A stretch of 64,000 bases of DNA, taken from positions 40,851 through 104,850 of the IMG/VR virus record IMGVR_UViG_3300033141_004289; one strand, written 5' to 3'. This DNA is from a virus. Shown here piece after piece: positions 1-64,000 of this stretch. Under the pieces are notes generated by a model. It saw only the letters and a program-made list of their open reading frames with translations. It did not search any database and had not been told where the DNA came from. Positions within the stretch are counted from its first letter, which is position 1. Every line of letters begins with the position of its first letter. The position numbers and the translations under genes were made by a program.

Positions 1-1
1 T

Positions 2-364
2 CCAACTATTATCAACTTAGGTAATGGAACTCACTCAATTGATTTAGTTAATAATAAATGGATGAATAGATCATTTTTTGATGCTTTATTTTCATTAGCA
101 GATCATATGGAAAGTATGCCAAGTGATATTGATGAAAGAGCTGCATTTGTTATTAAAGGTGGTAAAAAGGTAAAGGTAGCACTAGTTAGAAGAAAAAGAA
201 AAAAGAGACTAACTTCTAAACAAAAAGCTGGTTTTAAAAAGGGTGCTAGAAAAAGGAAAGCAAAGAAGGGCCAAATAAATAGAAAAAGGGCCAAATCTTT
301 AAAGGTTCGTAAAAGACTTAAACTAAAGAAAAATACTAATAAGAAATTAAAGGTAATGCGATAA
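2..364 (+). CDS. C-terminal part of a virion-region protein with very basic tail (partial, cut by left edge)
   Basis: The reading frame is open to the left edge (first complete codon at base 2, reading PTIINLGNGTHSIDLVNNKW before the first Met at base 62). That Met has no ribosome binding site, so I treat this as the end of a longer gene. The last 70 residues are dominated by Lys and Arg (motifs RRKRKKRLTSKQK and KKGARKRKAKKG), a tail suited to DNA or scaffold contact. The stop overlaps the next ATG (TAATG). Its place just upstream of the prohead protease is where T4-type phages have portal and prohead core genes, but the visible part carries no diagnostic domain. Function unknown. Confidence 0.7.
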   Translation, partial: PTIINLGNGTHSIDLVNNKWMNRSFFDALFSLADHMESMPSDIDERAAFVIKGGKKVKVALVRRKRKKRLTSKQKAGFKKGARKRKAKKGQINRKRAKSLKVRKRLKLKKNTNKKLKVMR

Positions 365-882
365 TGAAAGTCATCAATGAAATAAATAATTTTTTATGGG
401 CAAGCATTTTTGAATCTATTGATCTGAATGAAAACATTAACATGCGGTTTGTTTCTGAAAAAGAATGTGACGAATATATTGAAAGAACAGAAATTTGGAG
501 AATTGAAGGGGATGAATCTGACCCTGAGGGGACAGAGGTGCTTTCAGCTTATTCTAAAGTTGACGGGTCATATATAGGTCAAATTAAAGAAGCTGACATA
601 ATGGTGAAAAAATGGGGATTATCCCAAATTCAAAAAGCCGAAAATGGTCACAGCGTTGCATCAATCGGATTTAATGAAAAGAAACAAGAATGGTGTGGGT
701 GGAGTCATAGAGCAATGTGTGGTTTTGGAATTGGTGATAAAGTATTTGATGAAAGTTTTGGCGGCACAATGGATATAGGCCAATTGGAAAAAATGCCCTT
801 TAGAAAAAGGGGTAGTATAGTTATCGCTAAATTAGAACAAGCAAAAAAAGCAGCAAGTAATTTTGCTAAATATGTGAGCTAA
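364..882 (+). CDS. Small head-region protein with capsid-targeting-like N-terminus
   Basis: 172 residues, translationally coupled to the preceding gene through a TAATG overlap. The N-terminus MKVINEINNFLWASIFESID resembles that of other small proteins in this window (MKLVNEI...) and contains I-F-E followed by S, which fits the [L/I]-x-E cleavage rule of T4 gp21-type prohead proteases. The middle carries EWCGWSHRAMCGFGIGD, a Trp/Cys-rich stretch with the feel of a conserved family motif, but I cannot assign it to a named domain. It could be an internal head protein processed during maturation; this is inference from the N-terminus and location. Confidence 0.75.
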   Translation: MKVINEINNFLWASIFESIDLNENINMRFVSEKECDEYIERTEIWRIEGDESDPEGTEVLSAYSKVDGSYIGQIKEADIMVKKWGLSQIQKAENGHSVASIGFNEKKQEWCGWSHRAMCGFGIGDKVFDESFGGTMDIGQLEKMPFRKRGSIVIAKLEQAKKAASNFAKYVS

Positions 883-883
883 A

Positions 884-1099
884 ATGGCAAAGGAAAAAGA
901 AGAATTAGTTGGTAAGGCCTTAATGACAGAGCTTTCAAGATATGCTCTTAGAATTGGTAGAAAAGCCGAATCCAGTGCAGTTAAAGACAAAACTAATTTA
1001 ATTTTGGCCATTGGTTTAATAAATCATGCCCAAGGATTAGTGGAAGTTGATGCCACTAAAGCAAGGCGTTTAATGGGCCAAGTTAAGAAACTGATATAA
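884..1099 (+). CDS. Small hypothetical protein
   Basis: 71 residues, predicted mostly helical and basic (KALMTELSRYALRIGRKAES, ending MGQVKKLI). The start lies one base after the previous stop with only a weak GTGAG upstream, so translation is probably coupled. It sits in the gene string leading to the prohead protease, where T4 places small core proteins such as gp67 and gp68; I see no sequence link to those. Function not recognised. Confidence 0.7.
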   Translation: MAKEKEELVGKALMTELSRYALRIGRKAESSAVKDKTNLILAIGLINHAQGLVEVDATKARRLMGQVKKLI

Positions 1100-1109
1100 G
1101 GGGTTTTGC

Positions 1110-1361
1110 ATGGATGCTAAAGGAATTGGTGTTGGTACTATATTAAGTGGAATAATTCTTGGCTTAATTGCTTGGTCAGGTGTTCAGATTGTTTCAAATG
1201 CAAAGGCAGTTACTAGATTGGAAGAACGAGAAATGGCCACTAGGGATATTATCATTAGAATGAGAACTGATTTTGATAAAAGATTGGATAGTATAGATTC
1301 TAATGTAGATTGGATAAGACGAAATTTATATTATAAGGGAACCCCTATTAGGGGTAAATAG
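1110..1361 (+). CDS. Small single-pass membrane protein
   Basis: 83 residues behind a good AAGGGG ribosome binding site. Residues 6-28 (IGVGTILSGIILGLIAWSGV and on) form one hydrophobic transmembrane segment, followed by a charged amphipathic helix (RLEEREMATRDIIIRMRTDF) that looks able to form a coiled coil. This layout is common in small phage membrane proteins of the holin or hemolysin XhlA kind (there with the order of segments reversed), but location among head genes makes a lysis role uncertain. Called only as a membrane protein. Confidence 0.7.
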   Translation: MDAKGIGVGTILSGIILGLIAWSGVQIVSNAKAVTRLEEREMATRDIIIRMRTDFDKRLDSIDSNVDWIRRNLYYKGTPIRGK

Positions 1362-1373
1362 TAAGGACAAGTC

Positions 1374-2093
1374 ATGAAATTTAATACAACTTTAGATGCA
1401 CAAACATTTTTAACTGAGGTTAGAGAGTTCTCTAAGATTAAAGATGCTGATGAGAAGTATGAGCCAACTAATGAGGAAGTTCAATCATTTTTAAAGGCCC
1501 GCACACCGTTAGTTAAAAAATTAAAAAATAATAGAAAATCATCTGCTCAAAAAGCAAATTGGCGACAAAATAGATATAAGATGATGAAAGGTATTAAGGC
1601 CTTCCATAAGTCTGTTAAAGGGAAGAGATTTCATAGAAAATTAGGTACTTTTTTAGCCACTAGATTATTTCGTGCTAAAACAAGTGAAAGTGGCTTTTCA
1701 ATGTTATTATCAAAGCAGGGTTATTTGAAAGGACTTAATTCAGCAAAACAGCATTTATTGGTTGAACTCGAGTATTTTCATCAATTACAAGAACAGGTAG
1801 AATTAGAAGAGTTTATTACTGATTATGCCTATCCTTATTTTAGATCGATAGAAGAAAAAGTTATAATAGACGAAGATTTGACAGATGATGAATTAGTGTT
1901 CTTGTTTGATTTAGTTGAGGCCAATGCTTTGATAACTTCATTTTCTGATAAAACAGGGTTAACATTTGCACAAATCGAGAAAATGTGGAATGCTATAAGG
2001 AATGATTTAAATAAAGAAGGGATTACAGATGATGATGAAAAATTTTATCCCTTTTTGGTTACTCGTTTAAAAAAACAGATAGGAATTAAATAG
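1374..2093 (+). CDS. Head-region protein with basic central segment, unknown function
   Basis: 239 residues, ATG after AAGGACA. The protein has an acidic N-terminal third, a strongly basic middle (residues about 50-90, with KNNRKSSAQKANWRQNRYK and SVKGKRFHRKLGTFLATR) and an acidic helical C-terminus (DEDLTDDELVFLFDLVEA). Its stop TAG overlaps the GTG start of the protease-scaffold gene, so the two are likely made in linked amounts. Position between the putative portal side and the protease suggests a prohead core or connector-associated protein, but that is inference; no known motif was seen. Confidence 0.75.
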   Translation: MKFNTTLDAQTFLTEVREFSKIKDADEKYEPTNEEVQSFLKARTPLVKKLKNNRKSSAQKANWRQNRYKMMKGIKAFHKSVKGKRFHRKLGTFLATRLFRAKTSESGFSMLLSKQGYLKGLNSAKQHLLVELEYFHQLQEQVELEEFITDYAYPYFRSIEEKVIIDEDLTDDELVFLFDLVEANALITSFSDKTGLTFAQIEKMWNAIRNDLNKEGITDDDEKFYPFLVTRLKKQIGIK

Positions 2094-3469
2094 TGAAACT
2101 TGAAAAAATTTCATGCGTAATTGACCCCGAAGTTAAATTTTCTCTAGTTGAGGAATCTAATGAAGTTGATGGGGAACATATTTTAGCAAAGATCAAAGGT
2201 CAGTTCTTTGTTCCTAACGGTAAATCCAGAAATGGTAGATTTTATCCTTCTGCTTTATGGGAAAGAGTAATTAATGACCCAACAGTTAAGAATAGATTAA
2301 ATAAAAGAGTAATGTTTGGTACAGTGGGTCATGACGCCGAATTAAATGATAAAGCTGTTCGAGAAGGTCTAATTTCCCATTTTATGACAAATATTGGAAT
2401 TGATGATAATGGTAGAGGTATGGGTGAAGCCTTAATTTTAAATACTCCGACTGGGCGTATTTTAAATACAGTTCTAAGAGCTGGTTCCCAATTATTTGTT
2501 TCCTCAAGGGCCAATGGCACCTTTAAAGGAAAGCATGACGGTTTGCCAGTTGTAGATGAGGACACTTATGATATTGATGGTTGGGATTTTGTAATTGACC
2601 CCGGTTTTTTAGAGGCCAACCCATCAGTTTCTGAAAGTCTAAAGAAAATAGGAGAAAAAAATATGAACATTAATAACAAGGAAGTCAGCATGAACGAAAA
2701 ACTGATTGAGCACATTTCTAATGAGAACCATGAACTTAAAACTAAAGTTGGAAATCTAACTGATGAAATTAAAGCATTAGAAGAAGATACAACTACTATT
2801 AAAGAAGAGAACACACATCTTAAATCTGAAATGGATAAGTGGGAAGCTGATAAAAAGGTTATCGAATCTTATACAAATATCGGTACAGTTGAAGAACTTA
2901 CTGAAAAACTTGCTAAAGCAGATGAAGATGGAAAGGTTCTAACGGCCTACAATGAGCTTTCTGATTCCCCAGAAATTGCTAAAGAAACTCTTGAAAGTGC
3001 TAGAGACTTTATCAAAACTGTAACAGAAGAGTTTGGAACAATTGCTCAAATTAAAAAGGCCCTTGAATCAGCTATTTCTTTTAGAGAGTCTATTGAAGAA
3101 ATGGGAACAACTGATCAAATTAAAGAAGCCCTTACTGCTTATTTAACAATTCTTGAAGCCGAAGAAGCTAAAAAAGAAGATATTAAAGTTAAAGCTCTTG
3201 CAGAAGAACTTGGAATTGAAGAAGGAAAAATGAAAGACCTTCTACTTAAATATTCTGAAGAAGATATTAAGGCCCTTCTTGGAAATAAGAAAGAAGAGAA
3301 GCCAGTTGAAGAAAACAAAGAAGATACTACTACTGATGAAGATGCTTATAAAAAGAAGAACTTCACAGAAGAAAAAAAGGAAGAAGATACGAATACTGAC
3401 GTTTCTGAAAGTAATATTTTAGGAAAATCAAGAGCTGATCGTATCGCTGAAAGATATAACAGAGTTTAA
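2093..3469 (+). CDS. Prohead maturation protease fused to scaffold (gp21-like and gp22-like)
   Basis: 458 residues, GTG start overlapping the previous TAG, with AGGA eight bases upstream. Residues 1-180 match the T4 gp21 prohead protease type: a catalytic-type His in FGTVGHDAE (His80) and Ser in LFVSSRANG (Ser138, context SSR as in T4), which gives the expected His-Ser spacing. From about residue 190 the protein becomes a highly charged, Glu/Lys-rich coiled coil (LKTKVGNLTDEIKALEE and beyond) typical of scaffold or core protein gp22, ending in GKSRADRIAERYNRV. In T4 these are two genes (21 and 22). A nested in-frame start probably also makes scaffold alone (see 2663-3469). The gene lies directly before the major capsid protein, the expected place. 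Confidence 0.9.
   Translation: MKLEKISCVIDPEVKFSLVEESNEVDGEHILAKIKGQFFVPNGKSRNGRFYPSALWERVINDPTVKNRLNKRVMFGTVGHDAELNDKAVREGLISHFMTNIGIDDNGRGMGEALILNTPTGRILNTVLRAGSQLFVSSRANGTFKGKHDGLPVVDEDTYDIDGWDFVIDPGFLEANPSVSESLKKIGEKNMNINNKEVSMNEKLIEHISNENHELKTKVGNLTDEIKALEEDTTTIKEENTHLKSEMDKWEADKKVIESYTNIGTVEELTEKLAKADEDGKVLTAYNELSDSPEIAKETLESARDFIKTVTEEFGTIAQIKKALESAISFRESIEEMGTTDQIKEALTAYLTILEAEEAKKEDIKVKALAEELGIEEGKMKDLLLKYSEEDIKALLGNKKEEKPVEENKEDTTTDEDAYKKKNFTEEKKEEDTNTDVSESNILGKSRADRIAERYNRV
2663..3469 (+). CDS. Candidate nested scaffold protein from internal in-frame start
   Basis: An internal ATG at 2663-2665 (codon 191 of the fusion) has AGGAG at 2650-2654 with an eight-base spacer. A second in-frame ATG at 2690 (codon 200) has AAGGAAG at 2678-2684 with a five-base spacer. 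Both sit exactly where the protease domain ends and the charged coiled coil begins, so translation here would yield about 260-268 residues of scaffold without protease. This is the logic of the lambda C/Nu3 and similar protease/scaffold pairs, where excess scaffold is needed. Seen: starts, ribosome sites, domain border. Inferred: use in the cell. Confidence 0.7.
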   Translation: MNINNKEVSMNEKLIEHISNENHELKTKVGNLTDEIKALEEDTTTIKEENTHLKSEMDKWEADKKVIESYTNIGTVEELTEKLAKADEDGKVLTAYNELSDSPEIAKETLESARDFIKTVTEEFGTIAQIKKALESAISFRESIEEMGTTDQIKEALTAYLTILEAEEAKKEDIKVKALAEELGIEEGKMKDLLLKYSEEDIKALLGNKKEEKPVEENKEDTTTDEDAYKKKNFTEEKKEEDTNTDVSESNILGKSRADRIAERYNRV

Positions 3470-3548
3470 TTTCTCTCCTATTGAACTGCACTTCAGTCGA
3501 TAGAAGGATTTAAGTCAATATTATTAACTTATTTGATAGGAGAGTATC

Positions 3549-4964
3549 ATGGATACTAACAAAATCGAAGAAAAGGCCGTTGAAAGAATGGCTGAGGGAT
3601 ACTTCGCTAAATACAAATCCCAAATGCAAACACTCGAAAAATCTCTAGTTTCTAAAGCTATGGATTTGACTGAGCATCACCTAGTTCAACTTGGAAAGCA
3701 ACTTGACCAATGGGAAGTTTATCGTTCCATGTGTGAAGCTAATGGTTCTTTGAACACTCTTGGTGAGCTACCTAAAGTTGCTCTTGATGTTATTACAGCT
3801 ACTATGAGTAATAGTATTCTTCCTGTAATTGCTTCTACGCAAACTATTGAGTCTCAAAAATCAATTATCTGGTTCAAGAATGTAAAAGCTCTTGATTCTA
3901 AAGGTAATATTACTGCTGGTGATAAATTGATTGACCCACGAGTTGGAAGTAAGACACCTTCTGGATATGCTTCTTCTGAAGTTATCGGTGAAGAAGCTGT
4001 TAACCCAACTATTGCAACTCAGGTTGCTTACGCTTTTAGTGTAAATGGTAGTGAGTCAATTCGCAGTCAATTTATTAAAGTTTATCTAGAGTCTGATCCT
4101 TCCATCTATGCGAAAGATTTTGAAGGAAAAGGTATTCTTCTTGGTAACGGAATGAGTGGTACAGTTAATTATACAACTGGTGCTATCACTATTGATCTTG
4201 CAGCTGATCCAGGAGGAGCTGATAAGATTCTTGTTGATTATCAACAAAACCTTGAAGAGATGAGCGATGTTCGAAGAATTAGCTCTGAACTTGAATCAAC
4301 TGACATCGAAGCAAAACCATATGCACTTAAAGGTGTTATGGGAATGTTCCAGATGTTCGCTCTTAAAAAAGCATTTGGTGATTCTGCTCTTGATGACCTA
4401 ACTATGGACCTTACTCGTGAAATCAATGCTGAAATCGGTGGCGATTTTATTCGTAAGTATTCTAGTGAAGCCGTTGGTACAACTAGTTTTACTGATTATA
4501 ACCCTCTTGTTCAAACTGGTTATTCTGAGAAGCAATACAGAGAGTCTTATGCTTTCCGTATGGCAGATGCAGAAACAGTTATGATGGGTAATGTTGGTCG
4601 TGGTGCTATTAAAGTTATGATCGTTGGTCGTGAGCATGCTGCCCTCGTAAGAGGACTTGATGGATTCAACCTTCTTTCTGATGGTGGAAGTCTTGGTGCA
4701 CACGTTTTTGGAACTTATAAGGGTATTACTTATATTCGTGTTCCAGAAGAAGCACTTCTTAGTGCTAAATTAGGTATTGGACTTTACACTGGTGCTTCTC
4801 CACTTGAGAGTGCTGGGGTTTATGCTCCTTTTATGCCTCTAACTGTTCAAGCTGCACCTTTAGGGCCTAACCCACTAACTGACCAAAAAGTTGCTGCCAC
4901 TATGGCTGGAACTAAGGTTGTTGTTCCCGGTTATGCTACTAAATTTAATGTAGTTGCTCCTTAA
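3549..4964 (+). CDS. Major capsid protein (T4 gp23-like, HK97 fold)
   Basis: 471 residues, start after ATAGGAGAG. The position directly behind protease-scaffold, the length and the central region (SSELESTDIEAKPYALKGVM, then ALKKAFGDSALDDLTMDL, REINAEI) fit the gp23 family. The first 73 residues are helical and charged, as in the removable delta domain; candidate gp21-type cleavage sites [L/I]-x-E lie at LTE (residues 40-42) and LGE (71-73), with the conserved fold starting near LPKVALDVIT. Codons are visibly more biased (CTT Leu, GGT Gly) than in neighbouring genes, as expected for the most abundant virion protein. A UUCG hairpin covers its stop and a terminator follows, so its message probably ends here. 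Confidence 0.93.
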   Translation: MDTNKIEEKAVERMAEGYFAKYKSQMQTLEKSLVSKAMDLTEHHLVQLGKQLDQWEVYRSMCEANGSLNTLGELPKVALDVITATMSNSILPVIASTQTIESQKSIIWFKNVKALDSKGNITAGDKLIDPRVGSKTPSGYASSEVIGEEAVNPTIATQVAYAFSVNGSESIRSQFIKVYLESDPSIYAKDFEGKGILLGNGMSGTVNYTTGAITIDLAADPGGADKILVDYQQNLEEMSDVRRISSELESTDIEAKPYALKGVMGMFQMFALKKAFGDSALDDLTMDLTREINAEIGGDFIRKYSSEAVGTTSFTDYNPLVQTGYSEKQYRESYAFRMADAETVMMGNVGRGAIKVMIVGREHAALVRGLDGFNLLSDGGSLGAHVFGTYKGITYIRVPEEALLSAKLGIGLYTGASPLESAGVYAPFMPLTVQAAPLGPNPLTDQKVAATMAGTKVVVPGYATKFNVVAP

Positions 4965-4976
4965 TCTTCGGATTAA
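4961..4976 (+). other. UUCG tetraloop hairpin over the capsid gene stop codon
   Basis: TTAATC-TTCG-GATTAA is a perfect six-pair stem closed by the extra-stable C(UUCG)G tetraloop. The stop codon TAA of the major capsid gene is inside its 5' arm. No T-run follows, so it is more likely an mRNA 3' stabiliser or part of a tandem termination region with the terminator about 20 bases on. Confidence 0.7.
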
Positions 4977-4995
4977 AGAACTAAAAGAAAATTTA

Positions 4996-5032
4996 GGGGA
5001 GGGGATGAGAAATCACTCCCTCCCTTTTTTTT
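4996..5032 (+). terminator. Rho-independent terminator after the major capsid gene
   Basis: GGGAGGG (4997-5003) pairs with CCCTCCC (5018-5024) around a 14-base loop, followed by eight T (5025-5032). It is the strongest classical terminator in the window and separates the very highly expressed capsid gene from the neck genes. Confidence 0.88.
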
Positions 5033-5050
5033 AAATAAGGAAAGAAAAAA

Positions 5051-5353
5051 ATGAAAGTCAAAGTAACAAATTTACTAAAGAGCGTTCTGGTTATTGCATC
5101 AACTCAAGGAAAGCAATTAGCACTTGGAAGTGAAAGAGGCCATATTTTTGAGAAACACGAGTATGCTTTTTTCAGTAAGTCCTGTGAAAATTTTAAAAAG
5201 ACAGGTTGGTTAAAAATTGAACAGGTTAGTGAAGAAGCTGTTGTAGGAAAAGCAAATGCAGAGCCAGTTGATAAAGCAATTGAAATTGCAGGCAAAGAAA
5301 AGCCAGTTGTGAAAAAGAAAAGAGGCAGAAAACCTAAAAAGAAGACTGCTTAG
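5051..5353 (+). CDS. Small protein with AT-hook-like basic tail
   Basis: 100 residues after a good AAGGAAAG site, 19 bases beyond the terminator. The N-terminal half (SVLVIASTQGKQLALGSERG ... KKTGWLKI) looks like a small beta domain and resembles the C-terminal half of the 9029-9328 product, so the two may be paralogues. The C-terminus is KKKRGRKPKKKTA, containing the R-G-R-K-P core of an AT-hook DNA minor-groove binding motif. A head-associated DNA-contacting protein is a reasonable guess; no named family is recognised. Confidence 0.75.
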   Translation: MKVKVTNLLKSVLVIASTQGKQLALGSERGHIFEKHEYAFFSKSCENFKKTGWLKIEQVSEEAVVGKANAEPVDKAIEIAGKEKPVVKKKRGRKPKKKTA

Positions 5354-5382
5354 TAAATTAATTTATAAACTAGGGGATTGTT

Positions 5383-6054
5383 TTGAGAATCGAGGACATT
5401 TTTGATCGTATCCTCTTACGGTCCGGTCAATTTATTTTAAGAAAAAGCCGTATCGATATAGATATTGATAGTTTCAGAATATTAGTAGAGGATGCTCTAT
5501 CTGAATATTCTGGTTTTGTTCCATATGAAAAACCATATACAATGGATTTTAATAGTCAGAGAAATTTTACATTTCCTGATGGTTGGGATACTGATTTAAA
5601 TAGATCACCTGATTGGATTGCAGAGGCCACTCCTATTAATTCCTTTGGTTCAATAAATACTATTTTAAATTATTCTGGTAGCCCACAAAATGCTTTGATT
5701 GACCCTATTCAAGCACCTTGGGATTACAATAAAGTTAATAAAACATTAACTGTTCCATATAGTGCTTTTTATAAAGTAGTTGCTTGTTATGAGCATGAAA
5801 TAGTTAGTGAAGTAATTGATGGTGTAACAGTTTATTCTGTTCCAACAATAGATAGAAAAGACCAACCATTCTTCGACTTATTGAAAGGAATGTTTTTACA
5901 GGGTATTGGTAGAAGCCGTAGGGCCTTTACATTAAATGATTTACCTATATTAATGGATGCAGAAACACTAGCATCTGAGGGTGATGAGATAATGGAAAGA
6001 GCTCTTGAAGGACTACAAGCAGATCAAAAATTTTACTTAGCATTTGGGGGATAA
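5383..6054 (+). CDS. Putative neck or head-completion protein
   Basis: 223 residues from a TTG start (5383-5385) with AGGGG six bases upstream; no better start is present. Location right after the capsid gene and the C-terminal helical pattern (DQPFFDLLKGMFLQGIGRSR, then EGDEIMERALEGLQADQ) match head-tail connector or neck proteins of myoviruses such as T4 gp13/gp14 by position and general shape only. Most of the remainder (residues 55-150) looks beta-rich and Asp/Asn/Pro-rich. Called structural with moderate certainty; the exact neck role is not resolved. Confidence 0.55.
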   Translation: MRIEDIFDRILLRSGQFILRKSRIDIDIDSFRILVEDALSEYSGFVPYEKPYTMDFNSQRNFTFPDGWDTDLNRSPDWIAEATPINSFGSINTILNYSGSPQNALIDPIQAPWDYNKVNKTLTVPYSAFYKVVACYEHEIVSEVIDGVTVYSVPTIDRKDQPFFDLLKGMFLQGIGRSRRAFTLNDLPILMDAETLASEGDEIMERALEGLQADQKFYLAFGG

Positions 6055-6055
6055 T

Positions 6056-6322
6056 ATGAGTATAGCAAAAAAGATTTTAGATAAGTTACCTAAGAAAGAA
6101 GAGACGAAAGTGGATGAAAAAGTTGCTCCTTCTTTTTTTGATGCCGCAAATGCTTTGGCTTCTTTAATTAAAAGATGGAAAAGCGGTGATAAGAATTTCG
6201 CTGGTGTTCAAAAACTATTTGTAGAAATTCTTGATAGTTTAGACGAAGTTGATGAACAACAAGCATTAGCTAAAATGGATGCATTAGCTAAATTTATTAG
6301 AAGCAAGGATATTGAAGGATAA
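6056..6322 (+). CDS. Small hypothetical protein of the neck region
   Basis: 88 residues. I chose ATG at 6056, because GGGGG at 6046-6050 is well placed for it; an upstream in-frame TTG at 6044 lies inside that ribosome site. The start follows the stop of the preceding gene by one base. The N-terminus is charged (KKILDKLPKKEETKVDEKV), the rest helical (FFDAANALASLIKRWKSGD, FVEILDSLDEVDEQQALAKM). Function not recognised. Confidence 0.7.
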   Translation: MSIAKKILDKLPKKEETKVDEKVAPSFFDAANALASLIKRWKSGDKNFAGVQKLFVEILDSLDEVDEQQALAKMDALAKFIRSKDIEG

Positions 6323-6325
6323 ATA

Positions 6326-6901
6326 ATGCCTGTCTTTTTAAAAGATATTAAAAGGGAATTAGAATCCGATATTGGAAAGGTAGGACAAGCTGCTGATGGT
6401 AGCTATAAGTTTGAACCACCCAATATTGTAGGTAGGAAAATATCAAAATATACTAAATTAAAAGTTACTAAGGTATCTTCTACACCAACTTTCGGTACAA
6501 ATTCTATATCATATAATGGATTAGCTGCTTCTGAATCAGATAAGGGTATTAAATATAAAGTAACTATTAGATTTCACGATATGCAGTTTAAGGATATTGC
6601 TTCTAAACAATTCTCTACAGAAGCAAAAATGGGTAAAGTTACTAAGTATCACAGGATACCTACAGTTCAAAGAAATCCAGTAATGCTAAAATGTAGCTGT
6701 CAGGATTTTAGGCATAGATTTGAAACTCAATTATCAAATGCTAGTGGATTAGTTGGTGGTCCTAGAAAATATACTAGAAAAACCCCCCCATGGCCTATTG
6801 GTTATCCATTTGCCAACTCAACAAATAAGTTAGGTATTTGTAAGCATGTAAACTCTCTATTATTTATTTTAAAAGATAAGGGTTTAATTAAGGAGCGATA
6901 A
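6326..6901 (+). CDS. Virion-region protein with SWIM-type zinc motif
   Basis: 191 residues, start after GAAGGA. It holds the SWIM pattern C-x-C ... C-x-H: Cys123 and Cys125 in LKCSCQDFRHRF, and Cys172 and His174 in LGICKHVNSLLF, with Pro-rich sequence between (KTPPWPIGYPF). SWIM domains bind zinc and contact DNA or protein. Proteins with this kind of motif occur in the neck and head regions of T4-like phages, to my recollection annotated as structural. The N-terminal part (residues 30-110) is basic and beta-rich. Role in the virion unknown; the zinc motif itself is clear. Confidence 0.75.
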   Translation: MPVFLKDIKRELESDIGKVGQAADGSYKFEPPNIVGRKISKYTKLKVTKVSSTPTFGTNSISYNGLAASESDKGIKYKVTIRFHDMQFKDIASKQFSTEAKMGKVTKYHRIPTVQRNPVMLKCSCQDFRHRFETQLSNASGLVGGPRKYTRKTPPWPIGYPFANSTNKLGICKHVNSLLFILKDKGLIKER

Positions 6902-7185
6902 TGAAATTAGCAGAAAAGGTATTACTATTTAGTGAGGCTTTCGATACTGAGCAAGCAATGAAGAACGTACCGATTCAGACAGGCAAGGTTAGATTCTTTA
7001 ATGCCAGTGATTTAAAAGGTTCGATAACAGGTGATGATGGCGGTTCTTATGACATCTTCCTTAATCAACATAATAAAAAAGACGTTAAAACGGCCAAGAA
7101 AATAAAAGATGGTATGAAAATTAAGTTTAAAGACCTCGATGTAGAACCACCAATGGCCTATATTGGTGATTTTAGTTTTAAGTAA
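6901..7185 (+). CDS. Small protein: capsid-targeting-like leader plus divergent cold-shock-like OB domain
   Basis: 94 residues; ATG overlaps the previous TAA. Residues 1-14 (MKLAEKVLLFSEAF) are the shared leader discussed in the findings. The rest reads like a diverged cold-shock domain: TGKVRFFNASDLKGSI corresponds to the usual GKVKWFN start, then GDDGGSYDIFLNQH, then KIKDGMKIKFKD, then AYIGDF near the end. The RNP1 aromatic motif is not preserved, so nucleic-acid binding is plausible rather than shown. If packaged, it could be a nucleic-acid-binding internal head protein. Confidence 0.65.
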   Translation: MKLAEKVLLFSEAFDTEQAMKNVPIQTGKVRFFNASDLKGSITGDDGGSYDIFLNQHNKKDVKTAKKIKDGMKIKFKDLDVEPPMAYIGDFSFK

Positions 7186-7196
7186 TAGGAGACTAA

Positions 7197-7601
7197 ATGT
7201 CATTTTATAGTGAAATGGAAAAAATCATTGATAAGCATGGAGAGGATGGTTTAATTCATTTAGAGCATTATTATGGCATTGATTTAGAACTTTACAGACA
7301 GGTTAAAAACAGTGCCTATAGTACGGTTCATGGTAGAGATGCAGGACAACCAGCAAGTCATTTAAAAAACTTTATTGGTATATTACAGAGTGACGATTTC
7401 TTCCCAGCAAATAGTACCCAAGCACCGGCCTTTGAAGCTGGTTTTTTACATACTAGAGAACTAGAAATACTAGTTGGTGATGTAATTAAGATAGTTTCAA
7501 ACGATGATAGAAATAGAAGATATAGAATAATTGAGATTGATTCAATTGGTTTAACTCAACAAGTTTATAAACGATATAAATTAAGTGCATTAGGTGATTA
7601 A
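7197..7601 (+). CDS. Putative head-tail connector / head-closure protein
   Basis: 134 residues, start after TAGGAG. The C-terminal half has the beta-barrel style of head-closure or tail-completion proteins: LVGDVIKIVSNDDRNRRYRI then IEIDSIGLTQQVYKRYKLSA. The N-terminal half is helical with a central HGRDAGQPASHLKNF. It lies between small neck-region genes and the sheath, where such connectors belong. The family assignment rests on style and position, not on a diagnostic motif. Confidence 0.5.
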   Translation: MSFYSEMEKIIDKHGEDGLIHLEHYYGIDLELYRQVKNSAYSTVHGRDAGQPASHLKNFIGILQSDDFFPANSTQAPAFEAGFLHTRELEILVGDVIKIVSNDDRNRRYRIIEIDSIGLTQQVYKRYKLSALGD

Positions 7602-7602
7602 G

Positions 7603-7872
7603 ATGAATATTATTATAGAAATAAAAAAATTATTAGAAGATGCCCAAGAAGATTTTTTAAGTAAGCATAGTAAGACATATGATCTTGATAAATATGCTGA
7701 GTATATGGATACTAATTTTCTAAGCGGTAGGGACAATTCAAGAAGGCGATATGATAAGGCAATTGATTCATATATAAATGCTAATTTTGGAAATATAAAA
7801 GATAAGAAGGTATTAAAGGAAATCAAAGATAAGTTAGTTAATCAATATGAATATGAAGATGGGGTTAATTAG
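7603..7872 (+). CDS. Small charged protein with capsid-targeting-like N-terminus
   Basis: 89 residues from ATG at 7603, with AGGTG upstream; an in-frame GTG at 7594 is less well placed. The N-terminus MNIIIEIKKLLEDAQEDF aligns with MKLVNEIKNLIEAVDGKE of the 12607 product (E-I-K-x-L-[L/I]-E), including an L-L-E cleavage-like site. The body is hydrophilic and helical (YINANFGNIKDKKVLKEIKD). No known domain. Candidate co-packaged head protein by leader similarity. Confidence 0.65.
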   Translation: MNIIIEIKKLLEDAQEDFLSKHSKTYDLDKYAEYMDTNFLSGRDNSRRRYDKAIDSYINANFGNIKDKKVLKEIKDKLVNQYEYEDGVN

Positions 7873-7878
7873 TAAAAT

Positions 7879-8052
7879 ATGAAACTACTTTACTTCATTC
7901 ACGCTATTTTTTGGAGTATTTTTACAGGCATTTTTGCTATCTGTGAAACCATTTATTATCATGCTGAGATAGCATCAGAGCAAAATTGCTTTATAGACGA
8001 AATTGAACCACTATATTTAGAGAAACTAATAAATGAAAAATTTGGAGAATAA
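7879..8052 (+). CDS. Small single-pass membrane protein (57 aa)
   Basis: An intact 57-codon frame (MKLLYFIHAIFWSIFTGIFA, then a hydrophilic tail ending LINEKFGE) fills the space between two genes. Its stop ends one base before the next ATG and contains that gene's GGAG ribosome site. Residues 3-22 form one transmembrane helix. The ribosome site for its own start is poor (GGGG 14 bases upstream), so coupling with the previous gene is likely. Function unknown. Confidence 0.5.
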   Translation: MKLLYFIHAIFWSIFTGIFAICETIYYHAEIASEQNCFIDEIEPLYLEKLINEKFGE

Positions 8053-8053
8053 T

Positions 8054-8323
8054 ATGAAATTAGCTGAAAAATGTTTAGAACTAGGTAAAGAAGAAATCGT
8101 TGTAGAGGCCAAAAAAGTTAATGGAGAGAAGATGATTGCTGATATGGAAAAAGCAATTGAATCAAATGATGAGAAAAGTCTTTTAAAATTTATGGCAATG
8201 GATAAAAAGAACTTCTTTAGTAAGAATAATTTAGACATGCTTGCCGATGAAGGACAAATTACAAAGGAACAAGCAAGTCAGTTAGGTAAATTATCAATTC
8301 AAGTTGCTCAAGCATTGAGATAG
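8054..8323 (+). CDS. Small charged protein with capsid-targeting-like N-terminus
   Basis: 89 residues. ATG at 8054 is chosen because GGAG lies six bases upstream; an earlier in-frame ATG at 8033 has no site. The N-terminus MKLAEKCLELGKEEIVVEA shares MKLAEK with the 6901 product, and the first 17 bases of the two coding sequences differ at one position. The rest is helical and Lys/Glu/Gln-rich (EKMIADMEKAIESNDEKSLL; QITKEQASQLGKLSIQVAQA). Function not known; candidate internal head protein. Confidence 0.65.
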   Translation: MKLAEKCLELGKEEIVVEAKKVNGEKMIADMEKAIESNDEKSLLKFMAMDKKNFFSKNNLDMLADEGQITKEQASQLGKLSIQVAQALR

Positions 8324-8330
8324 GTTAATA

Positions 8331-9017
8331 ATGGCAAGTAAATCTGAAAATTTAGATAATAGTCAAAATGATGTTATTACAACAATGACGCATGTGCTTT
8401 ATCGTTTTCAGGAAATGGTATCTAAAGAAATGCCATCTATTCCTGTTGTTTATACAGAAGATTTATCTTATGAAAGTGCTTTAAAACAGATAATTGCTAA
8501 TGCTAGTTATGGCGGCCATGCTCAAGATAGTATTCCCTTTTTTGCTTATAATAGAACAGTATTAAATGAGATTGAAGATAGGGCATTAAGTAGAAGGGCA
8601 AAAAACTGTATTGGTTGTCAAAAAGTAGGTGACCAACAAATTACTTATGGCTGTGCATATGGAGAGTTTGATATCCAATTTCTCTATGTATCTAATAATA
8701 TTGAATTAACAGAAAAATTCGAAGTAGTTTATAACTCAGATGAAGGCATTAGTGGAACTAAAGAATTAATCGTTGATATGGAAGAATTAGGACAATTTAA
8801 ATACTTCCTAGATTATCAGGATTTAGTAGAACAACAAATTAGTCATGAGGATGTTTACTATAAGGGAATAATTGGTAGTATTAAAGTAAGAGGATTTTAT
8901 TTTACCTTTAGAGGTGCTAGTGGATTAATTGAAGAAATTAATCAGCGCATTATCACTTCAAGGGATATCCCAAATAGGGAAGAGAACGAAATTCTTAGTG
9001 ATATACAAATCGTCTAA
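8331..9017 (+). CDS. Virion structural protein, likely neck or tail-completion
   Basis: 228 residues. The region IPFFAYNRTVLNEIEDRALS, a Cys pair in KNCIGCQKVGDQQITYGCAY, and a long beta-rich C-terminal part (FDIQFLYVSNNIELTEKFEV, GTKELIVDMEELGQFKYFLD) look like a T4 gp15/gp3-type terminator or neck protein that caps the tail; similar proteins precede the sheath gene in many myoviruses. I see no diagnostic signature, so the name is a position-based guess. Confidence 0.5.
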   Translation: MASKSENLDNSQNDVITTMTHVLYRFQEMVSKEMPSIPVVYTEDLSYESALKQIIANASYGGHAQDSIPFFAYNRTVLNEIEDRALSRRAKNCIGCQKVGDQQITYGCAYGEFDIQFLYVSNNIELTEKFEVVYNSDEGISGTKELIVDMEELGQFKYFLDYQDLVEQQISHEDVYYKGIIGSIKVRGFYFTFRGASGLIEEINQRIITSRDIPNREENEILSDIQIV

Positions 9018-9028
9018 GGAGTTAAAGG

Positions 9029-9328
9029 ATGGTCAAGCAAAAAAATGACATTGATGTTAAGCTAATTCAGGGTAACTTAATTAGCAATCCTACCAAACCT
9101 GATGTAGAATTATATAAAGAATTGGTAGAGAAGGGTAAAATAGTTGAAGAAGTTGTTCACCCCGCTTTAGTAATTTCTAGATTAGATTACCCAGTTGTTT
9201 TGAATTATGGGGAATCTAAGATAAGATTGTCACCAAGAAGTATTTTAAAAGTTGGTGATGTTGATAAACTTGGTGAGCTTGAAAAGGGTGTGTTCCTAAA
9301 GAAGATTACCTCCGTTAAAGTAAAGTAA
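9029..9328 (+). CDS. Small protein upstream of tail sheath
   Basis: 99 residues after AAGGAG. The C-terminal half (YPVVLNYGESKIRLSPRSIL then ELEKGVFLKKI) has the same order of strand, Gly turn, strand, then an aromatic/Lys ending as the N-terminal half of the 5051 product (LVIASTQGKQLALGSERG ... KTGWLKI). A common small beta fold is possible. Its function is not recognised; placement suggests a minor virion or assembly protein. Confidence 0.65.
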   Translation: MVKQKNDIDVKLIQGNLISNPTKPDVELYKELVEKGKIVEEVVHPALVISRLDYPVVLNYGESKIRLSPRSILKVGDVDKLGELEKGVFLKKITSVKVK

Positions 9329-9377
9329 AGTCATTATAAAATTAATTATGTAATAAACTTAGATATGGAGGTTTAAA

Positions 9378-10967
9378 ATGGGTGGAGCTGCTTCTGTAAG
9401 AATTAAGGAAGTTGACCTATCGACAAGAGTTGCCTCGTTTGAGGGTGTTTACGGTGCAATCGTAATTCCCGCAACCAAAGGACAATCCGATAGGCCCTTT
9501 TTTGTTTCAAGCGATACACAGTTATTGAATACTGCAACCCCAGATGGAACAGTGGCCGTTGGTTATGATCTATCTTATTTTTCTGCTCTGGCATACTTAG
9601 AGCGAGCTAATAAATTGTGGGTTCAGAGAGTTATTAACGGGGCATTTTATGCCGGTCTACTGGTTAAGGAAACTGCTAGTCTTGATCCAAATATTGGAAT
9701 CACTGCTGGTTCTGATGTTTCTGACCCTACCGCATTTGTACTTGGTGCAGAAGATGCGCTTTTCATTTATTCTGCAAATGAAGGGACATGGGGAAATGAT
9801 ATTGGAATTAAGATTACAACAATTGATGATGATGAGGACTTAATTGAGCCAAATTCATTTTTAATTGAAGTTTTTAAATTTGCTAATCAAGTAACTCCTG
9901 TTGAATCCTTTTTAGTTTCACGAGTTCTTGGTCAAAAAGATGGCCGTGGTCTTAACATGTATGTCGAAGATGTTTTAGAAGGTTCTGAATATATCAGAGC
10001 TATTTCTAATCCAACTATTGCTGAAACTGTTTTACCAAAAACTCAAGCTGCTTATTTAGCAATGACAGATGGTGATGATGGTCTAGCAATAACTGATACA
10101 AACATGATTGCAGCTGCAAATAATTTTGCTAATAAAGCAGAAGTTTCAGTTACTATCTTAATGGACGGTGGTTATGCTGTTCCAGCATATCAGATTGCAC
10201 TTGATACAATTGCTCAGAGTCGTCAAGATTGTGTTGCCATTCTTTCAGTTCCTTATGCTGATGAAGCTGGCTCAACATACATGGTCGACATTGTAGATTA
10301 TAGAAAAACAGATTTGAATTTAAATAGTTCATACTCTGCTCTTTATACTCCTCACCTTCAAATCCAAGATCGTTTTAATGATAGATCAATTTGGATTGCA
10401 CCAGATGGCCATGTAGCTGGAAGTATTTCATTTGCTTCTAATACATTTGAAATTTGGTTTCCAGCTGCTGGATTTAAGCGTGGTGTGTTAAATGTTCTTG
10501 ATACAAAAAGAAGATTCTCAGATGGTGAGTTGGATGAACTTTATAATAAAGGGATAAACCCAATTCGATTCATTCCCGGAAAAGGGATTGTAGTTTGGGG
10601 CCAAAAAACATTATTGGCCAGAGCATCTGCTCTTGACCGATTAAATGTTAGACTTCTTCTAATTGTTATTGAACCAGCAATTAAAGAGCTTCTTGAAAAC
10701 TTCTTGTTTGACCTTAATGATGCAAGTGTTAGATCAATTATTGAAACAAAGATTGAATCTTACCTTCAAACCATTCAGGCCAGAAAAGGTATTCAAGATT
10801 TTGATGTAGTCGCTGATGATACCAATAACTCGGATGCAGATATTGATGCCAATCGACTAAACGTAGATATTTTTATTAAGCCAACCAGATCAATTGAAGA
10901 AATACCAGTTAGAGTTGTAATAACTCCTTCAAATATTTCTTTTAGTGATGCTGCAGGCGCTATTTAA
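9378..10967 (+). CDS. Contractile tail sheath protein (gp18-like)
   Basis: 529 residues, ATG behind ATGGAGG. Typical sheath layout: an N-terminal FEGVYGAIVIPATKGQSDRP entry strand, variable middle, and the conserved C-terminal half (LYNKGINPIRFIPGKGIVVW, GQKTLLARASALDRLNVRLL, then helix IKELLENFLFDLNDASVR and the final strands IFIKPTRSIEEIPVRVVITP). These C-terminal strands make the sheath mesh in T4 gp18 and relatives. The next gene is the tail tube, 14 bases downstream with a strong AGGAGG site, as in most myoviruses. Confidence 0.95.
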   Translation: MGGAASVRIKEVDLSTRVASFEGVYGAIVIPATKGQSDRPFFVSSDTQLLNTATPDGTVAVGYDLSYFSALAYLERANKLWVQRVINGAFYAGLLVKETASLDPNIGITAGSDVSDPTAFVLGAEDALFIYSANEGTWGNDIGIKITTIDDDEDLIEPNSFLIEVFKFANQVTPVESFLVSRVLGQKDGRGLNMYVEDVLEGSEYIRAISNPTIAETVLPKTQAAYLAMTDGDDGLAITDTNMIAAANNFANKAEVSVTILMDGGYAVPAYQIALDTIAQSRQDCVAILSVPYADEAGSTYMVDIVDYRKTDLNLNSSYSALYTPHLQIQDRFNDRSIWIAPDGHVAGSISFASNTFEIWFPAAGFKRGVLNVLDTKRRFSDGELDELYNKGINPIRFIPGKGIVVWGQKTLLARASALDRLNVRLLLIVIEPAIKELLENFLFDLNDASVRSIIETKIESYLQTIQARKGIQDFDVVADDTNNSDADIDANRLNVDIFIKPTRSIEEIPVRVVITPSNISFSDAAGAI

Positions 10968-10981
10968 GGAGGGAGTGAGTC

Positions 10982-11515
10982 ATGGCAAATTTCTCGATTG
11001 ACCAATTAAGAGCTTTACCCGACTACGCACAGGTTACAAAATGGGATGTCACCTTTGTAACTCTCCCTGCTGTCGGTGCATTGGGTTTTCCAGTAGCAGA
11101 AGATATTAATCTTCGTTGTGAATCCGTTGAACTTCCTAAAGGTGCAAACCAGAAATATGAAGTAATGACTAGAGGTCATAAAACACTTCATAGTGGAATC
11201 ATGGATTATGGAAACACTATTACATTAACTTTTACAGAAACAGTTGATAATTTCTTGTTTAATTTTGTAAAAGCATGGAGAGAACTGGTTTGGAGTAGCC
11301 GTCAAGGACAGGCTTTTTCTAAAGCAGATATTGAGGCAACTCTATTGATTACCTTGCTTGATAACCAAGATAATCCAAGGGCCAAATATACTGTTTATGG
11401 TTGTTTTTATGAAAGTGATGATTTTGGAACATTAGATGGTTCAACCTCTGATGCTATGAAACCATCATTGACATTAAGTTTTGACCATTTTGTAGATGCA
11501 CCTCTAAGCGTTTAA
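10982..11515 (+). CDS. Tail tube protein (gp19-like)
   Basis: 177 residues (T4 gp19 has about 163). The fold order is that of tube proteins: KWDVTFVTLPAVGAL, LRCESVELPKGANQKYEV, GHKTLHSGIMDYGNTITLTF, a helix FNFVKAWRELVWSSR, then YTVYGCFYESDDFGTLDGST and SLTLSFDHFVDAPLSV. It forms the inner tail channel and is very likely co-expressed with sheath. A terminator follows at 11527-11558. Confidence 0.92.
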   Translation: MANFSIDQLRALPDYAQVTKWDVTFVTLPAVGALGFPVAEDINLRCESVELPKGANQKYEVMTRGHKTLHSGIMDYGNTITLTFTETVDNFLFNFVKAWRELVWSSRQGQAFSKADIEATLLITLLDNQDNPRAKYTVYGCFYESDDFGTLDGSTSDAMKPSLTLSFDHFVDAPLSV

Positions 11516-11526
11516 TTTGATTTATA

Positions 11527-11558
11527 GGGGGTAATAACTATATGTTACTACCCCTTTT
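11527..11558 (+). terminator. Terminator after the tail tube gene
   Basis: GGGGTAATAAC (11528-11538) pairs with GTTACTACCCC (11544-11554) with one mismatch, a five-base loop, then TTTT. It would end the abundant sheath-tube message. Confidence 0.75.
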
Positions 11559-11583
11559 CATCTTCCAAATCAGTTCATATAAT
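11555..11583 (+). promoter_or_regulatory. Possible sigma70-like promoter for the baseplate genes
   Basis: TTTTCA (11555-11560), a 17-base spacer and a perfect TATAAT (11578-11583) stand directly behind the tube terminator and 20 bases before the next ATG. The -10 box is perfect, the -35 box weak (4 of 6). Its placement between a terminator and the next gene supports it. TATAAT is a common word in AT-rich DNA, so confidence is limited. Confidence 0.45.
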
Positions 11584-11602
11584 ATTCCAGAGAGGTTTAA
11601 CT

Positions 11603-12286
11603 ATGGCACTTGTTCCTAGTTTTATTCCGGGTGGCGATAAAATCAATAATGCTGTAAATAGTTTTCTTGATGGTGGAGCTGTAGGAATAGAAACAATTCG
11701 TTCTATTAATTATGGAACAACTTATTTATGGACTGTCGATTTTATTGATACTAATGGAATTAAACCACCAGCTCCATTTGATGCATTTTTTCCAGCATCC
11801 GAAGTTACCTTTAATTTGGGTATCATTAATTCACATACTGTAGAGATGGGGCAATCAAGCATTACATTTCCAAGAAATACTACTTTTAAGACAGTAGATG
11901 TAACCTTTTTTGATGACGAAAATAGAAGTTTACAAAGATGGATGAGTGATTGGATGAATGTGGATTTACTAAATTATGGCGAATTTATGTCTGGGATAAA
12001 TGATAGTCATCAAGTAGTTGCAGCCGATTCATTTGGAAATAGTAGTAGAAGTGTTCAACCAATGAGACATATTAGAATTGCACTATTAGATAAATATAAA
12101 TCAGAAACTGTAGTATATAATTATAATGTTGTACCTGATGGTAATATTGATTTTGGTGGGACTCAAGCAAGTGAAGCATCTCAGTTTAGTATGAAGTTTA
12201 ATATCGTAGAGGAATTAGGAAGACCGAAAGCCGGTGATAGTAGTTCCTTTAATTTTGTAAGAAATATATTAGGTAGGTTTATATGA
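11603..12286 (+). CDS. Second tail-tube-fold protein (tube-associated baseplate type)
   Basis: 227 residues, start after AGAGAGG. The strand pattern repeats that of tube proteins: TTYLWTVDFIDTNGIKPPAP, VTFNLGIINSHTVEMGQSSI, FKTVDVTFFDDENRSLQRWM, and a C-terminal YKSETVVYNYNVVPDGNIDF. T4 has several proteins of this fold (gp19, gp48, gp54), so this is probably a tube-initiating or tube-adaptor protein. Its stop overlaps the next ATG (ATATGA). Confidence 0.65.
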   Translation: MALVPSFIPGGDKINNAVNSFLDGGAVGIETIRSINYGTTYLWTVDFIDTNGIKPPAPFDAFFPASEVTFNLGIINSHTVEMGQSSITFPRNTTFKTVDVTFFDDENRSLQRWMSDWMNVDLLNYGEFMSGINDSHQVVAADSFGNSSRSVQPMRHIRIALLDKYKSETVVYNYNVVPDGNIDFGGTQASEASQFSMKFNIVEELGRPKAGDSSSFNFVRNILGRFI

Positions 12287-12305
12287 AATTAGTAAATGAA
12301 ATTAA
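12272..12305 (+). repeat. Direct repeat, copy 1 (ribosome site plus leader codons)
   Basis: 34 bases covering the ribosome site, ATG and first eight codons of the 12283 gene. They are identical at 33 of 34 positions to 12596-12629, which covers the same part of the 12607 gene. The two proteins diverge straight after the repeat. Confidence 0.9.
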
Positions 12306-12594
12306 TTCAATGTTGGAAGAGGTTGATGCTAAAACAGATATGAAAGTTGATGATTTTGTTAGTAAATTTTTAATGAAAACCTATAAATTAGATTCCTATC
12401 CAGATGGTAGTGGAGTTGAAGGTAAATCAATTAGAAAGACTTTCCCTGTTAGGGATATAAAAGATGTTGATGCTAAAAAAATAGAAGATGCTATAAATGG
12501 TAAATTTAAAGATATTTTAAAATCTGTGTCTGTTAAAAAGAAAAGTCCTAGGAATCAAGTCGCCCAGTATTGGGTGGATATAAAATTTAAATAA
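12283..12594 (+). CDS. Small basic protein with capsid-targeting-like leader
   Basis: 103 residues. The leader MKLVNEINSMLEEVDAK contains L-E-E, a gp21-type site. The body is Lys-rich (KDVDAKKIEDAINGKFKDIL, SVSVKKKSPRNQVAQYWVDI). The end (NQVAQYWVDIKFK) resembles the end of the next protein (NQSANWVDSAGKTIKFYF), so the two may be diverged duplicates with a conserved start. Overlaps the preceding stop. Proposed as an internal head protein; it sits oddly inside the tail cluster. Confidence 0.7.
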   Translation: MKLVNEINSMLEEVDAKTDMKVDDFVSKFLMKTYKLDSYPDGSGVEGKSIRKTFPVRDIKDVDAKKIEDAINGKFKDILKSVSVKKKSPRNQVAQYWVDIKFK

Positions 12595-12595
12595 A

Positions 12596-12629
12596 GGTAA
12601 GTTTATATGAAATTAGTAAATGAAATTAA
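12596..12629 (+). repeat. Direct repeat, copy 2 (ribosome site plus leader codons)
   Basis: Second copy of the 34-base repeat described at 12272-12305, one mismatch (GGTAAG against GGTAGG). It spans the ribosome site and the first codons of the 12607 gene. Confidence 0.9.
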
Positions 12630-12855
12630 AAATTTAATTGAAGCAGTAGATGGAAAAGAACTAAAAGCAGAATTATTAAAGAATAAAAACATTCAAGCAG
12701 TAGATACAGAAAAAGGAAAACTTATTGCTATTGTTTCACCAGAAATGAAGCATAAATTTTTGGCAGATATAAAGAAGAGTAAACTAATGAATCAATCTGC
12801 AAATTGGGTAGATTCAGCAGGTAAAACAATAAAGTTTTACTTCGATGTAAAGTAA
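12607..12855 (+). CDS. Small basic protein with capsid-targeting-like leader
   Basis: 82 residues. The leader MKLVNEIKNLIEAVDGKE contains L-I-E followed by A, the best match in the window to the T4 leader MKTYQEFIAEA and its I-A-E cleavage point. The rest is Lys-rich with KGKLIAIVSPEMKHKFLADI and NQSANWVDSAGKTIKFYF. No known domain. Tandem relative of the upstream gene, sharing 33 of 34 bases at the start. Confidence 0.7.
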   Translation: MKLVNEIKNLIEAVDGKELKAELLKNKNIQAVDTEKGKLIAIVSPEMKHKFLADIKKSKLMNQSANWVDSAGKTIKFYFDVK

Positions 12856-12865
12856 AGGAAAAGTC

Positions 12866-13669
12866 ATGACAGAAAGTAAATTCATTCCAGAAATCGAACT
12901 GGATGTAACTAAACTACCTTCTAGGGGTTTAAGTTATCCAACAGGTACAAAAATTAAGTATCGAACTTATACATTTGGAGAAGTTAGAAAAATCAGCACC
13001 TCCAATATGAGTATCGAGTCCTCATTAAAAATGGCAATTGAAGGTATTGAAACAGATTTTGGTGCAAAAAATTTAACCTTAATGGATGCTCTTTATATTG
13101 GGATATTAAGAAAAATATCCTCATTAACGGAAATGAAATTTGAAGTTCCTTATATGTGTACTAAATGTAAAAAGGCGGCCAAAGGTGTTTTCAATCATAA
13201 TGACATTACTTTTCGAGATATCGACAAAGACGTTAGCTCTCTTCCTATATACATTGACTTGGGAGGGAAGGAACTTGCTTTTAGTCCTATGACGGTATCT
13301 GATTATTTTGAATTAACTTCTGGTAAGCATGATGATGTTTTTAAAGATAGTAAAATTGATAGAGTAGCAGTTCAGGCAATTAGTATTAAAAATATGAGCT
13401 TTAAAGCTGCCTATGAAATGCTTTATAAAGTTAATACACCAGAAGATATTGAATTAATCACAGAAGTTGATAGACTGTTACTACACGATATAGAAAATTT
13501 AAAGACAACGTGTAGAAATAATGTTGAAGGAAAGACTTGCGGGGGTGAAAACTCGATTAAATTAGAGGGTCGGGAGGCCCTCATTAGCCCGTTTCGTAGC
13601 TCCGAAGGAACTGTTAGAAATAGAATTCGTTTTAGCTCTACACCAAAGCCTCAGTCCATATCAGATTGA
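12866..13669 (+). CDS. Tail/baseplate assembly chaperone (T4 gp26-like), frame 1 of a probable recoded pair
   Basis: 267 residues, after AAAGGAAAAG. The opening IELDVTKLPSRGLSYPTGTK carries the L-P-S-[R/K]-G-L-x-Y motif of the T4-type baseplate hub assembly proteins (gp26/gp51 group), and YMCTKCKKAAKGVF is half of a zinc-binding site, partnered perhaps with TCRNNVEGKTCGG near residue 220. It lies directly before the tape measure gene, the place of tail assembly chaperones. From base 13566 a second frame (+1) is open and coding-like up to the tape measure start, so a fraction of ribosomes may continue in that frame. Confidence 0.75.
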   Translation: MTESKFIPEIELDVTKLPSRGLSYPTGTKIKYRTYTFGEVRKISTSNMSIESSLKMAIEGIETDFGAKNLTLMDALYIGILRKISSLTEMKFEVPYMCTKCKKAAKGVFNHNDITFRDIDKDVSSLPIYIDLGGKELAFSPMTVSDYFELTSGKHDDVFKDSKIDRVAVQAISIKNMSFKAAYEMLYKVNTPEDIELITEVDRLLLHDIENLKTTCRNNVEGKTCGGENSIKLEGREALISPFRSSEGTVRNRIRFSSTPKPQSISD

Positions 13670-13739
13670 TTATCTGGAATTTACTAGGGTTTTAGAATTG
13701 GAAAGTAGGCTAAGAAAGTATCTGAAGAAGGATAAATAA
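13566..13739 (+). CDS. Probable +1-frame extension of the tail assembly chaperone (no ATG of its own)
   Basis: Open in the frame one base ahead of the 12866 gene from just after TAG at 13563 to TAA at 13737-13739. Its stop overlaps the ATG of the tape measure gene (TAATG), as expected for a genuine coupled frame. The product reads as a real helical protein (PKELLEIEFVLALHQSLSPY, then LELESRLRKYLKKDK). It has no ATG, GTG or TTG, so it must be reached by frameshift. The best slip site I see is TTT-C at 13592-13595, where Phe-tRNA can move from UUU to UUC. A GC-rich hairpin (GAGGG 13565-13569 with CCCTC 13578-13582) and an SD-like GGGAGG (13572-13577) lie just upstream. Lambda G/GT-type tail chaperones are made this way. 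Confidence 0.65.
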   Translation, partial: RVGRPSLARFVAPKELLEIEFVLALHQSLSPYQIDYLEFTRVLELESRLRKYLKKDK

Positions 13740-15412
13740 TGTCGGAAGTAGAAAACCTTATTCAAGAACAGGCGACAACAAATTTAAATTTGGCTTTATT
13801 GCTAGATACTAAGGCCACATTTGACGATATTTTATTAGAGAATATGATATCTAATGAATTATTAGATACTAATTCAAATGCTATTGTCTCATTAGATAAA
13901 ACATTAAAATCTGAAATTACAAATCTTAGTTCTACTATTGCTAGTTTTAAATTAGATGAACCAGAAGAATTTAAAAGTCTTCCACTTCCAATAGAAACAA
14001 ATTTTCCGCTATTACCCGCACCAGAAGGCACAGTTTTTGACCAGAGTGAAGTTGTAAATGCTTTAACAGAATTACAACCAATTGAACCTGAATTAAGAAC
14101 TGTTATTAATGAAGCCGAAGATGATACTCAGATTTTATCGGATATATCTGAAACAGGTGACGATTCTGTATCTCATTTATCAGATATAAATGACGGTATT
14201 CAGGAAATTATATCCAGAGATGAAACAGAAGAGTTTGAATCTCAAAAAGGTGTAGCAGTAGATAGGCAAAAAGATAGTGAGGCCTCAGAAGGTTTATTTG
14301 AAGGAATGGGCGGAAAAGCTGCTGCATTAGCTGGTAAGGCCGGTGTTATTGGAGCAGTCGCACTTGCCACAGGTGCAATTGTAAAATCAGTTTTTGATGG
14401 ATTAACAGATGATAAGGTGATTCAAGATATTACAGGTAAGGCGAGAAAAGACCTTACTGCAAGTGAAGAATCCTTTGCAATATTATCAAATGTGGTTGAG
14501 ACACTTTCATTTGGTTTATTTAGTGCTAAAGAAACATTTGAGGCAGTACAACCTTTAGCAGAAGGATTTCAGAAGGCCACAGATGCTTTATTTGACCCAG
14601 ATGAAGGGGTATTTGGGTTCTTTACTAGTTCTGTTATAAAGCTATTTGAAGGTGATATAATGGGGGCCTTAGAGGATACTGTAATTGGTATTGCTAAGTT
14701 ACCTTTAAAAATATTTGAATTAGGTCAAAAAATTGGAACAGCTTTATTTGATTTGCTGCCTACAGATATTCAAAATCAAGTATCTGATTTTATAACTCCA
14801 ATTACTGACCCACTATTTAAATTCTTTTTTGAAGATATCCCAAATACATATCAGGCAATTGCTGACACTATTAAAAGCGGTTTTGATTTTATAATGGATA
14901 TTCCTAATAAAATTGAAACTATGGTAACTAATTTTACCGATTCAGTAATTGAGGGATTAACTAGTGCATTTGATTTTGTAGGTGATATCGCTTCAAAAAT
15001 AGCTGATAGTGTATCAAATTTTGCTTCTGATATAATTAATGGGATTAAAGGTAAGGCAGTTGAACTAGCAAGTGACCTTCCATTTGGGATAGGTGACAAG
15101 ATAGTGTCACTTTTTGACACTATTGAAGCTCCTGAGAAAAAAGAACCAGTTCAAAATAAAGGAATATTTAAACCCATTCTTTCTAAAGAAGCAGGAGAGA
15201 ATATTCCAATTTCAAAATCACCATCAGTTGTTGATGCCGAACCTACAGCAAAACTATCTAAAGAGAGATTTGACCAACAACAAGTAATTGTTCAATCAAC
15301 ACCACCTCAACCAATTATTATTGAAAAAGAGAAGAGAGAAGAAAAGAAAATAAGCAGAAGAACAGAGTCAAATGACATGACTTTATCAATGCTTGGAATG
15401 GGGAATTTCTAA
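13739..15412 (+). CDS. Tape measure protein
   Basis: 557 residues, close to T4 gp29 (about 590), so the tail should be of roughly T4 length. The protein has a helical acidic N-terminal half and a hydrophobic Ala/Gly-rich segment (GGKAAALAGKAGVIGAVALA, about residues 195-220). A second half follows with many amphipathic helices and DFI/IPN repeats (GFDFIMDIPNKIETMV, SAFDFVGDIASKIADSV, SNFASDIINGIKGKAVEL). A basic low-complexity tail precedes the end. The order chaperone, recoded chaperone, tape measure, tube initiators is classical. Confidence 0.8.
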   Translation: MSEVENLIQEQATTNLNLALLLDTKATFDDILLENMISNELLDTNSNAIVSLDKTLKSEITNLSSTIASFKLDEPEEFKSLPLPIETNFPLLPAPEGTVFDQSEVVNALTELQPIEPELRTVINEAEDDTQILSDISETGDDSVSHLSDINDGIQEIISRDETEEFESQKGVAVDRQKDSEASEGLFEGMGGKAAALAGKAGVIGAVALATGAIVKSVFDGLTDDKVIQDITGKARKDLTASEESFAILSNVVETLSFGLFSAKETFEAVQPLAEGFQKATDALFDPDEGVFGFFTSSVIKLFEGDIMGALEDTVIGIAKLPLKIFELGQKIGTALFDLLPTDIQNQVSDFITPITDPLFKFFFEDIPNTYQAIADTIKSGFDFIMDIPNKIETMVTNFTDSVIEGLTSAFDFVGDIASKIADSVSNFASDIINGIKGKAVELASDLPFGIGDKIVSLFDTIEAPEKKEPVQNKGIFKPILSKEAGENIPISKSPSVVDAEPTAKLSKERFDQQQVIVQSTPPQPIIIEKEKREEKKISRRTESNDMTLSMLGMGNF

Positions 15413-16044
15413 TGTCTGATTATAGAGACTTTTTAAGTAATAAAAAATATCAAGTTGTAATTGCCGGATTATCTGGTGGGCCAGTAGTGGCAGTTATGCA
15501 AAACGATTTATCTATAGCTGGTGGAAATGATTTCACAACTGCTGGAGAAGTGTTAAGAGATGTTCCAATTGCTGGTGCCGCTTTAACTGTAAAGGATAAG
15601 GCAGCGAGTTTAGTAAAAATTGCTGGACGATCTGTTACCTCTCAATTTGAAACTCGATTGGCTTGGAGTAATAGTTTAAAACCAAATTTTACTATTGAGA
15701 TGACCTTTTACCAAGATGATGCAAATGCTAATGATTCCATACTATCTCAATATAAAAGAATAAAAAGTGCTGTACTCCCAACAGCTCAAGGTAAATTTTA
15801 TAAAGCACCACTAGGTTACAAAATTGGTAACTTAAAGGGTCAATCTTTGAGGCCAAGTGGAACACTTAGTATTCAAATTGGTGAATGGTTTAGAGCAACA
15901 AATGTAGTTATGGTTTCAGAAAATTTTACCTTCTCTAAAGAAGTAAATATTAATGGTCAACCTTTATTTGCTACTGGTTCAATTACTTTAGAACCATTTA
16001 AAGCAGTAACCTACAAAGAATACCAAGATTATTTTATTGATTAG
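15412..16044 (+). CDS. Baseplate tail-tube initiator (gp48/gp54-like)
   Basis: 210 residues; ATG overlaps the previous TAA. The N-terminal strand FLSNKKYQVVIAGLSGGPVV, the long middle SLKPNFTIEMTFYQDDANAN and the C-terminal SENFTFSKEVNINGQPLFATGS followed by LEPFKAVTYKEYQDYF suggest the tube-like fold of proteins that cap the tape measure and start tube growth on the baseplate. Position between tape measure and gp53-like protein agrees with T4 gene order (29, 48, 54). Confidence 0.65.
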   Translation: MSDYRDFLSNKKYQVVIAGLSGGPVVAVMQNDLSIAGGNDFTTAGEVLRDVPIAGAALTVKDKAASLVKIAGRSVTSQFETRLAWSNSLKPNFTIEMTFYQDDANANDSILSQYKRIKSAVLPTAQGKFYKAPLGYKIGNLKGQSLRPSGTLSIQIGEWFRATNVVMVSENFTFSKEVNINGQPLFATGSITLEPFKAVTYKEYQDYFID

Positions 16045-16052
16045 GATTTTAT

Positions 16053-16430
16053 ATGACCAAAGAAGCAGAAGCTAAAGCATTTTTTATAAATTTAGACCTT
16101 GAATCACCTGAGAGATTCGATATGTCTCGTTTTATGCTTTATGACGAAGATGTTTTTGAACCAATCACTTCTCATGTTCTTGAAACAATTAAGGGATTAG
16201 AGGCCGGTGGCCAATATGTTGTAACAGGAGAAGATTATAGACCTGATTCTGTTAGTGATAAAATCTATGGAACAACAGAATATTGGTGGATTTTATTAAT
16301 ATATAATGAAAAACTTTCATTTAATGATTTACAGCATGGGGATGAAATCCGATTCCCTTCAATTCAGGCATTAGAAGATTTATATTTTAGTTTAAAAGTA
16401 CAGCAAAATAATGTTGATAGGGAAGATTAA
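16053..16430 (+). CDS. Baseplate wedge protein gp53-like with LysM-type domain
   Basis: 125 residues. The C-terminal half has the LysM-like signature of T4 gp53 and relatives: YRPDSVSDKIYGTTEYWWIL, then LIYNEKLSFNDLQHGDEIRF-P. In T4 gp53 joins wedges around the hub; the LysM fold is structural here rather than a cell-wall binder. The stop overlaps the next ATG (TTAATG). Confidence 0.75.
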   Translation: MTKEAEAKAFFINLDLESPERFDMSRFMLYDEDVFEPITSHVLETIKGLEAGGQYVVTGEDYRPDSVSDKIYGTTEYWWILLIYNEKLSFNDLQHGDEIRFPSIQALEDLYFSLKVQQNNVDRED

Positions 16431-17560
16431 TGAGTTTCGGAGTTGATGGACAATACATTTTATCAATTAGTTTAAATGGAAATTCTGACTTTATTGAACC
16501 AGAGGATTTGGAAGAACTAACTATTTACGAATATGCTGGAAATATATTACCTACATTTGAATTAAATTTTAGATCAAATGACGAAACATTATTAAAATCT
16601 TTAAATGAGGGTAACTCTATTAATGTTCAAACTGGTAAATCAACCAGTGAGTCAATTGATATATCTCTTTATCCAAATACTTTAAAGACCGTTAAAGATG
16701 GCCCTGATATGCGATATTATGAGGTGAAAGGTTTTGCTGCTTCAATTAGTTATATCACAAACCATAATTTACAAATAACAGATGAAAAATCTGGTATTGA
16801 AGTAGCTATAGAATTAGGAAATGACAATTTTTCTAAAGTGGAATCTAATGTTTTTAAATCAAGTGATAAGCAAAAATGGATTCAGCCAAATATTACAGAT
16901 AAACAATTTATGAACCAAGTTATTTTACATAGTGACCTTGGCACATCATTTCCAGTTTATGGGATTACCTCAGATGGAATATTTATTGTAAAAGATTTAT
17001 TAAAAGCTCTTAGCTCAGGGTTTGATTGGAGATTAACTAAAAATCCGTTAAAGCCAAATGATATATCATATGATTCAGATGTAACTATTGACTCTAAATC
17101 TGGATTTATAAATAGTTGGATTGGCTACGGTAAAGAATTAAAAGTTATTAATTCAATAGATGGAAAGGTTGAAAGCGTTTTTGAAGACCCAGAAGTAATT
17201 ATGTCAATGTCTAAAGAATTGGATAAATCAAGTGACATAGAAAGAAGATTTGGTGGGACTAGAAATATTAATGATAATGTTCATGCTAAATTTTGGGAAA
17301 GCCATAACCATAATTTACAATCTTTGGCAAATTTATCAAAAATTGATAACACCCTCAGTTTTACAGATCAATTTCATTATGTGAAGCCATTAGATGTTGT
17401 AATGTTTACGGAAGAATCAAATTCTAATACAATTCAAGCAGGCGAAGAACAATCTGGATTATACATTGTTTCAGGTGTTGTTAGAACATTTCAAATGAAA
17501 AGAACTAGTACAGTATTAATATTAAATAGAGAAGCATTTAATCAGGTGAAAAATACATAA
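16430..17560 (+). CDS. Baseplate hub protein (gp27-like)
   Basis: 376 residues, next to gp53-like and spike genes. The start DGQYILSISLNGNSDFIEPEDL then LTIYEYAGNILPTFELNF matches the first tube-like domain of hub proteins such as T4 gp27 and P2 gpD. Later come TDKQFMNQVILHSDLGTSFPVYG (hub second domain) and a C-terminal barrel (VVMFTEESNSNTIQAGEEQSG, YIVSGVVRTFQMKRTSTVL). The hub carries the spike encoded next. Confidence 0.75.
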   Translation: MSFGVDGQYILSISLNGNSDFIEPEDLEELTIYEYAGNILPTFELNFRSNDETLLKSLNEGNSINVQTGKSTSESIDISLYPNTLKTVKDGPDMRYYEVKGFAASISYITNHNLQITDEKSGIEVAIELGNDNFSKVESNVFKSSDKQKWIQPNITDKQFMNQVILHSDLGTSFPVYGITSDGIFIVKDLLKALSSGFDWRLTKNPLKPNDISYDSDVTIDSKSGFINSWIGYGKELKVINSIDGKVESVFEDPEVIMSMSKELDKSSDIERRFGGTRNINDNVHAKFWESHNHNLQSLANLSKIDNTLSFTDQFHYVKPLDVVMFTEESNSNTIQAGEEQSGLYIVSGVVRTFQMKRTSTVLILNREAFNQVKNT

Positions 17561-18330
17561 TGTTAATTAGATTATCAGAACATATGGTGCCAGTTAAGGG
17601 TTTAAGCAAACCGCTTAAAGGTATTGTAGTAGATAATGAAGACCCAAAAAAATTAGGTAGAGTTAAATGTACTATTGCTGGAATCATGGAAGCAGATAAA
17701 GAAAAACTTCCTTGGATCACATCTCCATATAGTCCATCTAAATTTGATGTACCCGAAATAAACGAAGAATTAATAATTGAATTTCCGTATGGTAATGTCT
17801 ATAATCCGTTTTTCACAGGATATTGGCACAATGAAGCAAACCACGATACACTTTTTGACACTGATTACCCTAATAGTTTTGGCATTTCTAAGCAAGGCTT
17901 CATCCTAAAATATAATAAAACATTAAAAAAAGGTGAGTTTATTCATCCATCTGGAACCACAGCTACTTTATTAGAAGACGGCACTCTCCAAATAAATATT
18001 GCTAAAGACCTTGCTCTAGTAATATCGGGAAAAGTTACCCAGTCTGTTACAGGAGATATTGAATTTTCATCAGACGGTAATTTAAAATTAATTGGTAAAG
18101 GTGGTGTTGAAGTCACTAGTGATGGAAGTGCTAAGTTTGCTGGAAAAGGTAGCACAGAAGTTGGTGATGGTGGAAGTAGTACAGAAGTTAAAGGAACCAG
18201 TATTTTATTAGCTGGTGGTGGACTTGGTGTAGCACTACTTACATCGCAAACAATAGCTGTCGGGAATCTCGGTGCTCCTGTAGTGGGGAACATAATAGAA
18301 GGAAGCAGTAAGGTGTTTGCACCTAAATAA
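17560..18330 (+). CDS. Tail spike / baseplate central spike (gp5 OB plus beta-helix, no lysozyme)
   Basis: 256 residues; ATG overlaps the preceding stop. Residues 12-85 form the gp5/gpV OB domain (LKGIVVDNEDPKKLGRVKCT, PWITSPYSP, ELIIEFPYGNVYNPFFTGYW). From about residue 130 there is a repetitive beta-helix (SGKVTQSVTGDIEFSSDGNL, GKGGVEVTSDGSAKFAGKGS) ending in a Gly-rich cap. Unlike T4 gp5 there is no lysozyme domain between OB and needle, so cell-wall digestion must come from another protein. Confidence 0.85.
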   Translation: MLIRLSEHMVPVKGLSKPLKGIVVDNEDPKKLGRVKCTIAGIMEADKEKLPWITSPYSPSKFDVPEINEELIIEFPYGNVYNPFFTGYWHNEANHDTLFDTDYPNSFGISKQGFILKYNKTLKKGEFIHPSGTTATLLEDGTLQINIAKDLALVISGKVTQSVTGDIEFSSDGNLKLIGKGGVEVTSDGSAKFAGKGSTEVGDGGSSTEVKGTSILLAGGGLGVALLTSQTIAVGNLGAPVVGNIIEGSSKVFAPK

Positions 18331-18340
18331 AGGATATTTT

Positions 18341-18571
18341 ATGCAGCATTATCAGTGTAAATGTGGAAAAACGAAAGCAAGTGGTTCTATGCCACCTTAT
18401 AAATGTGACTGGTGTGAAGATTGTAATTCTAGTATTGCATTAGGGCCTAAAGCACATAGAGATAGAATCCCTCATAAATACATTGAAACTAAAGTTAAAA
18501 TAGATGGCGGGTATGGCGTACTTACTAAGTGCGAATATTGTTTAATAACTAAGGATAAATTAGAAGGATAG
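18341..18571 (+). CDS. Small Cys-rich zinc-binding protein next to the spike
   Basis: 76 residues from ATG 18341 with AAGGA six bases upstream (an in-frame TTG at 18317 inside the spike gene is less likely). It has three Cys clusters: YQCKCGKTKASG, KCDWCEDCNSSI and LTKCEYC, plus several His (HRDRIPHKY), suited to one or two metal ions. Genes directly after a spike often encode the spike tip or a hub accessory, for example PAAR-type tips, but this is not a PAAR sequence. Metal binding is well supported by the pattern; the tip role is only a suggestion. Confidence 0.7.
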   Translation: MQHYQCKCGKTKASGSMPPYKCDWCEDCNSSIALGPKAHRDRIPHKYIETKVKIDGGYGVLTKCEYCLITKDKLEG

Positions 18572-18573
18572 TA

Positions 18574-20079
18574 ATGGCCTTAATTTTTACTGACAACCAG
18601 ATTAAATCATTAACAAAGGACACACTAGACCTTCCTTTAATTATTGATAATCCAAGTGAGGGAACTGGTTTAATCCAACAACAAGCAGCTATTCAAGTAG
18701 CTAAAGATGAAATTTATATTGTTGACCAACAGAATAAGGTTTTTAGCAATCATTGGATTGATGTTATATCCAAATACCATACCGAACTTGAAAGGCTAAA
18801 TAAGACAGTTAAATCACTTTATAGCGAGGTTATTTTAGACGATGGGGCAAGAGGCTTACCAGATCATTATACCCCTACATGGCCTAATCTTGTTCCAATA
18901 GTTGTTGATCAAAATAATGGATCACCAACTTCTGTTAGTGGAGTACAATCTGAAACTGAAAGAATTGCTACACTTGAGTCCTCAATTGACAAGTTAATCA
19001 ATGGATTTACAGGAACTGGTTCAGTTGATGATGTATTAGATGACCCATACACCATTGGTGACGGTTTTTTATCTACATCAGCTACTTTAACTTCTGGTGA
19101 TTTAGTTATTGTAGATAGTGGTGGCTCATCAATGTTGGTATTAATTGGAGCAGCTGGTGGTTTTTGTACTCCAACTGCTACCCCCGATACAGAGGCCCAA
19201 TGTACTATTGAAGGTGGTGCATGGACTAGTACAACTTCTATTATTATACTCTCAACGGATAAAAATTTTGGTGCTGGTGCTAGAATTAGAAACTTTCATA
19301 GTGGATTTACAAATAGTGAGAGAGGTCATCAAGGTGCGCCCAATTATGCCTTTGATGTTATGGTTTATTTTGAGGGTGAAATCACCACTAATACTACTGG
19401 TTGGAAGATTAATTTAAACGATCAAAAAACAAGTTTAGAAAATAATGACGATATTGCGCCAAGAAATGCTTCAAATATACTCGAGTTAGCTGAACTAAAT
19501 GTAGTAATCCCAGATATTACAATTTGGGAAGGGATTGTAATTGTTGACCCAAATGGAAAATTCACTGATGCATCTTTAGTTTTATATATTTCAGATAATG
19601 TTGTAACTAGGAATTTTACTGTTCCATTAAGAATTGGTGAAATAAATATTAATTTAGGAAGTGTTGTTCAAGCTGGTGACGGTAGTGTAGTTGAGTCTGG
19701 TGTTTATGGGGATTTATGGAAATTTGTTTTAATTAGAATTTCTAAATCAGGTGGTTCATTAACTGGTTATTATGGAATGGATTTAGGGATAATTCATTTT
19801 GATACAAAAATTGCTAATGCAAATAGTCAATTAGAGCAATATGAGAATACTTTTGCAATCACACTAATTATAGAAGATACTATAGTTGGTCAAATATCTT
19901 TCGAGGTAGAATCAGTAGTTGATTTTTCAATAGGTCAAACTGTTAAAGTTATGGATAACGAATCAGTGGTTTATACTCGTATTATTAATAACATTCTCGG
20001 TTCTGATATAATTTTAGATAGTGGCATACCCTCAATATTAACTACTGGAAACCAAGCTAGAATTGTGAGGCAGAAATAA
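18574..20079 (+). CDS. Baseplate-region structural protein, unknown type
   Basis: 501 residues between spike and gp25-like genes, thus almost surely baseplate. A helical N-terminus (QQAAIQVAKDEIYIVDQQN, DVISKYHTELERLNKTVKSL) precedes beta-rich domains. The stretch GGFCTPTATPDTEAQCTIEG then GAW is a Cys-containing loop. C-terminal domain: DTIVGQISFEVESVVDFSIG, TVKVMDNESVVYTRIINNIL. I recognise no named family. Confidence 0.65.
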   Translation: MALIFTDNQIKSLTKDTLDLPLIIDNPSEGTGLIQQQAAIQVAKDEIYIVDQQNKVFSNHWIDVISKYHTELERLNKTVKSLYSEVILDDGARGLPDHYTPTWPNLVPIVVDQNNGSPTSVSGVQSETERIATLESSIDKLINGFTGTGSVDDVLDDPYTIGDGFLSTSATLTSGDLVIVDSGGSSMLVLIGAAGGFCTPTATPDTEAQCTIEGGAWTSTTSIIILSTDKNFGAGARIRNFHSGFTNSERGHQGAPNYAFDVMVYFEGEITTNTTGWKINLNDQKTSLENNDDIAPRNASNILELAELNVVIPDITIWEGIVIVDPNGKFTDASLVLYISDNVVTRNFTVPLRIGEININLGSVVQAGDGSVVESGVYGDLWKFVLIRISKSGGSLTGYYGMDLGIIHFDTKIANANSQLEQYENTFAITLIIEDTIVGQISFEVESVVDFSIGQTVKVMDNESVVYTRIINNILGSDIILDSGIPSILTTGNQARIVRQK

Positions 20080-20447
20080 TGTTCTATAAAGATGTAAATT
20101 CAATTACCTCTACAAACAGACCAGATGTAACAGATGTTGATGCTATCACTCAGGCCCTATTGAATTTAATTAGAACAAGAAAAGGTGAAAGACCATTTAA
20201 TAATGATTTTGGATTAGATATTGAAGATAGATTATTTGATTTAATGGATGATGGTACAAAATTAGAAATACTAACTGAAATTTTTGATGCAGTTAGTAGA
20301 TATGAGCCAAGAGTTGAATTAAGTAGATCAAGAAGTGATATAGAATTTGATGAAGAAAATAATAAAATTGAGATTACATTAGTTTTCTCAATACTTGGTT
20401 TTGAAGATGATAAATTATTCGAAGTAACTACTAGCCTTGAGAGATAA
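20079..20447 (+). CDS. Baseplate wedge protein gp25-like (GPW/gp25 family)
   Basis: 122 residues, ATG overlapping the previous TAA. The family pattern is complete: DAITQALLNLIRTRKGERPF-NNDFGLDIEDRLFD, then LTEIFDAVSRYEPRVELSRS and KIEITLVFSILGFEDDKLFE. gp25 joins the wedge to the sheath start and triggers contraction. It is followed three bases later by the gp6-like gene, as in most contractile phages. Confidence 0.9.
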   Translation: MFYKDVNSITSTNRPDVTDVDAITQALLNLIRTRKGERPFNNDFGLDIEDRLFDLMDDGTKLEILTEIFDAVSRYEPRVELSRSRSDIEFDEENNKIEITLVFSILGFEDDKLFEVTTSLER

Positions 20448-20449
20448 TA

Positions 20450-22678
20450 ATGGGTGAATTCATAATTGACGTAAATTCAGTAAATAATGTAGCAATTAGA
20501 AGTGATCTTGAAGCCTTTATTGCTTCCAGACCAGATGCCGATAAATGGAGTCAATTTTTCCAATCTTCAAGTGGTCAAATAACAGTTGATTTAATTGCAG
20601 CATTTACAGCTTTTTTAAAATATGACAGCATCTCGTCACGAAGAGAAAACTATCTTCCTTATGCTCAAACTCGTGGAGGTATAGTAGCTGGTGCACAGCA
20701 ATTAGGTTATTCCGTAAATCGAGGTAGAAATGCAATTATTGAAATCACTTTTACTCCTCTTAATTCTGGTGTGTATCCTCAGTGGTATGTATTAGGTTCA
20801 GTAAATGGATATGGACTTGTATTATTAGATGAAACTGTTTATAACGCTGGTGTTTCTGTAACTGTTTCGTGTGTAGTAGGGGATATTTTAGACCAGACTA
20901 TTCAAGCAACAACAGATAGTAGTGCAACTTTTAGATTTACAGAAAAAAGAGTTTCAGAAGATGTTCGTATTTATATTGGCGCCACACTAGTTAGTCACTC
21001 CTCAGATATACTTGATCTACTAATTGATAAATTTTTTATTCAAAGCAATGCTGTTGGTTCAGTTGATGCTAAATTTTTAAATCAGTCATCAGCTTCTTTA
21101 AGATATAATAATGGCGATAATATTAAACTTGAATGGATTGAATTAAAGGATATTTCATTTACTGAAAGCTCTGTTTTATTAGATGAAACAGAAGGAACTT
21201 TAACTGCAATTACCATAACAGATTTATTTCAATCCTTTGAAACAAATGAAAGTGTTAAAGTTAATGCCCCATTACAAAATGAAACAAAATTTACTATTCG
21301 TGGTAGAAATGATTATAGCAAAATATTGCTTTTAGCTGACCCTGACTTTATTGCTGCTGGTGGAAGAGATACTGCAATTGCTGCTATAGTCGAAATTTTT
21401 GCAATTAGAAATGATTTATCTATTTTAACAGCAGTTGAAAAACAAGCATTGCTAGATTCTATTTTTGCTAATAGGCCATTTGGTGTTCAGCCACCAATTA
21501 TTATTGACCCCATTATGAATTTTTTAGAAGTTGCGGTTAATTTATATTTAGAATCTGGTGTTGTTGGTGACCCAAATGCAGAAGTTAGAGCAATTTTAGA
21601 AACTTATGAAAAGAAGTTATCTACACCAGAAGAAATTCAAACAATAGATTTTATAGAAATTGAAAAATTAATGACTGCTTCTGATCTAATTAGAATATCT
21701 AGAATTGTTGTTAAATATAGTACATGGATTGGAAGTAGTGTTTATAGAAGAGGCCTCCATGTTGAACCAACTGTACCAAATACCTTTATTTATGAAGCAC
21801 TTGGATTTGTAAGATATTCTGGTTCTGTAGAACCAATATGGCCTGATCCAATTCCATTAGTTTTACCTTTAGTTGGTTTTGAATACGGCCAACAGGTTAC
21901 AGATAATGAATTAATTTGGGAATCCATTCAAGAAGCTCCTACACTTGACCCATGGGAAGCTGATAAAGTTTATCGTGTCGGTGATGAAGTTAGACATACT
22001 GGATTTGTTGGTAATGACCCAGAAGCATCTTTTAGACTAGTACGGGTTTTACATAGGTCTGGTGAATCAACAATAGCTCTAGGTGCTTCAAAAATAGATC
22101 AAACTGTAACTTATACAGCAGATGTTCTTGGAGCAATTGGAAATGGAATCTCATTAGTTTTTGATGGGATTGATGATTTAGATACCGTAACAGGTGCTTG
22201 GAATTTATCCAACCCCGCAAATACAGTATCCTTTGCTGGTCAATTAGGAACCTTTGTTCCAACAATTATTACAGTGACTTTAGAAGGTGGGTTAGATGCC
22301 TATGATGCCGAACCAGTATGGCCTATCCCTGCAAGTCTTTTAGGGCCAGATGAGAGATCATTTGTTGATGATAATCAAATATTATGGTTAATGATTGAAA
22401 AGAGTGGAACACCTTCTGCTTGGAGTAGTAATACACTTTATGAAAATGGTGATACAGTTATTCCAACTATTGTAGATTCAGGCCAAGTTAATATTATGTT
22501 TCAGATGGTTGCTTTTATCGGAAAATCGGGCAACAGTGGGCCAATTTTTCCAATATCATTCGGTGAGACAGTAATTGATGGTCATGTTGAATGGGTTACA
22601 AGGACAAAAACCGATAGTCCTGAAAGTCCTTTATCGAATGAATATTATTTAATTAGTGAAGACATAACAGTAAGTTAG
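20450..22678 (+). CDS. Baseplate wedge protein gp6-like (baseplate J family), with inserted domain
   Basis: 742 residues (T4 gp6 is 660). The N-terminal half has baseplate J features: SISSRRENYLPYAQTRGGIV-type opening and GYSVNRGRNAIIEITFTPLN. The middle has DPDFIAAGGRDTAIAAIVE and VGVQ-type PIIIDPIMNFLEVAVNLYLE. The C-terminus is extended by variable domains, including one around 22105-22310 (TYTADVLGAIGNGISLVF ... VTLEGGLDAYDA) that recurs in the 36071 and 40870 products. It forms the wedge ring dimers above gp25. Confidence 0.85.
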   Translation: MGEFIIDVNSVNNVAIRSDLEAFIASRPDADKWSQFFQSSSGQITVDLIAAFTAFLKYDSISSRRENYLPYAQTRGGIVAGAQQLGYSVNRGRNAIIEITFTPLNSGVYPQWYVLGSVNGYGLVLLDETVYNAGVSVTVSCVVGDILDQTIQATTDSSATFRFTEKRVSEDVRIYIGATLVSHSSDILDLLIDKFFIQSNAVGSVDAKFLNQSSASLRYNNGDNIKLEWIELKDISFTESSVLLDETEGTLTAITITDLFQSFETNESVKVNAPLQNETKFTIRGRNDYSKILLLADPDFIAAGGRDTAIAAIVEIFAIRNDLSILTAVEKQALLDSIFANRPFGVQPPIIIDPIMNFLEVAVNLYLESGVVGDPNAEVRAILETYEKKLSTPEEIQTIDFIEIEKLMTASDLIRISRIVVKYSTWIGSSVYRRGLHVEPTVPNTFIYEALGFVRYSGSVEPIWPDPIPLVLPLVGFEYGQQVTDNELIWESIQEAPTLDPWEADKVYRVGDEVRHTGFVGNDPEASFRLVRVLHRSGESTIALGASKIDQTVTYTADVLGAIGNGISLVFDGIDDLDTVTGAWNLSNPANTVSFAGQLGTFVPTIITVTLEGGLDAYDAEPVWPIPASLLGPDERSFVDDNQILWLMIEKSGTPSAWSSNTLYENGDTVIPTIVDSGQVNIMFQMVAFIGKSGNSGPIFPISFGETVIDGHVEWVTRTKTDSPESPLSNEYYLISEDITVS

Positions 22679-22686
22679 GAAATTTA

Positions 22687-23280
22687 ATGAGTACATTAGA
22701 TAGTTCAATTCAGTTAATTGCAGAAAAGCTTAGAAGTGATGAGTTTTTCATTAAATTTGCTGAATTATTAGATAATGAAAAAGCTAATTATGATGTTGAT
22801 TTTAGTGATGTAAAGTATAAATTACTTGACCCTACTCAATTAAGAGAAGATGCAATTAAAGAAATAATTGATGAATTAGGCTTTAATTATATTAGAAACT
22901 TAATGGATACCCTTACAAATATCGAATTTAATGTTTTGATAGATTTCATTTCTCTGTTAAACTTATTGAAAGGGTCAAGAGAAGGTTTAGAAGTTGTTTT
23001 AAAGTTACTTGGTTTTGACTCTGTAATCACTGAATGGTGGGAAGCGTCACCCCAGAAAGAACCATTAACCTTTGATATTACAATTATCATGAACACTTCT
23101 TTAGTACCTGATTTTTTACTAACATTAGAAAAAGTAAAAATATTTATTCAACATTATGTACTGCCTAAGTTAGAATTAATTGATTTTAAATTTATTTTAG
23201 ATTCTTTCTTAGAGCAAAACCTTAATTTAGCAGGGTTTGTCAGGATGAAACATTTCGGTACAATAGTAAATAAATTATAA
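22687..23280 (+). CDS. Baseplate protein, P2 gpI-like tail protein
   Basis: 197 residues. The order of helical N-terminus, LDPTQLREDAIKEIIDELGF, then a domain around SLLNLLKGSREGLEVVLKLL-GFDSVITEWWE and the ending IQHYVLPKLELIDFKFIL fits tail protein I, which attaches fibres to the wedge. It sits between gp6/J-like and the first tail fibre gene, the canonical J-I-H order of P2-type baseplates. Confidence 0.75.
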   Translation: MSTLDSSIQLIAEKLRSDEFFIKFAELLDNEKANYDVDFSDVKYKLLDPTQLREDAIKEIIDELGFNYIRNLMDTLTNIEFNVLIDFISLLNLLKGSREGLEVVLKLLGFDSVITEWWEASPQKEPLTFDITIIMNTSLVPDFLLTLEKVKIFIQHYVLPKLELIDFKFILDSFLEQNLNLAGFVRMKHFGTIVNKL

Positions 23281-23289
23281 GGATTAGAT

Positions 23290-26200
23290 ATGGCAATTTT
23301 AGGTGTATTTACTGATTTAGGAATGATAACTGCTCAGGATGCAGCCAATAACGAAGGTTTTCATTTAGTACCAGTTAGTTTTGGTGTATCCGATCAAGCT
23401 GGTGCTTTAGATTCTAGTAGAACAACTCCAAATGCTGGACTATTTTTTGAAGCAGCAATTTCTAGTCGTGTAATTATAGATCAAAATAAAATTAAGTTTG
23501 TACTAACTATTCCACCTAATCAAATTCCAGCTGGAACTTTTAAGATAATTCGAGAAATTTATTTAAATATTAATGATGCATTAGGTAATCCGTTTCTATT
23601 TGCTATTGGTCAACCAACTGATGAAATTAGATATAATGCTGATGACCAAGTTACTTTAGACCTCGAAATGTCTATCACTAATTTGGATTTAACCGAACAA
23701 TTCGTATTTGAGTTCACACAAGCAACGGAAATCTCTGAACACAATCTCGATCCAAATGCACACACTGATTTAGTCGCTGAACTAAAGAAGCATGGAATTT
23801 TTATTCCTGCAGGTGCATATCCATTTGAATATCGTGGCCAACATGTTTCTAAAAATACTGAATTTGATGGGGTAAAAGCATCTGTACTTTATAATGGAGT
23901 AACTTTTTCATCAACTTATAATGGAACAGAAAATAATGGAAAAACATTAACATTTGATGGGATATTAACTGCTGATGAAGTTAGAGCTGTTTTTAATGCA
24001 GCAAATTATCCAAATACAGTTGAACATGATGGAATAGGAACAGAGGTTCTTCCAATTGGGACACCAGCTTTAATTGGTGGTTCATATATTGTTGAAGATA
24101 ATGATGTTGTTTATAAAGATATTGATGGAGTTTATAAACAAGCATTAGCTGACGGAACTAATAAATCCAGAGTTGCTGGAATAGCTTATAGAGATGATAA
24201 GTGTGTTGTTTCCCAAGGTTTAATTGGAATAGATACTGGATTTGCAATTGGACAAGCAGTTTATTTAAGTGGAACTACTCCCGGAAAATTAGTTGATTTT
24301 GATACTAATATTAATATGGGATTAGTATTAGGTGACTATATTTATTTCATTGGATTTTCAGGTGATATATCTGCCAATGTAACCCAAGATTTTGATGCTA
24401 TCGTTACAAATGCCGCTGGTGTTGGGCAATTTTTAACCACCCAAGCAGCAATTGATTATGTGCCTAGTGATGGTAGAATTTTAATTAATAAATTAGAAGA
24501 TTTAAAAAATATTATTGATACAGGTGGAAAGAATCTTTCAATAACATTTAACGGCCCTGAAATGGGTTGGAAAAAATTTGATGGTTTATCAAGTCAATTT
24601 AGAATTGATTTTGACCAAGTACCTACGCAAGGAACATTCAGGATAGAGTGGAACTTTCAAGAAACTAATGATTTACCATTTAACGCTACAGCATTGGATG
24701 TGCAGGGTGAATTTAATTTACTCAATGGACATAACGGATTTACCGTCACGGGTGATTTCGTCTCTGGATTCACCTTTACTTCTAATGACCTTGATAATTA
24801 TGCTTTGCCTACTTTTATTTTTGCCGGATTAAATGAGATTCAAAGATTTGATTTTAGTAATATTCCAAATGATGGAACAATTACTTTTAATCATAAAGGT
24901 CAGGATACACTTAACTTTCCATGGGATGATTTAGCATCTGATTTAAAGATTGCTTTAGAAGCATTATCTACAATTACAACTGTAAATATTACAGGTGAGT
25001 TTGCTACTCAATTTTTTCAAATTGAATTTGCTGGTGGCTTTTTAGAAGATGGTGTTCAAGAACAAGATATAATGACGGTTATTCAAACTGACCTTGACTT
25101 GTTAGGTGCTTCAACCGATATAAACGGAACTACAATTGTTCCAATTGATTCATCAATTGTTCAAAAAGGAATTAAGCCTGCTTCTAATTTATTTAACGGT
25201 ACATTACCAATTACCATTACTACTTCCTTGCTGCAAACTGGTGAACAACCAGGGCCTAACAGAGCGATGGAAATTGACTCAACTAATATTGCATTCTTTG
25301 GGATGGGTAAGGTTGAAAATTTTGAAGAAGGATTAGTATTATTAGAGGCCTCAACTAAAGTAACTATTGAAGCCTATTTTCCAAATACAACAAATCCAAT
25401 TTTAACATTAGATAAAATTCCGGGAATTGATTATAGTTTTGATGATGTTCAAGGTTTTGCTAAAGATGTATTTAGCCAACTTAGAATTGTAGAGCATCCA
25501 ACTAATAAAAAGCGTGTAATAATTACAGGGTCAGACCAAATTTTTGCCTCAGGAATTACACTAACTCAAGAAATCAGCTCATTAATTTTAAAATTTGAAG
25601 GTGCGCAAATTGATTTTAGCACTGGTTCTATTTATGAATCAGATGGACTTACAGCACTTGGAACCGATTTTATACCTCCAACAATTGCACCCGATCTTTG
25701 GAGATGGTTTTCAGTAAATATTATTCCGAAAGCAGTTGAAACAGATTTATCCTTAAAAGGTCAAGTATTAGTATTGCCTGCTGGAACTGATGGGGTATCT
25801 AAAGTATTAGCTGAGAAGCCACCGTTTGGAGACAAGCCAATTGGTGCAATAGCTATTCAAGGTGCATTAGGCGATAAAGAGAAAACTCAAGTTACTACAA
25901 TTAAAGATACCTTTAATAATTTAAGAGGTAGAGCTTTTACTCTTTATCATCCTCTTGAGTCAGTAGCTTTTTGGGTAACTGACCCATCTTTGGACACTCC
26001 ATCTATTGAAGCAACTACAGGCGTTGTAGGTGTTGATTTAGACACTTTTAATAGTACGAATACTTCTGGTATGAGTGCTAAAATAGTTGTAGCTGCTCCA
26101 ATTACAATTGATAAAATTCATCTTTTCTTATCAAAAATTGGTAACCCAACTGGTTCTGTAGATATTAAAATTCTTGGCGAAAACCTTGGATTACCTGATG

Positions 26201-28182
26201 TTGGAAATGTAATAGCTACAGGAACGGCCTCAATTCAAATGAGTGCATTACCGACTAATTTCACTGCTCCAATTATTGTTGATCTTGGTGGTGACATTGT
26301 AATCCCTGCTGGAAATTATTATATAGATGTAGATGGTACAAACTATGTATTTAGTGCTGGAAACTTTTTACAATGGAATAGTGAGGCCGCTGGTGCAGTT
26401 GAGATATTCAATCGTGACCCTGCTGGTGCAGTTTGGTTAAGTGATTTAGGAAATCGTAGAGCTAATTTTGACTTAGTGCATACAGTAAAAGGATATCCAG
26501 CAATTGCTTTAGCAGCTGATAGAGAAGTTGAGATATCAACTATCTTAGAAAATGATTTACAATCTGTAGTTGCTTCTAAGTTTCAGGTGGCAATAGATAC
26601 GGATATTAGATTTGATGCCGTTGTTTCAACCAACAAAATTGAAGTTGAAAATGTAGATTTAGGTGCTGTAACAGATGCCGATATGGGAACCAGTGGATTC
26701 TTCAGTGATATATTAGTTCAAGGAACTGACACTGATTTAACTGGAATTGAAGATTTAGAAAATTTAAATATCCTTCAATTAGGAACTGGCTCTGGTGGAG
26801 GCGGTGGTTCTGGTGATGCATCTACAACATTAGGTCGTTTAGAAGATTTAATGGACGAAGCATTTTATAGATACCTTACTCCATATATCGCATCTTCAGA
26901 TCAGGATGTTGGAATAGCAAATACAGATGGTTCGTTTAGCTATGTAACTAAAACATTTGATTTAGATGCTGGTGAATTTATTGAATCAACTGATTTATTA
27001 GATGACGAATTTTTAACAGCTTTAGAAGATATTATTACTGCTCAAGTGGTTTTAGTTTTACACGAAGATGCTATTGATACAGCACCTGTAGTTGAATTAA
27101 GCAGAAATGGTGGAAATGAATATCAAACTGTTACAATGGAAAGAATTTCAACTACAGGTGATACCTATGTTGGAACACTTGAATTTGAGGCAGAGGCAGT
27201 TAAACAAACTTTATACGAATCTGCTTTAGCAAATAATGATGGAAATGTTGAATTAAATACTACAACAACTCAAAAAGTTGCTCAGGAATTTACAACTGAT
27301 AAAACAGAAGTTATTGAAAAAATTTCAGTAGAAGTTAATAAATTTGGTAGTCCAACAGGATTTTTAAAATTCAATATTTATGATGATCTAGCAGGCGTTC
27401 CATTTAATATTTTACAGCAAATCTATATTAATATTGCAGATTTAAGTGCTGGTATTAGTACATTAGAAATAGAAATTGGAAAAATAGTTAGTGCATCTGG
27501 TACTAAATACCATATTGGTTTTGAAACAGACGATGAATATAAGGCCGGTTTTGTAACTAGTACAACATCTTTATTCATTAGAGTAGAATCTGCTCCATCA
27601 ATTCCAGTAATGCAAAGAAACAACGGCTCTGTTTGGAGTGCATTAACTAGTGCAATTAGTTACTTAATTGAAGGAAGAGAATTAGATTTCTCATTAAAAT
27701 ATACTGCTGGAATAGCTTCAAAAATAGTTGGATTCGGTGTTTATTACGGATTGGAAAGTGAAAGAGTTGCTAGAACTAAAACTCGTAATGTTTTTGCATT
27801 TCACGGAACATCTGATAATCTAAATGAGTTCCAATTAAACTTTAATGCTGACCCAGATTTTATTGAAGTAAATGATGTGTATGTTGGACAACAGTTTAAA
27901 GTTCCAGCATTTGCCTTAGTAGCTAATAAAGTTGTTTTTCCAGCAGATACCTTTGACGGACGAGAAGAAGTTTATTTAGTTATTTCTCAACCATCTGGTG
28001 GTGGATTTGATAATTCAGACAAAAATAATCTACTATTAACTGAAAATCATCTTGGAAGCCTTGATTCAGCGATAGATAAATCAGTTCAAGGTAGAGGAAT
28101 AATTTTAGCTCAAGCAGTTAATGCAATTAAAAAAGAAGTTGCTTTAGATGAGAACGGTTTCATTACAATTTTAAATGTATAG
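23290..28182 (+). CDS. Long tail fibre with tail-collar N-terminus and repeated binding modules
   Basis: 1630 residues, the largest gene here. Residues 1-160 match the P2 gpH-type tail-collar fibre N-terminus (VFTDLGMITAQDAANNEGFH, VIIDQNKIKFVLTIPPNQIP, GTFKIIREIYLNIND, ending HNLDPNAHTDL) that plugs into the baseplate. The shaft has tandem beta repeats (FDQVPTQGTFRI near residue 440 and FDFSNIPNDGTITF near 515). Two copies of a jelly-roll-like module occur around residues 940-1065 (LSKIGNPTGSVDIKILGENL) and 1340-1465 (NKFGSPTGFLKFNIYDDLAG). A Gly/Ser linker GTGSGGGGGSGDAS lies between them. It probably binds surface glycans. Confidence 0.85.
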   Translation: MAILGVFTDLGMITAQDAANNEGFHLVPVSFGVSDQAGALDSSRTTPNAGLFFEAAISSRVIIDQNKIKFVLTIPPNQIPAGTFKIIREIYLNINDALGNPFLFAIGQPTDEIRYNADDQVTLDLEMSITNLDLTEQFVFEFTQATEISEHNLDPNAHTDLVAELKKHGIFIPAGAYPFEYRGQHVSKNTEFDGVKASVLYNGVTFSSTYNGTENNGKTLTFDGILTADEVRAVFNAANYPNTVEHDGIGTEVLPIGTPALIGGSYIVEDNDVVYKDIDGVYKQALADGTNKSRVAGIAYRDDKCVVSQGLIGIDTGFAIGQAVYLSGTTPGKLVDFDTNINMGLVLGDYIYFIGFSGDISANVTQDFDAIVTNAAGVGQFLTTQAAIDYVPSDGRILINKLEDLKNIIDTGGKNLSITFNGPEMGWKKFDGLSSQFRIDFDQVPTQGTFRIEWNFQETNDLPFNATALDVQGEFNLLNGHNGFTVTGDFVSGFTFTSNDLDNYALPTFIFAGLNEIQRFDFSNIPNDGTITFNHKGQDTLNFPWDDLASDLKIALEALSTITTVNITGEFATQFFQIEFAGGFLEDGVQEQDIMTVIQTDLDLLGASTDINGTTIVPIDSSIVQKGIKPASNLFNGTLPITITTSLLQTGEQPGPNRAMEIDSTNIAFFGMGKVENFEEGLVLLEASTKVTIEAYFPNTTNPILTLDKIPGIDYSFDDVQGFAKDVFSQLRIVEHPTNKKRVIITGSDQIFASGITLTQEISSLILKFEGAQIDFSTGSIYESDGLTALGTDFIPPTIAPDLWRWFSVNIIPKAVETDLSLKGQVLVLPAGTDGVSKVLAEKPPFGDKPIGAIAIQGALGDKEKTQVTTIKDTFNNLRGRAFTLYHPLESVAFWVTDPSLDTPSIEATTGVVGVDLDTFNSTNTSGMSAKIVVAAPITIDKIHLFLSKIGNPTGSVDIKILGENLGLPDVGNVIATGTASIQMSALPTNFTAPIIVDLGGDIVIPAGNYYIDVDGTNYVFSAGNFLQWNSEAAGAVEIFNRDPAGAVWLSDLGNRRANFDLVHTVKGYPAIALAADREVEISTILENDLQSVVASKFQVAIDTDIRFDAVVSTNKIEVENVDLGAVTDADMGTSGFFSDILVQGTDTDLTGIEDLENLNILQLGTGSGGGGGSGDASTTLGRLEDLMDEAFYRYLTPYIASSDQDVGIANTDGSFSYVTKTFDLDAGEFIESTDLLDDEFLTALEDIITAQVVLVLHEDAIDTAPVVELSRNGGNEYQTVTMERISTTGDTYVGTLEFEAEAVKQTLYESALANNDGNVELNTTTTQKVAQEFTTDKTEVIEKISVEVNKFGSPTGFLKFNIYDDLAGVPFNILQQIYINIADLSAGISTLEIEIGKIVSASGTKYHIGFETDDEYKAGFVTSTTSLFIRVESAPSIPVMQRNNGSVWSALTSAISYLIEGRELDFSLKYTAGIASKIVGFGVYYGLESERVARTKTRNVFAFHGTSDNLNEFQLNFNADPDFIEVNDVYVGQQFKVPAFALVANKVVFPADTFDGREEVYLVISQPSGGGFDNSDKNNLLLTENHLGSLDSAIDKSVQGRGIILAQAVNAIKKEVALDENGFITILNV

Positions 28183-28190
28183 GAAGAATT

Positions 28191-30380
28191 ATGGCAGTTA
28201 GAAAATTAAAATCTCCATTTGATAGCTATGTTGTAGATGTTCCAGAAGTTGCTCCATACACTCAAATTGTTAATAGAGCACCTGTTAGTAGATCATTTAA
28301 AGCAATCATGGGTACTGAACCTATAAAAATTCCGGCAGTTTTTAAAGTTCCTAATGAGTTTGGGCCAAATGGTGAAACAGTTTGGGAAACTGATGAAGCT
28401 GATAGTCGAATAAGATTTGTAGGGGTATGGGAAAATGCATCTACCAGCAATGGAACCTGTGTTTATGCGCCCACAGGGGCCAACGGTAGTTTTGCAGAAG
28501 TTACTTTTTATGGAACAGGTTTAAATCTTATTGGTTATAGTTCTGCTTTCGCTAGAACTTGGGATTATTCAGTTGATGGTGCACCTTCTGGAACTATTAC
28601 GCTAACGACTTCTAATTCTAGCATTTTAGCTGGTAGAAGTTACAACATGAATACCATCTTTAGTATTGTTAAAGATTTAGACCTTGGATGGCATACAGTT
28701 AAATTAGAACTAACTTCTGGTGATAACCGCGTCTTTGGTTTTGAAATTCTAAACGAGTCAGATGATATAATTGTTTGTGCTGGAAAAGGTCACGCAAATG
28801 GTTATGAAGTCTCAAGTGACGTAGATGTAGTTGTTGGAAAATATAATACAGAATTTGAAAATGTAGCAGATATTGATGTAGGAACGAAAGGTGGACGTGT
28901 AATCGTTTATACTGACCCGATTGATAACACGACCAAAAAAGCATTAACTAAAGTAGATGCAACTGCGCAATATTTAGTTAATGCAGATCACAGCAATGAA
29001 AGCGTCAAGAGAATAATTAATTTTAGAGAGCTTGGACGAAATAGAAGTGATGATTTCAGTACGACAGCTAGTAATACATATGGGGCCTTTACTTTAGATG
29101 ATGGGTCAACAACTTTAGTTGGAAAGTCTATTTCAATTGACACTCAGTTTGGTGAAGGAATTGCTTTAGCACAGGCCTCCGATAGTTTCTGGACATTAAC
29201 TTTTTTTGGAGTGGGATTGGATATTATTTCGGTTAACTCTGGGATGCCTACGTCCAATGTTAATTTAGACATAGACGGTGTTAGTATCCAGACAAATATT
29301 TCAGCGTGGAATATCGAGGGCAAGCAAAACAAAATTTGCTCTGGGCTTCCTCTAGGGACACACACAGTAAAAATATCGCAACCAGTTGGTGGTGCTGGAC
29401 TTAGAACTTCTGATTTCATTATTTATCAACCTAAAAAGTCATCCATCCCAGAAGGTGCAATTATTCATGGTGAATATAATATTTTAGCAGATCGTGTAGT
29501 GAATAATATAGTAGGAAGGGATAGCATTTCATCTGGTGTCGTTAGAAAAACAAATGATAGAGAAATACTTTACAGTGGAGCATGGTCTATTTCTTCAATT
29601 GCAACACATAATTATATCAATGGATTTCATACAGGTAGTAGCACTGTAGGTGTGTATTATGAGTATGATTTTAGAGGAACAGGAATTGATATAAGGTTTT
29701 GGGCAGATTTATCTCAATCAGGGGATTGGAGAGTTACACTAAATGGCATACCTGTTACCACAGCAAATTTCCCAACTTTAAGTTTGACAGCTAATGGGCC
29801 GGGAATTGGCTACAATTTTACTACAGGTTCTATTGATGCATTAGCGACAGGAGATGTTGTTGGTGCTTCAGTAACATTTAGTAACTTACCTCTCGCTACT
29901 TATAAATTAAGAGTAACTAACAATGCTGCTGGAAATATAAACCTTAATGCACTCGACATCATTACTCCAATTTATAATATGGATACTTATGATGGAAGTA
30001 TGGGGATAAAAGATTCTAGAAATTTTAATCCATTAAAAACCATTAACAAGCGAACAAATAGAGAGTTTGAGTCATTTGTTTATTGTGACGAATTAAGTTC
30101 AAAATATATTTTGAAATCAAAAAATATTTCCCAAATTCTAAACACAGCAACTGGACGAAATGCCGTTTATTTTAAAAGAGTGTACGTTGATAGAGAGATT
30201 GCAATGACCAGTGGCGGTAAGTCAGATGGAAATATAGCTATGCAGATAGCTGGTGCAACTACTTTTAAAGAAAAACACATGGCATTGGTTATGTCTTATA
30301 ATGGTAGTGGTGCTTTACAGGCATTTGCTTGGTCGCTTAATGCTAAAGCTGAACTTGAACAAGATTTTTTAGAGGAATAA
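28191..30380 (+). CDS. Adhesin/tail fibre protein with three related glycan-binding-like modules
   Basis: 729 residues. Three modules follow one another, each with a core F-x-G-x-G-[L/I]-[N/D]-I turn: VTFYGTGLNLIGYSSAF (about residue 105), LTFFGVGLDIISVNSGM (about 340) and YDFRGTGIDIRFWADLS (about 500). Each also ends in a Gly-x-[H/Y]-x-[V/L]-[K/R] strand (DLGWHTVKLEL, PLGTHTVKISQ, PLATYKLRVTN). This resembles jelly-roll carbohydrate-binding domains. The N-terminus (VRKLKSPFDSYVVDVPE) probably attaches it to the fibre before. The C-terminus after about residue 600 is a different domain. Confidence 0.65.
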   Translation: MAVRKLKSPFDSYVVDVPEVAPYTQIVNRAPVSRSFKAIMGTEPIKIPAVFKVPNEFGPNGETVWETDEADSRIRFVGVWENASTSNGTCVYAPTGANGSFAEVTFYGTGLNLIGYSSAFARTWDYSVDGAPSGTITLTTSNSSILAGRSYNMNTIFSIVKDLDLGWHTVKLELTSGDNRVFGFEILNESDDIIVCAGKGHANGYEVSSDVDVVVGKYNTEFENVADIDVGTKGGRVIVYTDPIDNTTKKALTKVDATAQYLVNADHSNESVKRIINFRELGRNRSDDFSTTASNTYGAFTLDDGSTTLVGKSISIDTQFGEGIALAQASDSFWTLTFFGVGLDIISVNSGMPTSNVNLDIDGVSIQTNISAWNIEGKQNKICSGLPLGTHTVKISQPVGGAGLRTSDFIIYQPKKSSIPEGAIIHGEYNILADRVVNNIVGRDSISSGVVRKTNDREILYSGAWSISSIATHNYINGFHTGSSTVGVYYEYDFRGTGIDIRFWADLSQSGDWRVTLNGIPVTTANFPTLSLTANGPGIGYNFTTGSIDALATGDVVGASVTFSNLPLATYKLRVTNNAAGNINLNALDIITPIYNMDTYDGSMGIKDSRNFNPLKTINKRTNREFESFVYCDELSSKYILKSKNISQILNTATGRNAVYFKRVYVDREIAMTSGGKSDGNIAMQIAGATTFKEKHMALVMSYNGSGALQAFAWSLNAKAELEQDFLEE

Positions 30381-30383
30381 ATT

Positions 30384-31172
30384 ATGCGACAATTTTTTGG
30401 ACAAGAAATAGTTAAAAAATTCGTTAGAGTTAGTTCTACTATAGCTACATTGTTAGGTGGTTCTACAATAAGATTAGGTGGGGTAAATGCAAATCTAAAT
30501 CTTGATTTATCACTTGATACAACAGTTGTTGGTGTTGGGGGAATGGAAGTTGTAGCAATTGCCTATGAAAAATACTATGTATATCTTGTTCTTAGCGGAG
30601 TAACCGAACATTTAATAGCTACAACATCAGCATCTAATCCAACTGGGTTTATTTCTTATAGAAAAGTAGGTGCTTTTTATACAGGTAGTACAGGTCAAAT
30701 TACAAAGGCGTTAAGTTTTGGTGATGCAGCTAGAAATATAAGTTTTTTAGCATGTTGTGCAATAGATTATCTCGTTTCGACAAATGTAAACCACTACATA
30801 TTATGGGATTTAATCAAAGAGGATGATGCCGATATATTTAATGGATCGTATGGGTGTATTATTCCAGAAGATGGTTATTATTCACTTGGTGGCCAAGGTA
30901 CTCCGTATAGCCTTAATAATGAGGTTCACCAAACAAAGGTAAGAACTGATACACTAGGAAATGTATCAGTAAATTACATGTACCTCCCAACCACTAATCA
31001 ACCTTTTCCTCAACCCTGCCCAGTAGTAGATAGATATTTATACAAGGGTGATAATGCAAATATGAATGTAGATTCAAATGCGGATAGTAGTTATTATATG
31101 CGTGGTAATGAAAAAACGTGGTTATCAGTTACTAAAAAAGCAGCACCAGAAGATATTGATTGGTCACTATAA
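30384..31172 (+). CDS. Tail fibre / appendage protein
   Basis: 262 residues, ATG three bases after the previous stop. A beta-rich protein: IRLGGVNANLNLDLSLDTTV, AYEKYYVYLVLSGVTEHLIA, RKVGAFYTGSTGQITKALSF, and YGCIIPEDGYYSLGGQGTPY, which is like the inner strands of C1q/TNF-type fibre heads. It lies in an uninterrupted run of appendage genes. Specific role unknown. Confidence 0.5.
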   Translation: MRQFFGQEIVKKFVRVSSTIATLLGGSTIRLGGVNANLNLDLSLDTTVVGVGGMEVVAIAYEKYYVYLVLSGVTEHLIATTSASNPTGFISYRKVGAFYTGSTGQITKALSFGDAARNISFLACCAIDYLVSTNVNHYILWDLIKEDDADIFNGSYGCIIPEDGYYSLGGQGTPYSLNNEVHQTKVRTDTLGNVSVNYMYLPTTNQPFPQPCPVVDRYLYKGDNANMNVDSNADSSYYMRGNEKTWLSVTKKAAPEDIDWSL

Positions 31173-31183
31173 GGAAATAAAAA

Positions 31184-32488
31184 ATGAGTATTAAAGGTAA
31201 AAACAATAGATCACTTAGAAAAAAGACTTTACCTAACACTAGAAATACAGTGACAGGGGTTAAGTCAGTTAAGTTTCATCATGAAGCAAATTTTGGTGAT
31301 ATATATATTGATATAGCTAATTTAAATGTTCCATCTGGTTTTATAAATCCATCACCAGTTGAAATGGTAAATGTAAAACTTAAAGAATTACCTCAAAACC
31401 TTATACTGACTTCATCTGCTCGTGGTTCATTAATGGAAGGACTTTCATATGAAATTCTTTCAAATACAACAATTAAACTATTGTTTGAATCATATGAAAG
31501 TGAGATTTTTACAGGCCTTTTCCAAAATCATATAACTAATGGTCAATTAATTGCTGATGTAAGGCCTGATGGTGATAGTGGAACATTATTAGAAGCTCAA
31601 ACAGATTTTAATCTTGGAACACCTGTACTAATTGAAGATGAAAATAACCAATGGCCTATTCAAGTTTTTAGAGGAAATGATGGTAAGCCAATGCTAAGAA
31701 ATTACGGCAATGGTGATTCAGACGGCAATTATAAAATGATTGATAATGGAACAGGTTATTGCCAAATAATTAGATTTAATGTTGCAGGGGATATAAATGA
31801 TGAACCAATTTTTTGGGCAACTCATGGTTCATTAGCTGAACGACCACAATCATCCGTACTTCAACAAGTAGATAATATCAATGGTGTATTAGATATTGTT
31901 AAAGATGATTTATTAGAAATAACTGGATTCGATGTAATTCAACCAACTAGATATAGTGGCGCACCTGCTCAAGCAGATTTAAAAGCATTTGGGGATAGAG
32001 TATTACTTTTAGAAAAGATATTAAATATAGATATTGAATCAAGCACTGTGCAATATTACTCAATGACGCAACTAGGTAATGCTATGCTTGATAGAACTTC
32101 TGAAGTTGAGTTTAATTTAGCAACAGCAACCATAAAAGAGAATGGTGATACAGGTATAATTACGGCATCGAATGTTCCAACTCAAACTCGATGGACTGCT
32201 AATAAGGCATGTGTCGTAGGTGTCAGGTTAACCGGAAAATCTGCAACAGTGAATAACCAATTCAGAGTAGAGAGGTATAACTCCTCCGTCGCTGTGTTGG
32301 AGCAATACACAGAAAATAGTGATACGGCTGTCGATAGAAATAGTGGAAGTTATGTTTCATTTACAATGAATGTGGGTGACTTTTTTGTAGCAAGGACAGT
32401 TTCAGACATACAGAATACGGCCGACATTGTTCAGGTCTCGTTTACTGCAACAGCAAAGACAACTACAAAAGTTAAAGATTTAATATAG
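31184..32488 (+). CDS. Tail fibre / appendage protein with exchangeable C-terminal head
   Basis: 434 residues. N-terminal half: VKFHHEANFGDIYIDIANLN and following strands; the middle has a helical stalk (SSVLQQVDNINGVLDIVKDD). The C-terminal 120 residues (VEFNLATATIKENGDTGIIT, VPTQTRWTANKACVVGVRLT, SGSYVSFTMNVGDFFVARTV) look like a C1q/jelly-roll trimer head. Bases 32161-32340, encoding that head, have 38-47 percent G+C per 60 bases by hand count, against 28 percent for 31321-31380, so the head may be a recent acquisition. Confidence 0.55.
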   Translation: MSIKGKNNRSLRKKTLPNTRNTVTGVKSVKFHHEANFGDIYIDIANLNVPSGFINPSPVEMVNVKLKELPQNLILTSSARGSLMEGLSYEILSNTTIKLLFESYESEIFTGLFQNHITNGQLIADVRPDGDSGTLLEAQTDFNLGTPVLIEDENNQWPIQVFRGNDGKPMLRNYGNGDSDGNYKMIDNGTGYCQIIRFNVAGDINDEPIFWATHGSLAERPQSSVLQQVDNINGVLDIVKDDLLEITGFDVIQPTRYSGAPAQADLKAFGDRVLLLEKILNIDIESSTVQYYSMTQLGNAMLDRTSEVEFNLATATIKENGDTGIITASNVPTQTRWTANKACVVGVRLTGKSATVNNQFRVERYNSSVAVLEQYTENSDTAVDRNSGSYVSFTMNVGDFFVARTVSDIQNTADIVQVSFTATAKTTTKVKDLI

Positions 32489-32496
32489 GATAAATT

Positions 32497-32982
32497 ATGA
32501 GTTTAAATATTTTTAGCAATGGTTGGATAAATAAGTTATTAAACAAATCCTTATTCAGCACAACCATGTTTACAAGAACTGAAACTCAGATCGCAACAGA
32601 TACTAAAATATTATGGAAGCGAAAATATTATGGAACTAATATTTTAGTAACTGGTTTAGTACCTGAATTAGCATTCACTAATTTAGAAGTTGGTAAAACA
32701 TACAGGTATTCATTCACTGGTTTGATAACAGCATATAATGCCTCCGCAGACGGTTATATAAGAATGATGCATAATGGAACATCTCTTGGTATATTATATT
32801 ATATCCATGGAACAGGTACTCCCGGTGGTGCTATTAAATTAAGTGTAAGTGATATATTTGTTGCATCAAATACAGATATAACAGTAGACGTTACAACTCT
32901 TTCTTATAGTGCAGCAGTCAACTCTATTAGTGTAACAATTGAAGAATTACCAAATCATGAAGAAACATCTCAGTGGGATTAA
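32497..32982 (+). CDS. Small fibre-head-like appendage protein
   Basis: 161 residues. After a short N-terminus (NGWINKLLNKSLFSTTMFTR) it is one beta domain: LEVGKTYRYSFTGLITAYNA, SADGYIRMMHNGTSLGILYY, NTDITVDVTTLSYSAAVNSI. The pattern is like C1q-type or jelly-roll fibre heads. Lies between larger appendage genes with a matching AGGATAAATT ribosome site. Probably a virion surface protein. Confidence 0.5.
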   Translation: MSLNIFSNGWINKLLNKSLFSTTMFTRTETQIATDTKILWKRKYYGTNILVTGLVPELAFTNLEVGKTYRYSFTGLITAYNASADGYIRMMHNGTSLGILYYIHGTGTPGGAIKLSVSDIFVASNTDITVDVTTLSYSAAVNSISVTIEELPNHEETSQWD

Positions 32983-32994
32983 TAAGGAAATAAT

Positions 32995-33963
32995 ATGATA
33001 CCTCGCATCGACAAAATTGAAAGTAATGCTGAAAGAAATTTCATTATAAATGGAAATTTTAATATTCGTCAAAGAGGTGATGTAAGCGCAATTGCTCATG
33101 GTAGTTGGTTAGCAGACCGGTATATATACTACGGAGCAACAGGGATGGATGCTAGTTATAGCACCGATGTTCCAGCTGGCCAAAATTGTTTTGAATCATT
33201 AGGAATGACCGTAGCTACCCCAACACCTGTTTTAGGGCCGGGAGCATATTCAATAATACGACAAGGCCAAGAGGGTAATCTAATAAAACCTTTATATGGT
33301 AGAAAATTTTCAATTGGTTTTTGGGTTAAAACAAATGTTGCTGGAATTTATGGAATTAATTTAAGAGGTGCTAGTAGATCAGTTGTTTATGAATATGAGG
33401 TATTAGCTTCTGAATTAGATACTTGGGTTGAAAAATCTGTATTAGTAGATATGACTACAGAGGATTCAAGTCTTTATGCTCACGATGAAAATTTAGGTTT
33501 TTATATAAATTTTATTTTTGCATCTGGTGGTGCAGATGATCTTGGAGCAGTTGGGGTATGGGAAAGTAGTGCATTATTAAGTACACCGAATCAAGTTAAT
33601 TTAGTAGAAACTGCTGGAAATTATATTAGAATTACAGGTATTAGATGTAATGATGGAACCAAACTTAATTCATTTGTAACTTCGGGTAGAAGTTATGCAG
33701 ACGAATTTAGATTATGCCAGAGATATTATATTGCTAGACCTGACACACTTTATATAGCTATGAATAAGTTCAACCAAGAGGTTTACTTAAACTATATGTT
33801 TCCTGTCACAATGAGGGCCACACCTGTTAGATCACAAACTTCAACAAATTGCGCTACAAATAGTTTCTCAGCATCTAAATATGGTGTAAAGGGATATGGG
33901 TTATACACAGGGTCTAGCGGCACACCTAGTATTGTTGGACTGACTTTCGACGCAGAATTATAA
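32995..33963 (+). CDS. Receptor-binding-type protein, paralogue 1
   Basis: 322 residues. The core FIINGNFNIRQRGDVSAIAH then WLADRYIYYG is the opening of a carbohydrate-binding jelly-roll found at the ends of phage fibres, typically written N-x-x-[F]-x-I-[W/R]-Q-R-G. A second strand set FSIGFWVKTNVAGIYGINLR follows. The next gene has the same plan, so these are tandem paralogues. The C-terminal 90 residues (CQRYYIARPDTLYIAMNKFN) share the helix-strand opening [L]-C-[Q/R]-R-Y with the paralogue and then vary. Confidence 0.7.
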   Translation: MIPRIDKIESNAERNFIINGNFNIRQRGDVSAIAHGSWLADRYIYYGATGMDASYSTDVPAGQNCFESLGMTVATPTPVLGPGAYSIIRQGQEGNLIKPLYGRKFSIGFWVKTNVAGIYGINLRGASRSVVYEYEVLASELDTWVEKSVLVDMTTEDSSLYAHDENLGFYINFIFASGGADDLGAVGVWESSALLSTPNQVNLVETAGNYIRITGIRCNDGTKLNSFVTSGRSYADEFRLCQRYYIARPDTLYIAMNKFNQEVYLNYMFPVTMRATPVRSQTSTNCATNSFSASKYGVKGYGLYTGSSGTPSIVGLTFDAEL

Positions 33964-33978
33964 AATATAGGAATTATT

Positions 33979-35034
33979 ATGAGTCAAATTAATTTAAGCA
34001 ATAAACTCGGGGCCAATCTTCTCATTAATCCTAATTTTGAGATATGGCAAAGAGGTACTTATTTTACAGGTGCTGGTGGAGAATATGGTGCTGATAGATG
34101 GTTTCATTGGAAAATCAATAGTGCTTATATTGATTATCAACGATCAACTGATGTTCCTACAGAAGAGGAAGCTGGTTATAAAAACATCAATAGCTTAGCA
34201 ATTAGTACAATAACACCTGATACTTCTGTTGCTGTAGATGATTTTCAAATGGTTTTTCAAAAAATAGAAGGATACAATTTTAGAAGAATAAATAATAAAA
34301 ATTTCGTATTTTCTTTTTGGGTAAAATCACCAAAAATTGGAATCCATTGTGTCCTGTTTTCTGATGCAACAGGTTACGGATATACTTCTGAGTATAATGT
34401 GGATTCAGCAAATACATGGCAAAAAGTTGTTATAAAAGTAAAGCATGAAACAGGTAGTGGAACATGGGATTATGAAAACGGTCATGGTATGCGAGTATCT
34501 TTTATTCTAAAGGCCGGAACTGATCATCATACTACTCCTAATGTTTGGGCAGCAGGGAGTAAATTTGCAACAGCTAATCAAGTTAATGTTGTTGATGTAG
34601 TAGGTGAATTTAAAATTGCTCAAGTTCAATTACATGAAGGAATTGAAGAAATTTCATTTGAAAAAAATGTTAGAGATTTTCAATCTGAACTACAATTATG
34701 TAGAAGATATTTTGAAAAAAGTTATGAAATGGACAAATACAGGGGTGATAACTATGCCCATGGAGCATATTATTGGGCCGGAGTTGGTGGCCCTTCATAT
34801 AACACTATGAAGGTTCTGATAGGTGTCTTAAAAAGAGATGTACCAGTAATAACTTTAATCAATACTGCTACGAGTGCATTAAATACTTGGCATGGTTATA
34901 GTGGAACAACGGCAGGCGAATACACTGTTTCAGCAAGTAGCATAACCAGAGCAGATTTTAGGGTACAATTTAATGCCGTTCCATCAGCCGGATATGGCAA
35001 TTCAGGCCATTGGTATGCAGACTCAGAATTATGA
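33979..35034 (+). CDS. Receptor-binding-type protein, paralogue 2
   Basis: 351 residues. Same plan as the previous gene: LLINPNFEIWQRGTYFTGAG then YGADRWFHWK, FVFSFWVKSPKIGIHCVLFS, QVNVVDVVGEFKIAQVQLHEG and LQLCRRYFEKSYEM. Sequence identity by eye is low outside these motifs, so they are old duplicates or separately acquired alternatives. A jelly-roll glycan-binding fold is likely. Confidence 0.7.
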   Translation: MSQINLSNKLGANLLINPNFEIWQRGTYFTGAGGEYGADRWFHWKINSAYIDYQRSTDVPTEEEAGYKNINSLAISTITPDTSVAVDDFQMVFQKIEGYNFRRINNKNFVFSFWVKSPKIGIHCVLFSDATGYGYTSEYNVDSANTWQKVVIKVKHETGSGTWDYENGHGMRVSFILKAGTDHHTTPNVWAAGSKFATANQVNVVDVVGEFKIAQVQLHEGIEEISFEKNVRDFQSELQLCRRYFEKSYEMDKYRGDNYAHGAYYWAGVGGPSYNTMKVLIGVLKRDVPVITLINTATSALNTWHGYSGTTAGEYTVSASSITRADFRVQFNAVPSAGYGNSGHWYADSEL

Positions 35035-35082
35035 GAATTGATTAACTAATTAAAGAATGTAACAATAGAATTTGGAGAATAT

Positions 35083-35760
35083 ATGAAAAAAGCACTAATA
35101 GTAATTGAAGCATTTACAGGCTACGAAATTGGTCAATTGGTTAATATTGGCGAAGCAAATGAAATAGACCATTTGTCTGGTTATTTATATAGTCGAATGG
35201 TTAAAGTCCCATTGGCAGAGGAATTAGAAAATATCCCATTCGAACAATTAAAAACAAATTTAGTAGAGGCTTCTCCATTACAGTATTCTAATGGGGTAGA
35301 TACGGTTTTTGATTATCTTGATATTCCCCAAATTGCTGATGAAAATAGTAATATGATTAGTGACCCATCTTATGTTTTAACTGAAGCAGTTGAAGAACAT
35401 TGGGAAGTTATTTTAGACCAAGTTGCATATTTAACACAGGTCATCACTGAATTATATAGTGTAATGACGAAAGAAGTAATTGAAGAAATGGCAATAGTTT
35501 TTGGTACAACTAGTGTTGATAGTGCATTGAGTTACGAAGCCACTTGGAAAGAAATGATTCTTACTCCATCAGATTATTCTATTGCTGGATTAAGTGCTAG
35601 ATTTGATATTGCTGGATTAACTACCAGTGATGCATTAGATACTGATCAAAAAATAACAGATTATGCAACAGCAAAGATAGTTGAAGTAAAAGCATATGCG
35701 GTTTGGCGTATGCAAAGAATTGAGCAGTTCCGAACTGACAGGGCCGCATTAGGAGCATAG
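35083..35760 (+). CDS. Appendage-region protein, possible fibre assembly factor
   Basis: 225 residues after GGAG, starting MKKALIVIEAFTGYEIGQLV. An acidic, mostly helical protein (TEAVEEHWEVILDQVAYLTQ, TKEVIEEMAIVFGTTSVDS) ending in a helical YAVWRMQRIEQFRTDRAALG, which has the look of the Trp/Arg helix ends of fibre-assembly chaperones. No firm family. It marks the end of the fibre genes and the start of a second appendage group. Confidence 0.45.
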   Translation: MKKALIVIEAFTGYEIGQLVNIGEANEIDHLSGYLYSRMVKVPLAEELENIPFEQLKTNLVEASPLQYSNGVDTVFDYLDIPQIADENSNMISDPSYVLTEAVEEHWEVILDQVAYLTQVITELYSVMTKEVIEEMAIVFGTTSVDSALSYEATWKEMILTPSDYSIAGLSARFDIAGLTTSDALDTDQKITDYATAKIVEVKAYAVWRMQRIEQFRTDRAALGA

Positions 35761-35772
35761 TGGAGTTAAGAG

Positions 35773-36051
35773 ATGTCAGGTGTTTCTACTCAGATAATTC
35801 GTTTTGCTACCAATCAATTACCTGTTGGTATCAAAAATGGTGCAAATTTAGTGTTTGAAGCACCTACTGAATTTGACCCTGCTACACTACAGGTTTTTTT
35901 AAGTGGTTTGAGTTTAATTATAGGAAATGATTTTATAATTGCATCAGACCACAAAACGATTACAATAGTATTAGAGCCAAATGATCCCACACGGCTAAAC
36001 GTGGCTCCATTACAAAACGAACCTTTTAGACTAAGTTATGTTACGGTTTAA
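35773..36051 (+). CDS. Small virion beta-domain protein
   Basis: 92 residues. Reads as one beta domain: FATNQLPVGIKNGANLVFEA, LQVFLSGLSLIIGNDFIIAS, KTITIVLEPNDPTRLNVAP, FRLSYVTV. The arrangement [L]-x-V-[F]-L-x-G-x-x-L-x-x-G-x-D-[F] is common in repeat domains of phage appendage proteins, here as a free-standing gene. Role unknown. Confidence 0.55.
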   Translation: MSGVSTQIIRFATNQLPVGIKNGANLVFEAPTEFDPATLQVFLSGLSLIIGNDFIIASDHKTITIVLEPNDPTRLNVAPLQNEPFRLSYVTV

Positions 36052-36070
36052 ATAAATTACGGAGGAAGTT

Positions 36071-37363
36071 ATGGGCCAAATGAATTTGAAGAGAAGTCAA
36101 TTTATTCCAAGATCAACGATTACTACTTTAATTAATAGTAATGTTCAGACATTGGATTTTATCGGTTATATTGAACTGCTTGATACAGTAGATATTATCG
36201 ACGTAGATGCTAATGGTAATATTGTAAGTGTATTACTTGAAAATGCATCTGTTATTTCGGTGAATCCGGGTACTAAAAAAGTAACTCTCGATTCAGCAGT
36301 TGATACTAGTGCAGCAACTGGTACACCAATGCTTAGAGTACAAAATATCGATGATGGCCAAGAAGCTATTGATAGATTGTATAGAAGGAAGTTTACTGGT
36401 TCAGTTGGATTTGACCTTAGACAAACAATTTTGGATGCTGAAACAGATGTTCCATCAGTTGGTAAAACAACTTATGATGTAGCTGATGCCTCTTTCTTTA
36501 GAGCAGGGGATGAGCTAAAAATTGTTGATGATCTTGGTGTTGTGTCTGGTAGTGCAATTGTTGATGCAGTAAATATTAATGCTGATGATACTAATAATAA
36601 AGCAACTATTGTTATTACATCTTCTGTAGCAGTTACTTTAGTAAATAATCCTTATCTTCAAAACCTTTCAATTGATGTTGAAAATGCAATTAAAAGAAAC
36701 CAAGAAAGAATTGACCAAATTGACAGACCTATCAAAAATGTTGATATGGGAATTGGTGATGGAAGTCATTTAGCATTTACTACATCTAACTTATTTCTCC
36801 AAAACTCCACAGATATTTTTCTTGATGGAATTAAAAAGAAATTAGGTACTAAAGGAACTCTTGCAACATTGCTTCAAGGTTCTGGTGATAGTGCTGTTAC
36901 TTTTACTTCAATGCTTCTAGGCCTTGAAGGAAATAAAACAACTATTGAAGTAGCTGCTGGTGCTGGTGTAAACGTATCTGTTTCTGGTAACAGTAAATCT
37001 GGTTACGTTATTTCAGTAACTGATAATACAGGTGCTGCTACATCTAAAGAAATTGCTGATGCAATTAATGCCGATGCTGATGCTAAAAGAATTGTTTTCT
37101 GTCAGTATGGTGGAACAGGAACTGGTGTTGTAGCTACTTTCGGCCCATCAGATATGGGTTCAACTGTTGCTGGACTTGATGATGGAACAGGCGATTATGC
37201 AGAATTAGAACAAGTGTTTGAAAACTCTATTGCTGCAACTGGATTCAAATGGATTACCTTTCATATTAGAAAAAATGAAAGAAACAGAATGAACTCAGCA
37301 CCTGACCAAGATGAAGAAGTAATTGGTGAATATGCTAAAGCTCATGTGAACCAAGATAGATAA
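36071..37363 (+). CDS. Probable abundant appendage protein with recurrent TYTA-type domain
   Basis: 430 residues behind a perfect GGAGGAAGTT site. Codon use (CTT Leu, AAC Asn, GGA Gly) shifts toward that of the capsid gene, suggesting high expression. A helical segment (DVENAIKRNQERIDQIDRPI, residues about 205-225) could be a coiled-coil stalk. Residues about 277-370 (TFTSMLLGLEGNKTTIEVAA ... STVAGLDDGTGDY) are the domain shared with the 20450 and 40870 products. The N-terminal part is beta-rich. A whisker, decoration or fibre component is plausible; no named family. Confidence 0.55.
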   Translation: MGQMNLKRSQFIPRSTITTLINSNVQTLDFIGYIELLDTVDIIDVDANGNIVSVLLENASVISVNPGTKKVTLDSAVDTSAATGTPMLRVQNIDDGQEAIDRLYRRKFTGSVGFDLRQTILDAETDVPSVGKTTYDVADASFFRAGDELKIVDDLGVVSGSAIVDAVNINADDTNNKATIVITSSVAVTLVNNPYLQNLSIDVENAIKRNQERIDQIDRPIKNVDMGIGDGSHLAFTTSNLFLQNSTDIFLDGIKKKLGTKGTLATLLQGSGDSAVTFTSMLLGLEGNKTTIEVAAGAGVNVSVSGNSKSGYVISVTDNTGAATSKEIADAINADADAKRIVFCQYGGTGTGVVATFGPSDMGSTVAGLDDGTGDYAELEQVFENSIAATGFKWITFHIRKNERNRMNSAPDQDEEVIGEYAKAHVNQDR

Positions 37364-37375
37364 TCGAGGTAATTT

Positions 37376-37735
37376 TTGGGCCAGAATAATTCCCGAAGGA
37401 TAAGTCATACATTAGAGAATTTGCCTAACACTTATAGAGATGACCAAGTTAGGCAGATTCTTGATGATTTAGATGAGGAAAATTCTGGTCTGGGATATAG
37501 TGAGGTTATTAGAGTAGGTGCATTTGTTTCTAAAATTACTGTTTGGGATTCAAATGCAATGAACTTCAAAAAAACAGAAGCTATTTTCAATAGAACAGGC
37601 CCATTTATAAACTCTATTGTAAAAAATGTTTATTCTGTTGATGGTAGTTCAATTATTTCCACAGTTACTGCCAGTGTAACAAGAACAGGGAATAATTCAG
37701 TCGCATTCGTAGATGTTGTTAACGTAAGGTCATAA
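37376..37735 (+). CDS. Small appendage-region protein (TTG start)
   Basis: 119 residues from TTG at 37376 with GAGGT five bases upstream; no ATG lies near. A polar N-terminal region (HTLENLPNTYRDDQVRQILD) is followed by beta strands (SEVIRVGAFVSKITVWDSNA, SIISTVTASVTRTGNNSVAF). The gene is close-packed between appendage genes and probably encodes a minor virion component. Confidence 0.55.
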   Translation: MGQNNSRRISHTLENLPNTYRDDQVRQILDDLDEENSGLGYSEVIRVGAFVSKITVWDSNAMNFKKTEAIFNRTGPFINSIVKNVYSVDGSSIISTVTASVTRTGNNSVAFVDVVNVRS

Positions 37736-37736
37736 A

Positions 37737-38087
37737 ATGGATAATCTTCTAAACTCGTTGTTGGTCGCTATTGGTGGCATCACCGTTCTTGCTTCAATTT
37801 GTTATACAATATACAATGTTTTTAGACCGTTTAAGTTAAAAAAGTTAGAAAATGCAGTTGAAGGGTTTGGTATTATTTATAAACAGCAAATTTTGTTAGA
37901 TAATAATGCACCTTTAATTTTTACAACATTAGCTGATGCCAAAGATCATGTTATTAAAAGAAAACTTGGAAAACCAAACTCTTTTAATAAAGGTGCTGAT
38001 GTAAGTGATGTAAAATATGTTTATCAAAGATGGGATGTTGAAAAAACTGAGTTAACAATACATCCATTAATTTTTAAGGAATCATAA
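37737..38087 (+). CDS. Small protein with N-terminal membrane segment
   Basis: 116 residues; the start is one base after the previous stop. Residues 5-26 (LNSLLVAIGGITVLASICYT) form a transmembrane helix or uncleaved signal, followed by a soluble part (YVYQRWDVEKTELTIHPLIF). Its stop overlaps the next ATG. A membrane protein in the middle of the appendage genes is unusual; it may act during lysis or entry, but nothing in the sequence shows this. Confidence 0.55.
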   Translation: MDNLLNSLLVAIGGITVLASICYTIYNVFRPFKLKKLENAVEGFGIIYKQQILLDNNAPLIFTTLADAKDHVIKRKLGKPNSFNKGADVSDVKYVYQRWDVEKTELTIHPLIFKES

Positions 38088-39304
38088 TGGGATTACCGTT
38101 TATCATTACAGAAGGTACAAGCCTTATCGTTGATACAAACGGTAATATTGCCGGAATTGTTCCAGCATTGGCCGGATATAATAGATTTGCAGTTGATGGC
38201 ACAATTAGAAGTGGAAGAGATTTTGGTGGTGGTTTTTTAAATGCAGACGTTGTTTTAAAAAATGAAAGACATGCTTTAGTTACAGATGCCTTTGTAACTG
38301 TTGAACAAGTTTTTGGTTTTGATGATTTTGCAGATAGTTGGTTTTTCATTGATGATGCTGGTGCTATTGGTGACACTATTACAATTCATATTGATGGTTT
38401 TATAGATACTACAGGTGGTGGAGAAAGAACCGTTCCTACAATAGACCACACTGTAACTGTAACAGCATTAGAAGCTGGTAATGAGGTTGAGTTAAGAGAT
38501 TTAATTATTGCTGAATTAAATGCTTTACTAGATTTCAGCGAATTTTGGAAGGCCTCAAGTATTAAAGATAATGCTGCCGTTCATGTTGGGTCAAAGAAAA
38601 TTGGTGAATACGGTGATAGATTAGGATTTAACGCTTTTAATATTACAACTACTGGTTCTATTATTTGGCATTTTCAAGATAGTGACAATAATATAATGAA
38701 GAGGCGTGGTAAACAAAACTCTGGTGCTCGTGACCCTCGTGATAAAAGACTAGTTACTATTGGTATTTCTGGTGAAGTTCAGGCCGTTCCCGGTGCTGCT
38801 GGTGATATTTTTATTCAGAACGTAACAGATGATGGACTGCCAACAGGTAGTGCTGATTTAAGAGTTAATGGAAGTAATACTCCACAATTATTTTATATTG
38901 ACCCAAATGATGAAAAAGATTTATTTATAACTGAATTAAGATTTTACGGTGGTGGAAATGGTATTCAATACGACAATTTTATCTCTCAAAATGGAAAACT
39001 AGATGAGGGGATAAAAGTTGAAATTAGATCAGATGAAGAAATTTTAACCTTTCCGTTAATTAAATCAACAGAAGATTTTAAAAATAAATGGGCATTTGGT
39101 TCAGGTGCTAACTTTAAAATGGAAACGCCTGCTGGTACTGACCAGTTTTTAGCTGTTTTGAATTTTGATAACCCTTTTCCTTTAAGGAAACTCGGTACAT
39201 TTCAAACAGGCGATGATTTTATTCATGTAACTATTCAGGACGGTTTGCAATCTGGTTTAACCGAACTAGAGTGTTTAGCAGTTGGTTTTTTGAGGGAAGT
39301 ATAA
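38087..39304 (+). CDS. Appendage-region structural protein
   Basis: 405 residues, ATG overlapping the previous TAA. Beta-rich: GLPFIITEGTSLIVDTNGNI, GAIGDTITIHIDGFIDTTGG, KRLVTIGISGEVQAVPGAAG, then ELRFYGGGNGIQYDNF and a final DDFIHVTIQDGLQSGLTELE. GDTITIHIDGF is again the G-[D/N]-x-I-x-[I/V] core seen in phage shaft domains. Likely a virion protein; family not identified. Confidence 0.5.
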   Translation: MGLPFIITEGTSLIVDTNGNIAGIVPALAGYNRFAVDGTIRSGRDFGGGFLNADVVLKNERHALVTDAFVTVEQVFGFDDFADSWFFIDDAGAIGDTITIHIDGFIDTTGGGERTVPTIDHTVTVTALEAGNEVELRDLIIAELNALLDFSEFWKASSIKDNAAVHVGSKKIGEYGDRLGFNAFNITTTGSIIWHFQDSDNNIMKRRGKQNSGARDPRDKRLVTIGISGEVQAVPGAAGDIFIQNVTDDGLPTGSADLRVNGSNTPQLFYIDPNDEKDLFITELRFYGGGNGIQYDNFISQNGKLDEGIKVEIRSDEEILTFPLIKSTEDFKNKWAFGSGANFKMETPAGTDQFLAVLNFDNPFPLRKLGTFQTGDDFIHVTIQDGLQSGLTELECLAVGFLREV

Positions 39305-40323
39305 TGAGAGTTCCTTGGAGTACATTTAAAGAAATCGCTACTAGTAAAAAAATCAATATTCAATATATTGATTTAAGTGGTGCTTATTGGTTAAAAGCAT
39401 TTGATGGGCCATTTGAAATAGAAGCAATAATTAATCAAGATGATACAGAAAATGTTGATTTAATTGATTTTGAAGCAAATTATAAAGCAAAAAGTAATTT
39501 ACCAATTGAATTAAGAACAGGTATTGCAAAAATACCTAAAGTTTCTATATATAAGGCCGAAGGTAGTAGTGCTACTAAAGTAACCCATGATTTTACAAAT
39601 AAGACTACTTGGTTCACTAATTCAATATTAGTAGAAAATGAAACATTAGTTTTAGAATCAGGAAAGATATATACAGCAACTAATGACCATTGGATTGATT
39701 TAAATCATGGTAACTATTATGCAGAGGATAATTTAACAGTAAATGATATTCCATTATTTTATGGTGGTGTAAGAATCTATCAAAATTATGTTTACGATAA
39801 TGGAACTGAGTTAGTTGAAGATACTGATTATATAATTGACCACCATACTGGAAAAGTTACCTTTGATGCTGATTATACAATTGTTGGAACAATAACTGCC
39901 ACCTATCATTACGCCACAGATGCTACTTGGGTTATTAAACCTGATGCTGGAAAAATATTACATATTGAACATTCTGAGTTACAATTTTCTAAAGATTTTG
40001 TAATGTCTACACCCATGAAATTTGAAATATGGGTTTATCATCCAGATCAAGTTTCTTATCCTAGTATGAAAATAAAGTATAAGGAAACTATTTACAAAAA
40101 TATTAAAGATATTATTAATGCAGCAAATTTAGGACAAGGTTTTATTCCGGCCTGTAGTGGGTTAACAAATGATGTATTAGTTTTTCCTTTTTCATATGCA
40201 ACTTTAATTTCATTTCAATCAAGTGTTGGAGCAGAATTAAGAGTTACGATGGATATAGAAGATGAATTAGCTGGTGAATGGGCAACAGCTACTTTCTACT
40301 CTCTTTCAGAGGATGAGGTATGA
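39304..40323 (+). CDS. Appendage-region structural protein
   Basis: 339 residues from ATG 39304, which overlaps the previous stop and has GAGGGAAG upstream; an in-frame ATG at 39271 inside the preceding gene is rejected. Beta-rich: IQYIDLSGAYWLKAFDGPFE, DYIIDHHTGKVTFDADYTIV, GTITATYHYATDATW, ASLISF-type end. The segment T-D-Y-I-I-D-x-x-T-G-x-V-T-F is a typical appendage repeat strand pair. Virion role inferred from context. Confidence 0.5.
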   Translation: MRVPWSTFKEIATSKKINIQYIDLSGAYWLKAFDGPFEIEAIINQDDTENVDLIDFEANYKAKSNLPIELRTGIAKIPKVSIYKAEGSSATKVTHDFTNKTTWFTNSILVENETLVLESGKIYTATNDHWIDLNHGNYYAEDNLTVNDIPLFYGGVRIYQNYVYDNGTELVEDTDYIIDHHTGKVTFDADYTIVGTITATYHYATDATWVIKPDAGKILHIEHSELQFSKDFVMSTPMKFEIWVYHPDQVSYPSMKIKYKETIYKNIKDIINAANLGQGFIPACSGLTNDVLVFPFSYATLISFQSSVGAELRVTMDIEDELAGEWATATFYSLSEDEV

Positions 40324-40859
40324 GCCAACCCTTTGACCCTATAACTTTAGACCTTGTATTATGGGATTATTCCCCTGATATGCATGTAAGGGCCATATTA
40401 GAAGCTGATGGGTTAACACAACCAATTTCACCAGTTGTTATCCCTCATAAATCAAGTGGTAGATATGTACTCTATGACCCACCAAATATTTATTTTCCAG
40501 ATAATGTAAGTCATTATGCAATAACTTATGAAGTATTTAAAGATTCAGGTTTTACTCAAAGAAGCTTAACTCATGCTCCATATATGGAACATTATACTAA
40601 AGATAATCCAATTCCGGGTGGTGACCCAGAAGTTATTGAGAAGCTAAATCAAGTAATAGATATAGTTACATCTCACGATGTGAATAGCCAGATTGTTGGT
40701 GTGTTACAAGAGGAATTTGAATTAGTTGGTGTTGTAATGCCTGAAGACGTAATTGGTGTTGCATTTGATGATATTACTCTAGTTGGTCTAGTATTAGATG
40801 AAGGTGACACTGGTGGTGATATTTTTGATAATGATGATTTAACAGGTACAATAAATTAA
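40320..40859 (+). CDS. Appendage-region protein with C-terminal short repeats
   Basis: 179 residues, ATG overlapping the previous TGA. An Ig-like beta domain (VRAILEADGLTQPISPVVIP, HYAITYEVFKDSGFTQRS) is followed by an acidic tail. The tail has three imperfect repeats of the form F-x-L-[V]-G-[V/L]-V-[M/L]-[P/D]-E-[D/G]: EFELVGVVMPEDVIGVAF, DDITLVGLVLDEGDTGG, then DDLTGTIN. Acidic repeated tails may bind another fibre component. Function unknown. Confidence 0.5.
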   Translation: MSQPFDPITLDLVLWDYSPDMHVRAILEADGLTQPISPVVIPHKSSGRYVLYDPPNIYFPDNVSHYAITYEVFKDSGFTQRSLTHAPYMEHYTKDNPIPGGDPEVIEKLNQVIDIVTSHDVNSQIVGVLQEEFELVGVVMPEDVIGVAFDDITLVGLVLDEGDTGGDIFDNDDLTGTIN

Positions 40860-40869
40860 GAGGTGAATT

Positions 40870-41457
40870 ATGAATACACAATCAACAATAGTAAGAGGTG
40901 AAGATAGGCCTTTAATTCTTAGAATGGTTTTTAAAGAATCCAGAGAGCCATTTGATTTGGTTAATTGGTCAAAGGTTACTATTCAATTTAGAAAAGCTGA
41001 TAGGTCAATACTTGAAAAAGATTCTGATCTAGTTGGTGGTGTATTTGCTACAATGCTTTATGAAGCAGTTAATTATACTGCGGCTACAGTTGGTAGTGGT
41101 GGAAATGGTATTTTATTGCCATTTGATGGAATTAAAAACATAGCAACCGTTGTTAGTGAGTGGAATACGGCCAATCCAACAAATCAAGTTGTTCATGATG
41201 CCTCTGATGATTTAGTTGTTCCATCAACTGCAAATGTGCAATTAATTGGTGGAGTTGACCCAACTAGAAATGTTGAAGTTATTAATGAAGCTGTAGGTAA
41301 AATTTCAGTTCATTTAACAGATGCAGATACTCAGTCATTAAAAACAGGTCCTAATCAGTCGTTTAAAGTAATAGTTGATAAAGGCGATCATCCAAACGGT
41401 GAGCGAAGAGTTGTTATTTTTGATAGTGCTTTAAATGTAATTAATGCAGATATTTAA
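40870..41457 (+). CDS. Appendage protein with BppU-like N-terminus and TYTA-type domain
   Basis: 195 residues after AGAGGTG. Residues 1-50 (IVRGEDRPLILRMVFKESRE, FDLVNWSKVTIQFRKADRSI) look like the Ig-like N-terminal domain of baseplate upper proteins that take an R-G-[D/E]-D opening. Residues about 65-135 (NYTAATVGSGGNGILLPF, then VQLIGGVD) are the recurrent domain also seen at 20450 and 36071. Last gene of the rightward virion cluster. Confidence 0.55.
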   Translation: MNTQSTIVRGEDRPLILRMVFKESREPFDLVNWSKVTIQFRKADRSILEKDSDLVGGVFATMLYEAVNYTAATVGSGGNGILLPFDGIKNIATVVSEWNTANPTNQVVHDASDDLVVPSTANVQLIGGVDPTRNVEVINEAVGKISVHLTDADTQSLKTGPNQSFKVIVDKGDHPNGERRVVIFDSALNVINADI

Positions 41458-41504
41458 TGTAAGATTGGAACATTTGCAATCAACCTAAAGATATCTTAAA
41501 CTTA

Positions 41505-41631
41505 TTGTAAGCATACAATTAGGAATTCAAGGAAGAGATTCTAATTCAGCATAAAATGGATAGGGTGTACCTATAAAAAGGGGCCTGATTATATGCTTAC
41601 AAGGATGTTATGGTGCTAGTTAGGCCCTTTT
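41505..41631 (+). other. Structured intergenic region, possible RNA element with alternative terminator
   Basis: Between the virion cluster and two leftward genes there is an 11-base perfect inverted repeat (TTGTAAGCATA 41505-41515, TATGCTTACAA 41592-41602). It encloses two hairpins: 41517-41526 with 41538-41546 (nine pairs, one bulge) and ATAGG 41560-41564 with CCTAT 41570-41574. GGGCCT at 41581-41586, inside the outer loop, can pair with AGGCCC at 41622-41627, outside it, which gives either a pseudoknot or a competing long-loop terminator followed by T6. The right arm overlaps the end of the leftward 41597 gene. Confidence 0.5.
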
Positions 41632-41634
41632 TTC
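41581..41634 (+). terminator. Terminator ending the virion cluster
   Basis: GGGCCT (41581-41586) and AGGCCC (41622-41627) flank a 35-base loop and are followed by TTTTTTCTTTTT. The mirror side carries AAAAAGG, so it could also act on leftward transcripts, although the leftward gene stops inside it. The long loop makes it less ideal than the other terminators. Confidence 0.5.
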
Positions 41635-41893
41635 TTTTTGCAAGTTTTGAAGCAACTAATCTACCACACGGTCTATCGGAAGGGAATCCCACATATGAAC
41701 AAGCGGTTGGTTTTATTTTTAGTAATTTTGCTAATTTTTTATAGTTTGTTTCAATTATATCGTACTTGTCGTCTGGAATCGGTGTTAGACCGTATTCAGA
41801 ACCACAGTAATACCTAAACTTATGTTCTAATATTTCCCAACCTAATTTAGTAAATATTTTATTTGCTTGTTTCTTTGTTAACTTTTTCTTCAT
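41597..41893 (-). CDS. Small leftward protein, unknown function
   Basis: 98 residues, basic, starting MKKKLTKKQANKIFTKLGWE. Contains KFRYYCGSEYGLTPIPDDKY and YVGFPSDRPCGRLVASKLAK. It overlaps the preceding leftward gene by 35 bases in another frame, suggesting coupled translation, and its 3' end runs through the virion-cluster terminator. No family recognised. Confidence 0.65.
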   Translation of the reverse strand: MKKKLTKKQANKIFTKLGWEILEHKFRYYCGSEYGLTPIPDDKYDIIETNYKKLAKLLKIKPTACSYVGFPSDRPCGRLVASKLAKRKKGLTSTITSL

Positions 41894-42194
41894 CTCTAAA
41901 GCTCATTTCCATAACTTTTTCAAGTGTTGGTGTACCCATTTTAAAATTTTTGTTCTTTTTAAAGGCTATTTCATTTTCTAATAAAAATTCGTGTATATCA
42001 CCTCTTAATGTATCCAAGGTTAACTTATCCTTATCCCTGACTATTCTTTCCTCAATTGTTTGAAACGCTTGCATTTGGCCAAGTAGGTAAAAATCCTTTA
42101 TGTAAGTGTAAAAATTCTTATAACAGAATTTCTTCTTTTCACCAGGGCCAAATAATCTTCTACTATGTACTTTTAAAAAGTGGTCTAATTTCAT
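41859..42194 (-). CDS. Small leftward protein, unknown function
   Basis: 111 residues with AAGGAAAG before ATG. The start MKLDHFLKVHSRRLFGPGEK is basic; the rest is helical and charged (TLDTLRGDIHEFLLENEIAF, MGTPTLEKVMEMSFRDEEKV). First gene of a two-gene leftward unit transcribed away from the 42276 gene. Perhaps regulatory, given its position at a divergent spacer, but no DNA-binding motif is evident. Confidence 0.65.
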   Translation of the reverse strand: MKLDHFLKVHSRRLFGPGEKKKFCYKNFYTYIKDFYLLGQMQAFQTIEERIVRDKDKLTLDTLRGDIHEFLLENEIAFKKNKNFKMGTPTLEKVMEMSFRDEEKVNKETSK

Positions 42195-42275
42195 ATTCTT
42201 TCCTTTGTTCTTGAAATAGCCAAGTATTTAATTTATCTATTATAAAATTATCAACCAAATTTCAATGGAGAAAAC
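42195..42275. promoter_or_regulatory. Divergent intergenic spacer
   Basis: 81 bases between divergently transcribed genes must hold start signals for both sides. Leftward: TTGAAA (reverse complement of 42260-42265), 15-base spacer, TATAAT (reverse complement of 42239-42244), a short but otherwise good sigma70 pair. Rightward: TTGAAA at 42211-42216 without a convincing -10 at standard distance; TATTAT lies at 42238. Very AT-rich, so single matches are weak evidence. Confidence 0.4.
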
Positions 42276-42554
42276 ATGAATAAATTACCCGAAAAAGTTG
42301 TTATGGCCCTTTACAAGATTGATTTAAAGATTAAGGAACTAAATGAAAAAAAGAAGGAGTTGACTCGCAAGGCATTTGATAAATTCGGTGAGTCCACTGG
42401 TGTAGTTACAGTCAAAGGTGAGAAGCCTTATTTAAGGGTAAAAATCATCGATTCTGGGCCTAATTTTATGGAAGGTGAGACATTGTTCAGGTCTGCCGGA
42501 ATTAATCGATTTAACGCTGATATAAGCTGTTTAAAGCACCCACCTAAATCATAG
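42276..42554 (+). CDS. Small hypothetical protein
   Basis: 92 residues after TGGAG. N-terminal helix is charged (LYKIDLKIKELNEKKKELTR), followed by GVVTVKGEKPYLRVKIIDSG and LFRSAGINRFNADISCLK. First rightward gene after the divergent spacer and closed by a palindromic terminator-like element, so it may form its own transcription unit. Function unknown. Confidence 0.65.
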   Translation: MNKLPEKVVMALYKIDLKIKELNEKKKELTRKAFDKFGESTGVVTVKGEKPYLRVKIIDSGPNFMEGETLFRSAGINRFNADISCLKHPPKS

Positions 42555-42585
42555 TAATTTATAGCTATAAATTACCTCTCTTTTT
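42554..42585 (+). terminator. 22-base perfect palindrome followed by pyrimidine tract
   Basis: GTAATTTATAG / CTATAAATTAC (42554-42575) is a perfect palindrome beginning one base before the end of the stop codon, followed by CTCTCTTTTT. Most likely the terminator of the single-gene unit 42276-42554; a dimeric operator is an alternative reading. Confidence 0.55.
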
Positions 42586-42622
42586 CGCCTGATTTTGTAT
42601 GGTTAGATACCCTATAATCTTT

Positions 42623-42653
42623 ATAATAGTCGAGTTATTCACTTGACTATTAT
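42623..42653. repeat. Inverted repeat over the -35 region
   Basis: ATAATAGTC (42623-42631) and GACTATTAT (42645-42653) are exact inverted copies; AGT and ACT extend the pairing inward after one mismatch. The right arm contains most of the -35 box of the promoter at 42643-42670. Looks like a protein-binding site. Confidence 0.6.
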
Positions 42654-42670
42654 CCTCTATAAGTTATAAT
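42643..42670 (+). promoter_or_regulatory. Sigma70-type promoter for the rightward small-gene cluster
   Basis: TTGACT (42643-42648, 5 of 6) and TATAAT (42665-42670, 6 of 6) are separated by 16 bases. The expected start is near 42677, followed by a perfect GGGAGG ribosome site (42697-42702) and ATG 42706. This is the best promoter match I found in the window and fits an early gene cluster read by host RNA polymerase. Confidence 0.75.
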
Positions 42671-42686
42671 GGGTTATACCCATTAT
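42666..42686. promoter_or_regulatory. Operator-like inverted repeat over -10 and start site
   Basis: ATAATGGGT-TAT-ACCCATTAT is a perfect nine-base inverted repeat with three-base centre. It overlaps the -10 box and the expected transcription start, a position typical of a repressor site. In RNA it would also be a hairpin at the very 5' end of the message. Confidence 0.6.
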
Positions 42687-42705
42687 TTGAAAATAGGGAG
42701 GAATT

Positions 42706-42879
42706 ATGAGTAACAAAAAGCCATCTATCGAAGCCTTTTATAAGGTCCATAAACTCGAAATTGACTCAAGTTGGATTGCATATTTAGAAGATGCAAAAAT
42801 GTTTAATATAGATAGAGATAGTTCTGAAGAAGCTAAAATTTTATTTATTGAGCAATATTATTACGATTTCTGTTTCTAA
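42706..42879 (+). CDS. Small acidic protein, first gene of the promoter-driven cluster (57 aa)
   Basis: 57 codons from ATG 42706 behind GGGAGGAATT, ending TAA 42877-42879. Begins MSNKKPSIEAFYKVHKLEID and ends LFIEQYYYDFCF; rich in Asp/Glu and aromatic residues. As the promoter-proximal gene it is probably the most strongly expressed of the cluster, in line with small phage host-takeover or anti-defence proteins, but there is no sequence evidence for a target. Confidence 0.7.
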   Translation: MSNKKPSIEAFYKVHKLEIDSSWIAYLEDAKMFNIDRDSSEEAKILFIEQYYYDFCF

Positions 42880-42904
42880 TACAAAATTAATAAGGAGGAC
42901 TTTA

Positions 42905-43234
42905 ATGAGATCACCTAAAGAACAAATTGAATGGCAAAAACAGGCATATGGAATGACATGGGAAGAGGTTGAATATCAAGTTCCAGAACATTGTAGGCAG
43001 TCACCCTATGATTGTAATTCCGTAGCCATTTCAATGCTATCAGATTTACAGCATGAAATTGAGCATGACATTCTTTCTAAAGAGAAGATGAATCAAAAAA
43101 TAAACATTATTAAAAAGTTTATTATGCTTAGTGGAGATAAATTCACCACTGCACTTTCAGAATTATCAGGTAAGGATACTGAAGCAACATATCTTGAATA
43201 TAGAAACAAAGATATTAAACCCGCAAAACTTTAG
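42905..43234 (+). CDS. Hypothetical protein of the early-type cluster
   Basis: 109 residues from ATG 42905 preceded by AAGGAGGAC. A longer reading from an internal codon near 42848 would overlap the previous gene and lacks a ribosome site. Sequence: SPKEQIEWQKQAYGMTWEEV, a short loop with two Cys (EHCRQSPYDCNSVA), then helices (SDLQHEIEHDILSKEKMNQK). Function not known. Confidence 0.7.
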   Translation: MRSPKEQIEWQKQAYGMTWEEVEYQVPEHCRQSPYDCNSVAISMLSDLQHEIEHDILSKEKMNQKINIIKKFIMLSGDKFTTALSELSGKDTEATYLEYRNKDIKPAKL

Positions 43235-43263
43235 ACAATAATAATTCAACAAAGGGGAGAGTT

Positions 43264-43824
43264 ATGAATAAGAAAAAAGATTATAAAGGTGGCCTATCAG
43301 AAGGTGTAACATCGTCTTATCATTTTAAAGACTATGTAGAATCAGGTCATCCATCTGGATATATTGGTGCATATAATAGATCAGCTAATAAGGATAAAAT
43401 AGTTGAAAAAGCACTTAGAGATACTGGATTAGGTGATGGTGGAGTAGCTTGTTGGCTAACATCTGGGAATGGCCGTCATTTGATGGATGATGTGGGTAAA
43501 ACCATCAAGGAATTTAAAAAACGAGTTAATGAATATACTAAAGGTGCATTTGAAGATGTTACAGTTTGGAACCACCCAGATCATACAGGATTTTATAGCG
43601 CAACTATAAAATTAAAAGAAGAAATTTTTGATAAAAAAACAATGCTAATGGCTCAACTTACAAGGGCCGTTAATATGGATATTGAAGTAGATCGAGCATA
43701 TTACCTAGTGTTTTCAGAATTTCCAACTATGAAGGTGCTGATTAATTTAATTGATACAACAGAGAAAATGGACTCATTTTTGAAAAAGAAGATTAAGGCC
43801 TATATTAAACAGCTTAAATCTTAG
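43264..43824 (+). CDS. Hypothetical protein of the early-type cluster
   Basis: 186 residues after AAGGGGAGAG. Contains SGHPSGYIGAYNRSANKDKI, then DTGLGDGGVACWLTSGNGRH and a final helical FLKKKIKAYIKQLKS. The YIGAYNRSANKDKI / GNGRHLMDD blocks look conserved in style, like short phage families acting on host proteins, but I do not recognise the family. Confidence 0.7.
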   Translation: MNKKKDYKGGLSEGVTSSYHFKDYVESGHPSGYIGAYNRSANKDKIVEKALRDTGLGDGGVACWLTSGNGRHLMDDVGKTIKEFKKRVNEYTKGAFEDVTVWNHPDHTGFYSATIKLKEEIFDKKTMLMAQLTRAVNMDIEVDRAYYLVFSEFPTMKVLINLIDTTEKMDSFLKKKIKAYIKQLKS

Positions 43825-43842
43825 CGAGATTGGAGGAAAACG

Positions 43843-44025
43843 ATGATTAAAAGATACAAAAAAATAAATTTAAGGATGAATAGGTGGTCAGATATTGTAG
43901 AAATTGACATTGAATCTGAGGTTAAAAGATCACCTAAATTCTGGAAAATAGAAGGTAAAAGCATTTTCTCATTATGTGAATATGGTTACCCTTGGTACAA
44001 ATACGAAGAGGTAGGAGACAAATAA
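43843..44025 (+). CDS. Small hypothetical protein (60 aa)
   Basis: 60 residues behind TTGGAGG, thus likely real despite its size. Basic N-terminus (MIKRYKKINLRMNRWSDIVE), then a beta-like stretch with WKIEGKSIFSLCEYGYPW and an acidic end. No family recognised. Confidence 0.6.
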   Translation: MIKRYKKINLRMNRWSDIVEIDIESEVKRSPKFWKIEGKSIFSLCEYGYPWYKYEEVGDK

Positions 44026-44048
44026 TAATTTAAAATAAGGATTTGGAT

Positions 44049-44696
44049 ATGGCTATGAAACTAGGAAATGTATATTTATATAATAAGACCTACCTTTATT
44101 TTAAGGATAAAAGAAGGGTAAAAAAGAGGATTGTCTATACTGTTCAGGAAGTTAGTTCAGCGGGTGAATTATCTGAGCCATTTGAAAAAATGTTTAGGCG
44201 AAATGATTGTAAATTAGTTGATAAGTGTGAAATTAATATACAGGTTATTTTATCCAAATACGATAAGGATAAAAACAAATTTTACCAATTAGTCAAACGA
44301 GCAGTAGTTTATAATGATACCAGTAAGGCATACAGGGTTAATCAAAGAAAATCCTACCATGATAATATAGCTAAATTGGCCATATGTTGTAGTGGTTATT
44401 TCAATAAAGCGGAAGATCGAAGATACAATTTAAGAGATTTTAGTGAAGCAATGAATTTAACTAGAAACTCAGACCTTTATAAATGGGTCAGGGATTTTTA
44501 CAATTTTTATTTTACAACCAAAAAATATAAGCAAGCCATTCCTAGTGCATCAGATACAACAATTATATCAGTTATTAGAAAGTATAATGAAACACTGAGT
44601 TCTTATATTGGTTATTCAAAGAAATTAGATGAACTAATCCACAATGATTTAAAGGCATATATAAAGGAGTTTCAAAAACGGGGTTTAAGATTATGA
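44049..44696 (+). CDS. Hypothetical protein of the early-type cluster
   Basis: 215 residues from ATG 44049, seven bases after AAGGA; a TTG at 44043 and an ATG at 44055 are alternatives. Basic and helical: YFKDKRRVKKRIVYTVQEVS, KNKFYQLVKRAVVYNDTSKA, IRKYNETLSSYIGYSKKLDE. Stop overlaps the next ATG, so it is coupled to the SprT-like protease. Function unknown. Confidence 0.65.
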   Translation: MAMKLGNVYLYNKTYLYFKDKRRVKKRIVYTVQEVSSAGELSEPFEKMFRRNDCKLVDKCEINIQVILSKYDKDKNKFYQLVKRAVVYNDTSKAYRVNQRKSYHDNIAKLAICCSGYFNKAEDRRYNLRDFSEAMNLTRNSDLYKWVRDFYNFYFTTKKYKQAIPSASDTTIISVIRKYNETLSSYIGYSKKLDELIHNDLKAYIKEFQKRGLRL

Positions 44697-45229
44697 AGAT
44701 AGAATTTAGCGGGGTAAAAGACGAAAAAATGCAAAAAGAAATTGAGACATCACTCGTAGACACAATGAAACTATTTTATGCATCAAGCGAAGGTCAAGAT
44801 TATGGAAAAACATTACACCGTCATAAGTTAAATGTAATCCTTAGCTCAAGGATGCGAACCTATGGTGGTTGGGCAACAGGGCATATAAATGAAATAAAAT
44901 TAAACTATAAATTATTAAAAGATAACCCATCAGAACTAATCGGTACTTTCATACACGAATTGGCACATATATTAATCTTCCATATACACCAATATGATGT
45001 AAGACCCCATGGAAAAGAATGGAAAGCATTAATGGTTTCATTAAATAGTGACCCGAGTAGATGTCACAATATGGATACTTCAAAAATGAGAAGAAGACAA
45101 AGACGTTTTAGTTACGGTTGTGGGTGTAGAACATTTAACTTATCAGCAACTAAGGCAAACAGAATTGAAAAAGGTAGAAACTATTGGTGCTTAAAATGTA
45201 AAAAGGACTTAATTAAAATAAAGGAGTGA
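44693..45229 (+). CDS. SprT-like zinc metalloprotease
   Basis: 178 residues. The active-site motif H-E-x-x-H is at residues 88-92 (IGTFIHELAHILIFH), with the third zinc ligand likely His106 in RPHGKEWKALM, the usual SprT H-G-x-x-W. A C-terminal zinc ribbon follows, Cys143 and Cys145 with Cys166 and Cys169 (YGCGCRTFNLS, YWCLKCKKDL). SprT/Spartan proteins cleave DNA-bound or crosslinked proteins; a phage version could clear host proteins from DNA or have a regulatory target. The fold call is firm, the substrate unknown. Confidence 0.85.
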   Translation: MKIEFSGVKDEKMQKEIETSLVDTMKLFYASSEGQDYGKTLHRHKLNVILSSRMRTYGGWATGHINEIKLNYKLLKDNPSELIGTFIHELAHILIFHIHQYDVRPHGKEWKALMVSLNSDPSRCHNMDTSKMRRRQRRFSYGCGCRTFNLSATKANRIEKGRNYWCLKCKKDLIKIKE

Positions 45230-45230
45230 T

Positions 45231-46142
45231 ATGCAGAAACTATTATTATTAGATTACATAGATGGTTCTAAAAAACCAAAAACAGAAGCTTGGGAATTTT
45301 TTACAAAGGTATTTAGCTACGCAAAACACTTTAAAATGATTGGCCCAAATAAAAGCTCATTTCAAGTACACACTAAAACATTGGAAGAAAGAGAATTTAT
45401 AGATAATGTTGAAATGCTAATGGGTAAAGATGAATCCTTTTTAAATTTATTTGCTAGTTATGCTTCTTATATAAATAAAAAGGGTGAAGCATATGTATTT
45501 AGTAATGGATTAGTTAATGCTTTATCAAATACCAAAATGGATATTAAAGGTAGTTATTTACCAGATAAATTCTGTGGGTATATTGAATTACCAAATTTAA
45601 GAGATCAGGACAACGAGGTTATTCAAGGAATAATAGTTGATATAGATACAATAGAAGGTAAGTGGTATTTAAGATTTGCCTATGTAACTAATCTAAAGGG
45701 ATTAGTTATGGGGCACTTTTTTATACATATTGATGGAAATAAACCAATATCAGAATTGGCTGAAAGTTATAAGTTTAGAGAGGGGAGAGTTGGAGAGAAT
45801 GGTGGTGTAGAATACAGCACAACACAGGGTATTTACCATTCCTTTAGTTCCGTTATTATAAATGCCATATTATATCTAACCTCTCAGGACGCAGATTTAA
45901 TCCAATCAATCAATGAATTCTCACCTAAAAAATCCAAGTCATCAGGTCAAAAAAGGATATTTACTTCCAAATCATTTTGGTCGGTTGGAACAACTAAAGA
46001 ATTCCATCAAATAAATAAGCCTTTAAAAAGTAATATATCAGTTATAGGTCATTGGAGATTTCAACCATGCGGACCTAAAAAACAATTTGTAAAGTTTATT
46101 TATATTTCCCCACACACTAGAAACAAAAAGGAGGCAAAATGA
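45231..46142 (+). CDS. Hypothetical protein, paralogue A of a two-member family
   Basis: 303 residues after AAAGGAG. It ends with SVIGHWRFQPCGPKKQFVKF-IYISPHTR; the 46510 product ends with GHYRWQRCG-type sequence and a similar I-[F/Y]-I-x-x-H, so the two are paralogues. Proteins with a C-terminal G-H-[W/Y]-R-x-Q-x-x-G block are common phage hypotheticals. Upstream parts: EREFIDNVEMLMGKDESFLN, LRFAYVTNLKGLVMGHFFIH. Function unknown. Confidence 0.65.
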   Translation: MQKLLLLDYIDGSKKPKTEAWEFFTKVFSYAKHFKMIGPNKSSFQVHTKTLEEREFIDNVEMLMGKDESFLNLFASYASYINKKGEAYVFSNGLVNALSNTKMDIKGSYLPDKFCGYIELPNLRDQDNEVIQGIIVDIDTIEGKWYLRFAYVTNLKGLVMGHFFIHIDGNKPISELAESYKFREGRVGENGGVEYSTTQGIYHSFSSVIINAILYLTSQDADLIQSINEFSPKKSKSSGQKRIFTSKSFWSVGTTKEFHQINKPLKSNISVIGHWRFQPCGPKKQFVKFIYISPHTRNKKEAK

Positions 46143-46339
46143 TGTTAAAAGCTATCGTTGAAAAATTAAGGTTAAAGGCTTGCTATCTTATTGAAGATAT
46201 CGGTGACGTTCAATCTATTGAATTTAAAGAACTTGATACTCGTGGGAATAGGGCATTGCTAAATTCTTTAAGGGAAATTAACCAGAGTATTAGTGAACTA
46301 ATTGATGATTTAGACAATGAACTAAAGGAGGAAAAATGA
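46139..46339 (+). CDS. Small helical protein (66 aa)
   Basis: 66 residues, ATG overlapping the previous stop (AATGATG; ATG 46139 or 46142). Sequence KAIVEKLRLKACYLIEDIGD then ALLNSLREINQSISELIDDL suggests a helical hairpin with a coiled-coil-like second helix. Coupled to both neighbours by overlap. Function unknown. Confidence 0.65.
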   Translation: MMLKAIVEKLRLKACYLIEDIGDVQSIEFKELDTRGNRALLNSLREINQSISELIDDLDNELKEEK

Positions 46340-46500
46340 AAATACTAGAAATGTCAGATGACCAGTTAATTGAAGCATTAAGTTACATGGAAAAAGTACC
46401 TATAGAAGACCCAAATTTCTCAGGTTGGAATTTTGATGAAGATTGCTGGAAGGATAAAAAACAGGAGTTATTAGACGAGAAGGATAGAAGAATTAACTAG
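46336..46500 (+). CDS. Small acidic protein (54 aa)
   Basis: 54 codons from ATG 46336, overlapping the previous TGA by ATGA and preceded by AAAGGAGG, ending TAG 46498-46500, which forms part of the next ribosome site. Starts MKILEMSDDQLIEALSYMEK and ends LLDEKDRRIN; Asp/Glu-rich, pI clearly acidic. It fills an otherwise empty 170-base stretch. Function unknown. Confidence 0.7.
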   Translation: MKILEMSDDQLIEALSYMEKVPIEDPNFSGWNFDEDCWKDKKQELLDEKDRRIN

Positions 46501-46509
46501 GAGGTAAAA

Positions 46510-47475
46510 GTGAGTGATTTTGTACATAAATACAGAATTAGACAACAAGGAAAAAAACGTAAGCCGCATTTTGAATTAATGCTAAATACCTATCCAGACC
46601 TGTCTAATATGGATTTAAGCCTTGAAGATGGTGATAAACCATTAGGTGTAATTTTAGGACTTACAGAGACGTTTTTAGAGGCTTTTCCAGATGGTTTTGT
46701 AAGTAATGACAAGACACACTCAACAAGTCATTCAATGCTCGCTTATTGGAAAACATTAGATTTATATGGCAGAGATATATACAAGATGGGTGAAGGTTTT
46801 TCAAAGGCCTTATTAAATGTGAATTTAGATATACCTGCAAAACATCTTCCATTATTGAATAAAATGATTTGTATCGAATTTCCAGATAATTTAAGATTCA
46901 ATGCTGGTCCATCCGCAATAAATATGGAAGCAGATAGATTTATAAATTGTGTTTATGTTGTTGTTACAGATGAGAAGGCCGAAACAAAGGATGGTTCTGA
47001 AGCAAAAAGGACTATGCGCTGTATAATGCCTTTATATGACGAAAATAATGATTTAACGATGGAGGTTCAAGAATACGGTATACCTATAATTGACCTTGAA
47101 AAGACCTTCTTAGAGGCAGTTGAAAGGGCATCAAGATTTGATGAAGTTCCCCATAATAATAAGGACTTTATAAAGTTTGTTTTAAAATGCTTAGTTTATA
47201 TTGATAGTGGTGACCCTGATTTAAGGGACTATAAAGCACCAAAAAATGATAAAAATATTAAAGGAAGATCATGGGTTAGAGCTAACAAAAATAATTCATT
47301 ATTGGATATGACTTTAGTTGGTTACAACCACAAAAAGAATAATCTAAGACATGTTGATAGTTCAATTGTATCAGGCCATTATCGCTGGCAGAGGTGTGGT
47401 AAGGGTTTTAGTAAGGTGAAACTAGTATTTATAGAGGAGCATAATAGAAAATATGAAAAAAATAAAACTAACTAA
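46510..47475 (+). CDS. Hypothetical protein, paralogue B of a two-member family
   Basis: 321 residues from GTG 46510 behind AGGAGG. The C-terminal GHYRWQRCGKGFSKVKLVFI matches the pattern at the end of the 45231 product. Central part: LPLLNKMICIEFPDNLRFNA, then NMEADRFINCVYVVVTDEK. The 3' end overlaps the start of the HNH endonuclease gene by 23 bases, but the C-terminal block is intact, so the inserted gene did not damage it. Confidence 0.65.
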   Translation: MSDFVHKYRIRQQGKKRKPHFELMLNTYPDLSNMDLSLEDGDKPLGVILGLTETFLEAFPDGFVSNDKTHSTSHSMLAYWKTLDLYGRDIYKMGEGFSKALLNVNLDIPAKHLPLLNKMICIEFPDNLRFNAGPSAINMEADRFINCVYVVVTDEKAETKDGSEAKRTMRCIMPLYDENNDLTMEVQEYGIPIIDLEKTFLEAVERASRFDEVPHNNKDFIKFVLKCLVYIDSGDPDLRDYKAPKNDKNIKGRSWVRANKNNSLLDMTLVGYNHKKNNLRHVDSSIVSGHYRWQRCGKGFSKVKLVFIEEHNRKYEKNKTN

Positions 47476-47938
47476 AGGTTATTTTGCATTAGTTGACGAT
47501 GAAGATTTTGACTACTTGTCTCAGTACAAATGGTCATTACAGAGATCGAAAACTAAATTGTATGCGAAGAGGTTTATTCGTAAAGCGGGTAAAAAGACGT
47601 GCATTAGCATGCACAGGTGTCTACTAAAGGTGGAAGCATCAACAATACAAGTGGATCACAGGGATGGCAATGGATTAAACAACCAAAAACATAATTTACG
47701 GTTGGCTACAAATAAGCAAAATGCCCGAAACAGTAAGAAGCCCAAAGGAGAGTTTACTTCTAAATTAAAAGGTGTTGGTAGGAGTAGGAAGAGTAAATGG
47801 AGGGCTAGAATAACAGTAAATGGACGGGACATCTATCTTGGTACTTTTCATACAGAGATTGATGCTGGTAAGGCATACGATAATGCGGCTAAAAAATATT
47901 TCAGAGAATTTGCTAAGCTAAACTTTAATAAGGAGTAA
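47453..47938 (+). mobile_element. Free-standing HNH homing endonuclease with AP2 DNA-binding domain
   Basis: 161 residues. An HNH core at residues 64-90 (IQVDHRDGNGLNNQKHNLRL, with Asp68-His69 and the N-x-x-x-N-L-R turn) is followed by an AP2/ERF-type domain at about 105-158 (LKGVGRSRKSKWRARITVNG, YLGTFHTEIDAGKAYDNAAK, FREFAKLNF). This combination is a widespread selfish endonuclease in phages. Its ribosome site is poor and the gene starts inside the preceding gene, as expected for a late insertion. No intron ends are seen around it. Confidence 0.88.
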
Positions 47939-47940
47939 TA

Positions 47941-48225
47941 ATGAGGGTAGAAAAAATTATCTTAGAAGCTGACAGTGAAACAACATCAGATGAACGTGAT
48001 TTAATGATGCTAAATAAAATCGAAGAAATGTTAGGGACGGGACCAATTATTGGAGAAGGAAGAGAAGTTATACTAAATCTATCTAGGAACTTAATGATTA
48101 GGGATTTAATACTAACTTCTCTAGGTGTTCCAGAAGATGCAAAGGAAGAGCTGTTTCGTAAGGCAAACGAAATAATGAGAGAAAAAGATGCTAAAATATT
48201 AAAAGAGAGGAAAAAATGCAAATAG
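47941..48225 (+). CDS. Small hypothetical protein (94 aa)
   Basis: 94 residues after AAGGAGT. N-terminus MRVEKIILEADSETT has an I-L-E followed by A, close to the leader found on the head-region proteins, though lacking E-I; this may be chance. The body is helical (LMMLNKIEEMLGTGPIIGEG, AKEELFRKANEIMREKDAKI). Overlaps the next gene by ten bases. Function unknown. Confidence 0.65.
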   Translation: MRVEKIILEADSETTSDERDLMMLNKIEEMLGTGPIIGEGREVILNLSRNLMIRDLILTSLGVPEDAKEELFRKANEIMREKDAKILKERKKCK

Positions 48226-48512
48226 AAAAATACTTTGAAAAACATTTAATAGAACTAAAAGCAGAGGCGATAGAGTCAACAGATAGTGAAGAGACGGCCT
48301 TTCAAATTAAGTCCCAAATTGAAGCATATGTAAATGACCCATGTTTTGATCTATGGGATATTGACCCAAATTTTGAAGGAAAAGTGTGTGTTGATACACT
48401 GAAGACATTTCAAGAGTTCTTTGAAATGCTTCGAGAAGTCCAGAGTCTTAGAGCAGATTCAGAGAATTTACAATCTTTTAAAAAGGCTTGGGATTGGATG
48501 AAAGGTCAATAA
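48216..48512 (+). CDS. Small acidic protein at the convergent junction (98 aa)
   Basis: 98 residues; GAGAGG ribosome site inside the previous gene. Acidic and helical: EKYFEKHLIELKAEAIESTD, SLRADSENLQSFKKAWDWMK. It is the last rightward gene; its end overlaps the last leftward gene by seven bases, and I see no terminator at this junction. Confidence 0.65.
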   Translation: MQIEKYFEKHLIELKAEAIESTDSEETAFQIKSQIEAYVNDPCFDLWDIDPNFEGKVCVDTLKTFQEFFEMLREVQSLRADSENLQSFKKAWDWMKGQ

Positions 48513-48826
48513 AGTTTTTCATCTGTTAAATATGATTCAAATAATTGGTCATTAAAATACTGATAAACCCATATATTGGCATTATGCTCTGGTATTTCCA
48601 CCCTTAAAATTAAAGCTTCTTTCTTAAAGTATGGAAAAAGTACATTATGTAACTCTGGCTCAGTTATAATCATATTGTAGTCGTTATAATAAAGAGTATA
48701 ATCAAAGGTGATATTTAATAAATCAGTAAATTTATCTAACTTTTCACCTTTTAATTTCTTAATACTACCTAATTCTTCTCTGATCCCTTCTTTAATATAT
48801 TTTAAGACGCTATTGAGCTTGTCCAT
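48506..48826 (-). CDS. Small hypothetical protein, end of the replication operon
   Basis: 106 residues, ATG with GGAGAT upstream, overlapping the ligase-like gene. Sequence LNSVLKYIKEGIREELGSIK, then NITFDYTLYYNDYNMIITEP and EIPEHNANIWVYQYFNDQLF. Mixed helix and strand, acidic. No family recognised. Confidence 0.65.
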   Translation of the reverse strand: MDKLNSVLKYIKEGIREELGSIKKLKGEKLDKFTDLLNITFDYTLYYNDYNMIITEPELHNVLFPYFKKEALILRVEIPEHNANIWVYQYFNDQLFESYLTDEKLY

Positions 48827-49647
48827 GTTTTATCTCCATATCCGTTGAAGAATTTATTTAACCACATAACAAAATCCATATTGTGGTCTACTAATTCTCT
48901 TGCTCTAGTAGGTAAATCAACATATTTTCTACAATTTCCATCTAAGAATTCTTGTGGATTTATCTTCCATAATTCAATCTCATCAGTTACTGGAATATTT
49001 TTAAAGTTACATGTTATCCAAAAATCTTTTTGACTTAATTTATTTCTATGTAAATAGTTATTTAATTGACCTTCTGTTTTCCAGTATTGCTCACCCAGTT
49101 CATCTCCATGAAGATTTTTCCAGTGATTTAATCTTGGCTGAGTATCTTTATGTTTAAAAGTATCAAATACTAATTGAAATTCAGCTATTGAATCAATTGA
49201 GCCACTAGTGCTTCCAGTTACAGGGTATTTATTTAACATTTTTGTAACATCATTTAATAAGGCAGTTGTTCCAAGGTTGAATAATCTATAAATAAATCCT
49301 CTACTAGTGGCCTGACAAAATAGATTAGAGCAATATAAATGGTCATTATTTTTAATTAATTTCATTCTGCAAGTTGGGCAAAATTCTGGAATATTGTATT
49401 TCTCATCTGACTTTTTAATAATTGTTTTAATAGTTGGTACAGCATGTTCATCAAAATCAATTTTTAATTTAGCACCTTTTCCAATCCCTACTAATAACGG
49501 TTTAAAATCCTTATAAATTAATGAATCAACACCTAATTTTTCAATCTCTTTATTACTATTTAAGTGGAATAAAGGAGCTATGTTACCCTTTAGATTAGTT
49601 ATAAACTGTGTTTTTTTAACCGTTACAATTGCTTTAGTTATTATCAT
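48802..49647 (-). CDS. Orphan NAD-ligase-like OB plus zinc-finger protein
   Basis: 281 residues. Residues 50-85 (LLVGIGKGAKLKIDFDEHAV, PTIKTIIKK) resemble the end of the bacterial LigA OB domain with its [R/H]-A-[G]-x-[V/I]-P-x-[I/V] strand. The zinc finger follows at once: Cys90, Cys93, Cys106, Cys111 (PEFCPTCRMKL, LYCSNLFCQATSRG). A helical region comes next. There is no nucleotidyltransferase domain and no K-x-D-G. It could be the non-catalytic half of a split ligase, as reported for phage T5, with the partner elsewhere, or a DNA-nick-binding factor. Confidence 0.6.
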   Translation of the reverse strand: MIITKAIVTVKKTQFITNLKGNIAPLFHLNSNKEIEKLGVDSLIYKDFKPLLVGIGKGAKLKIDFDEHAVPTIKTIIKKSDEKYNIPEFCPTCRMKLIKNNDHLYCSNLFCQATSRGFIYRLFNLGTTALLNDVTKMLNKYPVTGSTSGSIDSIAEFQLVFDTFKHKDTQPRLNHWKNLHGDELGEQYWKTEGQLNNYLHRNKLSQKDFWITCNFKNIPVTDEIELWKINPQEFLDGNCRKYVDLPTRARELVDHNMDFVMWLNKFFNGYGDKTWTSSIAS

Positions 49648-49654
49648 TATTACC

Positions 49655-49975
49655 TCAGATTAAAGTGTTGTAGGATTCAGAATTATAATTTTTTTCGCCA
49701 TAGTCGTCATATTGCCCATTAATTGATTTAACCTCTTTTCCGCTAAAGCCTTTTTGTGACTTATAAACTGTTAATTCAACCACTTGTTCAGCAACTAATT
49801 TTCTAAATGCACCATCATTCATAATAACATCTTTATTATGAACAAATGCATCACCTAATCCAACAACAGTTTGAAAGTTATTTCCAACCTTTTTTTCTAA
49901 TAATTTTACAAATCCAAAACCCTTTTCACAGTCGAATTTGATAACTTTACCTCTAAATATCCCTTCTGACTTCAT
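49655..49975 (-). CDS. Cold-shock-domain protein
   Basis: 106 residues after AAGGGG. Cold-shock fold: FRGKVIKFDCEKGFGFVKLL has the RNP1 K-G-F-G-F-V, and GLGDAFVHNKDVI has the RNP2 [D]-x-F-V-H. The segment VAEQVVELTVYKSQKGFSGK fits the later strands. The family binds single-stranded RNA or DNA and acts as RNA chaperone. A Tyr/Asn/Ser-rich tail (YDDYGEKNYNSESYN) is extra. Lies in the recombination operon directly after the resolvase gene. Confidence 0.82.
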   Translation of the reverse strand: MKSEGIFRGKVIKFDCEKGFGFVKLLEKKVGNNFQTVVGLGDAFVHNKDVIMNDGAFRKLVAEQVVELTVYKSQKGFSGKEVKSINGQYDDYGEKNYNSESYNTLI

Positions 49976-50500
49976 TTAAAACCCCTTCCTTCGTCCAAAC
50001 TCCGCTAATAGTACTGCATCAACAAGGCCATCATGCGGCACCGTACATCTAGTAGATGCCAAAAATGATTCATTAGGAAATAACCTAGTTACAGTTAATA
50101 GTGATGTTTTTTTTGTATCTTTTACTTGTTTGCCTTTAGACTTTTTAAACTGAATTTTCGTTCCTACCCAGATAACTTTTTGCCAAGTTTGGGGTAATAC
50201 GGCCGTATAAGGTATTCTTAATACTGCTAGAATCCCTTCTATTTTTCCGGATTGTTTTGAAAGAGAAGTAGCTGCTTTTTTACTATAACCAAAGAATCCA
50301 GCAAATCTTTCAAGTACAACATGAGTGTTCTTTTTTCTATATTTATTCAAAATTGTAGCTATTCTCATTAAATCCAAATCACCACCAATTAATGGCATGA
50401 TACACTTAAAAATTAATTTATTGTTTTTTAATACAACAATTCCACCCTTCAAACCCAGATCAATCCCTACATAGTATTTATCTTCCATAACAAAATCCAT
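49976..50500 (-). CDS. RuvC-like Holliday junction resolvase
   Basis: 174 residues, AAGGG before ATG. RNase H-like fold with four acidic or metal-site positions in order: Asp14 (YVGIDLGLKGGIVV), Glu64 (HVVLERFAGFF), and Asp157 and Asp161 (VPHDGLVDAVLLAEFGRR). This fits RuvC-type resolvases, which cut four-way junctions before packaging; T4 uses the unrelated endonuclease VII. Next to gp46, gp47 and RecA-like genes in one operon. Confidence 0.85.
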   Translation of the reverse strand: MDFVMEDKYYVGIDLGLKGGIVVLKNNKLIFKCIMPLIGGDLDLMRIATILNKYRKKNTHVVLERFAGFFGYSKKAATSLSKQSGKIEGILAVLRIPYTAVLPQTWQKVIWVGTKIQFKKSKGKQVKDTKKTSLLTVTRLFPNESFLASTRCTVPHDGLVDAVLLAEFGRRKGF

Positions 50501-50506
50501 AATCCC

Positions 50507-52549
50507 TTAAATAAAACTGGCTTCACTGTGATTTTCAAACCTAGTAACCCTTAAAATATTTGGTACTGAGTTTTTAATTTCTTCCTTGTGTGAAACCATT
50601 AATATTTGGCTATATCCTAATTTTTGAACCAATACTCTGGTTACTGAATTTATTATCCCTGATGCTAAATGGCTGTCTAATGCACTGTCAACTTCATCTA
50701 AAAATAACATATTCAGTCTAAAATTATTTTGTCTTCGTTTATACATTGTTAGAGCAATTCTAACTACATATGAAATAATTACTTTTCCACCACCACTATC
50801 CATACTGAAGTCTTTTTCAATACCGTTTTCGATGATTTTAAGGCTTATTTCGTCCTTTCTTTGCTTCATCCTAAGGTTATTACATAACGGGCATTCTTTC
50901 CCTCTATGGCCCTTTTCAAACACGTATCCACACCCACATATTGGCTCATTTTTAGAGAGCTCTTTATCAGGACTAAACAATAGTGTTAGATTATGCCCTA
51001 ATTCTTTTAACAACATATTACAATCATCTTCTATTTCTTGAAAAGCATTTTCTATCTCATTTGCTACAATTCCGTTTTTTGAGAACATTCCAGCTATAAA
51101 TCTTAGATCACCCATTATTCTTTTCAGCTTTATATTCTTTTCAGCTACTTCATCAATCTTCTTAATAGCTTCTGTTGCCCGCTTTTTTCTAACTTTTAAA
51201 CCACCTAATTTTTGATCAAATTCTCTATTATCTAATGAGATATCATCTAATTCATCATTTAGTTTTTCAATTTTTTCTTCAATATCGTCTGAATTTATTT
51301 CTAATATATCTTGCAGCTTATTTATTTTTAATTGTATTTCTGGCCTTGTATCTTCTATCTTAGTTTCACTGATCTCTTTTTTAATTCTTTTTATTTCTCT
51401 GTCATTATAGTCGATATCATCTAAAGCATTATCCACTTTATCATATCTTTTTAAGCTTTTTTCACCTTCTTTTATAACTCGTTTAATTTCTAGTAACTCG
51501 GATTCTAGTGTTTTTATATCAGACTTTTTAAATTCTACCTTGTCACATTCTTCTTTTAAAATAGGACAAAATCCATTTTTATTAGTCTTTATTTTATCAA
51601 TAGTTCTAGCAGTTTCGGCCATATTATTTTTACAATTTGCTAACTCAGTAACTAATTCATCTCTATCAGGTAATTCAATTACATCTTTTTGATACTCTTT
51701 ATTCTCTTCTATTAACTTTTTTACTTTTTTCTGAAGTTTTGATATTTTTAAACCAATATTACTAATATCTTCTTGCTCCCTTACATAGTCTTTATATTTA
51801 ATTCTTGCGTTATTTTTAATATCTTTTAGATCATTTAAATTAATTCTTTCTTTTTTAATATCTTCTTTTACTTCGTTGTAACTTTCAATGCTTTCATCTA
51901 GTTCTTCTTTAGTTGATTCTATAGCAATATTTAAGTCATCAATATCTTCTAACGACTCTTCTAATGCCTTTTTAACTGCTTCATTGTCAGCTAATCTACT
52001 AGAATATAGCTTTATATCTTCCATTACAGCATCATATTTATTTTTCCAATGATCTATATTCATTGATCTCATAAGATATTTTGACTTATCGGAAGGGCTT
52101 AAATCCATAAATCCATTAATATCTGCTTGTTTGAAAAAAGAAGTTAGTTCAAAATCAGCTTTATTAATACCAAATAAATCTTCAATTGCTTCTGTTGATT
52201 CACGTACTTTTTGAAGCCAATCTAATTCTAAAACTGTTTTATTTTTATGATCGACACCTCTTCTAATAGTGTATTTTTTTCCACTAGAATCACTAAAAAT
52301 ACCTTTTACAATCATCACCTTTTTACCATGATGAATCATATTTACATTCTTTTTTGCTCTAGTTGTGCCAACTAAAAGATACTTTATTGCTTCCATTAGA
52401 AGAGTTTTACCGCTTCTATTAGACCTTCTTTTATCATTAGCGTATTCAGCTAATATTCCAACGACAGATTTATCACTAAAATCTAATTTTACATCTTTAA
52501 ATATGCCAAAATTCTTTAGTTCTAAATAGTCTAACTGAATTTTTTCCAT
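50507..52549 (-). CDS. Recombination endonuclease subunit, SbcC/Rad50-like (gp46-like)
   Basis: 680 residues. N-terminal ATPase half: LKNFGIFKDVKLDF and a P-loop ending RRSNRSGKTLLMEA (Gly47-Lys48-Thr49). Long antiparallel coiled coil in the middle, with a Cys pair near its centre (NGFCPILKEECDK) possibly acting as the hook. A zinc cluster CGCGYVFEKGHRGKECPLC lies near residue 545. The C-terminal half has signature SGGGKVIISY and Walker B MLFLDEVDSALDS, then VSHKEEI. Works with the gp47-like nuclease two genes upstream; together they resect DNA ends. Confidence 0.9.
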   Translation of the reverse strand: MEKIQLDYLELKNFGIFKDVKLDFSDKSVVGILAEYANDKRRSNRSGKTLLMEAIKYLLVGTTRAKKNVNMIHHGKKVMIVKGIFSDSSGKKYTIRRGVDHKNKTVLELDWLQKVRESTEAIEDLFGINKADFELTSFFKQADINGFMDLSPSDKSKYLMRSMNIDHWKNKYDAVMEDIKLYSSRLADNEAVKKALEESLEDIDDLNIAIESTKEELDESIESYNEVKEDIKKERINLNDLKDIKNNARIKYKDYVREQEDISNIGLKISKLQKKVKKLIEENKEYQKDVIELPDRDELVTELANCKNNMAETARTIDKIKTNKNGFCPILKEECDKVEFKKSDIKTLESELLEIKRVIKEGEKSLKRYDKVDNALDDIDYNDREIKRIKKEISETKIEDTRPEIQLKINKLQDILEINSDDIEEKIEKLNDELDDISLDNREFDQKLGGLKVRKKRATEAIKKIDEVAEKNIKLKRIMGDLRFIAGMFSKNGIVANEIENAFQEIEDDCNMLLKELGHNLTLLFSPDKELSKNEPICGCGYVFEKGHRGKECPLCNNLRMKQRKDEISLKIIENGIEKDFSMDSGGGKVIISYVVRIALTMYKRRQNNFRLNMLFLDEVDSALDSHLASGIINSVTRVLVQKLGYSQILMVSHKEEIKNSVPNILRVTRFENHSEASFI

Positions 52550-53115
52550 TATAAGCTTTCCAATATATCTCTTTCGGCATCTAAATTTCTATTATTTGCT
52601 TTCGTTTCACAAAATTTATCACCGAATCTTTGCTGTAATTTAGCTATATTATTTGTTTTAATATCGTCCAAATTAAAACCTAGTCCTGTAATCATAAAAT
52701 AAACTGTATTAAAAATCTCTTGACACTTTTCCTCGATAGTATCGTTATTTATAAGCCTTGCATAAAATGCTTTTTTCTTATAAAAGTCTAATAATTGACT
52801 TGATTGCATTGCCAATTTCTCAACTGTATCGTGGAAATTTATATATAAAATTCGTTCAAAATATCGGTCTGCTGTTATTATGGATAATTCAAAATCAAAT
52901 TCTCTTTCAAATATCGCTAAATACCATAAAATATCACCTATCTCTTCGGCTAAATTAACTGCATCAACTTCTTTTCTGTTCATTGCTTCAAGCAATTCAC
53001 CTACTTCTGTGCATATTCCGATTGCTCCATGTAATAACCTTAGTTCAAATTTATCAAGATGAAATACGTCACTCATTGTTTTATTGCTTAATTCTTTATA
53101 CTCTTTACTATCCAT
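52549..53115 (-). CDS. MazG-like nucleotide pyrophosphohydrolase
   Basis: 188 residues between gp46 and gp47 genes. The all-alpha NTP pyrophosphatase signature is present: E-x-x-E at Glu37 and Glu40 (IGICTEVGELLEAM), then E-x-x-D at Glu58 and Asp61 (NLAEEIGDILWYLAIFE). A second helical region YMITGLGFNLDDIK follows. These enzymes hydrolyse (d)NTPs; phage MazG proteins have been linked to dNTP pool or ppGpp control. The substrate cannot be told from sequence. Confidence 0.85.
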   Translation of the reverse strand: MDSKEYKELSNKTMSDVFHLDKFELRLLHGAIGICTEVGELLEAMNRKEVDAVNLAEEIGDILWYLAIFEREFDFELSIITADRYFERILYINFHDTVEKLAMQSSQLLDFYKKKAFYARLINNDTIEEKCQEIFNTVYFMITGLGFNLDDIKTNNIAKLQQRFGDKFCETKANNRNLDAERDILESL

Positions 53116-53116
53116 T

Positions 53117-54322
53117 TTATATCTCCAAATATTTTTTAGTTCGTTTATAGATTCTTTTTGCTTTACTAAGATCAGTTCTTAAATTCTTTTTTAGATACAC
53201 CTTAATTTTATCATCCAAAGGTAAACTCATTTTTTGGTCTACTGATCTAACTACCTTTTTAATAACTACTCTTGGGATAATAGGCTTTACATGGCAGTTA
53301 TGCTTCTCAATTTCTTTTTTTATATCATCCCAATTATAGGTATTATTTTCTGGGTTAATCATTACATCAATTTTAACAATAGGGTTATTTTCGGGGATAA
53401 TGGTATTCATAAATTCCTTAACCTCCTTAATATCAAAAAAGTCAGTTGTTTCACCAATCATATTTAATTCTAATTCTTTAAAATCTATGCAATTAGTGGC
53501 TATGAAGCCTATTTCATCTTCTGTTCCAAGTTGGTTTGAAATACTTATATCACAAAAATACTTGGTTCCCTTTTCACCAAATCCACAAAATATTGGTGAC
53601 CCAACAACATATAAGTTATCTTCAATATAATGACTATGTAGATGGGCCTGAATTATCTTAGGAGGTATGAATCCAATAGGTACGCTTGTAAAACATTTGG
53701 GAAGAAATACATCTGATTTTTTTAATAAATTCTCTTCACTTCCCGTATGTGCACCAAGTACATTTAAATGACTAAATACATAGTGCTGTGAACCAACTCC
53801 TACATTTTGTAAAATCTTCTCGCATCTTTTATCTATATATTGTTGTGGGGTAATTTCTTTTCTAATCTTCCCATCATTCATTTTTTTAACAATTAATGCC
53901 TTTGAAATATGGGGTAAAAACGTAAAATACAATGGGCCATTATCAAATGTGCCTATATTAATAAATTTAATATCATCTATTAAAGTAATTGAGGGATAAC
54001 CAACCTTTATTTTTCTAATAAAGGATAAGCAAGATAATCTTTCAGGATCAGATATTGAATCATGATTACCAACCATAATATAGGTTTTTATATTATGCTT
54101 ATGGATTAAATTTAGAACCTGTATGAATTTAGAAATATGGTATTCAGAGGGTGTATTAGTATTAAAAATATCCCCACCTAGAATTAATATAACATCTTCT
54201 TTTTTAGAGGCCCAATAGCAGTGACCAACTATCTTTTTTCCAATATTTATAATCTCATCTGTTCTATCAATATTGTCTGTTTTAAGATTGATATGCCAAT
54301 CGGATGAAAATACTACTCTCAT
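53117..54322 (-). CDS. Recombination nuclease, SbcD/Mre11-like (gp47-like)
   Basis: 401 residues. Metallophosphoesterase motifs in order: Asp8 and His10 (MRVVFSSDWHIN), Asp51 (ILILGGDIFNTNT), Asn86-His87-Asp88 (YIMVGNHDSIS), and later His residues in IIQAHLHSHYIED. The length fits gp47 (339) with a longer C-terminal cap. Partner of the gp46-like ATPase; a MazG gene lies between them. ATG overlaps the membrane-protein stop. Confidence 0.9.
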   Translation of the reverse strand: MRVVFSSDWHINLKTDNIDRTDEIINIGKKIVGHCYWASKKEDVILILGGDIFNTNTPSEYHISKFIQVLNLIHKHNIKTYIMVGNHDSISDPERLSCLSFIRKIKVGYPSITLIDDIKFINIGTFDNGPLYFTFLPHISKALIVKKMNDGKIRKEITPQQYIDKRCEKILQNVGVGSQHYVFSHLNVLGAHTGSEENLLKKSDVFLPKCFTSVPIGFIPPKIIQAHLHSHYIEDNLYVVGSPIFCGFGEKGTKYFCDISISNQLGTEDEIGFIATNCIDFKELELNMIGETTDFFDIKEVKEFMNTIIPENNPIVKIDVMINPENNTYNWDDIKKEIEKHNCHVKPIIPRVVIKKVVRSVDQKMSLPLDDKIKVYLKKNLRTDLSKAKRIYKRTKKYLEI

Positions 54323-54573
54323 TTTCTAACCCATTTTCTTGAGCTAATATCGTATTTTCTACTTTTCTTATAAAATACCTCATAGTCTAATATAATTAAA
54401 AATACTAATAATGCTGGAACAACTAGCATTAAGGCTATTAATATAAACCAAAAATTTGCCATAAATGAGGTACTGCTATCATTAGCAAACTTCCAGCACT
54501 TAGGAATTAAATCAGTTAATATAAAAAATGTTCCAACACTTAATCCTGTATATTTTAAAATATTTTTAATCAT
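54319..54573 (-). CDS. Small membrane protein with two transmembrane segments
   Basis: 84 residues from the ATG at 54573, six bases after AGAGG; an ATG two codons earlier leaves no room for that site. Two hydrophobic stretches: LSVGTFFILTDLI and FWFILIALMLVVPALLVFLI. A membrane protein inside a replication operon is unexpected; perhaps superinfection or membrane anchoring, but no evidence is visible. Overlaps both neighbours. Confidence 0.65.
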   Translation of the reverse strand: MIKNILKYTGLSVGTFFILTDLIPKCWKFANDSSTSFMANFWFILIALMLVVPALLVFLIILDYEVFYKKSRKYDISSRKWVRK

Positions 54574-55801
54574 TATCATCCTCTAAACCAGTTTTAACTG
54601 CTTCAAATTCATCATCGTCTTCTTCAAATGTACCTGTCCAAACTGGTTCTAAAAACTCGGGATAATCTGTTATTAAGATATTTAGTTCATTCATTCCATA
54701 AAACTTATCTTTAAAATCTTCTTTTTCTTTAATAACTTTTACACCAACTCTACTTTTTGTTAATGCTTCTCCATCTGAATCAAATTTTGTAGAACCAACT
54801 TTAACCAATTCATCATTAACTAATAGTTCAACTAATCCAGAAAATGGGTCTAACCCACTAGCATATCTAACATCTGTAATAGTTGTTTGAAATGGCCTAA
54901 CAGCTCTATTTTTATTTGTAGTCCATTCTGTTCGCATACCTGTATAAACTATTCTACCGTTTTTCTTTTCAATGGATTTAACTGTTTTTTTCAATTTACC
55001 AAGTAATTTACCTTGTAATCTTTGTGTGGCCCAAAACTTGATTTTTTCTTCTGCATTTGATTTATATGGATTCCCATATGTTATTGAATGGTCTTTAGTT
55101 AATTGATTTAATAAAATAAATGTTGCCCCAAATTTATCAAATACAGGAATCATTCTTTCAAGATGGCCATAAAAGGCTGCATTTTTCTGCATGGCCCTGT
55201 ATCCTCGTGGGTCAGCACCCTTTTCCATATTTGCTATATCAACTTTACACTGTAAGGCCGGATAAGAATCAACACCCATAACAATTGGAATACTAAGGTC
55301 TTTAACCTTTTTTCTGATGTTTGTAATAAAGGCATACATGGCCTTAAAGACCATATCCATATCAACTATTGGATCGCCTCTAAGTCCTTTTTTCTTCTGT
55401 GTTGCTGTTTGGATTTCACCAAAGGCAAAATGACCTCCTCTAATATCTAATCCAACCATTTCAGCATATGGTTCTTCAAACGCTCTTTCACCATCAAACA
55501 ACTGGCAAAACCCACCCATCTGTACTGCTTCACTCATTAACTCATATAATAAAAATGACTTACCTGATTGACTTGCACCAGCTATTTCTAAAAATTTACC
55601 ACCTAATACGCCACCTGTAGTTTTTTGTAACCCATGATGCCTAAAAGGTATTTTATAAGGTGCTATTTCTTCATTTTTGGATTCTTCATCCATAACTGAA
55701 AAAGCAAATTTATTCATATCATCTGTAATATCTCTTAGATCAAATTTTTTAACTACTTTTTTCTTTACTTTTTTAGTTTTTTTAGCAACTTTTTTAGACA
55801 T
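54566..55801 (-). CDS. RecA/UvsX-like recombinase
   Basis: 411 residues. I use the ATG at 55801, behind GGAGGCTCAA inside the end of the helicase gene; an ATG at 55822 lacks a site. A Lys-rich N-terminus (SKKVAKKTKKVKKKVV) is followed by the RecA core: Walker A GASQSGKS (about 75-82), catalytic-type Glu in LFDGERAFEEPYAEMVG, Walker B-like IPIVMGVDSYPALQ, and FGATFILLNQL (motif with terminal Gln/Asn). The C-terminus is acidic (FEEDDDEFEAVKTGLEDDND), typical for UvsX/RecA. Catalyses strand exchange for recombination-dependent replication. Confidence 0.88.
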   Translation of the reverse strand: MSKKVAKKTKKVKKKVVKKFDLRDITDDMNKFAFSVMDEESKNEEIAPYKIPFRHHGLQKTTGGVLGGKFLEIAGASQSGKSFLLYELMSEAVQMGGFCQLFDGERAFEEPYAEMVGLDIRGGHFAFGEIQTATQKKKGLRGDPIVDMDMVFKAMYAFITNIRKKVKDLSIPIVMGVDSYPALQCKVDIANMEKGADPRGYRAMQKNAAFYGHLERMIPVFDKFGATFILLNQLTKDHSITYGNPYKSNAEEKIKFWATQRLQGKLLGKLKKTVKSIEKKNGRIVYTGMRTEWTTNKNRAVRPFQTTITDVRYASGLDPFSGLVELLVNDELVKVGSTKFDSDGEALTKSRVGVKVIKEKEDFKDKFYGMNELNILITDYPEFLEPVWTGTFEEDDDEFEAVKTGLEDDND

Positions 55802-57731
55802 TTGAGCCTCCTTTATAACCAATATCCATATTAAAAACGTAAGGTGATGGACTTACTTCATATCTTCCTATCCTTCCATCAATAATAGATAAGAATAATT
55901 CTTCTTTAGGCCTTGTAATAGCTACATACATTACCCTTTTTTCTTCCTCTTCGTTATTTTCCTCAACTGCTCTATAAAAAGGGAATATTCTAGTGCTTAC
56001 ACCTAATACAATTACATATCTGAACTCTAATCCTTTAGAAGCGTGAACAGTCATCATATTTACATAATCACCATTTACATCTTTTTTCTTTTTCTTTTCA
56101 AGTTCTAATGTTTCAGCAACGAAATCTAAAAATTCTTGGGGTGTTTCAAACTTACCAACTGATGTCTTTAAAGCATCTAAATTTAAAGTTACATCTGCTT
56201 CTGGATTTTTGGCCTTCATTTCTTTAATGGCCCATTCTTCATATTTAATATCTTTTAAGATATATTCGATTAATTGAGTAGTTGAACTACCAGAAGCTAA
56301 TAAAATACTTAATCCACTTAAACTACCATATAGTTTATCAATTGCTTCTTGCTCTCTATAACTTAAATCGGATTCAAATACTCTTTGCATCCCACTCCAT
56401 AAATTTAGATCATTATCAAAACAATAATTTTCAAATTCATCCATTGTTTTATTACCTAAATATCTAGTAGGCCTATTAGCAATTCTTTTAAGGTCAGCAA
56501 TATCAACTTCATCTTTATCAACTATAATTTTTAAATAAGTTAATAAGTCTTTTATCTCTTTTCTAAAGTAAAAATGGCTTTTTGTATGAATTAAATAAGG
56601 GATATCATTTAGCATAAACTGGTCTTCAACCTCAATAGATTGACTATGTACTCTATACAATATTGCTATATCTCGATACTCACAACCACCTTCAACTAGT
56701 CTAAGGACTAAATCATGAACTGCCTCACCTTCCATCCCTGTATCATATGTGGTCATATATTTAATTGTTGAACCAACATCATTTGGTGTAATAGCTGCTT
56801 CACCGATAATTCCACTAGCATTAGCTATTAAACTATTTGAGGCCTCTACAATAGTTTTACTTGATCTATAATTAATATTTAAATCAATTATCTTTGGACT
56901 ATGGGTTTTTATAAAATTATGTATATTCCCCATGGATGCACCTTGAAAGGAATAAATTAACTGTCTACAATCTCCTACAATAGTTACATAACCCTTATCT
57001 TTTATAATTTCATCTATAATTTTAAAAGATACAAGGTTAGTATCTTGAGTTTCGTCCACCAATAAGTAATTAATTCGTTCTCTAAGTCGTTCAACGTGCA
57101 TAGCGTATTTAGGATCAATCAGTGTTTGATAGCAAATCACTAACATATCATTAAAATCAATCTTGTTTTTTGCTCTTAAAAAGCTCTGATATTGCTTATA
57201 AACTTTATGCAAATCTTGATTAAAATCGTATTCAAAATCATCTTCTATATAAGGTTTATGCTTTTTAAAATTATCTAATGTAATTAGATTTAACTTACAA
57301 TGTGCTATTTCTTGTAAGTACATTTTCATATCTAATGATCGTAATTTCTCTTTTCTACCCCAATAAAAAAAATAAAAAAAAGCTGCTGCATCACTAAATA
57401 ATGGAGTAGGTGCTTTATAAGATGGGTTTTCTCTTTGTTTTAAAAATTTAGTTATTCTATTTGCTGTACTATGAAGAGTAGCTATTTTAATACTAGATGC
57501 TTTATCACCTAACATTTCCTCTAATCTATCTTTCATTTCATTAGCTGCTTTATTAGTAAAGGTACAGGCCCATACACTTGATGGCCTATAATTTAGTTCA
57601 CTGATTAAATAAGCTATTTTTGTAGTAACTGTTCTTGTTTTACCACTTCCACTAGTTGATAAAACTGCCAATGGCCCATCATTATATAATACTGCTTCTA
57701 ATTGTTTCTCATTCAAACTACTCAAATCCAT
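55794..57731 (-). CDS. UvrD/PcrA-type SF1A DNA helicase
   Basis: 645 residues with all main motifs: Q-motif LSSLNEKQLEAVLYNDGP, Walker A STSGSGKTRT (residues 25-34), motif II LLVDETQDTN, motif III GDCRQLIYSFQGAS, motif IV-type VEDQFMLNDIPYLI, motif V MMTVHASKGLEFRYVIVLG and motif VI KRVMYVAITRPKEELFLS. A 3'-5' helicase; in this operon it could replace T4 Dda or UvsW in fork restart and recombination. Confidence 0.92.
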   Translation of the reverse strand: MDLSSLNEKQLEAVLYNDGPLAVLSTSGSGKTRTVTTKIAYLISELNYRPSSVWACTFTNKAANEMKDRLEEMLGDKASSIKIATLHSTANRITKFLKQRENPSYKAPTPLFSDAAAFFYFFYWGRKEKLRSLDMKMYLQEIAHCKLNLITLDNFKKHKPYIEDDFEYDFNQDLHKVYKQYQSFLRAKNKIDFNDMLVICYQTLIDPKYAMHVERLRERINYLLVDETQDTNLVSFKIIDEIIKDKGYVTIVGDCRQLIYSFQGASMGNIHNFIKTHSPKIIDLNINYRSSKTIVEASNSLIANASGIIGEAAITPNDVGSTIKYMTTYDTGMEGEAVHDLVLRLVEGGCEYRDIAILYRVHSQSIEVEDQFMLNDIPYLIHTKSHFYFRKEIKDLLTYLKIIVDKDEVDIADLKRIANRPTRYLGNKTMDEFENYCFDNDLNLWSGMQRVFESDLSYREQEAIDKLYGSLSGLSILLASGSSTTQLIEYILKDIKYEEWAIKEMKAKNPEADVTLNLDALKTSVGKFETPQEFLDFVAETLELEKKKKKDVNGDYVNMMTVHASKGLEFRYVIVLGVSTRIFPFYRAVEENNEEEEKRVMYVAITRPKEELFLSIIDGRIGRYEVSPSPYVFNMDIGYKGGSNV

Positions 57732-57753
57732 ATCCTAATCCTTAATTTAATAT

Positions 57754-57785
57754 GTGGGGCCAATTATTTAAAGTGATGACCCCAC
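57754..57785 (-). other. Hairpin between ssDNA-binding protein and helicase genes
   Basis: GTGGGG and CCCCAC (57754-57759, 57780-57785) pair in either strand, with CA/TG extending after a mismatch. In the leftward message it follows the ssDNA-binding protein gene. No T-run on the leftward side, so likely an mRNA stabiliser or partial attenuator rather than a full terminator. Confidence 0.5.
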
Positions 57786-57799
57786 GAACATACCACTAT

Positions 57800-58735
57800 C
57801 TATTTCTTTCGTCTTTTTTTAGACTTCTTTTTTGACTTTTTGGGTTCTTTCTTAGGTTCTTCATCATCAAACCCATCATCATCAAAATCTTCTGTGTCAT
57901 CATCTACATCTATATCATCATCTTCAATCTCGTTATCAAATCCATCGTCATCTTCAACTTCTTCTTCGTCCTCTTCTAATTCAGTATCGTCATCATCATA
58001 AAAGTCATCAATATCAACACCTAATTTAGAGGCCGCTTTTTTCAATTTTTCAAAATGAGCTTCAAATTCGTCTTCAACAAGTTTTGGTTGTAGTTTTGTA
58101 AGATCAAACATTTTTTCAACCCATTCAGCTTCCATTTCGTCTGTAAACTCTTTATGGTCTGATAAATTAGCAGTTTTAGAAGAAAATTTAACCTTGTATC
58201 TTCTTTGTAATTTAGGCTTCATATTAGATTTAATAATCAATATTCTACCTTCATCTAAATCACAGATTGAACTTAGATTACCTTCTTCTTTAACTGTATC
58301 TTTAATCTCTTCCATTACTGTTTCAGCAATTGAATTAGACATTTGAAAAACCTGTGGGCCTGCACCAACGTCATCCAAATTAATTATATTTACAAATGAA
58401 GGTCTTTGGAGAGCAAATTTTTTCCATAAGTCCTTCTTTTTTGTATTGGATGATTCGGCATACTTATCTCTTAACTTCCAACCCATATCTGCGATCTTAT
58501 CTGTCTCACCATCAACTGATGGGCTACCACATCTTCCAAATAACTTACTATTTCCCCATACCTCGTGTTTTGTAACAGTAAATACTACAGAATCACTTTT
58601 ACCTTCAACAACCCCTAAGATTAATAGTTTAGTTGTTTCTTTAGTGATTTTAAATCCAGCATAACCACCACCTTTTTTAGTTGCTTTTTCAACTGCTTCT
58701 TGACTCTTCTCTCCGTCCATCGAAAATTTTCCCAT
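57800..58735 (-). CDS. Single-stranded DNA-binding protein (gp32-like role)
   Basis: 311 residues after AAAGGAG. The opening GKFSMDGEKSQEAVEKA, GGGYAGFKITKETTKLLILG, VVFTVTKHEVWGNSKLFGRC and ALQRPSFVNIINLDDV follow the plan of phage SSBs related to gp32 (core binding domain with a [R]-C loop). Residues about 230-290 are an extreme Asp/Glu tail (DDDDTELEEDEEEVEDDDG), the usual partner-binding tail. Unusually, this ends in a basic block KKEPKKSKKKSKKRRKK. It lies between the coiled-coil protein and helicase genes of the replication operon. Confidence 0.75.
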   Translation of the reverse strand: MGKFSMDGEKSQEAVEKATKKGGGYAGFKITKETTKLLILGVVEGKSDSVVFTVTKHEVWGNSKLFGRCGSPSVDGETDKIADMGWKLRDKYAESSNTKKKDLWKKFALQRPSFVNIINLDDVGAGPQVFQMSNSIAETVMEEIKDTVKEEGNLSSICDLDEGRILIIKSNMKPKLQRRYKVKFSSKTANLSDHKEFTDEMEAEWVEKMFDLTKLQPKLVEDEFEAHFEKLKKAASKLGVDIDDFYDDDDTELEEDEEEVEDDDGFDNEIEDDDIDVDDDTEDFDDDGFDDEEPKKEPKKSKKKSKKRRKK

Positions 58736-58755
58736 TTCTTTCTCCTTTATAATGG

Positions 58756-59175
58756 TTAAACCTTTTTACTACTTCTCTTCTCTTCTCTAATATTATGTGC
58801 AATATTTTCAATCATCTCTTTCTTAGCTACTAAACTTCTAACTTTTAGTTTTGCTAATAGTTGCACTTTTCTTAATTCAATAAGTTGTTCTTTTATTTCA
58901 ATAACCTCAGGATGTATCTTTACTTGGTCTGTAATTGTTTTCTCCGTAAATTTGGCCCTTGTATTTCCTTTATTAACATTAGTTAGATTTACTCTTTTAT
59001 TGGCCGCTATTTTAGCTTCTGTAATTTCTAACTTACTACTTACCCTATTTATCTCATCCTCAATTTTTGCTTGTTTTAATCCATAGTCGTATATCAAAAC
59101 AGGGATATTACCCATTTCACTATTTAAATTCCCCTTATCTATTTTTAAGTAACTTCTAAAAGATTTTTTTTCCAT
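58756..59175 (-). CDS. Coiled-coil replication/recombination accessory protein
   Basis: 139 residues. Long helices throughout: LKQAKIEDEINRVSSKLEIT, HPEVIEIKEQLIELRKVQLL, KVRSLVAKKEMIENIAHNIR. The final block, a H-P-E start, a coiled coil, R-S-L-x-x-K-K-E-M and an N-x-R-E-E end, is a layout I associate with UvsY-like recombination mediators and related phage accessory proteins next to ssDNA-binding genes. That link is tentative. Confidence 0.55.
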   Translation of the reverse strand: MEKKSFRSYLKIDKGNLNSEMGNIPVLIYDYGLKQAKIEDEINRVSSKLEITEAKIAANKRVNLTNVNKGNTRAKFTEKTITDQVKIHPEVIEIKEQLIELRKVQLLAKLKVRSLVAKKEMIENIAHNIREEKRSSKKV

Positions 59176-59188
59176 ACCATATCCCTAT

Positions 59189-59225
59189 AAAACCGTATAA
59201 ATTTTATATGCTTTCATACGGTTTT
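59189..59225 (-). terminator. Inverted repeat between DNA polymerase and the next gene
   Basis: AAAACCGTAT (59189-59198) and ATACGGTTTT (59216-59225) form a perfect ten-pair stem with a 17-base loop. In the leftward message the stem ends in TTTT, so it may be a weak terminator or attenuator after the polymerase gene. TTGAAA and TATAAA with a 15-base spacer also occur within it on the - strand, similar in form to the pair in the 42195-42275 spacer, so a restart promoter is possible. Confidence 0.5.
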
Positions 59226-59231
59226 TCAAAC

Positions 59232-61892
59232 TTATTTTAATTTTTTTCCGTACCATTCATACTCGTAAAAATCAGTATCTATCTTTAAGTTTAATTCATA
59301 TTTTGTACCACGATGAAAGGTATGTGGCATCTGTTTTAATAGTGCTTGATTAACTGCTTCTCTTTCATCTTTAGGACACTCCCCAACAATTCCATCATGA
59401 ATTGAGAGTAATATTCTACTCTTCATTTTATGTTTTCTAAAATGTTTATTTAATCTAATACAAGCAGATTCAAATACCTCATGCGCACCACCTTGAACTG
59501 GAAAATTCATTGCTTGCCTAGAAATCTCTTCTTTTAAATTATTTGCTTTCCACATATCTTCAGAATATTCATTATTTATCCAATTTGTTGCAGCATTAAA
59601 TCTTCTTTTTCTACCACTTAAAAGTGTTATAAATCCCTTACTAACTGCTTCATTAACTAACTTATTTCTCCAATCATACATCCCACTATAAATTTCAAAA
59701 TAAGCATCAACCATATCTTCTGCTTCATCCTCTGCAATTTTAAAATCTTTAGCAAAGGTCATAGGCGTTTTACCGTAGTTTAATCCAAAACCTATCCCCT
59801 TTGCTTGAGTTCTGATTTCATGGAAATCAATATCTTTTCCATGTTTTTCAATATCTTTCATTATTTCATTAATAGTATCTTGGTCTTTTACTAATTTTTC
59901 TTTTTCATTAGCTACTAACATATGTTCATAACTAACCCATTTAGGGATTACATTAAGAATTTTTCCAAGGTCTGTAGCATTAATACAATGTAAGTCCATT
60001 CCATCTTGGATTCTTTTTGTAAGAATCTTATCTTTAGACAGTGCTGCTACAATACATTGCTCTAATTGACTGTAATCTGCCTCAAATAGCATCCAATCCC
60101 TATTTGTTGGGATAACGAATGACCTTGTATTTGGAAGTCCTTTAATAGGCCTTGGAAAGACCTGCAGGGATGGTTTAGAACAGCTATAACTGCCAGTACG
60201 AGGTGTCCATAAATTGAAATTAGCATGAATTCTATTATTCTCATCTAAATACTGTAAAAAACCACCATTTCCATCTTTACCATCTATGTAAGTTCCACGA
60301 ATTTTAGTGAGCTTTTTAATATCTAATAATAGTTTTGGAAACTTATTCCATTTTTTATATTTCAAAAACTTATTTAATTCATCTTTTCCAGTAGAATAAC
60401 CTGTTTTGTTTTCTTTAATCTTTAATCTTTCAAATGGATAACCCTCTTCAGTCATGTATTCAATAACTTGTTTAGGACTATTTGGATTAAATTCAGGTAA
60501 ATTAGTTAAATCTTTTATACTAGTTAATAACTGATCTTGCTTTGCACTTACTATATTTGATGCTTTTAAAATCATTTTCTTATGATATTTAACACCTATA
60601 TATTCAGTCTTTAATATATCAAGAAGGGCCGGCATAGAGTTTTTAAAAAAGAACTCATATAAATCTTCTTTTTTTAATTCTTTCATTTGTTTTTTCCATA
60701 ACAAATGATCGGCATATACATCAATACCTAGATAATGTTCTAACATCTTTGGTGGAATAAACTGATAAGATTTTTGCTTATTAGAATCTTTATTAACATA
60801 GGGCCATAAAAGTGTATCATAAGGGCCGAAATTTATATTTCTTCTCTCACAGGCAATATTAAGTGCATGGCCAACATTTTCATCAATTAATGGGTCAGCT
60901 CTTAGAGTATCAAACCAAAAATTCTTATAAGGCATCTCATTAAATAAAGCGAATTTAGCATCGAATTTACCATTATGAAGTATGAACTTAATATTATCGA
61001 ATGAATTAACTAACTTCATAGAACTAACACATTTATCTCTATTGTATTTTAAGAAGATATTTATCTGTCTTGCTCTATCAATATTTTCTTTATCCCACTT
61101 TTTTAAATGTTCTTTTCTATAAGGTTCTAAATAGATAATATCTGCTACATCATGTGAAAAATAGCCAGCATTTATTATACGATCTTCCCAAAAATTAAAG
61201 CCCGTAGTTTCATAATCGGTAGTACAATATTTAACACTTCTCATTTTTTCAACAAAATCATTTAATCCAGATACTGTTAATATGACATTTGTATCAACTG
61301 GTTTAGTTATATCAATTGTATTAGTCCTTAAATATTTAACAACTTTAGTAAAATCCCTAACTATATCAATGTCATACTCCCATTTACTTAAAGATGCTAA
61401 TAAGGAGAATGTAGGCATTATTTTACATTTAAATGTTTTAATAACTATTTTATTTCTGATTTTTACTTCTCTATCTAATTCAAAATCATCAAAATGACCT
61501 CTAAATTCTCTAACTGAGGTATAGTTAGAAACACTGGTCCAACTCCATTTCCCCATTGCTATAATAACTAAGGGACTATGTTCTATAATTTCATTAAATA
61601 GATATTTTCTACACTCGACTAAATGTTTTTTCTTAATATCAGAAATAGCTTTTACAGAACATTTTACAGCGTAAGTTACATATACTTCATCTGGGTTAAA
61701 ACCTGTTTGTTCAAATAAATAACTTAATTTAGCTCTTGTATCACCTGATAAACATTGATTAAATCTATCATCTTGGTATGAAGGTGCATCCAATATTACC
61801 ATTACTTTAGTCTTTTTGGAATGAGAACCTCTACCCATTATTAGACTATTTCTACAACCTTTATGTAATGGACAATCTTCGCATCTACTCAT
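59232..61892 (-). CDS. Family A DNA polymerase with N-terminal iron-sulfur UDG-fold domain and 3'-5' exonuclease
   Basis: 886 residues. Residues 1-185 are like family 4 uracil-DNA glycosylases: Cys4-x2-Cys7 (MSRCEDCPLH), Cys78 (TYAVKCSV) and Cys94 (LVECRKYLF) give the spacing of the 4Fe-4S ligands, and SPLVIIAMGKW and KIMPTFSLLASL match later strands, but the G-E-x-P-G motif is degenerate (ILDAPSYQDD). Residues 200-400: DnaQ-type exonuclease with Asp226/Glu228 (TTDYETTGFN), ILHNGKFDAKF and YLGIDVYADH. C-terminal polymerase: motif A FEADYSQLEQ (Asp606), motif B RTQAKGIGFGLNYG, motif C LSIHDGIVGE (Asp833). The replicative polymerase of the phage. To my recollection SPO1-type phage polymerases also carry a UDG-like domain. 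Confidence 0.9.
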   Translation of the reverse strand: MSRCEDCPLHKGCRNSLIMGRGSHSKKTKVMVILDAPSYQDDRFNQCLSGDTRAKLSYLFEQTGFNPDEVYVTYAVKCSVKAISDIKKKHLVECRKYLFNEIIEHSPLVIIAMGKWSWTSVSNYTSVREFRGHFDDFELDREVKIRNKIVIKTFKCKIMPTFSLLASLSKWEYDIDIVRDFTKVVKYLRTNTIDITKPVDTNVILTVSGLNDFVEKMRSVKYCTTDYETTGFNFWEDRIINAGYFSHDVADIIYLEPYRKEHLKKWDKENIDRARQINIFLKYNRDKCVSSMKLVNSFDNIKFILHNGKFDAKFALFNEMPYKNFWFDTLRADPLIDENVGHALNIACERRNINFGPYDTLLWPYVNKDSNKQKSYQFIPPKMLEHYLGIDVYADHLLWKKQMKELKKEDLYEFFFKNSMPALLDILKTEYIGVKYHKKMILKASNIVSAKQDQLLTSIKDLTNLPEFNPNSPKQVIEYMTEEGYPFERLKIKENKTGYSTGKDELNKFLKYKKWNKFPKLLLDIKKLTKIRGTYIDGKDGNGGFLQYLDENNRIHANFNLWTPRTGSYSCSKPSLQVFPRPIKGLPNTRSFVIPTNRDWMLFEADYSQLEQCIVAALSKDKILTKRIQDGMDLHCINATDLGKILNVIPKWVSYEHMLVANEKEKLVKDQDTINEIMKDIEKHGKDIDFHEIRTQAKGIGFGLNYGKTPMTFAKDFKIAEDEAEDMVDAYFEIYSGMYDWRNKLVNEAVSKGFITLLSGRKRRFNAATNWINNEYSEDMWKANNLKEEISRQAMNFPVQGGAHEVFESACIRLNKHFRKHKMKSRILLSIHDGIVGECPKDEREAVNQALLKQMPHTFHRGTKYELNLKIDTDFYEYEWYGKKLK

Positions 61893-61894
61893 AC

Positions 61895-62302
61895 TTAATC
61901 CTTATCGAATACATCATCATCGTCAAAATCATCTATTTCATCTAACTCAATTTTTAATTTATTAGTTTTCTTAGATGCTTTAATTAAATCAATTGTACCC
62001 ATAATTAGTGCTTTTCTAGATGGACTAAAATCATCTTGAAATTCTTCACTTCTTAATCTTATATCGGCTTCTCTAGCATCCAATACTTTTTTAACTCTAT
62101 TTTGAACTCTTTTTAAAGATTCTCTATAATTACTATTCTCATCTTCAAATGAAATACTATCCAATTCACTAATAGAAATTGTCTTATCAACCATATTAAT
62201 GTCTTTAATAGTGGTGCTATAAGTTAATCCACATTTAACATTTTCATAATTACCAATATTAATTGTTCTTTCTTCCCAGTACGAAATCTTATCCCTATCC
62301 AT
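61895..62302 (-). CDS. Small acidic replication-operon protein
   Basis: 135 residues after TGGAGGATAT. The start YWEERTINIGNYENVKCGLT (G-[N/D]-Y-E-N) is a pattern I have seen in small phage proteins near polymerase or helicase genes. A helical middle (ESLKKRVQ-type, READIRLRSEEFQDDF) and an acidic end ELDEIDDFDDDDVFDKD follow. The acidic tail resembles those of the SSB and RecA here and may compete for the same partners. Function not assigned. Confidence 0.6.
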   Translation of the reverse strand: MDRDKISYWEERTINIGNYENVKCGLTYSTTIKDINMVDKTISISELDSISFEDENSNYRESLKRVQNRVKKVLDAREADIRLRSEEFQDDFSPSRKALIMGTIDLIKASKKTNKLKIELDEIDDFDDDDVFDKD

Positions 62303-62315
62303 ATATCCTCCATTA

Positions 62316-64000
62316 TTAAAAGCCCTTCTTTCGCTTTTTCTTACCTATTTCTTTTATAATTTGATTAAATAGCGGCCCACAATCTTTAAATGAGCTTCTA
62401 TCCCCATGAAATGCTAATACAAACCTGCCACCATCAGTCCATCGACCAGTTATTTCATTATCTGTTTTAGGACTCATTGACCCTTCTGCAGCTCCTATTT
62501 TCGCCTCATCAGGTGTCATATCGCCATCTTTAAATGGCCTATGCATTAACCAAACAAGGTCAGCATCTTGAAAAATTGAACCACTACCTTTTAGATCATC
62601 TGTTTTTAATTGCTTATTATTATTTGTTTTTCTCGGGTGCGATATAAGGAAAAATACAATATTTAGTGATTCAGCTAATAATTTAAATGCCTGAGTTGCC
62701 ATATCAACCATTGCTTTTTCATCAGCACCTCTGCATAAAAAATGGAGGTTATCAAAAAAGAATACTTTTATTCCGTATCTAAAGACCATTTCAGTTATTT
62801 TATTACAGACTTTTTCAAGTTCTAAATCTCCCGGTTTGGGATAATAGAAATGCATATAATCTAATGGTAATTTTAATTCTGATTCTCTAACTTGAATCGG
62901 TGTTATTTCTTCTACCTTATGTAGATCAGGTATCTTCATTTGAATAAGCTTTTCACCAATTCTATCTGTTCTCATTTCACAAGAATACATACCAACATTT
63001 ATATCGTTCTTACCCCAATGTTCCATAAGGTTCAGTGCCATAGTAGACTTTCCAACTTTAGGTTTTGCACTTATAACAACTAAATAACCTTCTTTGAAAC
63101 CACCAATTATATCATTAACTTTTTTCCATGGTGTTGTATAACCAATTACCTCTTCATTATTTTCTAAAAATCTTTTCCTATAGATATTATCCATCACCTC
63201 TCTTAGTGACTCAACATCAGGTACTTCAAATTGTTTACTTTTTGCTGTAATACTTTCAAAATTATCTAAGTTATATTTTTTTAAAAAATCATTCGGGTCT
63301 TTAGTATCTTCTGGAAGTAAGACATTATAACATCTACCCATTCCTAATCTATTAGCTAATTTTTTAGCACCTTCCTGTCCGGGAATATCATTATCTAATA
63401 CTAAATAGATTCTTTCATATCTTAATAATCTATCTCTCCAAGAATGACTAAATCCGCTTGCACCAGTGGTTAAACCAATTACATTTTTTACACCTAATAC
63501 CCATAGACTAATGCAATCAATCTCACTTTCAGTAATGAATATCTCTTTATAATCTAAGTCATCAATTATTGCATCGTTATATAAACAACTTATTCCACCT
63601 TTTTCTCTTCTCCATTTAAACTTCTTTTCAGATGGATTTAAGGCCCTATATTTCATATTTACACATTTACCATCTTTAATATATGGGATAGCAAGGTGTT
63701 CACCAGCATCATAATTTTGACCATCTGATCTGAACTCACTTCTATGACCTAATTTAAAATATTTAATACTTTCTTTAGTAAGTTTTCTTTCATTTATTAA
63801 ATATTTAGCAACACTGTTTTCTCTTGTTTTTAGAATTGATTTAAAAAATCTTATATGAAATTTAGGTTTTATTTTACAAGATTGTTCTTTCTCTGTTTTT
63901 ACAATCCTATCTTTGGAGACAATTTTACTTTTATTATTATAGGCATATTCTAATGAACTAAGTTTTTTACCGCAGGCTTCACAATTGAAACAATGCCAAG
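62316..64000 (-). CDS. Primase-helicase, T7 gp4/Twinkle-like (partial, cut by right edge)
   Basis: The frame is open from the stop at 62316 to the right edge (at least 561 codons); the first Met at 63656 is internal. Next to the edge the frame reads WHCFNCEACGKKL, with Cys codons at 63990-63992, 63981-63983 and 63972-63974: the zinc-binding primase domain. Then TOPRIM motifs (ITESEIDCISLW, YLVLDNDIPGQEGAKKL) and a DnaB-type helicase (Walker A SAKPKVGKSTMAL near 63050, Walker B VFFFDNLHFLC, SHPRKTNNN, and DLKGSGSIFQDADLVWLMHR). One protein thus unwinds DNA and primes the lagging strand. First visible gene of the leftward operon. Confidence 0.92.
   Translation of the reverse strand, partial: WHCFNCEACGKKLSSLEYAYNNKSKIVSKDRIVKTEKEQSCKIKPKFHIRFFKSILKTRENSVAKYLINERKLTKESIKYFKLGHRSEFRSDGQNYDAGEHLAIPYIKDGKCVNMKYRALNPSEKKFKWRREKGGISCLYNDAIIDDLDYKEIFITESEIDCISLWVLGVKNVIGLTTGASGFSHSWRDRLLRYERIYLVLDNDIPGQEGAKKLANRLGMGRCYNVLLPEDTKDPNDFLKKYNLDNFESITAKSKQFEVPDVESLREVMDNIYRKRFLENNEEVIGYTTPWKKVNDIIGGFKEGYLVVISAKPKVGKSTMALNLMEHWGKNDINVGMYSCEMRTDRIGEKLIQMKIPDLHKVEEITPIQVRESELKLPLDYMHFYYPKPGDLELEKVCNKITEMVFRYGIKVFFFDNLHFLCRGADEKAMVDMATQAFKLLAESLNIVFFLISHPRKTNNNKQLKTDDLKGSGSIFQDADLVWLMHRPFKDGDMTPDEAKIGAAEGSMSPKTDNEITGRWTDGGRFVLAFHGDRSSFKDCGPLFNQIIKEIGKKKRKKGF

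Follow-up and report, generated by a model that had tools for sequence, protein, structure and literature searches.

The window analyzed here, a stretch of 64,000 nucleotides, spans positions 40,851 to 104,850 of a viral record that is 104,850 bases long (IMG/VR record IMGVR_UViG_3300033141_004289). On its minus strand it encodes an 886-aa protein in which a domain with the fold of uracil-DNA glycosylases (UDG) precedes a 3'-5' exonuclease and a family A DNA polymerase (Table 1). An AAGGA lies upstream of the start codon, and the polymerase of the sole close relative that we found (L001) begins at the same place (MSKCVDC). The gene sits within a replication module encoding a primase/DnaB-type helicase, a RecA-like protein, a second DNA helicase, SbcC/SbcD-like proteins and a MazG-like protein. 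The segment singled out by a first-pass annotation of this DNA (61337-61892, minus strand) corresponds to residues 1-185 of the protein, and the predicted model of the full-length chain has a pLDDT of 91.1 and a pTM of 0.89.

Table 1. Features of the UDG-polymerase locus (window positions), of the 7-deazaguanine genes to the left of the window, and of the DnaE fusions used for comparison.
Feature	Position	Strand	Basis or remark
UDG-like domain, 3'-5' exonuclease and family A DNA polymerase, 886 aa	59232..61892	(-)	PF00476 5.7e-67, PF03167
UDG-fold N-terminal domain, residues 1-190	61323..61892	(-)	PF03167, family 4 models, alignment, AlphaFold2, Foldseek
C4-x2-C7, first two Fe-S ligand cysteines	61872..61883	(-)	alignment with family 4 UDGs and 69 viral domains
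Degenerate motif A (L34-D35-A36-P37-S38, replacing GEAPG)	61779..61793	(-)	alignment
Y74 in place of the uracil-binding Asn	61671..61673	(-)	alignment; PMC10359453 for the role of Asn
C78, third Fe-S ligand (VKC of the TNxVKC region)	61659..61661	(-)	same alignments as C4-x2-C7
C94, fourth Fe-S ligand (C-x15-C)	61611..61613	(-)	same alignments as C4-x2-C7
S163-L164 in place of motif B His-Pro	61401..61406	(-)	alignment
3'-5' exonuclease domain, D226-x-E228, D311, Y387-x3-D391	60720..61226	(-)	sequence; invariant in 72 relatives; secondary structure in model
Polymerase palm/fingers, motif A D606, motif C H832-D833	59232..60230	(-)	PF00476, sequence, relatives
PTPS/QueD type	G000:C1:12560-12997		1.4e-25; left of window
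Two adjacent DpdA-like transglycosylases	G000:C1:22509-23324, 23321-24157		phrog_887 about 1e-29; left of window
QueC	G000:C1:25759-26496		4.6e-57; left of window
Radical SAM, QueE type	G000:C1:29592-30320		8e-7; left of window
FolE	G000:C1:31323-31949		1.4e-55; left of window
DnaE with C-terminal UDG domain	L004:2145-5534, L017:2133-5513		Pseudomonas phages nickie and hairong

The polymerase part has the hallmarks of a proofreading family A enzyme, namely a PF00476 match with the motif A and motif C aspartates (D606 and D833, both invariant across 72 relatives) and an exonuclease of the DxE...D...YxxxD type, and should, as predicted from these residues, be active and proofreading. We also note that its motif A reads DYSQLEQC (residues 606-613; DYRAVEQY in L001), the Arg of DYSQxELR being gone, and that its motif C (residues 831-838) has HDG and not HDE, as does that of L001.

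The N-terminal domain matches Pfam PF03167 at 2.5e-10 (41 bits, cut-off 24.3) and the family 4 models TIGR00758 (UDG_fam4; 2.7e-16) and NF040953 (5e-18), in these two cases with scores below the curated cut-offs (59.7 against 125.3 bits, and 65.2 against 250), and phmmer connects it to TM0511 at 1e-7. An AlphaFold2 model built on a 69-sequence alignment reached a pLDDT of 94.6 and a pTM of 0.90, and when it was submitted to Foldseek the best PDB matches were family 4 UDG and UdgX (4zby, E 2e-13, TM 0.71/0.73). Because the model is confident and Foldseek ranks these proteins first, prediction lends the UDG fold good support, and at the level of the predicted structure we regard the alpha/beta/alpha fold of the UDG superfamily as confirmed. 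The first-pass annotation, which had proposed a UDG-like fold from the letters of the sequence, is upheld here by structure prediction, by the Foldseek matches and by a PF03167 score over the cut-off. It had also placed Cys4, Cys7, Cys78 and Cys94 in the CxxC ... C-x15-C layout of family 4 enzymes, and these residues do align with all four ligand positions, in family 4 enzymes and in phage relatives alike. They are conserved in homologs as well, C4, C7 and C78 being invariant and C94 at least 90% conserved across the 69 viral domains. A fifth cysteine, C13 (61854-61856), is common to the window, L001 and Lysinibacillus phage LysYB1.

The active site has fared very differently from the cysteines. 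Compared with the consensus of intact domains, to which its overall identity is 27%, the window domain keeps 4 of 4 cysteines and 1 of 8 active-site positions. Uracil is hydrogen-bonded by the Asn and by the His of motif B in UdgX and in other UDGs, where motif A carries an active-site residue (PMC10359453). In the window, motif A has become LDAPS, as the first-pass annotation had recognized, and the loss goes beyond what it claimed: L48 has taken the place of the stacking Phe, Y74 that of the Asn (TYAV for TNxV) and S163-L164 that of the His-Pro in motif B (FSLL for HP(S/A)). Since the glycosylase motifs are lost, uracil excision by this domain is unlikely, which agrees with the earlier proposal that it does not excise bases. 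The accompanying suggestion that it may sense template uracil fares poorly where the UDG pocket is concerned, as the uracil-binding residues and the stacking Phe have been replaced. Its other proposals, a clamp-like hold, a redox role or some further DNA contact, would all look alike in sequence.

L001, at 48% identity overall and 39% in the domain, displays the same pattern, with LDHPA at motif A and FGVN at motif B, and shares with the window ten consecutive identical residues, S126-D135. In this pair the rate of evolution is somewhat higher for the domain than for the polymerase, with dN/dS values of 0.48 and 0.27, respectively, that are not firm, because the two sequences are so diverged that synonymous sites are near saturation. 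A scan of genome_contigs with the pair returned no relative.

The attachment of a UDG domain to a phage polymerase, initially taken to be unusual, turned out to be widespread and already solved (PDB 9QHS). Scans of viral_contigs with polymerase-core profiles, seeded with domain-bearing polymerases and hence not an unbiased survey, yielded 143 loci, and the domain HMM matched 133 loci among these and the annotated phages, nearly all on family A polymerases, so that more than 100 viral polymerases were found to carry the domain. Foldseek searches against viral models add polymerases whose domain is not visible in sequence, in Enterococcus phages EFLK1 and Porthos, in Achromobacter phage Motura and in SP-15. 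The window shares the SPO1-type architecture, with the UDG domain N-terminal to the exonuclease and family A polymerase in a single reading frame. This architecture is already known, from the SPO1 polymerase, from 9QHS and from the very name of UdgX: UdgX structures are entitled 'Phage SPO1 DNA polymerase-related protein', so recognition of this kinship is of long standing. Aravind and Koonin are also said to have discussed the SPO1 polymerase domain in 2000. Among the papers searched we found none that deals with UDG-polymerase fusions or with 9QHS, and no description of the form with four cysteines, lost motifs and an Asp in motif A, which is a recurrent variant; this is weak evidence of its novelty. 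We further observed that in L007, L035, L041, L049, L075, L109 and about 50 other environmental phages a family A polymerase is joined to a family 4 UDG in which none of the known catalytic or Fe-S residues has been lost. Judging from these residues, such a protein could itself excise uracil, and would then be a polymerase able to remove uracil from its own template or product.

Active-site loss is not peculiar to the window. Among 112 domains spanning the relevant sites, the motif set is intact in 59, of which 56 have four Cys, and not intact in 53, of which 41 have four. A quick polymerase-domain tree (LG+G4, SH-aLRT support only, with some long branches and truncated contigs) requires at least 22 changes of active-site state, and its well-supported branches require at least 18 for the label of intact with four cysteines; full losses are fewer than these numbers, because mild alterations and a small number of truncated contigs are counted too. 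Under a strict definition there are 28 degenerate domains, 22 of which keep all four cysteines. When these were thinned at 50% identity, the 18 representatives, none of which has the motif A Glu by definition, retained 63 of 72 cysteines, against 148 of 216 other positions conserved in apparently active domains (Fisher p 0.0012). The Gly of motif A (G38) is absent from all 18 and the Asn (N74) is found in a single one, whereas P37 and Gly132 are present in every representative. The Glu at position 35 has become Asp in 15 of the 18, which is more than the 2/7 chance of a single-step change would give (binomial p about 2e-6). Because this Glu-to-Asp change recurs together with an invariant Pro, the data suggest that the former active site was remodeled for a non-excising contact and not left to decay. 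In two other lineages with catalytically degenerate domains, dN/dS is 0.03-0.09 (GDNPN lineage) and 0.026 (SPO1 lineage).

The genes listed to the left of the window in Table 1 make it probable that in the window phage a 7-deazaguanine takes the place of some of the guanine; L020 and L021 belong to the same observation. QueC was found in 4 of 40 records with degenerate domains, 6 of 40 with intact ones and none of 10 with UDG-less polymerases (10 of 80 UDG-polymerase records, window included), in a comparison with a small control and one scan seeded with a QueC-bearing phage, and the co-occurrence of 7-deazaguanine genes and UDG-polymerases in several phages is suggestive only. We also note that the UDG-polymerase gene often adjoins thymidylate synthase-type and deoxycytidylate deaminase genes (L005-L011, L016, L019, L029, L030), with a divergent ThyA family (E about 1e-8) among its neighbors, an arrangement reminiscent of 5-hydroxymethyluracil or hypermodified-thymine phages. 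The idea that motif loss tracks thymine hypermodification of the 5-hmdU type was not supported, PF00303 being present in 23 of 40 degenerate, 14 of 40 intact and 6 of 10 UDG-less records, and a hand count after thinning at 50% identity left a degenerate set mostly without PF00303. The genome record of the window itself has no match to PF00303 (ThyA) or to the dUTPase family PF00692, and no second UDG.

We suggest, with some confidence and on the strength of alignments and predicted models, that residues 1-190 are a non-excising UDG domain of family 4 type, kept as a structural module through which a proofreading family A replicase would contact DNA or dock a partner. The four cysteines would bind a [4Fe-4S] cluster that stabilizes the loops it joins, and the old DNA-binding face, lying where cellular Pol I has its 5'-nuclease domain, may contact single-stranded template, primer-template or a partner within the replisome. 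The UDG-like domain on DnaE, an unrelated replicase, also with its motif lost, counts in favor of this reading, as do the catalytic residues present in exonuclease and polymerase. The repeated loss of the cutting site suggests that the polymerase has some other use for the domain, and since domain and cysteines are kept, and similar losses recur under purifying selection elsewhere, this second function would be common to active and inactive forms. We assign a very slight chance to a pure relic, in which a glycosylase domain that came down from an active UDG-polymerase would now be drifting. Active-site-intact relatives are indeed common (56 of the 112 domains keep motif and four cysteines), and between window and L001 the conservation of the domain is somewhat below that of the polymerase (42% against 50%). 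Drift, however, is hard to reconcile with four cysteines all retained at so low an identity to the active consensus, with a fold predicted intact at high confidence, with dN/dS far below 1 in other degenerate lineages, or with the ten-residue run shared by window and L001.

Other readings give the remodeled site or the cluster a more specific task. The x-D-x-P-x pocket, with Tyr or a small residue at the Asn position, might recognize another base, such as a modified base of the phage genome, and either pause the polymerase or excise that base. The non-random Glu-to-Asp change favors such a base reader or glycosylase of changed specificity, as do the QueC, QueD-type PTPS, FolE, radical SAM and two DpdA-like proteins encoded in the window genome and the QueC of other UDG-polymerase phages. 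The same Asp-type change is nevertheless seen in phages without QueC, which are the majority, and with or without thymidylate synthase-type genes, and the window and L001 have lost the motif B His and the stacking Phe too. Moreover, 7-deazaguanine enters DNA after replication, by base exchange, and so needs no reader on the polymerase; we regard this reading as improbable. Archaeal family B polymerases stall at template uracil, and a dead UDG pocket that still bound uracil could stall a phage polymerase likewise, which would suit the descent of the domain, its proximity to the polymerase and a genome record devoid of other UDG, PF00692 dUTPase and ThyA. We think this very unlikely, given that motif A, Asn, Phe and motif B His have all been replaced in the window, that Asn and His are what binds uracil (PMC10359453), and that Asn persists in so few degenerate representatives. 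We give as little credence to a redox switch, in which the [4Fe-4S] cluster would tune the affinity of the polymerase for DNA or signal via DNA charge transport: the cysteines are kept more strictly than other conserved positions, but a cluster with a structural role would account for these data too, and the SPO1 group has lost the ligands and kept the domain.

Beyond the window, we would raise as a conjecture, and one that may well prove wrong, that in phage replicases an active family 4 UDG, once attached, has repeatedly become an x-D-x-P-x Fe-S domain whose new function, common to these domains, does not involve excision (a template grip, for instance, or a reader of non-standard bases), which would constitute an undescribed accessory module of family A polymerases. 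If so, a repair enzyme has many times been made a working part of viral replicases, its iron-sulfur cluster kept and its chemistry dropped. Intact and degenerate domains on related polymerases form a natural series with which the role of a UDG domain in a replicase is directly testable.

Among known systems, the free-standing family 4 UDGs (Thermus, Thermotoga TM0511, Sulfolobus 4zbx) share with the window domain the fold and the four Cys ligands; the latter differs in its fusion to a polymerase, in the replacement of motif A GE(A/G)PG, of the Phe, of the Asn of TNxV and of motif B HP(S/A), and in scores below the curated cut-offs. UdgX of Mycobacterium smegmatis is a close structural match with the same fold, but it has the motif A Glu (GEQPG), Asn91, motif B and the KRRIH loop, whereas the window has none of these, no such loop lying between C78 and C94, and scores 40 bits against 190 for TIGR03914. 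The DNA polymerase of Bacillus phage SPO1 (gp31) and its Okubovirus relatives show the same order of UDG, exonuclease and family A polymerase, have likewise lost motif A (QENPF in SPO1) and hold the domain under purifying selection. The two have parted ways elsewhere: the SPO1 group is without the Fe-S cysteines and keeps the motif B His-Pro, while the window keeps four cysteines and has lost His-Pro. The architecture can therefore do without the cluster, as lineages such as the SPO1 group that have also lost the cysteines show. PDB 9QHS, a 'Putative DNA-directed DNA polymerase I', is, like the window protein, a family A polymerase whose N-terminal region is UDG-like (A10 profile 1.3e-19, residues 9-156), here in a solved structure; it is longer (1142 aa) and its UDG-like stretch keeps motifs of the PFIG, TN and HPS type. 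Finally, in the Pseudomonas phages nickie and hairong, DnaE (Pol III alpha) also bears a UDG-like domain (PF03167 at 3.6e-12 in nickie) with motif A lost (LDGPS/CDGPS), as in the window. This domain is C-terminal, lacks the third Cys and belongs to a different polymerase family, and it is a second, independent joining of a UDG domain to a replicase.
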